The notes beneath the pieces are model-generated. The model had not been told where the DNA came from. It saw only the letters and a list, made by a program, of their open reading frames with translations, and did not search any database. DNA of 34,237 bases from Rhodoferax sp. (lineage in GTDB: Bacteria > Pseudomonadota > Gammaproteobacteria > Burkholderiales > Burkholderiaceae_C). This document shows positions 1-34,237 of this stretch, one piece after another. The translations under genes were made by a program, and so were the position numbers. The stretch is from positions 1-34,237 of the forward strand of contig JAURGS010000002.1 of NCBI GenBank assembly GCA_030833685.1. Direction: 5' to 3'. How positions within the stretch are numbered: position 1 is the first letter of the stretch; every line of letters starts with the position of its first letter.

Positions 1-25
1 AGCCCTCTCCCACGCGAATCTTCAT
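1..25 (-). CDS. ispF: IspF, N-terminal fragment (2-C-methyl-D-erythritol 2,4-cyclodiphosphate synthase)
   Basis: Only the first eight codons are inside the window. An ATG at 25-23 on the minus strand opens a frame reading MKIRVGEG, which matches the usual beginning of IspF (M-x-I-R-V-G-x-G-x-D). It begins 7 bp after the ispD stop codon, the normal ispD-ispF order in proteobacteria. IspF cyclises CDP-methylerythritol 2-phosphate in the MEP isoprenoid pathway. The call rests on this short match plus context. Confidence 0.7.
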
Positions 26-32
26 GATCAGT

Positions 33-776
33 TCACTCCTGTTTGGTGGTGGTCCGTGCCCGCGCCAGCAAGATCAGCTCGGCCAGCGCAAAGTCGGGTG
101 GATAGGTGAGCTTGAAGTTCTGGGGGTCCCCCAAGACCAAACGGGGCTGCAGGCCTAGGATCTCGACTGCACTGGCCTCGTCGGTCACTTGATCCCCGGC
201 AACCTCCAGTGCTTCAAGCAGACTGCCAATACGAAACATCTGCGGTGTTTGAGCCAGCCATTTGTCCGACCGATCCAGGGTGGACTGCACGCGCTCTCCT
301 GCGGCACGCTTCAAAGTGTCTGCCAAAGGGACGGCCAATAGCCCGCCAACCTCGTCGTCCTGGCAAGCGCTGATCAAGGACTGAATGTCTGAGCTGCGGA
401 TGAGGCAGCGCGCCACGTCGTGCACCAGAACCCAGTCGTGGGCAAGTGCGCCATCATCCACCAACGCCTTGAGGCCATTGAAAACACTGGCAGCCCGGCT
501 GTGTCCGCCAACATCGTGAACCCGGCAGTTGCCCGTGCACATACCCTGTTCCTGCACAAAGTGGTCACCAGGTGCAGTAACCACGATCACACCGCTCAAA
601 CCAGTGACGCCAGCGAACGCGTCAAGGGTGTGTTGCAAAAGTGTTTGCCCAGCCAGCACCCGGTATTGTTTGGGGACAGATGAGCCAGAACGAGAACCGC
701 CGCCAGCACATGGCAACAAGGCCCAAATTTTGGGGCCAGTTGCCCGGTGTGTTGCGAGATGTTGGGGTGAATTCAT
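33..776 (-). CDS. ispD: 2-C-methyl-D-erythritol 4-phosphate cytidylyltransferase
   Basis: Cytosolic enzyme of the MEP isoprenoid pathway that joins CTP and methylerythritol phosphate to give CDP-methylerythritol. The N-terminal nucleotide-binding loop LLPCAGGGSRSG followed by VPKQY (about residues 20-38) is the family signature (A-A-G-x-G-x-R-x-G ... P-K-Q-Y). Further matches are VLVHDVARC, where the family has H-D-A-A-R, and the C-terminal stretch NFKLTYPPD (family N-x-K-i-T-x-P-x-D). From the ATG at 776 the protein is 247 residues, close to the usual 230-240. An in-frame ATG at 791 would add five residues; neither start has a clear ribosome-binding site. The gene diverges from mfd and continues into ispF after 7 bp, so the two are surely co-transcribed. 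Confidence 0.95.
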   Translation of the reverse strand: MNSPQHLATHRATGPKIWALLPCAGGGSRSGSSVPKQYRVLAGQTLLQHTLDAFAGVTGLSGVIVVTAPGDHFVQEQGMCTGNCRVHDVGGHSRAASVFNGLKALVDDGALAHDWVLVHDVARCLIRSSDIQSLISACQDDEVGGLLAVPLADTLKRAAGERVQSTLDRSDKWLAQTPQMFRIGSLLEALEVAGDQVTDEASAVEILGLQPRLVLGDPQNFKLTYPPDFALAELILLARARTTTKQE

Positions 777-865
777 GAAGGAAGTGTGCATTCTAGAATC
801 AGCACATCGGACACCCCGCCATTTTCTTGAGCGGGGTGTATGCGTTTTTTCTCCCTAAAGTCACC

Positions 866-3800
866 ATGGACCTGCCCAAACTTACCGCTGCGCAACGTTT
901 TGCATGGCACCGCCCGCCAGGCTCAGCCGATGCACTGATGTTGTCAGCGCTGGCCCAGCGCGAAAAGCGCTTAGGTAAGGTCATGGCCATTGTGGTGTCT
1001 GACCCCGCAGACGCCCAGCGCCTGCTGGACGAAATCAGCTTTTTCGACCCCGATCTGCGCTGTGTGCAGTTCCCGGATTGGGAGACATTGCCTTACGACA
1101 GTTTCTCGCCGCACCAGGACCTCATCAGTGAACGGCTGTCAACCTTGTGGCGAATTGGGCAGCGCGACGCCAAGTCCGGCGCGGACGTGATCCTGGTTCC
1201 CGCCACCACAGCGCTGTACCGACTAGCCCCACCACGTTTTTTGGCCGCCACGACCTTTGATTTCAAAGTCAAACAACAGCTCAATGAAGCCAAACTCAAG
1301 GCACAGCTCACCCTGGCGGGTTACAACCATGTTTCACAGGTGGTCGGGCCCGGCGAATACGCGGTGCGCGGCGGTCTGATCGACCTGTTTCCGATGGGTA
1401 GCCCGGTGCCCTTTCGCATCGATTTATTTGACGACGAGATCGACAGCATCCGCACCTTTGATCCGGATACACAGCGCAGTTTGTACCCGGTACCGGAGGT
1501 TCGACTTCTTCCTGGCAGAGAATTTCCGATGGATGACAGCGCACGCGTGCTGTTTAGAAATCGGTGGCGGGAACTGCTCGAAGGCGACCCGACCAAAAGC
1601 CGCATTTACAAAGACATGGGCGCAGGCGTTGCCACCGCGGGCATCGAGTACTACTTGCCCTTGTTTTTCGAGGAAACCGCAACCGTTTTTGATTACCTCG
1701 GGAAAGAGGCGGTCGTCGTGCTGCACGGCGATCTTGAGCCTGCGCTAATGCAATTCTGGCAAGACACCCGCGAGCGTTATCGCCTGATGCGCGGTGACCC
1801 GGAGCGACCGATTCTTCCGCCCGAGGCCCTGTTTCTCAGCATCGAGGCGCTCTACACCGAGCTCAATCCATATGCGCAACTAGCCATGCGCGAGCCGCCA
1901 GCGTTGACGGCTCGCGCTGGTTTGGAGCCCATGCCTGATGTGACCGCCAACCGAGGCAGCGAGGATCCCCTGGGCCGCCTCAAGCATCACCTCCAGAGCT
2001 CGCCGCACCGCACCTTGGTGCTCGCAGAGAGCGATGGACGGCGTGCCAGCCTGCTCGACTATTTGCGTGCCAGCCAGCTCGATGCGCCCTCCTTCGACAG
2101 CCTGGGGGAGTTTCTGGCCAGCTCGCAGCGCTTAGGGATCGCAACCAGCAACCTGAACACCGGATTCATCTGGCCAGAGCAAGGCATTGCCTTTGTTACC
2201 GAAACCGAATTGTTCTCTGCGCCACCTGCGATTCGAAGGCGAAAAAAGCAAGAGCAGGTTAGCGACGTTGATGCCTTGATCAAAGACTTGAGCGAGCTCA
2301 AGGTCGGTGACCCGGTCGTACACGCCAGCCATGGTATTGGCCGCTACCGTGGCCTGATCCACCTGGATTTGGGTCAGCGCCTGGCTGACGGCTCTGCCGA
2401 AGTTCAGGAATTCCTGCATCTGGAGTACGCTGACCAGGCAACGCTTTACGTACCAGTCAGCCAGCTGCATCTGATAAGCCGCTACACCGGGGTGGGTGCT
2501 GATGAAGCGCCCTTGCACAAACTCGGCAGCGGCCAATGGGACAAAGCCAAACGAAAAGCTGCTCAGCAAGTTCGCGACAGCGCAGCCGAGTTGCTCAACA
2601 TCTACGCGCGTCGTGCCGCACGCCAGGGGCACGCGTTTCGCTACAGCCCGAACGACTACGAGGCTTTTGCCAATGACTTCGGTTTTGAGGAGACCGCTGA
2701 CCAAAAAGCGGCGATCCATGCCGTGATTCAGGACATGATCAGCCCCCTACCCATGGACCGCCTGGTCTGCGGGGACGTCGGTTTTGGCAAAACCGAGGTG
2801 GCCTTGCGAGCGGCCTTCATCGCCGTCACCGGTGGTAAACAGGTGGCACTGCTCGCGCCCACCACGCTGTTGGCCGAGCAGCACCACCAGACCCTGATCG
2901 ACCGTTTTGCCAAGTGGCCGGTCAAAGTGACCGAGGTCAGCCGGTTTCGCTCCCCTAAGGAGGTCCAGCTTGCGCTGCAGGGCTTGGAGGACGGCACCGT
3001 GGACATCGTCGTGGGCACCCACAAGCTTTTATCCAAGGAAGTGCAGTTCAAAAACCTGGGGCTGCTGATCATCGACGAAGAGCATCGCTTTGGTGTTCGC
3101 CACAAAGAAACCATGAAGGCGCTTCGCGCCGAGGTTGACGTGCTCACCCTGACCGCCACACCAATCCCCAGAACTTTAGGAATGGCCTTGGAAGGATTTC
3201 GCGACATGAGCGTGATCGCCACCGCCCCGCAGCGTCGACTGGCCATCAAGACCTTTGTGCGCTCAGAGGGCAGCGGCGTGATCCGTGAAGCAGTGCTGCG
3301 CGAACTCAAGCGCGGCGGCCAAGTCTACTTTTTGCACAACGAGGTGGAGACCATCGAAAACCGGCGTCTGGCGCTTGAGCAGCTACTGCCCGAGGCGCGC
3401 ATCGCCGTTGCCCACGGCCAGATGCCTGAGCGCCAGCTCGAGGCGGTGATGCGCGACTTCGTCAGTCAGCGCAGCAACCTGCTGCTGTGTTCGACCATCA
3501 TAGAAACCGGCATTGACGTTCCCAGCGCCAACACCATTGTCATTGCGCGCGCAGACAAGTTTGGCCTGGCGCAGTTGCACCAGCTGCGTGGACGCGTGGG
3601 CAGAAGCCATCACCAGGCTTATGCCTACCTCATGGTGCCCGACCTGCAAGGCCTGAGCAAAGCGGCTGCGCAAAGACTGGATGCCATACAGGCCATGGAA
3701 GAACTCGGTAGCGGCTTTTACCTGGCGATGCACGACCTGGAGATCCGCGGCGCTGGCGAGGTGCTGGGTGACAACCAAAGCGGCAACATGATGGAGATCG

Positions 3801-4348
3801 GCTTTCAGCTGTACAACGACATGCTCAGCGAAGCTGTGCGCTGCCTGAAGTCTGGCGTGGAGCCCGACCTACTCAGCCCATTGCACGCGGTAACCGAAAT
3901 CAACCTGCATGCGCCCGCCCTGCTGCCCAGTGACTACTGTGGCGACGTTCACCTGCGCCTGTCTTTTTACAAACGACTCGCCTCGGCCAAGTCTGCCGAC
4001 CAGGTCGACCTGTTGCAAGAGGAGATCGTCGATCGGTTTGGCAAGCTGCCATCGCCCTCGCAATGCCTGATCGAGGTGCACCGCCTGCGCATTTTCAGTC
4101 AGACCTATGGCGTGCTCAAGGTAGACGCGGGCCCAGCCGTGATCACGCTGTCGTTCAAAAAAGACCCCCCGGTTGACCCCCTGAGCATCATGACCTTGAT
4201 GCAGAAAAATCGGCATATCAAGTTGGCGGGTAATGACAAACTGCGCATCGAGCGCGCGCTGGACGAGCCTCAAAAACGCGCCCACCTGGTACGCGATGTG
4301 TTGCGCAGTCTTAGCCTCATGCCCCAAGCTGTAGCACAATTGAGTTAA
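866..4348 (+). CDS. mfd: Transcription-repair coupling factor Mfd
   Basis: ATP-driven DNA translocase that removes RNA polymerase stalled at lesions and recruits UvrA. The 1160-residue length fits the family (about 1150). The N-terminal UvrB-like region includes the stretch QFPDWETLPYDSFSPHQD. Next come the CarD-like RNA polymerase interaction domain (VGDPVVHASHGIGRYRGL, about residues 480-500) and the RecG-like motor: Walker A GDVGFGKT at 636-643, DEEH box at 737-740, TATPIPRT, and QLRGRVGRS in motif VI. The C-terminal TRCF domain is present. The start at 866 (MDLPKL) is preferred because the 13 residues upstream of it do not resemble Mfd. No strong ribosome-binding site is visible. It is divergent from ispD, and the 89 bp between them must carry both promoters. 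Confidence 0.97.
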   Translation: MDLPKLTAAQRFAWHRPPGSADALMLSALAQREKRLGKVMAIVVSDPADAQRLLDEISFFDPDLRCVQFPDWETLPYDSFSPHQDLISERLSTLWRIGQRDAKSGADVILVPATTALYRLAPPRFLAATTFDFKVKQQLNEAKLKAQLTLAGYNHVSQVVGPGEYAVRGGLIDLFPMGSPVPFRIDLFDDEIDSIRTFDPDTQRSLYPVPEVRLLPGREFPMDDSARVLFRNRWRELLEGDPTKSRIYKDMGAGVATAGIEYYLPLFFEETATVFDYLGKEAVVVLHGDLEPALMQFWQDTRERYRLMRGDPERPILPPEALFLSIEALYTELNPYAQLAMREPPALTARAGLEPMPDVTANRGSEDPLGRLKHHLQSSPHRTLVLAESDGRRASLLDYLRASQLDAPSFDSLGEFLASSQRLGIATSNLNTGFIWPEQGIAFVTETELFSAPPAIRRRKKQEQVSDVDALIKDLSELKVGDPVVHASHGIGRYRGLIHLDLGQRLADGSAEVQEFLHLEYADQATLYVPVSQLHLISRYTGVGADEAPLHKLGSGQWDKAKRKAAQQVRDSAAELLNIYARRAARQGHAFRYSPNDYEAFANDFGFEETADQKAAIHAVIQDMISPLPMDRLVCGDVGFGKTEVALRAAFIAVTGGKQVALLAPTTLLAEQHHQTLIDRFAKWPVKVTEVSRFRSPKEVQLALQGLEDGTVDIVVGTHKLLSKEVQFKNLGLLIIDEEHRFGVRHKETMKALRAEVDVLTLTATPIPRTLGMALEGFRDMSVIATAPQRRLAIKTFVRSEGSGVIREAVLRELKRGGQVYFLHNEVETIENRRLALEQLLPEARIAVAHGQMPERQLEAVMRDFVSQRSNLLLCSTIIETGIDVPSANTIVIARADKFGLAQLHQLRGRVGRSHHQAYAYLMVPDLQGLSKAAAQRLDAIQAMEELGSGFYLAMHDLEIRGAGEVLGDNQSGNMMEIGFQLYNDMLSEAVRCLKSGVEPDLLSPLHAVTEINLHAPALLPSDYCGDVHLRLSFYKRLASAKSADQVDLLQEEIVDRFGKLPSPSQCLIEVHRLRIFSQTYGVLKVDAGPAVITLSFKKDPPVDPLSIMTLMQKNRHIKLAGNDKLRIERALDEPQKRAHLVRDVLRSLSLMPQAVAQLS

Positions 4349-4373
4349 TCGAAATCTGAATCAAGAGACTACG

Positions 4374-4979
4374 GTGATTGCGCTGGACAAACCCCCACTT
4401 CGCGACCTCGCCCGATTGCGCGTTTTCATCCGATCGATGGCCGATCTGGTTGAGCGCGAACAGGATGAAGCCACCCTGCTCAATCAAGGGTCGGAATTAC
4501 TGAGCGAACTGATCTCCCATGATGACTGGCTGCCCGACGCATACGCCCAGCCCAGCCCGGTTCGCTACCGACAGTACTTGTTGTACGCCGACGTCCGGCA
4601 GAAATTTTCAGTCGTCAGTTTCGTCTGGGGCCCGGGACAGGAAACACCGATTCACAATCACACGGTTTGGGGTTTGATCGGCCAGCTGCGAGGCAAAGAG
4701 GTCACACAACCGTTTGTCCTCAATGAAAAGGGTTTGCCCATGCTACAGGGCAAACCCATCACCATGCGCGCTGGCGATGTCTCGGCGGTTTCGCCCACGA
4801 TTGGTGACTTACACGCCGTGCGAAATGCCAGCGCCAGTGAGGTTGCCATCAGCATCCATGTGTACGGTGGCAATATCGGCACATTACAGCGCAGCGCGAT
4901 TAGCAAAACCGGCGAGAAGAAAATGTTTGTCTCCGGGTATAGCAACGCCTCCATACCCAACCTTTGGGACGCACCCTGA
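4374..4979 (+). CDS. Thiol dioxygenase, probably 3-mercaptopropionate dioxygenase (Gln type)
   Basis: Iron(II) cupin enzyme of the cysteine dioxygenase family, 201 residues, GTG start at 4374. The metal-binding histidines are visible as TPIHNHTVWG (His94, His96) and GDLHAVRN (His147). The Ser-His-Tyr catalytic triad spacing appears as SIHVY (Ser160, His162, Tyr164). The residue aligning with the substrate-carboxylate arginine of mammalian cysteine dioxygenase (R60 in YTRNL) is Gln67 here (YRQYL). Gln at this place is the hallmark of bacterial 3-mercaptopropionate dioxygenases such as that of Azotobacter, so oxidation of 3-mercaptopropionate to 3-sulfinopropionate is favoured over cysteine oxidation. 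The alignment was done by eye. It lies 25 bp after mfd and 77 bp before the rhodanese gene, which suggests a sulfur pair. Confidence 0.85.
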   Translation: MIALDKPPLRDLARLRVFIRSMADLVEREQDEATLLNQGSELLSELISHDDWLPDAYAQPSPVRYRQYLLYADVRQKFSVVSFVWGPGQETPIHNHTVWGLIGQLRGKEVTQPFVLNEKGLPMLQGKPITMRAGDVSAVSPTIGDLHAVRNASASEVAISIHVYGGNIGTLQRSAISKTGEKKMFVSGYSNASIPNLWDAP

Positions 4980-5056
4980 TCCTGAAGAGCCCAGGCCAGG
5001 GGTGATTCGGGGCTACAAATCCTTGTCGTGAAAACCACCATTGCAGAAGAAGACCC

Positions 5057-6676
5057 GTGAGCGCTTTGAAAACCATCACCGTGCAACAGGTTCGGCAATC
5101 TCTCCTCGAAAAAATCGAGATCGCCTTGATAGACCTGCGTGAAGAGGCCTTGTTCGCCATGGCGCACCCGCTGTTCGCGGTGAACATGCCGCTGGGCCGA
5201 ATCGAAGCAGATGCTTGGGTTCGCATTCCGCGACTGGACGCACCGATCGTCCTGCTCGACGACGGGCAAAAGCTCACGCAGCGCGCCGCCCTGGCACTGC
5301 AGCAACTGGGCTACAGCGACATAGGGCTGCTTGAAACCCAGCCCAACGTTGATGGTGAACCCAGTGGTATCGCCGCCTGGGAGGCTGCGGGTGGCGAGCT
5401 GTTTCAGGATGTCAATGTCCCCAGCAAGGCATTTGGGGAGCTCGTCGAATCGGTGCGCCACACCCCTTCGCTGTCAGCACAAGAGGTGCAAGCCTTGCAG
5501 CAGGCGCAAAGCAATATGGTCGTGCTCGACGTGCGCCGCTTTGACGAATACAACACCATGAATATCCCAGGTGGAATTAATGTGCCGGGCGCTGAGCTGG
5601 TCTTGCGTGCGCGCACCATCGCCCCTGACCCAGCCACCCATATCGTGGTGAATTGTGCAGGCCGCACCCGCAGCATCATCGGAACGCAGTCGCTGGTTAA
5701 CGCGGGCATTCCCAACAAGGTCACAGCCTTGCGTAACGGGACGATTGGTTGGACGCTGGCCGGTCAAGCCCTTGAGCACGGGGCCAAGCAACGATTTGGC
5801 GAGGTCTCGGATGCCATGGCTTTGGAGGCTGCGTCTCGCGCGCAAGCGGTTGCCAAGCGCGCTGGCGTCAAGACCATCAGCGCGCAGACCTTGCTGGCCT
5901 ACCAGGCTGAGTCATCTCGCACCACCTATTGCCTGGATGTACGCACACCACAGGAATATGAGAGCGCACACTTGCCAGGTTTTTGGAGTGCCCCTGGCGG
6001 GCAGTTGGTACAAGAAACAGACTTCCACGCGGCAGTCAGAGGTGCCCGCATCGTGCTTTTTGACACCGATGGCGTTCGCGCCAACATGAGCGCTTCCTGG
6101 TTGGCGCAAATGGGGTGGGACGTGGTGGTTCTGGAGCCGCAGCCTGGCTCTGCGCTGACGCAAAAAGGCCCACCAGCCTACCCTGCCCCGTCCTTGCCAA
6201 GCCCAGCACAATGTGTCGATGCCAACACCCTGCACCTGTGGCTGAGCCAGGCCAGTCCTCGCACGCTGGTGCTGGACTTCAGTCCCAGCGCAAATTATGT
6301 GAAATCACATATTCCCGGCGCATGGTTTGTACTGCGCTCAGATCTGGCCCGAGCCTTGCGTAACCTGCCAGCGGCAGATCGCTATGTACTGACCGACAGT
6401 TGCACGCGCCTGGCACGCCATGCGCTGCCCGAGGTCAGCACGCTAACTGGCAAACCGACCTACCTGCTAGAGGGCAGCACGCCCGCCTGGCAAAAAGCTG
6501 GCTTTCCAAGCGATAGTGGCGAGAGCCATTTAGCCAGTCCACGCATTGACCGTTACCGGCGCCCTTACGAAGGTACGGATGCGCCGGCACAAGCCATGCA
6601 GGCCTATTTGGACTGGGAGTTCGGTCTGGTGGCGCAACTCGGTCGCGACGGCACCCACGGCTTTCGGGTGATCTGA
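5057..6676 (+). CDS. Four-domain rhodanese-like protein
   Basis: 539-residue cytoplasmic protein (no signal peptide) made of four rhodanese-homology domains at about residues 1-118, 130-235, 270-375 and 385-490; GTG start at 5057 behind AGAAGA. Each domain shows the D-x-R/D-F-S and H-I-P/L-P-G CH2A/CH2B-like motifs. Only domain 2 has a full active-site loop, VNCAGRTRS with Cys200, typical of sulfurtransferases. Domain 1 has no cysteine at that place, domain 3 has FDTDGVRA with Asp, and domain 4 has TDSCTRLA with Cys449 but no basic loop. So it is probably a single-site sulfurtransferase with regulatory or binding copies. It follows the thiol dioxygenase in the same direction, suggesting handling of sulfur released from thiols or sulfinates. 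The natural acceptor is unknown. Confidence 0.9.
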   Translation: MSALKTITVQQVRQSLLEKIEIALIDLREEALFAMAHPLFAVNMPLGRIEADAWVRIPRLDAPIVLLDDGQKLTQRAALALQQLGYSDIGLLETQPNVDGEPSGIAAWEAAGGELFQDVNVPSKAFGELVESVRHTPSLSAQEVQALQQAQSNMVVLDVRRFDEYNTMNIPGGINVPGAELVLRARTIAPDPATHIVVNCAGRTRSIIGTQSLVNAGIPNKVTALRNGTIGWTLAGQALEHGAKQRFGEVSDAMALEAASRAQAVAKRAGVKTISAQTLLAYQAESSRTTYCLDVRTPQEYESAHLPGFWSAPGGQLVQETDFHAAVRGARIVLFDTDGVRANMSASWLAQMGWDVVVLEPQPGSALTQKGPPAYPAPSLPSPAQCVDANTLHLWLSQASPRTLVLDFSPSANYVKSHIPGAWFVLRSDLARALRNLPAADRYVLTDSCTRLARHALPEVSTLTGKPTYLLEGSTPAWQKAGFPSDSGESHLASPRIDRYRRPYEGTDAPAQAMQAYLDWEFGLVAQLGRDGTHGFRVI

Positions 6677-6680
6677 AACC

Positions 6681-6697
6681 TTGGGCCTTCCGCCCAA
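6681..6697. terminator. Short hairpin between convergent genes
   Basis: Inverted repeat TTGGGC-CTTCC-GCCCAA, 6-bp perfect arms with a 5-base loop, lying just after the rhodanese stop codon and just before the stop codon of the convergent CoA-binding protein gene. It could act as a bidirectional terminator or transcript end, but there is no T-run on either side, so termination is only suggested by position. Confidence 0.35.
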
Positions 6698-6703
6698 AGA
6701 CGC

Positions 6704-7117
6704 CTAGGCGCTCATCATGAGTCGGGCATGCTCAACTTTGAGGCAACGATTCATCACCGATTGAAGACCAGCGGCCTGCGCCAATTCATGCGCCTGCTGG
6801 TTAGCGATGCCCATTTGCTGCCACAGGCAGGACGCGCCCACCGCCACCGCGCTGTGCGCTACAGGCAATACATCCTCGGTACGGCGAAAAACATCGACCA
6901 GGTCAACCTTAAACCCAATGTCTTCCAGCGTCGCGTAGCAGGTTTCACCCAACACCGTTTGAAACCGCGGATTGACGGGAACGATCTGGTACCCCTGGGC
7001 CTGCATGTAGGCCGATACGTAATGGCTAGGCCGATCGGGCTTGTCTGAAATCCCCACCACCGCTATCGTTTGGCATCGGCGCAGGATTTCGCGAAGGAAT
7101 TCATCAGACTCTGTCAT
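6704..7117 (-). CDS. CoA-binding domain protein (YccU-like)
   Basis: 137-residue Rossmann-fold protein of the CoA_binding_2 type. The N-terminal TIAVVGISDKPDRPSHYVS matches the nucleotide-binding turn (V-V-G-x-S-x-x-P-x-R-x-S-x-x-V) of this family. The central VDLVDVFRR and AVAVGASCLWQQMG, and the C-terminal VMNRCLKVEH, are the typical V-D-V-F-R-R, LWxQxG and DRCxxxEH segments. These proteins resemble the CoA-binding domain of succinyl-CoA synthetase but have no catalytic partner domain, and their role is not settled. A GAGG ribosome-binding site sits 6 bases before the ATG. It is transcribed alone, convergent with the rhodanese gene. Confidence 0.88.
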   Translation of the reverse strand: MTESDEFLREILRRCQTIAVVGISDKPDRPSHYVSAYMQAQGYQIVPVNPRFQTVLGETCYATLEDIGFKVDLVDVFRRTEDVLPVAHSAVAVGASCLWQQMGIANQQAHELAQAAGLQSVMNRCLKVEHARLMMSA

Positions 7118-7187
7118 CTTGGCCTCACTGGGAAAACAAAGTCATTCTAGGATCACGCGCAGGCTGCGTGCGCCACAGGCACGGATC

Positions 7188-8399
7188 TCAGCTGTTTCTC
7201 ATGTACCGCCAGGCGATAGCACCAGCGACAAGCTGAAAAAACGCAATCGCGGCCACACTGGCGGGCCAGGCATACCACTCGTAGGCCAAGCCAGTGACCA
7301 CGGTGCCGGCAGCGCCGCCTGCGTAGTAGCTCATGTAGTACAGGCCGGTGGCCAGCGAGCGCCCCTGGGTAACCCGATCGGCAATACGGCTGATGGTTGC
7401 AGACTGGCACACGAATACGCCACAAGAACACAACACCAAGCCCACCAGAACGACCAAGAGATGAGGAATCAGCGTCAGCGCAAGCCCTAGCGCGCCAGCG
7501 CACAAGCCACCCAGCATGGATGGCAGATAGCCATGGCGTGCAATCAGCGGGCCTGCAAACGGCGTTGCAAAAGCACCAACCAAATAAACCATAAAAATAT
7601 TGGCCAGACCGGCGGAACTGAGCCTAAACGGCGCCTGAGCCAAGTGGAAGTTGATATAGGTGAACGTGCCAACCATGGTGAACAGCACGCAAAAACCGAC
7701 AGCACAGATAGCCAGTAAACGCTTATTTCGCAAATGCTGGGCGAGCATTGCCATGGCACCTGCAATATTGCGATTGGCAACGAAATGGCGTGACTCTGGC
7801 AAGGACCGCCAGACCCATATTGCCCCCAAGAGATTGATCAAGGCGAGGACCCAAAATCCGGAGCGCCAACTCAGCCAGTCTGCAAAATGACCGGTGATGA
7901 AACGGCCACTGAACCCCCCCATCACGGTGCCACCCACATACGTGGTGGTCATTTTGGCAAGCGTACTGCCCTGGAACTCCTCAGACAGGTAGGCGATCAG
8001 GACGACTACGATTCCTGGCACCGCCAGGCCCTGCAGAAAACGCATCAGCAGAACCACCCACAGGCTTTGCGACATCGCGATCAACGCTGTGGGCACCGTC
8101 AGCGCAAACATGGATATCACCATCAGCTGGCGACGACCCCAAGCATCTGACAGCATGCCCATGAACGGCGAGACCAGCGCAATAGCCAGAACGCTCACAC
8201 CCACGGTCAGGCCGGCTTGCGCGGGTGTGATGTTCAAGTCCTGGGTCACCAGCGGCAAAACGGCCTGCATGGCGTAGACGTTGAGAAAAGAGAAAAAACC
8301 CAGAATCCAGACGATAGAGCGCGAGGCCTGTGCCTGTGTGGCTTTGGGCTGGTACCGAGTCCAATTCACTTCAAGTCCTGTCTTCGCGAATGCCCGCAT
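7188..8399 (-). CDS. MFS transporter (YnfM-like)
   Basis: Inner-membrane secondary transporter with about twelve hydrophobic segments in a 403-residue chain. The loop between helices 2 and 3 reads FMGMLSDAWGRRQLM, the MFS signature (G-x-x-x-D-x-x-G-R-R). SEEF after helix 4 and the overall arrangement recall the YnfM-type efflux family. I take the ATG at 8399 because AAGG stands 9 bases before it; an upstream in-frame ATG at 8420 would add seven residues. It diverges from D-serine dehydratase across about 180 bp, so the two may share regulation. The substrate cannot be told from sequence; amino-acid or drug export are both possible. Confidence 0.88.
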   Translation of the reverse strand: MRAFAKTGLEVNWTRYQPKATQAQASRSIVWILGFFSFLNVYAMQAVLPLVTQDLNITPAQAGLTVGVSVLAIALVSPFMGMLSDAWGRRQLMVISMFALTVPTALIAMSQSLWVVLLMRFLQGLAVPGIVVVLIAYLSEEFQGSTLAKMTTTYVGGTVMGGFSGRFITGHFADWLSWRSGFWVLALINLLGAIWVWRSLPESRHFVANRNIAGAMAMLAQHLRNKRLLAICAVGFCVLFTMVGTFTYINFHLAQAPFRLSSAGLANIFMVYLVGAFATPFAGPLIARHGYLPSMLGGLCAGALGLALTLIPHLLVVLVGLVLCSCGVFVCQSATISRIADRVTQGRSLATGLYYMSYYAGGAAGTVVTGLAYEWYAWPASVAAIAFFQLVAGAIAWRYMRNS

Positions 8400-8581
8400 T
8401 GTCCCGCGCCTTGGATTCATACCTGGGTATGCGCAAAAAACAAATGTGCAGGCACTGTGACACTGATTTTTCTCCTGTGCGGAGTAAAAAATGCCAAGTG
8501 TTCAGCGCTACCCTCCTGCGCATGGCCTCAGTTCAGGCCTCACAGAAAAAAGCTTCTCGGCCAGCAAGCCAAAATACAACC

Positions 8582-9895
8582 ATGACAGACGCCTCAATCT
8601 GGTCAGCACTGCGTCAGGCACAACCCTGCTTCTGGGCCAACCCAAACAGAATCTCGCACGACGCTGTGCACGACAAGGCTCAAAACGACGAGTCGCGGCC
8701 TGTGCTTCCAAGCGAACAGCAGCTACAGGCGGCACGTCAGCGTCTTGCGCGCTTTGCGCCTTTGTTGGCGCATCTGTTCCCGCCCCTGCGCGAAAGCCAG
8801 GGCCAGATCACTTCACCACTCATAGCCGTGCCAGCCTTGCAGGACGCCCTCTCGTTTCCCAGGGCCCACGGGCAGCTCATGATCAAAGCGGACCACTGTC
8901 TGGCCGTAGCGGGCTCAGTGAAAGCACGCGGCGGCTTTCATGAGATTCTGGAGCTGAGCGAAAAACTCGCGGACAAGCACGATTTGCTTGGCCCCACTGC
9001 AGACGTACTGGACCTGGCCAACCCGCGATCGCGCGCGGTATTTAGCACCTACCAGGTGGCGGTAGGTTCAACCGGAAACCTGGGCATGAGCATTGGCTTG
9101 ATTGCAGCCGCTTTAGGCTTTCGCGCGACGGTTCACATGTCGCATGACGCGAAAGCCTGGAAAAAACAGCGACTGCGCGACAACGGAGTCGAGGTGTTGG
9201 AGCACTCAGGCGACTACGCGCTGGCGGTAGCGGCGGGACGTGAGAGCGCACGCCACGGCCCCCAAACCCATTTCGTCGACGACGAGCAATCCTTGTCGCT
9301 GCTGCTGGGCTACGCCTGCGCAGCCTTTGAATTGCAAAGCCAGTTGCAAGCGCAACGCATCCGCGTCGACGCTGCCCATCCCCTGATGGTCTACATCCCC
9401 TGTGGTGTAGGCGGAGCGCCCGCTGGCATTGCCTGGGGCCTGGATCTGGTTTTTGGTGCGCACGTACGCTGCTACTTTGCAGAGCCTTGCCAGGCACCGT
9501 GCTTCATGTTGCACATGGTCTCGCCAGCAGGAACGCAGCCTTCGGTCTACGACTTTGGCTTGCAAAACCGTACCATCGCTGACGGCTTGGCTGTGGCGCA
9601 AGCCTCCGCGCTCGCCGGGGCGTTGATGCAAGACCGACTGGCGGGCTGCTTCACCGTCGCCGACGACACCATGCTGCGTCACTTGGCACTGGCGCACGCC
9701 AGTGAGGGTCTGCAACTTGAACCCTCTGCCACGGCAGGTTTTGACGGCCCCGCCTGGCTTGCGCAAACCCAACAACTACACCCAGACTGCACCCATGTGC
9801 TTTGGACGACGGGGGGCGCGGTGATGCCAGAGGCCCAGTTCGCTCAGCTGCTCGATCAAGCCGCTACTCTTCCCCGCCACGCATCGCAGCCGTGA
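8582..9895 (+). CDS. dsdA: D-serine dehydratase
   Basis: Pyridoxal-phosphate enzyme that converts D-serine to pyruvate and ammonia, allowing growth on D-serine and relieving its toxicity. The Schiff-base lysine is Lys114 in AGSVKARGG, at nearly the position of Lys118 in the E. coli enzyme. The phosphate-binding glycine loop is VGSTGNLGMS. VHMSHDAKAWKK and YIPCGVGGAPAG are further DsdA segments, and WTTGGAVMPE closes the chain. The start at 8582 (MTDASIW) gives 437 residues against 442 in E. coli; an in-frame ATG at 8522 would add a 20-residue basic, Ser-rich extension that does not look like the family. No dsdC or dsdX is adjacent; the divergent MFS gene is the only nearby transporter. Confidence 0.95.
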   Translation: MTDASIWSALRQAQPCFWANPNRISHDAVHDKAQNDESRPVLPSEQQLQAARQRLARFAPLLAHLFPPLRESQGQITSPLIAVPALQDALSFPRAHGQLMIKADHCLAVAGSVKARGGFHEILELSEKLADKHDLLGPTADVLDLANPRSRAVFSTYQVAVGSTGNLGMSIGLIAAALGFRATVHMSHDAKAWKKQRLRDNGVEVLEHSGDYALAVAAGRESARHGPQTHFVDDEQSLSLLLGYACAAFELQSQLQAQRIRVDAAHPLMVYIPCGVGGAPAGIAWGLDLVFGAHVRCYFAEPCQAPCFMLHMVSPAGTQPSVYDFGLQNRTIADGLAVAQASALAGALMQDRLAGCFTVADDTMLRHLALAHASEGLQLEPSATAGFDGPAWLAQTQQLHPDCTHVLWTTGGAVMPEAQFAQLLDQAATLPRHASQP

Positions 9896-9916
9896 ACCTG
9901 AGGGTATCTTGCGCAT

Positions 9917-10285
9917 TCACCGTATCTGCAGAAATTTGCCCAGACGACCGATCACCCAGCGCCCGATGACCAAACCAATGGCGATTCCAACCGCATCGGC
10001 CAACACATCTTGCCACTGCGCCTGACGATCCGGCGTCATCGATTGGAGCCACTCAATCAACATGCCGTAGGCCAGCAGGCCTGCCCCCACCAAGCGCCCT
10101 CGCGAGGCAAACCCCAGGATGCCCGTGAAGGCCATGACAGAAAATGCCGTCAGATGATTGAGCTTGTCCCACCCCAAATCGAGGGCTGGCGGTGGTCGCG
10201 ACGTTAGCGCCAGATAGAGAACCACCACAATTTGAAGCGCAAGCGCCAGACGCAAAGCGGTCACTCGCGCGCTAGCAACAGCCAT
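9917..10285 (-). CDS. VanZ-like membrane protein
   Basis: Small integral membrane protein of 122 residues with three to four hydrophobic helices. The VanZ family (PF04892-like) pattern is visible as WDKLNHLTAF near residue 40, GMLIEWLQ near 75 and AQWQDVLADAVGI near 95. Its start codon follows the stop codon of the DsrE-like gene with no base between them (TAA then ATG), so translation is probably coupled. Members of this family are of unknown function outside vancomycin/teicoplanin resistance clusters, and nothing here indicates resistance. Confidence 0.85.
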   Translation of the reverse strand: MAVASARVTALRLALALQIVVVLYLALTSRPPPALDLGWDKLNHLTAFSVMAFTGILGFASRGRLVGAGLLAYGMLIEWLQSMTPDRQAQWQDVLADAVGIAIGLVIGRWVIGRLGKFLQIR

Positions 10286-10840
10286 TTAACGAATCGCCTC
10301 GATCGACACCACTTTCTCCTGGACGTTGGGCGTCACCACCGCATAGCCCAGGTTTTGCCAGTGCACCAACTCGGTAATCGCCGAGGGGGTGACTTCCACA
10401 AAATCTTGCAAGTCCGCAGGCGTGTAGCCATAGTCCTGCATCGCCAGGCCGCAGATGCGAAAACGCACACCCTGATCGGCGTAATAGCGCATGCGTTGAA
10501 CCTGCTCCAGGTATTGCGCTTCGTTCTTTTTGGCCAAGGTCACGATCTCGGTGCCGTGTATGAGCACAACCGTCTTGATGTCCTCGGGGAACATGCTGTA
10601 TGGTGCCTCAATCAAGGGATTCATGAACGAGCGCACCCAGTAAAGCGCTGCGCCCATCTTGTTCGGATGGTCCAGATAAAAATCAAAAATCACCTTCGGC
10701 AGCGCGTACGGTGTTTGCACAAGCTTGGCCTGGGCATGGGCCGGCGTCCACAGGCCAAAAGAAGCCACCCAGCACAAAAGCATGGCACAAAGCAACCGAA
10801 CGCCACGTGTGTGCCTTTGAGCGGGATGCATACCCTGCAT
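10286..10840 (-). CDS. Secreted DsrE/DsrF-like protein
   Basis: 184-residue protein with a signal peptide: basic start (HPAQRHTRGVR), hydrophobic stretch LLCAMLLCWVASFGLW and a cleavage-like PAHAQA. The mature part has the DsrE-like fold pattern: VIFDFYLDH, IKTVVLIHGTEI, and RFRICGLAMQDYGY with one conserved Cys at the expected place. DsrE-like proteins of this periplasmic group are linked to sulfur relay, but their role is not established. The start at 10840 is chosen because AGGAGGA stands 8 bases upstream; an open frame extending to 10981 lacks any such site. It is translationally coupled to the VanZ-like gene. Confidence 0.82.
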   Translation of the reverse strand: MQGMHPAQRHTRGVRLLCAMLLCWVASFGLWTPAHAQAKLVQTPYALPKVIFDFYLDHPNKMGAALYWVRSFMNPLIEAPYSMFPEDIKTVVLIHGTEIVTLAKKNEAQYLEQVQRMRYYADQGVRFRICGLAMQDYGYTPADLQDFVEVTPSAITELVHWQNLGYAVVTPNVQEKVVSIEAIR

Positions 10841-11049
10841 GGTGAGATCCTCCTGAAGACCCGAGCTTACCGTATGCAACTGTGCCCCAGAGGCCCCCGA
10901 GCTGCATTTCGATGCGCCGCAGTGTTCACCCGGCGCGGCGAGCCAAGGACGGTGATTTGGTAAAAACCGAGTCCACGGCAAGAAACTGGCTACACCGTTT
11001 TACTGCGCCAGTCGTTAATGGCGCCCAACGCCGCTGGGAGCAGGCGCTT

Positions 11050-11078
11050 TTGATGCGGGACAATAGCGTTCGTATCAT
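11050..11078 (+). promoter_or_regulatory. Sigma-70-type promoter of the formyltransferase-crp pair
   Basis: TTGATG at 11050-11055 and TATCAT at 11073-11078 are separated by 17 bases, giving 4/6 and 5/6 matches to the -35 and -10 consensus. Transcription would start near 11085, about 20 bases before the formyltransferase ATG, with GGAG of the ribosome-binding site at 11093-11096. Assigned from sequence pattern alone. Confidence 0.55.
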
Positions 11079-11104
11079 TTGCCTTGAAGAATGGAGTGCT
11101 CACG

Positions 11105-12262
11105 ATGAAATGCGCCCTGGTTGGATCCCGTTATTTCGGCGCGCTGGTTTTCGAAACGCTGCGCAAGGAAGAAGGCCTCGAGTTCAGCTGCGTGGTCGCA
11201 CCCGCTGCAGATGATCGACTGGCACTGGCCGCTCAGGCTGCGGGCGTCACAGTGCATGTGCTGGAAACCCCGCGGTTCGTCCCCGAGGAAGCGATTGCAC
11301 CCGGAACCGATTTAATCCTGGCTGCTCACACCCATGCCCGAATCACCAATGAGGCGTTGGCCCGGGCGCGACTGGGCGGCGTGGGCTACCACCCCTCGCT
11401 GCTGCCGCGTCACCGCGGCATCGCGGCGGTCGAATGGACGATTCTGGAGGGCGATCCGATCGCTGGTGGTTCGGTTTATCACCTGGCAGACGGCTGGGAC
11501 GCTGGTTCCATCGCTGCGCAGGACTGGTGTTTTGTCCAAAAAGGCGAAACTGCGCGAGACCTGTGGGAGCGTGCGCTAGCACCCATGGGCCTGGCGCTTC
11601 TGAGCAAGGTCGCGCACCATGCCCGGCTCAACAACGAATTGCCAGCCTTCGCGCAGGACCCGCGCTTTGCGACCAAAGCGCCCATGATTAAAAAGTCTAT
11701 CGTCTTGAGCGAAGGGAGCGATACAACAACTGTCTCCGTGGTGGCAACCGTCAGTGGCGCGGACCGCCAGGGCATTGTCAGCTCGATCGCTGAGAGAGCC
11801 AAACGTTACCAGGCGAACTGGACAGCCAGCAGGCTGGCGCGGGCGGCCGGTGAGTTTGCCGGCATGGTGCACTTTGAAGTTGCCCCGGAAAACGCTGACG
11901 CCTTTGTTCAGGCACTCAAAGGCCTGGAAGCAGGCGGCTTGCAACTGGTTGTCACCAAGAGCAGCGCGGCGCAGGTCTCCACCACACATCGTGTTCTGGA
12001 CCTTCATCTGGTGGGTGATGATCGGGTCGGTATTGTTAGCAGCCTGACTGGCATGTTGACCGCGCGCAGCATCAGTATCGAGACCATGCAAACTGAGGTC
12101 ATACGTAGCAGCGCAGAGGGTAAGTCGACCTTCAAAATTACCGCGCAGCTCCTGGTACCCGCTTCGGTTCGGTCAGAGGCTTTAGAGCAAGAGCTCGGGT
12201 CACTGGCCAACGAGATGATGTTGGACATCGCCCTGGGTGATAAGGGTCTGAGCAAGGCCTAA
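11105..12262 (+). CDS. Formyltransferase/hydrolase domain fused to two GcvR-like ACT domains
   Basis: 385-residue cytoplasmic protein. Residues 1-200 form a formyltransferase domain; GYHPSLLPRHRG (His96) and DGWDAG (Asp132) match the catalytic His and Asp. The Y-H-P-S-L-L-P-R-H-R-G form is that of the 10-formyltetrahydrofolate hydrolase domain of 10-formyl-THF dehydrogenase rather than Met-tRNA formyltransferase. Residues about 207-286 and 296-380 are two ACT domains with the GcvR/PurU pattern G-A-D-R-Q-G-I-V and G-D-D-R-V-G-I-V. PurU has the opposite order (ACT first). The reaction is unproven; 10-formyl-THF hydrolysis to formate, or formyl transfer to another acceptor, would fit. It is followed after 2 bp by the Crp/Fnr gene and faces the oxalate/formate genes. 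ATG at 11105 chosen for the GGAG site; a TTG at 11084 is an alternative. Confidence 0.8.
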   Translation: MKCALVGSRYFGALVFETLRKEEGLEFSCVVAPAADDRLALAAQAAGVTVHVLETPRFVPEEAIAPGTDLILAAHTHARITNEALARARLGGVGYHPSLLPRHRGIAAVEWTILEGDPIAGGSVYHLADGWDAGSIAAQDWCFVQKGETARDLWERALAPMGLALLSKVAHHARLNNELPAFAQDPRFATKAPMIKKSIVLSEGSDTTTVSVVATVSGADRQGIVSSIAERAKRYQANWTASRLARAAGEFAGMVHFEVAPENADAFVQALKGLEAGGLQLVVTKSSAAQVSTTHRVLDLHLVGDDRVGIVSSLTGMLTARSISIETMQTEVIRSSAEGKSTFKITAQLLVPASVRSEALEQELGSLANEMMLDIALGDKGLSKA

Positions 12263-12264
12263 GC

Positions 12265-12882
12265 ATGCGCGCCATCACCCTGCACAGGCATCCGGACCGG
12301 ATGGTCATCCATGTTGAGCTTAAACAGAACAGTTTGCTCAAGAATGTGACTGACGAGCAGCTCGCAGAGCTGGAGGGCCACTTGCAGATCGTTGATGCAG
12401 CCAAGGGCGACTACCTGGTCACGCAGGGCGACCGTGACATGGAGCAATACTTTGTCTTGCAGGGCATGCTCAAGCGCGTCGTCACCGCGCCAGGCAGTAA
12501 AAAAGAAATGGCACTGCGTTTTTCTTCTGAGCGTGGCATGGAGACTTCTTACGCAGCCTGGCGCTTGCGCACACCTGCTCCCTACAGCATTGTTGCGTCC
12601 ACCAAATGCCGTGTTGCCAAGCTCAATATGCCCAAATGGGTCGAGTTTCTGGAGTTGCATCCAGAATTCAAAGCCGTCTTTGAGTTTGAAGTCATGGCGT
12701 TAATGGGTGAAATCATGGCGCATACCATCACACTACACCTGCTGGACGCGCCAGGGCGCGTACACCGCTTTGAGCGCAAGCACCCCGACTTGTTTGAGCG
12801 CATCCCCAAAAAAGAACTCGCGGCCTACCTCAACCTGTCCGCCGAGACGCTCAGTCGTCTCAAGCAGCGCGGAAAGATCTGA
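12265..12882 (+). CDS. Crp/Fnr-family transcriptional regulator, candidate regulator of the oxalate genes
   Basis: 205-residue regulator: cyclic-nucleotide-binding-like beta barrel (about residues 15-125, GDYLVTQGD and YFVLQGMLKRV), long dimer helix and a C-terminal winged helix. The recognition helix reads SAETLSRLKQR; Glu194, Ser197 and Arg198 occupy the FNR E-x-x-S-R positions that read TTGA-type half sites. FNR's N-terminal cysteine cluster is absent (I see one Cys only, in TKCRVAK), so it should not carry an FNR-type iron-sulfur cluster; its signal is unknown. It begins 2 bp after the formyltransferase stop codon, in one operon, convergent with tctA. The inverted repeats at 16410-16423 and 26144-26157 fit its predicted specificity. 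An in-frame ATG at 12301 is an alternative start. Confidence 0.88.
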   Translation: MRAITLHRHPDRMVIHVELKQNSLLKNVTDEQLAELEGHLQIVDAAKGDYLVTQGDRDMEQYFVLQGMLKRVVTAPGSKKEMALRFSSERGMETSYAAWRLRTPAPYSIVASTKCRVAKLNMPKWVEFLELHPEFKAVFEFEVMALMGEIMAHTITLHLLDAPGRVHRFERKHPDLFERIPKKELAAYLNLSAETLSRLKQRGKI

Positions 12883-13102
12883 GCGCTGCAGCTCCACGGT
12901 CAAAAATTATTTTGTCGAAAAAACCCGCTGCAGAGCGTGTTTTTGGTGCGGCCTTAGCCAGACCGCTAATTCAAAAGCAACTGCACCGAGGGCCAAACTC
13001 TTTTTAACCTTCACCTTGCCCTTGCCGACGGCCACGACGCAATCAGCGCCAGGCAGGCTTGAAATTTGGTTTCCCTTATCAACCTTAAGCTGCGTATTCG
13101 GT

Positions 13103-14620
13103 CTACTGCTCGGCCGCCCTCAATTTATTCTTAACAATCCCATACAAGGGCATGAGCAAGAGCACCAAGGCTAGGGTGGTGATACCGCCTACCAAGAAGT
13201 TGGAGAAAAAGATTGAAAGATCACCCTGAGACGCCAGCATGGCTTGCCTGAACGAACTCTCGGTACGGTCACCAAGCACCACCGCCAGAACAAGTGGGGC
13301 CAGCGGGTACGACAGTTTCTTGAACAAGTAACCCACCACACCAAACAAGACCATCAGGTAGATGTCGAACTCAGAGTTATGCACGGTGTAGGCGCCAATC
13401 GCACAAATAACGATGATTACGGGTGCAATCACCGAGAAAGGAATACGCAAAATGGCGGCAAACAGCGGTACACAGGTCAGCACCACGATCAGACCCGCGA
13501 TATTGCCCAGATACATCGAGGCGATCAGCCCCCAGACAAAGTCCTTCTGCTCCACGAACAGCAGCGGTCCAGGCTCCAGGCCCCAAATCAGCAGACCGCC
13601 AAGCAAAACAGCAGCGGTTGGAGAACCTGGCACACCCAAAGTCAGCATCGGCAGCAAAGCCGAGGTACCTGCCGCATGGGCCGCGGTCTCAGGGGCCACC
13701 ACCCCTTCCACCTGGCCAGTTCCGAACTTTTCACCGTCTCGTGATGTGCGCCGGGCAACGCCATAGGCCATGAACGACGCAGGTGTGGCGCCACCAGGAA
13801 CAATACCCATGAAGCAACCAATGACAGACGAGCGGATCGACGTCATCCAGTACTTGGGCAACTCAGCCCAAGTACTAAGCACCACCCTGAGGTTGATCTT
13901 GGCCTTGGTGCCCTTGAATTCCAGCCCTTCCTCCAGGGTCTGCAAAATTTCGCCAATGCCGAACAAGCCAATAACGACCACCAAAAAGTCAAAGCCACTG
14001 AGGAGCGACTCAGTGCCAAAAGTCATGCGCAATGTGCCAGTGACGGTATCGGTTCCAACCGCAGACAGGGCAAAGCCAATCATCATGGCTACCACCGTCT
14101 TGAAGGGCGCTTCCTTGTTCATGCCGACAAAGGCACAGAAGGTCAGTAGATAGACCGAGAAAAACTCGGGCGGACCAAAGGCTAGCGCAAAATTAGCCAC
14201 GATCGGCGACAAAAAGGTCACCACCAAAATGGCGACAAAAGCGCCAATGAACGACGAGGTGAACGCAGCAGTCAGAGCCTCACCGGCACGGCCTTTCTGG
14301 CCCAGCGGATAGCCGTCAAAAGTGGTCGCCACCGACCAGGGTTCACCTGGGATATTGAACAGAATTGAGGTGATGGCACCGCCAAACAATGCGCCCCAGT
14401 AAATACACGACAGCAAAATAATCGCAGAAGTCTGGCCACCCGGTTGCTGCGCCATGGTGAAGGTCAGCGGTAACAAAATGGCCACGCCATTCGCGCCGCC
14501 GAGGCCCGGCAACACGCCAATGATCACGCCCAGAATCACGCCACCAAACATCAATAGGACGTTTTTAAGACTCAGTGCGATGGCAAAGCCATCCATCAAG
14601 GAGAAAAAGGAATCAGCCAT
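13103..14620 (-). CDS. tctA: Tripartite tricarboxylate transporter, large membrane subunit TctA
   Basis: 505-residue polytopic inner-membrane protein with about twelve hydrophobic segments. The family signature GVLPGLGGANGVAILLP lies near residues 37-53 and the second half has a related TLGVPGSPTAAVLLGG, as usual in TctA. It forms the channel for solute handed over by TctC. It is the last gene of the tctC-tctB-tctA cluster; the 34 bp between tctB and tctA imply co-transcription. Given the enclosing oxalate and formate genes, the substrate is inferred to be oxalate or another small dicarboxylate; the family itself is known for citrate, tartrate, terephthalate and similar anions. The end faces the Crp/Fnr gene, with 220 bp between them that show no clear terminator. 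Confidence 0.93.
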   Translation of the reverse strand: MADSFFSLMDGFAIALSLKNVLLMFGGVILGVIIGVLPGLGGANGVAILLPLTFTMAQQPGGQTSAIILLSCIYWGALFGGAITSILFNIPGEPWSVATTFDGYPLGQKGRAGEALTAAFTSSFIGAFVAILVVTFLSPIVANFALAFGPPEFFSVYLLTFCAFVGMNKEAPFKTVVAMMIGFALSAVGTDTVTGTLRMTFGTESLLSGFDFLVVVIGLFGIGEILQTLEEGLEFKGTKAKINLRVVLSTWAELPKYWMTSIRSSVIGCFMGIVPGGATPASFMAYGVARRTSRDGEKFGTGQVEGVVAPETAAHAAGTSALLPMLTLGVPGSPTAAVLLGGLLIWGLEPGPLLFVEQKDFVWGLIASMYLGNIAGLIVVLTCVPLFAAILRIPFSVIAPVIIVICAIGAYTVHNSEFDIYLMVLFGVVGYLFKKLSYPLAPLVLAVVLGDRTESSFRQAMLASQGDLSIFFSNFLVGGITTLALVLLLMPLYGIVKNKLRAAEQ

Positions 14621-14654
14621 GTGTATCTATCTCGTCAGTCAGTGGTGGATCGAA

Positions 14655-15161
14655 TCAGTCCAAGCCCAGCAGTGCTTCCACCGGGCCTTTTGGCAGGGGA
14701 ACCAGGAACCAGATTTCGAAAATCACATAAAAGAAAGCGGCCGTGCCAAAGCTCACCGCCGCGAGCTTGCTCCAGGCGTATTTGCCAAGCCACCTCATAA
14801 AGAAGCCGATATAAATGATCGATGGCAAATAAATGCCCAGCAAACCCACCAGCGCCACGTAAACAATCGAAGGCACCAACACGCTTAGAACCAGTTTCAG
14901 TTGCCCGACCTCCACAAAGGTGCCGTTCTCCTCGGCACTCATGCGTAAGCCACTGATGAAATTAGCGATCGACCCGATCACGATCAGCGCGCCAACATAA
15001 AACGGAAAGTAGCCGGTCTGCGGCCCATCCTCTGCCCATCCCGCGCCAATGCGCCAGTTGTCGTACATGACGATCGTGCCGAGTACGAAAGTGATGGTGG
15101 CCACCACCAACTCGGCTGTTTTGTATTTGAACGCCGCGCGAACATCTGATGCATTCACCAT
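14655..15161 (-). CDS. tctB: Tripartite tricarboxylate transporter, small membrane subunit TctB
   Basis: 168-residue membrane protein with four predicted transmembrane segments (VVATITFVLGTIVMYDNW, FPFYVGALIVIGSIANFISG, LVLSVLVPSIVYVALVG, and a C-terminal one), the standard TctB arrangement including G-x-x-P-R/T-G-Y-F-P before helix 2 (here GPQTGYFP). The start at 15161 is chosen because GGAGAG stands 4 bases upstream; the frame is open to 15182. It lies directly behind an intrinsic-terminator-like hairpin that separates it from tctC, so it is expected to be expressed less than tctC. Confidence 0.88.
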   Translation of the reverse strand: MVNASDVRAAFKYKTAELVVATITFVLGTIVMYDNWRIGAGWAEDGPQTGYFPFYVGALIVIGSIANFISGLRMSAEENGTFVEVGQLKLVLSVLVPSIVYVALVGLLGIYLPSIIYIGFFMRWLGKYAWSKLAAVSFGTAAFFYVIFEIWFLVPLPKGPVEALLGLD

Positions 15162-15180
15162 CAATCTCTCCGAAAAACTC

Positions 15181-15212
15181 AAAAAAAGTGCGCATGGACC
15201 CCATACGCACTT
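15181..15212 (-). terminator. Intrinsic terminator between tctC and tctB (likely partial)
   Basis: On the minus strand AAGTGCGTATGG-GGT-CCATGCGCACTT forms a 12-bp stem with one U-G wobble and a 3-base loop, followed at once by five further T residues (seven T in a row counting the stem end). It starts 22 bases after the tctC stop codon and ends before the tctB ribosome-binding site. The arrangement fits partial termination so that the periplasmic binding protein is made in excess over the membrane subunits. Confidence 0.8.
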
Positions 15213-15233
15213 GTGACAACTGCTAAAACGATC

Positions 15234-16247
15234 TTATTTTTTCTCAGCCAAGAACCCGGCACCCTTCATCAGGTATTCATGGTCGCGCTCGGCCTTGGTG
15301 ACCCAGAAGAAATAATCCTGGCCCTCCAACTGAGACTGATTGAACGCACCCTTGGACATCAGTGCAGCCCAGTCGGGAGTGGCAATCACTTTGCGCATCA
15401 GGTTCACGTAGTAGTCAACCTGGTCTTTGCTCACACCGCCGGGCATGAAGATGCCACGCAGCATCAGGTAGGTCACATCGAGACCTTGCTCCTTGCAGGT
15501 TGGGATGTCGCCCCACGACATGGTGTCAGTCATCTTCTCTTTGTACGGCATGCGCTGGTCATCAAACACACACAAGGGGCGCAATTTGCCGCCACGCCAG
15601 TGCGCCACCGCTTCGCTGGGGTTATTCACCGACGAATCGATGTGCTTGCCCACCAATTGCACAGCCACCGCACCGCCACCTTTTTGTGGGATGTAGATAA
15701 ACTTCGCACCCGTCTGCTTTTCAATGGCAGCGGTGATGATCTGGTCTTCCTGCTTGGAGCCGGTACCGCCCATCTTCATCTTGTTGGGACCTGCCTTTTT
15801 CACAGCGTCCACGTACTCTTTAGCGGTCTTGTAAGGCGTGTCAGCATTGACCCACAACACAAACTCGTCGAGGGCGAGCATCTTGACTGGCGTCAGGTCT
15901 TTCCAGTTGAAAGGCACGCCTGTAGCCATGGGGGTAGTAAACAAATTCGACAGCGTGATGATGATCTTGTGAGGCTCACCCTTGGCACCCTTGACATCCA
16001 GAAAGCCTTCGGCGCCAGAGCCGCCCGACTTGTTGATCACCACCATCGGCTGTTTCATCAGGTTGTGTTTGACCACAATACCTTGGATCGCACGCGCCAT
16101 CTGGTCAGCGCCACCACCAGTACCGGCCGGGACGATGAACTCAACGGTCTTGGTCGGCTCCCAGGCCGCATGAACTGTCGAGGACAGCGCTGCCAGACCC
16201 ATAGCAGCCGCAAGGGCCGCCTTTTTGAATAACGTTTTTGCTTTCAT
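15234..16247 (-). CDS. tctC: Periplasmic solute-binding protein TctC (Bug family)
   Basis: 337-residue precursor with a clear signal peptide: MKAKTLFKKAALAAAMGLAAL followed by a VHAA cleavage site. The mature protein shows the Bug-family segments VEFIVPAGTGGGADQMAR near residue 40, VVINKSGGSGAEG, GGTGSKQED and YIPQKGGGAVAVQLVGKHID. It captures a carboxylate in the periplasm for TctA/TctB. The ATG at 16247 is preceded by AGGAG 8 bases upstream; the open frame extends further but without such a site. An inverted repeat of the Crp/Fnr type at 16410-16423 lies in its upstream region. Substrate specificity is inferred from context (oxalate), not from residues; Bug proteins also bind succinate, malate, glutamate and aromatic acids. 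Confidence 0.93.
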   Translation of the reverse strand: MKAKTLFKKAALAAAMGLAALSSTVHAAWEPTKTVEFIVPAGTGGGADQMARAIQGIVVKHNLMKQPMVVINKSGGSGAEGFLDVKGAKGEPHKIIITLSNLFTTPMATGVPFNWKDLTPVKMLALDEFVLWVNADTPYKTAKEYVDAVKKAGPNKMKMGGTGSKQEDQIITAAIEKQTGAKFIYIPQKGGGAVAVQLVGKHIDSSVNNPSEAVAHWRGGKLRPLCVFDDQRMPYKEKMTDTMSWGDIPTCKEQGLDVTYLMLRGIFMPGGVSKDQVDYYVNLMRKVIATPDWAALMSKGAFNQSQLEGQDYFFWVTKAERDHEYLMKGAGFLAEKK

Positions 16248-16409
16248 ACTGTAGTCTCCTTGGTTACGGTCAAGAGCCTGTGGGCGCGGCAGAGAATCCC
16301 CAACGCTTAAACGGCTCAACTCTTTTGAATCTGATGGCCAGGGCATCACCCGGACCACCACCAACATCATACCGGCACGTAAGTGTCTCTCCGAGAGTGA
16401 TAAATACAG
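16248..16409 (-). promoter_or_regulatory. Leader and promoter region of tctC
   Basis: Non-coding stretch between the Crp/Fnr-type box and tctC. If the box sits at -41.5, the -10 would be GACACT (16382-16387, 3/6 match); a better -10 hexamer, TATGAT at 16366-16371, would place the box at -57.5. The promoter is therefore less clear than that of oxc. The rest of the interval between tctC and fdhA (16447-16553) shows no gene. Confidence 0.4.
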
Positions 16410-16423
16410 TTGACCGCAGTCAA
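16410..16423. promoter_or_regulatory. Crp/Fnr-type operator upstream of tctC
   Basis: TTGACCGCAGTCAA, arms TTGAC and GTCAA around a 4-base spacer. It is identical in all 14 bases to the site upstream of oxc at 26144-26157. The layout is that of FNR/FixK boxes (TTGAT-N4-ATCAA). It is the likely target of the regulator encoded at 12265-12882. Confidence 0.7.
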
Positions 16424-16446
16424 TACCTAGGGGAAACCCCTAGGTA
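16424..16446. repeat. Perfect 10-bp hairpin next to the tctC operator
   Basis: TACCTAGGGG at 16424-16433 and CCCCTAGGTA at 16437-16446 are perfect inverted arms around AAA. The repeat abuts the Crp/Fnr-type box with no base between. It lies 108 bases beyond the fdhA stop codon on the minus strand. No T-run follows, so it may be an fdhA transcript end, or a second operator for an unknown protein. Confidence 0.6.
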
Positions 16447-16553
16447 CCTAAGGCAGATTGGCGATCCTTTTTAGCCCAGCCGACCTTGTTTGTGCCCAGC
16501 ACAACGGAATTCCTTGGCGAAGCAATTAAAAATCGCACACAGCGCGGCCGGCC

Positions 16554-19388
16554 TCAAGCCGTCACCTCTGGCAATTGAGCCAGAATCTGTCCGCCACCAA
16601 AACTCAGGCGCGGCGCCAGGGTGCCACCGGCAGTGACGCGCACCGCACAATACTTGAACTCTGGAATCTTGGCAAAAGGGTCGAGCGCCGCGTTAGTCAG
16701 CCGGTTGATGGCGGCCTCGTAGTAGCAAAACGGCGCAAATACCGCACCTGGTGGGGAGCTGTCGTCAGCGCGCGCGTACAAAACCACTTCTCCCCGACGA
16801 GATTGCAGCGTCACCACGTCCCCTGCGGCGATACCCAAGCGCTCCATATCCAGCGGATGGATGAGCGCCACCGGATCGGGCTCAATAGCATCCAACATGG
16901 TGGCGCGGCGCGTCATGCTGCCAGTGTGCCAGTGCTCGAGTTGGCGACCCGTGATCAACACCATCGGGAACTCTGCGTCCGGGCGCTCGTTGGCAGGAAT
17001 CACGTCAGCCGGAACAAAACGGGCTTTGCCACCCTCTCGCGGAAACGTATCCGTGAACACCACCGACTGACCTGGGTCACCTTCTTGCTGGCAAGGGTAA
17101 GTCACTGCGTGCTCGCGTTCCAGACGTTCCCAGGTGATGCCACCAATACTGGGCATGGTGTGGCGCATCTCATCGAAAACCTCCGACACATGCTTGTAAT
17201 GCCAGTCCAGGCCCAAGCGACGGGCAATCTGCTCGATGATCCACAGATCTTGGCGCGCATCGCCCGGGGGATCAATCGCCTGGCGCCCCATTTGAACCAG
17301 TCGGTCAGTGTTGGTGAAGCTACCCGTTTTCTCAGGGAACGCACTGGCTGGCAGGATCACGTCGGCCAGGTAGGCCGTCTCGGTCAGAAAGATGTCTTGC
17401 ACCACCAGATGGTCCAGCGCTGCCAAGGCTTCACGGGCGTGGTTGGCATCAGGGTCTGACATGGCGGGGTTTTCGCCCATCACGTACATCCCGCGAATGT
17501 CGCCTTTTTGGATGGCATGCATGACCTCCACCACGGTCAAGCCTGGCTTGTCGTCCAGCGTGCCAGCATTCAAACCCCAGGCCGATTCAAAGCGTGCGCG
17601 CACCTCAGGCCTAGAGACATGTTGGTAGTCGGGCAGCATCATCGGAATCAAACCTGCGTCGGACGCGCCTTGCACATTGTTCTGCCCACGCAATGGGTGC
17701 AGACCCGTGCCCGGGCGGCCAATTTGTCCAGTCATCAGCGACAGGGCAATCAGGCAGCGTGCATTGTCGGTACCGTGCACATGCTGAGACACACCCATGC
17801 CCCACAAAATCATGGATGCCTTGGAGGAGGCGTAAAGGCGGGCGACATAACGGATGGTGTCGGCGTCAATGCCACAGATAGGCGCCATGCGCTCTGGGCT
17901 GTAATCGGCAACATTCGCCTTCAGTTCATCAAAGCCGATGGTCCGGCTGGCGATGAAGTCCTGGTCAACCAAGCCTTCCTCAACAATCACATGCATCATG
18001 GCGTTAAGCAGCGCCACATCGGTGTCGGGTTTGAACTGCAAATAGCGATGCGCCAAACGCGCCAAGTCAGAGCGACGCGGATCGCAAACAATTAGCTTGG
18101 TGCCGTTGATAACCGCATTCTTAATCCAGCTTGCGGCAACCGGGTGGTTGACCGTGGGGTTCGCACCAATCACGATCACCACCTCAGCCTGGGTGACATC
18201 CATGACCGGGTTGGAAACCGCACCCGATCCAATGCCTTCGAGCAATGCCACCACTGAGGAGGCATGACACAAACGCGTGCAGTGGTCGACGTTGTTAGTG
18301 CCAAAGCCGGTGCGCACCAGCTTCTGAAACAGGTAGGCTTCCTCGTTACTGCCTTTGGCTGAGCCAAAGCCTGCTAGTGCGGCCTTGCCATGTGTGTCAC
18401 GTATCGCCGCAAGCTTGCCGCCGGCGAACTCCAGGGCTTCCTCCCAGCTCGCTTCGCGAAAGATCGACATCACCTGATTGGGTTCCATCTGAAAGTCGCC
18501 GCGCTTGGGCGCATCCGCACGCCGAATCAGCGGCTTGGTTAAACGGTGCGGGTGGTGCGCGTAATCAAATCCATAACGTCCTTTGACGCACAGACGACCT
18601 TGATTGGCGGGGCCAGAGCGGCCATTAACAAACAAAATCTTGTTGTCCTTGACGTTGTAAGTTAGCTGACAGCCCACGCCACAGTACGGGCACACCGAGG
18701 ACACTTGCTTATCAGGCTTGGCCATGCCCACGCCGCGCGCTGGCATCAGTGCACCAGTGGGGCAGGCCTGAACGCATTCGCCACAGGCCACGCAGGTAGA
18801 AGCGCCCATGGGATCATCCATGTCAAACACAATCTGGGCATGCTCACCGCGAAAGGCCAGCCCGATCACATCATTGACTTGCTCGTCGCGGCAGGCTCGC
18901 AGGCATCGGGTGCACTGAATACAGGCATCCAGATTCACGGCAATCGCGGGGTGTGATAAGTCCTGGTGAACAGCAGCACGGGCCTTGAAACGCGGCTTAC
19001 CCACACCGAGCTGTTCAGACCAGAAGTCCAGATCATTGCGGCGGGTGTACGCTGTCTCTGGCATATCGGCCTGCAAGAGCTCAAGCACCAATTTTTGTGA
19101 CTTGATTGCTCGCTCGCTCTGGCTATTGACCTTCATGCCTTCAGTCGGTGCGCGGCAGCACGATGGGGCCAGCACCCGCTCGCCGGCAACTTCCACCACA
19201 CATGCACGGCAGTTGCCCGCCTTGTCCAAGCCGTCTTTGTAGCAAAGATGCGGGATCTTCACGCCGTTGACCTTGGCCACATCCAGAATGGTCTGATTAC
19301 CGGTGGCCTGCACCGCGCGCCCATTGAGTTCAAAGTTGACCGTGGGCGTCTGCAGCTGGGCTTGCTCTTTGCGAGTGATTGCGTTCAT
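16554..19388 (-). CDS. NAD-dependent formate dehydrogenase, catalytic alpha subunit (Mo/W)
   Basis: 944-residue cytosolic subunit that oxidises formate to CO2. In order: a NuoG-like [2Fe-2S] domain (Cys49, Cys60, Cys63, Cys77), two [4Fe-4S] clusters of ferredoxin type (CIQCTRCLRAC 156-166, CVACGECVQAC 199-209), the cofactor-proximal [4Fe-4S] (Cys233, Cys236, Cys240, Cys267) and the bis-pterin molybdenum/tungsten domain with active-site Cys374-His375 in RLCHAS (Cys, not selenocysteine). The C-terminal molydopterin dinucleotide-binding domain is present (MVLITGRQLEHWHTG). GAGG precedes the ATG. It begins 10 bp after its partner subunit. With the fused beta subunit it matches the two-subunit FDH1 of Methylobacterium, which uses tungsten; the metal here is not decidable from sequence. 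No fdhD or pterin genes are in the window. Confidence 0.95.
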   Translation of the reverse strand: MNAITRKEQAQLQTPTVNFELNGRAVQATGNQTILDVAKVNGVKIPHLCYKDGLDKAGNCRACVVEVAGERVLAPSCCRAPTEGMKVNSQSERAIKSQKLVLELLQADMPETAYTRRNDLDFWSEQLGVGKPRFKARAAVHQDLSHPAIAVNLDACIQCTRCLRACRDEQVNDVIGLAFRGEHAQIVFDMDDPMGASTCVACGECVQACPTGALMPARGVGMAKPDKQVSSVCPYCGVGCQLTYNVKDNKILFVNGRSGPANQGRLCVKGRYGFDYAHHPHRLTKPLIRRADAPKRGDFQMEPNQVMSIFREASWEEALEFAGGKLAAIRDTHGKAALAGFGSAKGSNEEAYLFQKLVRTGFGTNNVDHCTRLCHASSVVALLEGIGSGAVSNPVMDVTQAEVVIVIGANPTVNHPVAASWIKNAVINGTKLIVCDPRRSDLARLAHRYLQFKPDTDVALLNAMMHVIVEEGLVDQDFIASRTIGFDELKANVADYSPERMAPICGIDADTIRYVARLYASSKASMILWGMGVSQHVHGTDNARCLIALSLMTGQIGRPGTGLHPLRGQNNVQGASDAGLIPMMLPDYQHVSRPEVRARFESAWGLNAGTLDDKPGLTVVEVMHAIQKGDIRGMYVMGENPAMSDPDANHAREALAALDHLVVQDIFLTETAYLADVILPASAFPEKTGSFTNTDRLVQMGRQAIDPPGDARQDLWIIEQIARRLGLDWHYKHVSEVFDEMRHTMPSIGGITWERLEREHAVTYPCQQEGDPGQSVVFTDTFPREGGKARFVPADVIPANERPDAEFPMVLITGRQLEHWHTGSMTRRATMLDAIEPDPVALIHPLDMERLGIAAGDVVTLQSRRGEVVLYARADDSSPPGAVFAPFCYYEAAINRLTNAALDPFAKIPEFKYCAVRVTAGGTLAPRLSFGGGQILAQLPEVTA

Positions 19389-19398
19389 GGGTAAGGCC

Positions 19399-21099
19399 TC
19401 AGGTCAGCTCGTTAGGAAAATACTTGATCACACAGTCGATGGGGTTGGGCGCCGCCTGGCCCAGGCCGCATATCGACGCATCGCGCATCACTGCCGATAG
19501 ATCTGCCAACAAATCCTGGTCCCAAGTAGCCTGCTCGATCAAATCAGACGCCTTGGCTGTTCCGTTACGGCAAGGCGTGCACTGCCCACACGATTCGTGC
19601 TTGAAGAATCGCAGTGTGTTGCGTGCTGCCGCCACTGCAGTGTCTTTGTCAGACAGCACCACCACCGCCGCTGAGCCGATGAAGCACCCGTAGGGCTGCA
19701 GCGTGTCAAAGTCCAGGGGAATGTCGTTCATGCTCGCCGGCAAAATGCCGCCTGACGCGCCGCCTGGCAGGTAGCCATAAAAACGGTGGCCGTCCTGCAT
19801 GCCACCACAGTAATCGTCGATCAAGGCCTGAATGGTGATGCCTGCAGGAGCCAGCTTGACCCCTGGTGAACGCACGCGACCCGACACAGAAAACGAGCGC
19901 AGACCTTTGCGGCCATTGGCCCCGTGGCTGGCAAACCAAGCCCCACCTTTTTCAAGCAACTCACGCACCCAGAAAAGGGTTTCAAAGTTGTGCTCCAGCG
20001 TTGGGCGCCCGAACAAGCCAACTTGTGCCACGTAAGGCGGGCGCAGGCGCGGCATGCCGCGCTTTCCCTCAATGGATTCGATCATGGCCGACTCTTCGCC
20101 ACAAATATAGGCCCCGGCGCCACGGCGCAAACTGATCGACGGCAGCTGTGCAGCTAAGACCGGGTCTGCCTGCAGTTTGGCAAGTTCTGTTTCCAGCATT
20201 GCACGACAACCGTGGTACTCGTCGCGCAGGTAGATGTAGACCTGATCGATGCCAACGGCCCAGGCGGCAATCAGCATGCCTTCCAGAAAGCGGTGCGGGT
20301 CGGTCTCCAGCATTGCACGGTCCTTGAAGGTGCCAGGTTCGCCCTCGTCGATGTTTACCGCCATCAGGCGGGGTGCCGCTTCGGCGCGAACAATGCGCCA
20401 TTTGCGCCCAGCCGGAAAGCCAGCGCCACCTAAGCCCCGCAGACCTGAGTCTTCCAGCGTGCGAATAACACTGTCGACATCGCGCTTGCCCTGCCAGCAG
20501 GCCTGCATCAGGGCATAACCCCCCGCCGCGCGGTACGCATCCAGGTCCAGAAAACCGGTAGGAATATGCTGCGTTTGCCCACTCGCAACCGTCTTGGCTA
20601 TCGCATCAGCCGTGGCCTGAGGCACTGGGTTTTGACCCACCACCGCCGCCGGCGCTTGCTCGCAGCGGCCAATGCAAGGCGCGGCAATCACGCGCACCTC
20701 GCGCCCCAGCAGGGTGGGCAACTTGGCCAACAGGTCCTGCGCACCCGCCATCTCGCAGGACAAGCCGTCACACACCCTCACCGTGAGCATGGGTGGCGCC
20801 TCCTGACCCTCTTTAACCACGTCAAAGTGGTGGTAGAAGGTCGCAACCTCGTACACCTCGGTTTGCGCCAGTTGCATCTCCTGGGCCAACGCGGCCAGGT
20901 GCGCCGCAGACAAATGCCCATAGCGATCTTGAATTTTGTGCAGATGCTCGATGAGCAGATCGCGACGCAGAGGCTGTTCACCCAGCAAAGCCTTCACTTG
21001 CAACAGTGCTTCAGGATCGACACGGCGGCCCTTGGGCGCCTGGCGCTTGCGCTCCTGGGTACTGGCCTGCACTGCAATCGGTATCACCGGATGGTTCAT
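19399..21099 (-). CDS. Formate dehydrogenase beta subunit, NuoE-NuoF fusion (diaphorase)
   Basis: 566-residue subunit passing electrons from the alpha subunit to NAD+. The NuoE-like part (about 25-160) has four [2Fe-2S] cysteines, Cys110, Cys115, Cys142 and Cys146. The NuoF-like part has the FMN/NAD loop GLGGAGFPAGRKW (222-234), VNIDEGEPGTFKDR, RRGAGAYICGEESA, and the C-terminal [4Fe-4S] ligands SCGQCTPC (Cys504, Cys507, Cys510) with Cys544. In the FdsGBA type these are two proteins; here they are one, as in Methylobacterium FDH1B (about 570 residues). Spacing of 24 bp to the upstream transferase gene and 10 bp to the alpha subunit indicates one operon. It makes oxalate breakdown yield NADH. 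Confidence 0.94.
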   Translation of the reverse strand: MNHPVIPIAVQASTQERKRQAPKGRRVDPEALLQVKALLGEQPLRRDLLIEHLHKIQDRYGHLSAAHLAALAQEMQLAQTEVYEVATFYHHFDVVKEGQEAPPMLTVRVCDGLSCEMAGAQDLLAKLPTLLGREVRVIAAPCIGRCEQAPAAVVGQNPVPQATADAIAKTVASGQTQHIPTGFLDLDAYRAAGGYALMQACWQGKRDVDSVIRTLEDSGLRGLGGAGFPAGRKWRIVRAEAAPRLMAVNIDEGEPGTFKDRAMLETDPHRFLEGMLIAAWAVGIDQVYIYLRDEYHGCRAMLETELAKLQADPVLAAQLPSISLRRGAGAYICGEESAMIESIEGKRGMPRLRPPYVAQVGLFGRPTLEHNFETLFWVRELLEKGGAWFASHGANGRKGLRSFSVSGRVRSPGVKLAPAGITIQALIDDYCGGMQDGHRFYGYLPGGASGGILPASMNDIPLDFDTLQPYGCFIGSAAVVVLSDKDTAVAAARNTLRFFKHESCGQCTPCRNGTAKASDLIEQATWDQDLLADLSAVMRDASICGLGQAAPNPIDCVIKYFPNELT

Positions 21100-21123
21100 A
21101 ACTGCTCTCTTCGATTCTGAAAT

Positions 21124-22371
21124 TCAAATGACCTGCTCAGCCCGCAGCGCCTGGATATCGGCTGCGCTATAGCCCAGCTGACTCAACACCTCATCGGTAT
21201 GCTCACCCAGCAAGGGCGAACGCGTCACCACGGTGGGGCTGTCTGACATCTTGATCGGGTTACCCACAGTGAGGTATTTGCCGCGCACGGGGTGGTCTAC
21301 TTCGACAACCGTACCGCTTGCGCGCAGCGCCTCGTCTTCGGCAATCTCTTTCATCGACAAAATTGGGCCGCATGGAATGTCGTAGGCGTTGAGAATGTCC
21401 ATGGCCTCGAACTTGGTCTTGGTCTTGGTCCACTCTTCAATGCGGGCAAAAATCATCTTCAAATGCGGCAACCGCGCTTTCGGTGTCGAGAAGTGCGGAT
21501 CGGTGATCCAACCCTCCTCGTCAATCACCTTGCAAATCGCTGGCCACACTGCCGCCTGGGTGATGAAATAGATGTAGGCATTCGGGTCTTTTTGCCAGCC
21601 CTTGCATTTCAGGATGGAGCCGGGCTGGCCGCCACCTGACGCATTGCCTGCCCGCGGCACGGCCTCACCAAATTCAATGTCCGGGTACTGCGGGTATTCC
21701 TGCAACTCGCCGGTGCGCTCCAGACGCTGCTGGTCACGCAACTTGACCCGGCACAAATTCAAGACCGCATCTTGCATGGGTGCCAGCACCTTCTGCCCTT
21801 TTCCGCTTGTTTGCCGTTGCAGCAGCGCAGCCATGATGCCCAGGGCCAGATGCAAGCCTGTGCCGCTGTCGCCAATCTGTGCTCCAGTCACCAAAGGGGG
21901 GCCATCGTCAAATCCCGTGGTGGATGCGGCACCGCCTGCGCATTGCGCCACGTTCTCATAGACTTTGCAGGCCTCGTACTTGCCCGGGCCAAAGCCTTTG
22001 ACCGAAGCCACCACCATGCGCGGATTGAGTTCGTGTATGCGCTCCCAGGTAAAGCCCATACGGTCTAAGGCACCTGGCGCAAAATTCTCGACCAACACAT
22101 CACACTGCTTGATTAAAGCCTCCAGAACCTGCTTGCCCTTCGGATGTTTGGTGTTGACCGTGATCGAGCGCTTGTTGTGGTTGAGCATGGTGAAGTACAA
22201 GCTGTCGGCCTCGGGTATGTCCCGCAGCTGTCCACGGGTGGCATCGCCCTCGCCGGCTCGCTCCACCTTGATCACGTCGGCGCCGAACCAGGCCAGCAGT
22301 TGGGTACAGGTAGGCCCAGACTGCACGTGGGTGAAGTCCAAAATTCGGTAGCCATTCAAAGCCTTGCTCAT
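21124..22371 (-). CDS. frc: Formyl-CoA:oxalate CoA-transferase, intact copy
   Basis: 415-residue class III CoA-transferase that moves CoA from formyl-CoA to oxalate, releasing formate and oxalyl-CoA. The N-terminal DFTHVQSGP with the conserved Gln, the catalytic Asp168 in [20 protein letters not shown] and [11 protein letters not shown] are family features. The glycine loop is ASGGGQPGS instead of the GGGGQPGW seen in the neighbouring copy, and Gln48 replaces the Trp48 of the Oxalobacter enzyme. AAAGGA precedes the ATG. It lies between the PAS gene (30 bp upstream) and the formate dehydrogenase genes (24 bp downstream). Because the other copy is interrupted, this one may be the working transferase. 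Specificity for another dicarboxylate cannot be excluded. Confidence 0.92.
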
Positions 22372-22401
22372 CGCGATTCCTTTGCCATACCAACCCTCAG
22401 A

Positions 22402-22851
22402 TTATTGCTGCCCTGAGCCCGGCGCCTGGTGCTGCGCCTCGAGCTGGGCCAATCGGGCTCGCATGGTCTTTTCTTCTTCAAAACGTTTGGTTTCATCGCG
22501 GATGACAGCAACAACCTTGTCCACTTCACCCGTTTCACTACGCAGCAAACTCACCGTCATTGCGATTGACAGCGCCTGACCGCTACTGTGTAGCGCCGGC
22601 ACTCGAAGCAAGGTGTCGCCATAACGGGAGTGCCCGCTTTGCATGGCTTGACGGTACCCAGCCCAGTGACGCTCTCGGTAACGCTCAGGCGTAATCAGGT
22701 CTAGCGACTGCCCTATGGCATGCTGCGCGTCATAACCAAACAGCTTTTCAGCTGCCGGGTTCCACCAGCAGATCAGCCCTTGTACGTCAGCAGCAACCAC
22801 GGCGTCGGCCAGGGCCGACAGCAAGTTCGCTGAACTGATGGAATTGGGCAT
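22402..22851 (-). CDS. Stand-alone PAS protein, candidate haem-PAS sensor
   Basis: 149-residue soluble protein consisting of one PAS domain (about 8-122) and a charged C-terminal helix (KRFEEEKTMRARLAQLEAQ) that may form a coiled coil. No kinase, cyclase or DNA-binding domain follows. The F-helix region YRERHWAGY places His62 where FixL (YRSRHDGY) and E. coli DosP carry the proximal haem histidine, and Arg83 in LLRVPAL lies near the place of the FixL distal arginine (one residue offset by eye). Many non-haem PAS domains share part of this motif, so haem binding is a hypothesis. It lies between two transferase genes of the oxalate operon. Start at ATG 22851; the preceding TTG at 22857 is possible. 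No ribosome-binding site is evident. Confidence 0.85.
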   Translation of the reverse strand: MPNSISSANLLSALADAVVAADVQGLICWWNPAAEKLFGYDAQHAIGQSLDLITPERYRERHWAGYRQAMQSGHSRYGDTLLRVPALHSSGQALSIAMTVSLLRSETGEVDKVVAVIRDETKRFEEEKTMRARLAQLEAQHQAPGSGQQ

Positions 22852-22908
22852 CTGCAATTACAAGCTTGGTTATCGCTTCAGCTACCGCGCAACAGCGGGC
22901 CCGTTAAC

Positions 22909-22937
22909 GATAACGGCACCACGCGGGTGCCGTTATC
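22909..22937. repeat. Perfect 12-bp hairpin after the interrupted frc copy
   Basis: GATAACGGCACC (22909-22920) and GGTGCCGTTATC (22926-22937) are perfect arms around ACGCG, 26 bases beyond the ancestral stop codon of the interrupted transferase gene and before the PAS gene. No T-run follows on either strand, so it more likely marks an mRNA processing or stability element, or a weak terminator, splitting oxc-frc from the downstream genes. Confidence 0.65.
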
Positions 22938-22963
22938 TGCAACAGTACCGATCGCGCAGCGTC

Positions 22964-23074
22964 TTAGACCGCTTTGCCCTCGTGCATAGCCTTGATCTGC
23001 TCTGCAGAGTAGCCCAGCTCAGCCAGAACCTCGTCGGTGTGCTGGCCCAGCAGCGGAGATGCCGTCACCTCGGG
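22964..23074 (-). pseudogene. frc: C-terminal remnant of the interrupted formyl-CoA transferase
   Basis: In the same frame after the TAG at 23077-23075 there are 36 more codons (starting PEVTASPLLGQHTDEVL and ending EGKAV) before a TAA at 22966-22964. They match the conserved C-terminus of formyl-CoA transferases and of the intact neighbour ([19 protein letters not shown]). With the stop read as a residue the protein would be 423 residues, the normal length for the family. Confidence 0.85.
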
Positions 23075-24235
23075 CTAGAGATCAGAGAACTTGATCGGGC
23101 TGCCAACCGTGTAGTAGCTGCCACGCACTGGGTGCGGGACTTCAACGATGGAGCCGCTCTTGCGAAGTGACTCGTCACGCAGCAACTCGGCCATGCTCAG
23201 CACCGGTGCGCAGGGGATGTCAAATTTGCGGAAGATGTCAACGGCCTCGTACTTGGTCTTGTCTTTGATGAAGTCTTCGATGGTGCCAAAAATCTCCATG
23301 ATGTGTGGCTGACGACCACGCGGCGTGTTGTAGGCCGGATCATCTTTCCACTCGGGCTTGCCCAGCGCATCACAAATTGGGCCCCAGGCGTGACCCTGGA
23401 TAGTGAAGTAGATATACGCATTGGGGTCGGTTTCGTGACCCTTGCACTTCAGAATCCAGCCCGGCTGACCACCGCCGCCAGCGTTGCCGCCGCGTGGTGT
23501 GACTTTGCTGGCGAAGGCTTCCATCTCGTGGGGGTACTGTGGGTACTCTTCCAGGTAGCCCACACGCTCCAGACGCTGCTGGTCACGCATCTTCACGCGG
23601 CAAAGGTTCAACACGGCGTCCTGCATGGAGACCGCCACTTTCTGCCCTTTGCCGGTCTTCTGGCGGCCAATCACGGCCGTCAAGATACCGATGGCCAGGT
23701 GCATGCCCGTGTTGGAGTCGCCTAAAGCGGCAGCCGAAATGGTGGGCTCAGAGTTCTCGCCTTTCCACCAGCCTGTCGTAGAAGCGGCACCACCAGCGCA
23801 TTGCGCCACGTTCTCGTAGACCTTGAGGTCTTCGTAATGGTGGCCTTCGCTAAAGCCCTTGACCGAGGCCAGAATCATGCCGGGGTTGAGCTTTTGGATG
23901 TACTCCCAGGTAAAGCCCATGCGGTCCAGCGCGCCAGGGCCGAAGTTCTCGACCATGACATCGGATTCGCGGATCAGTTTTTCCAGAACTTCCTTGCCAG
24001 CGGCTGTCTTGGTGTCCAGCGTCAGCGAGCGCTTGTTGCTGTTGAGCATGGTGAAGTACAGGGCATCGGCATCCGGAATGTCGCGCAACTGGCTGCGTGT
24101 GACGTCGCCGGAGCCGGGGCGCTCAACCTTGATCACGTCAGCGCCGAACCAAGCCAGCAACTGGGTACAGGCTGGGCCTGCCTGAACGTGGGTGAAGTCA
24201 ATGATTTTGATGCCACTCAGTGGTTTGTTGTCCAT
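23075..24235 (-). CDS. frc: Formyl-CoA:oxalate CoA-transferase, second copy, cut short by an in-frame TAG
   Basis: 386-residue reading frame of a class III CoA-transferase, directly downstream of oxc (34 bp) with a strong ribosome-binding site AAAGGAG. The catalytic Asp173 (LGDSNTG) and the glycine loop GGGGQPGW agree with the Oxalobacter enzyme better than those of the intact neighbour do. The frame ends at TAG (23077-23075) just after IKFSDL, although the family's C-terminal segment continues in frame for 36 codons. From memory, Oxalobacter Frc has Gln at that place (FSGFQPEIT), so one C-to-T change in CAG would explain it. The C-terminal segment is conserved, so the truncated product may be inactive; a sequencing error or suppression are the alternatives. 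Confidence 0.88.
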
Positions 24236-24269
24236 GTCTAAATCTCCTTTGGAACGACCTATTAAAAAC

Positions 24270-25997
24270 TTACTTCTTTTTGGCAGCTTGAGGATTCAAG
24301 CTGGTGATACGCCCGCTCTCGGTACCCGCCGTCTCATCAATCACAGCATTGATCAGAGTGGGCTTGCGCGAACGGAAGGCCTCGTCGATGCCCGCTCTGA
24401 GCTCAGCGGGTGTGGTTGCGTGAACGCCCACACCACCGAAGGCTTGCATCATCATGTCGTAGCGCGCGCCCTTGACGAAAACCGTTGGCGCCACATCTGC
24501 GCCGCCTGTCGGGTTGACGTCTGTGCCCTTGTACACGCCATTATTGTTCATCACAACGATACACACCGGCAGGTTGTAGCGACAGACCGTCTCCACCTCC
24601 ATGCCAGAGAAACCGAATGCGCTGTCACCTTCCACGGCCAGAACCTGCTCTCCAGTGACCACAGCCGCAGCGACAGAAAAGCCCATGCCGATGCCCATGA
24701 TGCCCCAGGTGCCCACGTCCAGACGCTTGCGGGGTTTGTACATGTCGACGATCGAGCGCGTGAAATCCAATGCGTTTGCACCCTCGTTAACCAAAATGGT
24801 GTCCTGGTGCTGACGCATCACGTCCTTGACCACGGCCAAGGCGCTGTGAAAGTTCATCGGCGTCGGGTTCTTGGCCAGGGTGTCGGCCATCTTGGCAATG
24901 TTCTTGCCGGTGCGCTCAGAGATCGCCTGCGTCCATTCAGCCGGCGGCTTGGCCCAGTTGTTGCCCATGGCATCCAAGAGCGCAGACACACAGGACCCGA
25001 TGTCGCCAATCACAGGCGCGTCGATCGCCACGTTGCTGTCAGCCTCGATCGGCGAGATATCAACCTGAATGTATTTTTGAGCGCCCCAGGCTTTGTGGTT
25101 GGCGCCACCCCAGGTCTTGCCTTTGCCATGCGACAGCAGCCAGTTCAGGCGTGCGCCAATCAAGAGCACCACGTCCGCTTCGGGCAGCACGAACGAGCGG
25201 GCCGCAGCAGCAGACTGCGCATGGTTGTCAGGCAAGATGCCTTTGGCCATGGACATGGGCAAATACGGAATGCCCGATTTCTCCACCAAGGTACGGATGG
25301 CCTCATCCGCCTGCGCATAAGCTGCGCCCTTGCCCAGCAGAATCAAGGGCTTCTTGGCGCCTTTGAGCAAATCAATGGCGCGCTGCACAGCGTCGCCCCC
25401 TGGGATCTGTTTGGGCGCCGGATCGACCACCTTGATCAGCGACGCACGCCCAGCCTGCAGCGGCATGCTTTGGGCAAACAGCTTGGCCGGCAGATCCAGG
25501 TAAACACCACCCGGTCGCCCCGATACCGCCGAGCGAATCGCGCGGGCCACACCCACACCAATATCCTCCGCATTCAATACCCGGTAAGCCGCCTTGCACA
25601 AGGGCTTGGCGATCGCCAACTGGTCCATTTCCTCGTAATCACCCTGCTGCAGGTCCACGATTTCGCGCTCAGAGGAGCCGCTAATCAGGATCATGGGAAA
25701 GCAGTTGGTGGTGGCGTTCGCCAGCGCGGTCAGGCCATTCAAAAAGCCAGGCGCCGACACCGTCAGGCAAATGCCTGGCTTTTGGGTCAGAAAACCGGCG
25801 GCCGCAGCGGCATTGCCCGCATGCTGTTCGTGCCGGAAAGAAATCACCCGCAGACCTTCGGCTTGCGCCATGCGGGTCAGGTCGGTGATCGGAATACCGG
25901 GCAGGCCAAAAATGGAGTCAATACCATTGAGCTTGAGCGCCTCAATCAGCAAGTGGAAACCATCAATGGTTTCAGTCGATTCTTGAATTTCAGACAT
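24270..25997 (-). CDS. oxc: Oxalyl-CoA decarboxylase
   Basis: 575-residue thiamine-diphosphate enzyme that turns oxalyl-CoA into formyl-CoA and CO2 (Oxalobacter enzyme 568 residues). The ThDP-activating Glu57 is in FRHEQHAG, the specific [13 protein letters not shown] follows, and the C-terminal ThDP/Mg motif is [13 protein letters not shown] ... MNNNGVYKG. Oxc-type features include [20 protein letters not shown]. The start at 25997 (MSEIQES) aligns with known Oxc N-termini; an open frame to 26117 is unlike the family and would overlap the promoter. No strong ribosome-binding site is seen. It is the first gene of the oxalate operon, about 112 bases after the predicted transcription start. Confidence 0.96.
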
Positions 25998-26115
25998 AGG
26001 TTTCAAACCATGAGTTATGGGGTAGTGGCCCAAGGCCCTGAGCCTGTTTCGAGCCGCTGGTTGTCGCGCCAAGACGGGTGTTCGGTGTGTGAGCCACACT
26101 GACGCGACAGGCCAC

Positions 26116-26157
26116 ATTATCCAAAGGGTGCGGCAAGCAGGCGTTGACCGCAGTCAA
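26116..26157 (-). promoter_or_regulatory. Activator-dependent oxc promoter with Crp/Fnr-type operator
   Basis: On the minus strand the inverted repeat (plus-strand TTGACCGCAGTCAA at 26144-26157) is followed 22 bases later by GATAAT (26121-26116). Taking that as the -10, the repeat is centred exactly at -41.5, the class II position for FNR/CRP activators, and transcription would start near 26109. The hexamer at the -35 place (ACGCCT) is poor, as expected if an activator is needed. Confidence 0.7.
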
Positions 26158-26462
26158 TTTTCAAAAAAAAGCCGCATAAACAATTACTTACAGCATTTCC
26201 AGGCTAGCAGGGGTAATTAAAGGCCATGGCTGCGCCTGCAAAACGGGTAACGCCGGCCTTGGCTTGCTCGCCAGCGCACGTTGGCCAGAGAGTGCGTGGC
26301 AACCGGGCTACCAAAGGCTGTGGATAAGCCCTGAATAGGCTGCGATTAAGTCGGCGCTTTTGGGGCATAAGTGCAAAACAAGCTGTGCACACCATGGGGG
26401 TCCCCCACCCCTATCCACGTGGTTTGGCCGGTTGCTGGGGATGTCGGTTGCTGGGTACTAAG
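26158..26462. other. Non-coding interval between the oxc promoter and the phosphatase gene
   Basis: About 300 bp without a convincing gene. It contains an A-run next to the oxc operator (26163-26170), a perfect DnaA-box-like 9-mer TTATCCACA on the minus strand (26319-26327), and a short palindrome TGGGGG-T-CCCCCA (26395-26407). The region should also hold the promoter of the phosphatase gene, but I cannot fix it. Confidence 0.5.
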
Positions 26463-26984
26463 ATGCGCATCATGCAGCTACCCCAAGCCCAAACACCCAA
26501 GCCCCTGCAGTCTGTGCTTTTTGTCTGCATGGGCAATATCTGTCGCAGCCCAAGCGCGCACGGGGTTTTTCGCGACAAACTTCGCGCGCACGGCTTGGAA
26601 CACCTGGTGAAAGTGGACTCCGCGGGAACCCACAGCTACCACAGGGGTGAGCCGCCCGACCCCCGTTCCCAGCGCCACGCCGCCGCGCGGGGCTACGACC
26701 TTTCAGACCTGCGCTCCAGGCCACTGCATGAGGATGATTTCAAGCGATTCGACTTGATTCTGGTGATGGACTGGGACAACCTGGCCCTGACCCAGCAACG
26801 TTGCCCCAAGCCTGAGGAGCACAAAATTCGGCGCCTGAGCGAGTTCAGTCAGAGACACAACAGCACCGTCATTCCAGACCCTTACAGCGGCGGCACTGAC
26901 GGGTTCGAACGGGTGCTGGACCTGATTGAAGACGCGTGCGACGGACTGCTGCGCCACATTCAGAACAAGCAGCGGGCCGACTAA
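26463..26984 (+). CDS. Low-molecular-weight protein-tyrosine phosphatase
   Basis: 173-residue cytosolic phosphatase. The P-loop VCMGNICRSPSA near the N-terminus has the C-x5-R nucleophile signature (Cys22, Arg28), and the general-acid loop IPDPYSGG (Asp139) is near the C-terminus; both are diagnostic. VDSAGTHSYHRGEPPDPR is the usual second conserved block. The start at 26463 gives a slightly long N-terminus; ATG 26472 is equally possible and the open frame upstream is not family-like. In bacteria such enzymes act on tyrosine-phosphorylated proteins, often kinases for polysaccharide export, but no such partner is nearby. It is convergent with the next gene, 18 bp apart. Confidence 0.95.
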   Translation: MRIMQLPQAQTPKPLQSVLFVCMGNICRSPSAHGVFRDKLRAHGLEHLVKVDSAGTHSYHRGEPPDPRSQRHAAARGYDLSDLRSRPLHEDDFKRFDLILVMDWDNLALTQQRCPKPEEHKIRRLSEFSQRHNSTVIPDPYSGGTDGFERVLDLIEDACDGLLRHIQNKQRAD

Positions 26985-27002
26985 GCTTGGTAACCGCTGC
27001 GC

Positions 27003-27752
27003 TCAAGTCCGGGTAAGCAACCAGACCAGGCCCGCCAACGAGCCCAGCAGCACCGGCTGGTGCAACATGTAGTAAGACAAGCTCCAGCGGCCCAAGGCGC
27101 TTAGCCAAGGCCAGGGCCGCATGGCGGCCAGCCAGGCAAGCCGATTCGATCGAATCAGCCATTGGGCGCTAGCTGCGCCCCACCACATGACAGCAAGCCA
27201 GGGCAAAACGGGCGCGTAATCCTCGGTGATCGGTTTCTGGGTTATCAGGCCAAGCCAGTTCAGTGCGGGCGAATTCATCCAGCCCACCACACCGACCGAC
27301 AAGACCTGATTGGCCAAGGCTTCAAAAACGGGCTTTGACAGCAGCGCTGCAACTGAAGCCAGCCAAAGCCAGTGCCCCCAGGAAAGACTCCAACGCAGCA
27401 GGATCAGCATGATGGCTATGCCGTGCAGGATTCCAAAATAAATCCAGCTTTGGGAAAACATCAACCACGAGCCCAAACTCACCAAGGCTGCACAAGCGGC
27501 CACCTGCGCCCAACGACGCCAAAACCGCTGGGCATTTTGTCCATGCGCATGCCCCCAGGCCTGTGCGAACCCAGCGCAAAACAAAAACAAGCTGACGATC
27601 AGCGTGCGCTGCCAAGTCCAAAAGGGGTCGGCGTAAAAATCCTGACGCCACAGCCCAAAATAATTCAGGTCAAAACAAAAGTGGTACAGCGTCATCCACA
27701 GCATGGCCAAACCACGCAGGGCGTCCAGCACCTCAAGTCTGTTGCTTGCCAT
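27003..27752 (-). CDS. DUF1624 / heparan-alpha-glucosaminide N-acetyltransferase-like membrane protein
   Basis: 249-residue polytopic membrane protein with about seven hydrophobic segments. The start RLEVLDALRGLAMLWMTLYHFCFDLNYFG carries the family pattern R-x-x-x-x-D-x-x-R-G-x-x-x-x-x-M-x-x-x-H, with a histidine in helix 1 that is the likely catalytic residue. LGRWSLSYYMLHQPVLLG closes the chain, as in related acyltransferases. The natural substrate of the bacterial members is unknown. It is transcribed away from the neighbouring Hpt gene's end, with 108 bp upstream that show nothing special. Confidence 0.85.
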   Translation of the reverse strand: MASNRLEVLDALRGLAMLWMTLYHFCFDLNYFGLWRQDFYADPFWTWQRTLIVSLFLFCAGFAQAWGHAHGQNAQRFWRRWAQVAACAALVSLGSWLMFSQSWIYFGILHGIAIMLILLRWSLSWGHWLWLASVAALLSKPVFEALANQVLSVGVVGWMNSPALNWLGLITQKPITEDYAPVLPWLAVMWWGAASAQWLIRSNRLAWLAAMRPWPWLSALGRWSLSYYMLHQPVLLGSLAGLVWLLTRT

Positions 27753-27860
27753 GTCCGCAGTTTAGACTTTGGGCCAAGCCCCAGCCCTGTCTGCAGCCAA
27801 GGGACGCAAAACACCCAGGCCAGGGCAAGGGCAACAAGCGCCAGATGTCGCCAAAGAAAT

Positions 27861-28235
27861 TTAAATGTCCCGGGTGGGATCAAAGCCCGCTTGGCGCAAA
27901 TCCCGTAGGTTGTTGCGCACCGCGCTCAGCAAGTCGTTGGTGAGTTCGTCCGAAGACTTCCGCGTCACGCGCAAATCGTCACACAACCGCCGCGCTTGCT
28001 GGCTGGTCTGTGTGGCACCACACATGCCCGCAGACCCAATCAAAGAGTGGGTAAGCCTCTCAATGGCCAGCAGATCGCCGCCCTGCTTGGCCTGAGCAAA
28101 TCGAAGCTCAAATTCAATGAGCTCCTGCATGAATATATGCAAGGTTTTATTCAGACCGGCGGCATCCGATCTGAACAGCAAGCGCAGATCCGCTAATTCA
28201 AAGCTCGTTAATTTGTGACTGTCGGCGGTGTTCAT
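27861..28235 (-). CDS. Stand-alone Hpt (histidine phosphotransfer) protein
   Basis: 124-residue all-helical protein. LTHSLIGSAGMCGA carries the phospho-accepting His63 followed by the small-residue stretch typical of Hpt helices (H-x-L-K/I-G-x-x-x-x-x-G). The N-terminal TSFELADLRLLFRSDAAGLN and C-terminal LRDLRQAGF closely resemble the other small Hpt at 32680-33045 and the Hpt end of the hybrid kinase between them, indicating duplication. It probably shuttles phosphate from the hybrid kinase to a response regulator not in this window. No ribosome-binding site is clear. Confidence 0.85.
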   Translation of the reverse strand: MNTADSHKLTSFELADLRLLFRSDAAGLNKTLHIFMQELIEFELRFAQAKQGGDLLAIERLTHSLIGSAGMCGATQTSQQARRLCDDLRVTRKSSDELTNDLLSAVRNNLRDLRQAGFDPTRDI

Positions 28236-28407
28236 TGTCTACATCAAGGCTAACTAGAAAAATCAGGTGGTTACCCCGTGCGCCGCAATTCGCTTGGATT
28301 ACGCTGGGCCTGAAATAGCGAAAAAATCATCATCAACGATCCGATCACCCAAAACCGGCACAAAATCAAAGCCTGAGCCATGCCTCGATCAGCGCCTTGC
28401 CATTGCC

Positions 28408-31400
28408 CTAGGCGGGATAAAGATGGTTCGCACGCAGGGCTTGCAAACTGGCGCCAACCTGATCGAGCAACGCACGCTTGAGCTCCTCGGTCAAGGCCTC
28501 GCCGCCGCGCAAGGCATCGCAGGTCGATCGCGCTAATTTGCACACGGCTTTATCTCCACAATTCCCCGATGAACCAATCAGGCTGTGGGCCAGCTTCTCC
28601 ATCTCCTCCATGGGGGTTTCAGCCCGGATAGCCTGTTGCCAGTTTTGCTGCCAGACCGCGAGTTCATCGCCGTACATTTTCAAAAGTTCGCGCAGACCAT
28701 CAAGGTCACTGCCAAACAAAAGCTTGAGGTCGGCAAGATCAAACCCTTCTATGTCAAAAGTTGGCGTCTTGGACTCAGTGCTGGTTTTCGCTTCTCGGCT
28801 CTGGGCCTCAACGCGCACAGTGTGATCCAAACCGGGCTTGGCATATCGGTGCAATACGTCCGCCAGGGCAGCAACATTCAGGGGCTTGACGATAAACCCG
28901 TTCATACCCGCCGACAGCGCCGCATCGCGATCTTCACCGTAAGCCGCAGCTGTGAGCGCAACAATTGGAATAGCCTGAGTCCGGTGGCTTGAGCGGATCT
29001 TGCGGGTTGCCTCAAGTCCGCCCATTTCCGGCATGTGCAAGTCCATCAAAACCAAATCGATGGCAGGCTGGCTCAAGTCCGCCAGACGTTCGATGCTGGC
29101 GCGACCACTGTCCACCAGTTCAGCCTGAACACCCAAATCCTCCAGCATGCGTGCAACCACCAAACGGTTGAGTTGGTTGTCGTCAACCACCAGCACGCGA
29201 AACTTCCCACCAAACAAGCGCGCGCCGGCGTCCACAGCACGGCCCATTTCATCGGCCACGATCACCGCATCCGAAGCCACTTCGCGCTCAAGCCCTTTAT
29301 CAGTGCGGTTCATCGGCAACTCAAACCAGAACATCGATCCGCCATCTGGGCTTGACTGCATGCCGATGGTCCCACCCATCAAGGTCACCAGCTGCTTACA
29401 TATGCTCAAGCCAAGGCCAGTGCCACCGAAGCGCCGCTTGATTGAAGTATCGGCCTGGGTAAAGCGATCAAAAATAGTGCTCACCGCATCCTCAGGAACC
29501 CCGATTCCGGTATCGAGACACTCCACGCGCAACCCCGGCACTCCACCATCCAAATCCACCGGCATGATGCGCAACTTGACCGAGCCAGTCTGGGTGAATT
29601 TGATCGCGTTGCCAACAAAGTTGTCCATGACCTGGCGCAGTTTGCCTACATCGCCGTCATAGACTGAGGCGCAATCAGGCGACACATCCAACAACAAGTC
29701 CAGGCCCTTGACCTCGGCCGATCGTCGGTGAAGATCAGTCACCGATTTACCCATGAGCCTGACCGAAACGGGCTCGATTCGCAGCTGGCTATGGCCCGCC
29801 TCTAAGGAGGAAAAATCCAAAATGTCGTTGAGGGTGCGCATCAGGCCATTCGACGCCTGCGATATTGCCAGCAAATCTTCTCTTTGTCGCTCGGTCAGCT
29901 TGGTCTTCAACACGCCTGGGAGCAGGCCGATGATCGCATTCATGGGGGTTCGAAGCTCATGGCTCATCACCGCCAAAAACTCGCTCTTGGCTCGATCGGC
30001 TGACAGTGCGGCGTCCTTGGCCTGCTCGATCGCACGACGGGCCTCCATCTCAACCGAGATGTCACGCAGAACGCACAAGGTTTGCCCGCCAGCTTGACCT
30101 TCGATCCTGGAAACCGACAGATCGACCGGAACCTCCGTCGCGTCAGCGCGTTGCAGCAGCAACTGGTAGCGGCCAGTCGGCAATTGCCCAGGATGCGCGT
30201 CAAAAAAAGCCCTGATGCGCTCATCCGGGTCCGCTTGGGTCGAGTGGGCACGCAGAGTCTCAAAGAGAGGCTTGCCCGAGAGTTGCTCCAAGGACCAACC
30301 CCCAAGCGCTTGCGCTGCTGGGTTGCATTCCAAAAGTGCGCCATTGGAGTCCAACAAGACGATGCCGTCGGTGGCCGCTGACATTACTGTTTGGAACCGG
30401 TCCAGGCTGGCCCGTAATTCGGTGACATCCTGAATCGTTCCATACTCCACGCTGCCGCCACCGGGCTGTGTGATGAACCGTCCTGAGAGCCACACACTCT
30501 TGACATGGGAGCCCAAATTCAGACGCACCGTCACATCCCATTCTCCGCGATCGTAGGCACCACGCACAGAACGGTCGAAAGACGCGACATCGTCCGGATG
30601 AACCAGTGCACGCAGATCCTGCCAGCCCATGTCTGGGGTCAGTGGACGCTGCAGAATATTTCGCACCTCGTTTGAAAACTCCAAACCCAGGTGCGGCTTG
30701 CGGGTCCAGGTGCCGATCTTTGCGGCAGCTTGCGAGCGCTCAATCTCGTCCTGTCGCTCTGCAAGCCTCCCCGTTTTTTCTTGAACCTCAGAGACAACAA
30801 GCATATGTCGTCCAGAGATCATCAAAAAAATCATTTGAAGCAGGATCGCAGCAAGCAAAACCAATAGCGGCGCCCAAATTCCAAAAAAACTGGCACCCTC
30901 AGACCCAGTGGGTACTCCGCTCACCGTAAGCCGCCAGTACTGGTCGAAAAACGGCAACTCCACATCGGCTACAAAAGACCCCGACAAGGTGCCTTGAGAG
31001 CCAGCCGTCGCAACAGGCTCGGAAGCACCCTGGGGAAAGAGTTCGACCCTCAAGCCGTTGCGCTCAAGCGCTAAGAGTGCGGTCTCCAACATGGGCTGAA
31101 GTCGAACGACCGCAACGCTAAAACCCATCAAACTCTGGGATGTCGGAGCACCGGTCAACTGACCGGATTTCACGATCGGCTCCAACACCAGAACCCCACG
31201 CTGATTGTCCTGAACCAAGCGAATCGGCTTTGTCACGGAGGTGTCTTGTCTGAGGATCGCCGCCTCAATGGCAGCACGGCGAACCGGATCAGAGCCAATG
31301 TCAAAACCCACGGCCCCCTCGTTGCCAACCAGCGGCGCGATGTAGGTCACCGGAACGTAGTTGGGTTGGTCAGGCTGCGCCGGGCCAACGCCACTGGGTC

Positions 31401-32361
31401 CGCGCGCCTTGATGATGAATGGGCGTCCCAGCGATTTACTCATTCTGGCCTCAAACGCCACGCGTTCAGCGCTCGTCACAAACGCGTTAAACGACAGCGC
31501 CGCAACATCCTTGTTCGCACCCAGCACTGACTCGGTAAACTCGCCAAACTGTTGGTAGCTAAGACCTGGATTCAACAAAAACCAGGTACGCAAAGACTCC
31601 AGCATCGTCTCATGCGCCTTTAACCTCGCCACCAAACTGGTTTTTACCGCCGAGGCTGCCTCCCGCAAGGAGTCGGCACGGGCTTTGCGATCGGCATGCC
31701 CAATGCCAACCATGACCAGGCCCAGCAAGGGGGGCAAAATGACGAGGGTGGCGAGGGAAAAGTCGCCAAACATCCGCTTGGAAGGATTTGGTCGCAGCAT
31801 CCAGCGCAAGAGCGGCGGCGCGATCAGCACCAAGCCCAGGACATCGCCTATCCACCAGTCCCGCCAGACATCGAAAAATTGATTCCCGCCAACCAGATCA
31901 AAAAAGCTTAAAGCGCTAACCCCGACGGACGCAGAAATCAACCCAACGACCGGCAACATGACCAGTAAGGCAATGATTTCGCGCTCGGTGATCAACAGCA
32001 ACTGGCGAGGCCCCATCACCCACTTCGCGAGAAAAGCGCCTAGGAACGCCTGCGCCAGGACGCCGCATACGATCAACAGATTCATCACCAGCGACGCAGC
32101 GGAAAAATCCCTCAACCCGGTCTGGTAAAGCTGAAAGCCCAATACGCCCAGGGCAATGCCAGGCAGGACTCGTAAACCATGGACCAGCGCCATAGCCAGG
32201 GCCCAACCGGCGGCCGGAAAGAAGCTCAAGGCCACGCTCAGCGGCGCAACGGCCAGCGCAACCCCGATCGCAACAAGCAGGTACACCAGGCCTGCAATCA
32301 GATTGAGCTTAAGGTAGGAATACTGGGAAAAACGGGGAGAAGTTAATGCTGAATTTGACAT
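28408..32361 (-). CDS. Membrane hybrid sensor histidine kinase MASE1-CHASE-PAS-PAS-HisKA-HATPase-REC-Hpt
   Basis: 1317-residue inner-membrane kinase. Residues 1-225 hold many hydrophobic helices of MASE1 type; about 245-430 is an extracytoplasmic CHASE domain (RTWFLLNPGLSYQQFGEF, ALSFNAFV); a last helix is at 492-516 (IWAPLLVLLAAILLQMIFLM). Two PAS domains follow (about 545-650, 655-775). The H-box is SHELRTPMNAI with His801, ATP-binding motifs are DNFVGNAIKFT, DTGIGVP and GTGLGLSI, the receiver Asp1107 is in LVLMDLHMPEMGG, and the C-terminal Hpt has His1259 in LAHSLIGSSG. This is a full phosphorelay in one chain. It is flanked by two free Hpt proteins. The ligand of CHASE and the final regulator are unknown. 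Confidence 0.95.
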   Translation of the reverse strand: MSNSALTSPRFSQYSYLKLNLIAGLVYLLVAIGVALAVAPLSVALSFFPAAGWALAMALVHGLRVLPGIALGVLGFQLYQTGLRDFSAASLVMNLLIVCGVLAQAFLGAFLAKWVMGPRQLLLITEREIIALLVMLPVVGLISASVGVSALSFFDLVGGNQFFDVWRDWWIGDVLGLVLIAPPLLRWMLRPNPSKRMFGDFSLATLVILPPLLGLVMVGIGHADRKARADSLREAASAVKTSLVARLKAHETMLESLRTWFLLNPGLSYQQFGEFTESVLGANKDVAALSFNAFVTSAERVAFEARMSKSLGRPFIIKARGPSGVGPAQPDQPNYVPVTYIAPLVGNEGAVGFDIGSDPVRRAAIEAAILRQDTSVTKPIRLVQDNQRGVLVLEPIVKSGQLTGAPTSQSLMGFSVAVVRLQPMLETALLALERNGLRVELFPQGASEPVATAGSQGTLSGSFVADVELPFFDQYWRLTVSGVPTGSEGASFFGIWAPLLVLLAAILLQMIFLMISGRHMLVVSEVQEKTGRLAERQDEIERSQAAAKIGTWTRKPHLGLEFSNEVRNILQRPLTPDMGWQDLRALVHPDDVASFDRSVRGAYDRGEWDVTVRLNLGSHVKSVWLSGRFITQPGGGSVEYGTIQDVTELRASLDRFQTVMSAATDGIVLLDSNGALLECNPAAQALGGWSLEQLSGKPLFETLRAHSTQADPDERIRAFFDAHPGQLPTGRYQLLLQRADATEVPVDLSVSRIEGQAGGQTLCVLRDISVEMEARRAIEQAKDAALSADRAKSEFLAVMSHELRTPMNAIIGLLPGVLKTKLTERQREDLLAISQASNGLMRTLNDILDFSSLEAGHSQLRIEPVSVRLMGKSVTDLHRRSAEVKGLDLLLDVSPDCASVYDGDVGKLRQVMDNFVGNAIKFTQTGSVKLRIMPVDLDGGVPGLRVECLDTGIGVPEDAVSTIFDRFTQADTSIKRRFGGTGLGLSICKQLVTLMGGTIGMQSSPDGGSMFWFELPMNRTDKGLEREVASDAVIVADEMGRAVDAGARLFGGKFRVLVVDDNQLNRLVVARMLEDLGVQAELVDSGRASIERLADLSQPAIDLVLMDLHMPEMGGLEATRKIRSSHRTQAIPIVALTAAAYGEDRDAALSAGMNGFIVKPLNVAALADVLHRYAKPGLDHTVRVEAQSREAKTSTESKTPTFDIEGFDLADLKLLFGSDLDGLRELLKMYGDELAVWQQNWQQAIRAETPMEEMEKLAHSLIGSSGNCGDKAVCKLARSTCDALRGGEALTEELKRALLDQVGASLQALRANHLYPA

Positions 32362-32679
32362 TTGAGAATGCTAGGATCCGACCCAGTCGGCCAGCGGCAG
32401 CTGCTTGAGAGGTCGCAATCCTAAATGGTCCCGAGCCTGGCGCATAGTTCAATATTTGCACAGCTATCTATCTAAATAACAGATATTGAGTGTTTTCCCC
32501 TATATTTGGAGATATCGCACGCTGCTAAATAGAGGTATTGCACACAGTGACACATCAACTTGAAACCGTTGCGCTAGTTTCTCGCCGTCAGTGAACCCTG
32601 CGCTGCATCGCACAGCCGGACGGACTCTGGCCAGTGCTAACCGCCTGCGTACCAGAACATCCTGGGGCATGAAACTGCT
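32362..32679. other. AT-rich non-coding interval upstream of the hybrid kinase
   Basis: No gene was found in these 318 bp. The stretch 32445-32540 is clearly richer in A and T than its surroundings and contains a small inverted repeat TATCT-AAATAAC-AGATA and a GATATC palindrome, so it is the likely promoter region for the kinase on the minus strand. No specific -35/-10 pair is convincing. Confidence 0.4.
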
Positions 32680-33045
32680 TCATGCAGTCAAAAACCCCGC
32701 TTGGCGCAAATCCTCCAGGTTGTGACGTACCGCGCCAATCAAGCCCTCGACAATTTCATCTGACATCGTCCCCGACAGGCGCAAATCGTCGCATAGCCGT
32801 TGCGCTAATTGACAGGTCTCTTCGGCACCAGACATGCCGCTAGGTCCGATCAAAGCGTGGGCGAGTTTGCCAATCGCAAGCTGGTCGCCCTCTTTTCTGC
32901 TTGCAACACAACGGCGCTCAAATTGGATCAAATCCTGCATCACAGAGCGCAGGATTTCATTCAATCCGGCTTCATCCGATTCAAAAATCGAACGTAACTG
33001 GGCTAAATCAAAGCTTCTTAATTTTTGACTGTCAGCTGCGTTCAT
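32680..33045 (-). CDS. Stand-alone Hpt protein, second copy
   Basis: 121-residue Hpt protein starting MNAADSQKLRSFDLAQL, nearly parallel to the other copy (MNTADSHKLTSFELADL). The phospho-accepting His63 is in LAHALIGPSGMSGA, at the same residue number as in the first copy. It ends LEDLRQAGFLTA. An upstream in-frame ATG at 33090 would add 15 residues not seen in the other copy. It sits upstream of the hybrid kinase on the same strand, separated by the 318-bp AT-rich interval. Confidence 0.85.
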   Translation of the reverse strand: MNAADSQKLRSFDLAQLRSIFESDEAGLNEILRSVMQDLIQFERRCVASRKEGDQLAIGKLAHALIGPSGMSGAEETCQLAQRLCDDLRLSGTMSDEIVEGLIGAVRHNLEDLRQAGFLTA

Positions 33046-33177
33046 CTTGCTGAGACGACGGTGTACGTGGTTTATATCGCGGATGGCCATTCGTTTGGCG
33101 CGTTCTCAATCCTAAAGGACGTCAAGGATTATGTTAATGACCTGATCGCGAAAACGTGACCAATGTGTGAACGCGTG

Positions 33178-34237
33178 CTAGCCAAGCCAGCGCCGTGCGT
33201 GTAGCCACATATACATCCAAGGACTTTTTTCGCCAATCGCCCCATCGGTCCAGCTCATTTGGATATTTCGAAACACGCGTTCTGGGTGCGGCATCATGGC
33301 TGTGAATCGTCCGTCAGCGGTGGTCACGGCGGTCAGGCCACCGGCGCTGCCGTTGGGATTCAAGGGATAAACCTCGGTCGCATTTCCGGCGTGATCGACA
33401 AATCGCATCGCTGCGTGAACGCGGTCAGCTTGACCTCTGTGCTTAAAGTTTGCAAAGCCTTCGCCGTGGGCAACCGCTATGGGCAAGCGGCTCCCGGCCA
33501 TCCCACTGAGGAAAATGGATTGGGATGGCAACACTTCCACCAGCGACAGGCGGGCCTCAAAGCGCTCGCTGACGTTGGTGGTAAAGCGTGGCCACGCCTG
33601 CGCGCCCGGGATGATGTCGGCCAGCTCGGCAAACATCTGGCAGCCATTGCAAACGCCCAGACCAAAAGTGTCGCCGCGATTGAAAAAAGTGTTGAACTGT
33701 TCGGACAGCCTCGGATTAAAAGTGATCGATCGCGCCCAGCCAATGCCTGCCCCCAGCGTATCGCCGTAGGAAAAGCCCCCGCACGCCACCAGGCCTGAAA
33801 ATTCAGCCAAATCGGCACGACCGTGCTGCAAATCGGTCATGTGCACGTCGACAGCCTCAAAGCCTGCGGCGTCGAATGCGCAGGCCATCTCCACATGCGA
33901 ATTAACGCCCTGCTCTCGCAACACCGCCACGCGCGGGCGCGCCAGCATCAACGACGTGGGCCATTGCGGGCAGACGGCCGCGGCCTGCACCTGCCCATCC
34001 AATACAAGATGGGTGTGCAGGCCGGGGTCATCTTGGGCGGACCACGCCGCGTGTTCGCTATCCGCGCAAGCCGGGTTGTCGCGTAAGCGACAAATTTGCC
34101 AGCTGCGTTGGTCCCAGACCTTCATGAGTTCAGCCAGGGGTGCGCGCAGAACCGGCTTGGCGTCACGCCAAACCTGAATCTCGCCCTCGCCCATCGGGAT
34201 CTGGCCGCCAGGCGGGCGAGTCGTTCCCACCACGTGA
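33178..34237 (-). CDS. purL: Phosphoribosylformylglycinamidine synthase, C-terminal part
   Basis: The frame is open to the right edge, so only about 353 C-terminal residues of this roughly 1300-residue purine biosynthesis enzyme are present. They hold the glutaminase domain: RVAVLREQGVNSHVEMACAFDAAGF at its start, the catalytic cysteine in GLGVCNGCQMF, GGFSYGDTLGAGIGWA, and MMPHPERVFR with the catalytic His near the C-terminus. The enzyme converts FGAR, ATP and glutamine to FGAM. The gene ends before a 130-bp gap to the Hpt gene. Confidence 0.96.
   Translation of the reverse strand, partial: HVVGTTRPPGGQIPMGEGEIQVWRDAKPVLRAPLAELMKVWDQRSWQICRLRDNPACADSEHAAWSAQDDPGLHTHLVLDGQVQAAAVCPQWPTSLMLARPRVAVLREQGVNSHVEMACAFDAAGFEAVDVHMTDLQHGRADLAEFSGLVACGGFSYGDTLGAGIGWARSITFNPRLSEQFNTFFNRGDTFGLGVCNGCQMFAELADIIPGAQAWPRFTTNVSERFEARLSLVEVLPSQSIFLSGMAGSRLPIAVAHGEGFANFKHRGQADRVHAAMRFVDHAGNATEVYPLNPNGSAGGLTAVTTADGRFTAMMPHPERVFRNIQMSWTDGAIGEKSPWMYMWLHARRWLG

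Follow-up and report, generated by a model that had tools for sequence, protein, structure and literature searches.

The window analyzed here, the whole stretch of 34,237 nt from Rhodoferax sp. (GCA_030833685.1, contig JAURGS010000002.1, positions 1 to 34,237, forward strand), belongs to an assembly of 2.67 Mb in 479 contigs that is 74% complete. Scans with NCBIfam and Pfam profiles show that its genes are those of an oxalate pathway: oxc, two frc genes, a small PAS protein, an NAD-type formate dehydrogenase and a tripartite tricarboxylate transporter (Table 1). The oxc gene, whose start is taken as ATG 25997, is the first of the unit oxc-frc-PAS-frc-fdsB-fdsA. The PAS protein is free-standing, with 151 residues, and its position is kept in many relatives at about 44-54% identity. 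The window is rearranged, in that only 2 bp separate the gene for a Crp/Fnr-fold regulator from a formyltransferase-ACT gene upstream of it, and the group regulator-tctA-tctC is found past the fds genes, on the side away from oxc. This preceding gene (11105-12262) encodes a formyltransferase-like N-terminal domain (with an Fmt match below the cut-off) fused to ACT domains, an unusual formyl-transfer protein that is possibly co-transcribed with the regulator.

Table 1. Genes, predicted promoter elements and predicted operators of the oxalate locus (window coordinates)
Feature	Position	Strand	Basis
oxc, oxalyl-CoA decarboxylase, 575 aa	24270..25997	-	TIGR03254, 973.9 bits against a cut-off of 739.4 (scan of the 615-aa ORF)
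frc2, formyl-CoA transferase	23075..24235	-	TIGR03253, 651 bits
Small PAS-domain protein within the oxc operon	22402..22857	-	Pfam PF00989; syntenic in many relatives
frc1, formyl-CoA transferase	21124..22371	-	TIGR03253, 715 bits
NAD-dependent formate dehydrogenase, beta-type subunit (NuoE/NuoF fusion)	19399..21099	-	Pfam PF01512, PF01257
Formate dehydrogenase alpha subunit	16554..19388	-	TIGR01591, 793 bits
tctC, tripartite tricarboxylate transporter binding protein (start ATG 16247)	15234..16247	-	Pfam PF03401, 101.9 bits
tctA, transporter membrane subunit	13103..14620	-	Pfam PF01970, 489 bits
Crp/Fnr-fold regulator, 205 aa, wingless HTH with end ETLSRLKQRGKI	12265..12882	+	PF00027; 83-protein alignment; AlphaFold pLDDT 89 and CRP/FNR fold matches
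-10 element GATAAT, oxc promoter	26116..26121	-	At +30 to +35 from box centre, like the TATGAT/TATCAT conserved in relatives
Weak -10 GACACT, tctC promoter, predicted +1 16375	16382..16387	-	Register of conserved xAxxAT (GACCAT etc.), +30 to +35 in 83% of tctC boxes
Predicted operator, box 1, TTGACCGCAGTCAA	26144..26157	.	Exact; conserved in 76/76 related oxc/regulator loci
Predicted operator, box 2, identical TTGACCGCAGTCAA	16410..16423	.	Exact; boxes precede tctC in most relatives

The two boxes and the promoters they precede

An earlier note on this DNA had described an identical 14-bp box before oxc and before tctC, and both copies are present with no mismatches. The genome scan that it called for gave three matches to TTGAC-N4-GTCAA in the 2.67-Mb assembly, two of which are these boxes, and a reversed-pattern control likewise gave three, so that a genome-wide excess of the pattern is absent. 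Because the total is no higher than in the control, it is the placement of the sites, at two promoters of one pathway and with identical spacers, that is unusual rather than their number. At the genome rate, at least two matches in 34 kb have a probability of about 7e-4, a value computed without yet requiring that both boxes lie between genes and stand in promoter register. The half site in the window is imperfect (TTGACT). Matches with one mismatch number 87 in the host genome versus 43 in the control, about a twofold excess, and weaker sites for the regulator or for another Crp/Fnr protein may lie elsewhere in it. The third exact match, TTGACATGAGTCAA on contig C387 (L182:2311-2324), stands before an unrelated gene, between a glutamate-synthase-like oxidoreductase in the opposite orientation and a short protein that is hemerythrin-like by eye and has no NCBIfam match; it is possibly read by the FNR of this genome.

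At oxc, the hexamer GATAAT (26121-26116) gives a predicted +1 at 26109 and hence places the centre of box 1 (26150.5) at -41.5, which reproduces the spacing previously claimed along with the poor -35; a consensus promoter scan at oxc found no sigma-70 pair. The predicted leader of oxc, from this +1 to its ATG, is about 112 nt. Class II sites center near -41.5 and are followed by a -10 element with A-11 and T-7 (PMC7349173), and from the predicted start sites the arrangement here is of this type, with an operator near -41.5, a good -10 and a poor -35. When the related loci are stacked on the box in the direction of oxc, the consensus is GAAAAATTGACC-NN-GGTCAATGG, then TTCCTATGATAACC, and a hexamer of the form xAxxxT begins, counted from the box center, at +30 in 71% of the oxc boxes and at +31 in 28%. 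These correspond to registers of -41.5 and -42.5, respectively, and the GATAAT of the window falls in the first; in a partly overlapping family sample the two registers account for 48% and 52%. Across the loci the -35 hexamer is degenerate and agrees with TTGACA at 1-4 of its 6 positions, usually at 2-3.

The center of box 2 is likewise at -41.5, here from GACACT (16387-16382, minus strand), which shares only 3/6 bases with the consensus TATAAT. The class II spacing, which had been claimed for oxc only, holds by this predicted register for tctC as well. Most relatives have a box 120-300 bp before the tctC match, either exact or altered at one or two positions. The exact tctC boxes have the consensus CAAACTTGACC-N3-GTCAAGAG-TTTTT, and in 83% xAxxAT is conserved at +30 to +35, a footprint that was found separately from that of oxc. 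Where frc1 forms a separate unit (in Oxalicibacterium/Herminiimonas-type loci and Collimonas), it too is preceded by a box and a TATGAT-type -10. A perfect 10-bp inverted repeat, TACCTAGGGG-AAA-CCCCTAGGTA (16424-16446), abuts the upstream side of box 2 in the window, 108 bp past the fdsA stop; there is no T-run after the repeat, which could be a hairpin at the end of the fds operon or a second operator.

Any site centered at -41.5 overlaps the -35 region, and Crp-fold proteins can repress, so the regulator might instead bind the box to keep polymerase from the oxc and tctC promoters. We regard this as very improbable, since the combination of a degenerate -35 with a conserved -10 is usual for activator-dependent promoters, and the spacing is held within 1 bp, as class II activation requires. 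Activation of oxc and tctC, rather than their repression, is most likely the function of the predicted operators.

Features of the regulator

The residues E194, S197 and R198, to which the earlier note had drawn attention in the protein encoded at 12265-12882, are present and are invariant in 83/83 homologues. Indeed, the whole segment ETLSRLK (E194-T-L-S197-R198-L-K) is invariant in the alignment of 83 regulators, and it contains the FNR-type recognition pattern E-x-x-S-R; in FNR, ETxSR reads TTGAT-type half sites (PMC7349173). The protein has the hallmarks of the Crp/Fnr superfamily, namely a cNMP-binding-type beta-barrel (PF00027 above cut-off), a dimer helix and a C-terminal HTH. Its AlphaFold model has a pLDDT of 89 and a pTM of 0.73, and Foldseek matches it to GlxR, CRP, DNR and FNR with E values of about 1e-10 to 1e-9. 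It has no match to the Pfam HTH_Crp models, including that of the canonical winged HTH (HTH_Crp_2), and all 83 of the 83 homologues end in GKI a few residues past the recognition helix, with no wing. Judged by its sequence, the regulator is a short-HTH variant and not a canonical Crp/Fnr member, and with neither a wing nor an HTH_Crp match we infer its DNA binding from the fold and the recognition helix. Its best PDB sequence match (E 1e-10) is the wingless Crp-fold protein 3dn7 of Cytophaga hutchinsonii, which is a structural-genomics entry and whose aligned HTH also stops just past the recognition helix; for the window regulator, in contrast to 3dn7, targets are identified by comparative genomics.

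The regulator shares with CRP the Crp fold, a cNMP-like beta-barrel with an HTH, yet its system has TTGACC rather than TGTGA and ETLSR rather than RETVGR. The Arg-Ser pair that binds the cAMP phosphate is absent; the region reads WRLRTPAPYS, and Arg82-Ser83 of the phosphate cassette aligns by eye with Ala/Thr105-Pro106 (Ala105-Pro106 in the window), which makes cAMP binding unlikely. Nor are the four Fe-S cysteines of FNR found, as no cysteine is conserved among the 83 homologues, and the only one in the window protein is C115; the regulator is therefore not an FNR-type oxygen sensor. Class II activation by FNR/ANR (E. coli FNR; Ideonella FNR at cld, PMC7349173) resembles the present system in its 14-bp TTGA-N6-TCAA palindrome, ETxSR helix, -41.5 center, weak -35 and -10 that keeps A-11 and T-7. 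Unlike FNR/ANR, however, the window regulator has no conserved Fe-S cysteines and no wing, and its half site is TTGACC, not TTGAT, in local operons only. It thus appears FNR-like at the promoter, yet lacks what defines FNR and CRP. We propose that the inducer is oxalate or a pathway CoA thioester, and not O2 or cAMP, the suggestion of a pathway metabolite coming from the content of the regulon.

Conservation of the box and its likely reader

A search with the regulator gave 80 loci, nearly all from Burkholderiales genomes, plus 2 from the window's own genus, and 76 of these loci carry both oxc and the regulator, divergently transcribed. The related loci are not independent, as G016, G087 and G051 are probably one lineage. 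Aligning the relatives, as the earlier note had advised, places a box in 76/76 of the oxc/regulator loci, 65 with the exact TTGAC-N4-GTCAA and 11 with one or two mismatches; the inexact boxes occupy the same place as the exact ones, between oxc and regulator, and the consensus of the relatives is TTGACC-NN-GGTCAA. In one genome, G277, and in Collimonas (L204:6044-7476, L117:2-845) the divergent partner of the regulator is not oxc; it is a gene for another thiamine-diphosphate enzyme, and a box lies between the two. This enzyme is acetolactate-synthase or 2-hydroxyacyl-CoA-lyase-like (26-30% to Oxc) and might indicate that a C1-CoA lyase belongs to the regulon.

Because the box lies between oxc and regulator in most relatives, about 75 bp from the regulator start, it might mainly serve autoregulation, its place before oxc being a by-product of the shared intergenic region. 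The inner half of the box could overlap a regulator -35, and an AT at -18/-19 is weakly conserved; the -10 conservation, however, is on the oxc side only. Moreover, while the regulator is divergent from oxc in most relatives, in the window it is about 13 kb away and oxc has retained its box, as it has in three other genomes with the regulator elsewhere (G249, G325 and G389), and no box was found at the window's own regulator gene. The box therefore serves oxc and not just autoregulation, and its presence at tctC and at the split frc1 shows that it follows promoters, not one intergenic region. We regard a mainly autoregulatory role of the box as very improbable, although autorepression may occur additionally in the relatives.

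Co-occurrence was assessed in 68 genomes with oxc, 63 of them out of 400 family genomes sampled evenly and 5 added from the genus; each was searched for the regulator and for a box no more than 450 bp from oxc. Where the regulator is intact, 60 of 61 genomes have the box within this distance and 61/61 have it at the oxc operon. The 61st, G277, is no counter-example, as its oxc sits inside a tctC-tctA-oxc-frc operon that has the box at its head. Five of the six regulator-negative genomes have no box, their best matches (3-5 mismatches) being no better than shuffled sequence gives. In the sixth, G140, a box is present and only 130 bp separate oxc from a contig end; in its congeners the regulator is found a few kb downstream of oxc, past that contig end, so it too was dismissed as a counter-example. 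The remaining genome, G404, was excluded from the counts, as it has a regulator fragment and no box on a small contig that is possibly mis-assembled. With G140 omitted and the operon-head box of G277 uncredited, box and regulator are associated (60/1 versus 0/5) at a Fisher P of 6.7e-7, which ignores shared ancestry. Two genomes have a second copy of the regulator, 44-45% identical and 2-6 kb from the first (G154:C155:13819-14412 and G478:C7:35825-36424). Beyond the family, a regulator search of 370 genomes drawn from the class matched only the window's own genome at E 1e-40.

Among the observations that, by the earlier note, would speak against its reading were many matches at unrelated genes best explained by another FNR, and these are not seen. 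Beyond the three matches in the host genome, 17 related genomes have 0-3 exact copies of the extended box TTGACCNNGGTCAA each, and these include the oxalate locus wherever the oxc region was read; the three copies in G277 are at the head of the oxc operon, at the regulator and before a second tctC. A global regulon is rejected on these counts, the exact sites of the host genome being equal in number to those of the reversed-pattern control. An ordinary FNR/ANR site, read by the oxygen-sensing FNR of the genome such that oxygen tunes the oxalate genes, would explain why the box resembles TTGAT-N4-ATCAA and why the third host site precedes an unrelated gene, and the host does have an FNR-type paralogue with ETISR (L198). 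The consensus of the relatives, however, is not of the TTGAT type, and the few extended boxes per genome include, where the oxc region was read, the oxalate locus. The box also tracks the regulator rather than the FNR, with dissociation both ways among 12 genomes: G106 has the box and the regulator and no close FNR homologue, while G384 and G137 have oxc and FNR-like proteins and no box (G016, G087 and G051 have neither protein and are non-discriminating). FNR is thereby rejected as the main reader of the box, and we consider this reading very unlikely.

Proposed mechanism of activation of the oxalate genes

Based on the comparisons above, we put forward a mechanism in which both boxes are very probably the operators of one local regulon of oxalate uptake and breakdown, under class II activation by the regulator at 12265-12882. 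A dimer of the regulator would bind the palindrome TTGACC-NN-GGTCAA through its ETLSR recognition helix and, from -41.5, would recruit sigma-70 polymerase to promoters that have a -10 and almost no -35. This would switch on oxc-frc-fds, by which oxalate is converted via oxalyl-CoA and formyl-CoA to formate and CO2, and also tctCBA, the probable route of oxalate import. The comparative sequence evidence gives strong support to the view that the operator-regulator pair is best interpreted as a class II activator specific to the pathway of oxalate use. We see the chances as evenly balanced for a more far-reaching proposal, in which the regulator would be the first characterized member of a family-restricted clade of wingless Crp-fold proteins. 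Its barrel pocket would detect a metabolite of the oxalate pathway (oxalate, oxalyl-CoA or formyl-CoA), and the protein would act as a master switch dedicated to oxalate use in Burkholderiaceae.

A local activator of the Crp/Fnr type is of a kind already known, whereas the open literature searched appears to hold no description of this member, of its operator or of its regulon. The search, which covered open-access papers, turned up none that names an oxalate regulator of the Crp/Fnr type. How the soil, rhizosphere and freshwater oxalate-eaters of this group sense oxalate and induce oxc and frc is likewise undescribed in the open-access papers searched, and the present analysis names for them a candidate regulator, its operator, its promoters and a small regulon, which together offer a candidate oxalate-responsive switch for biosensors.
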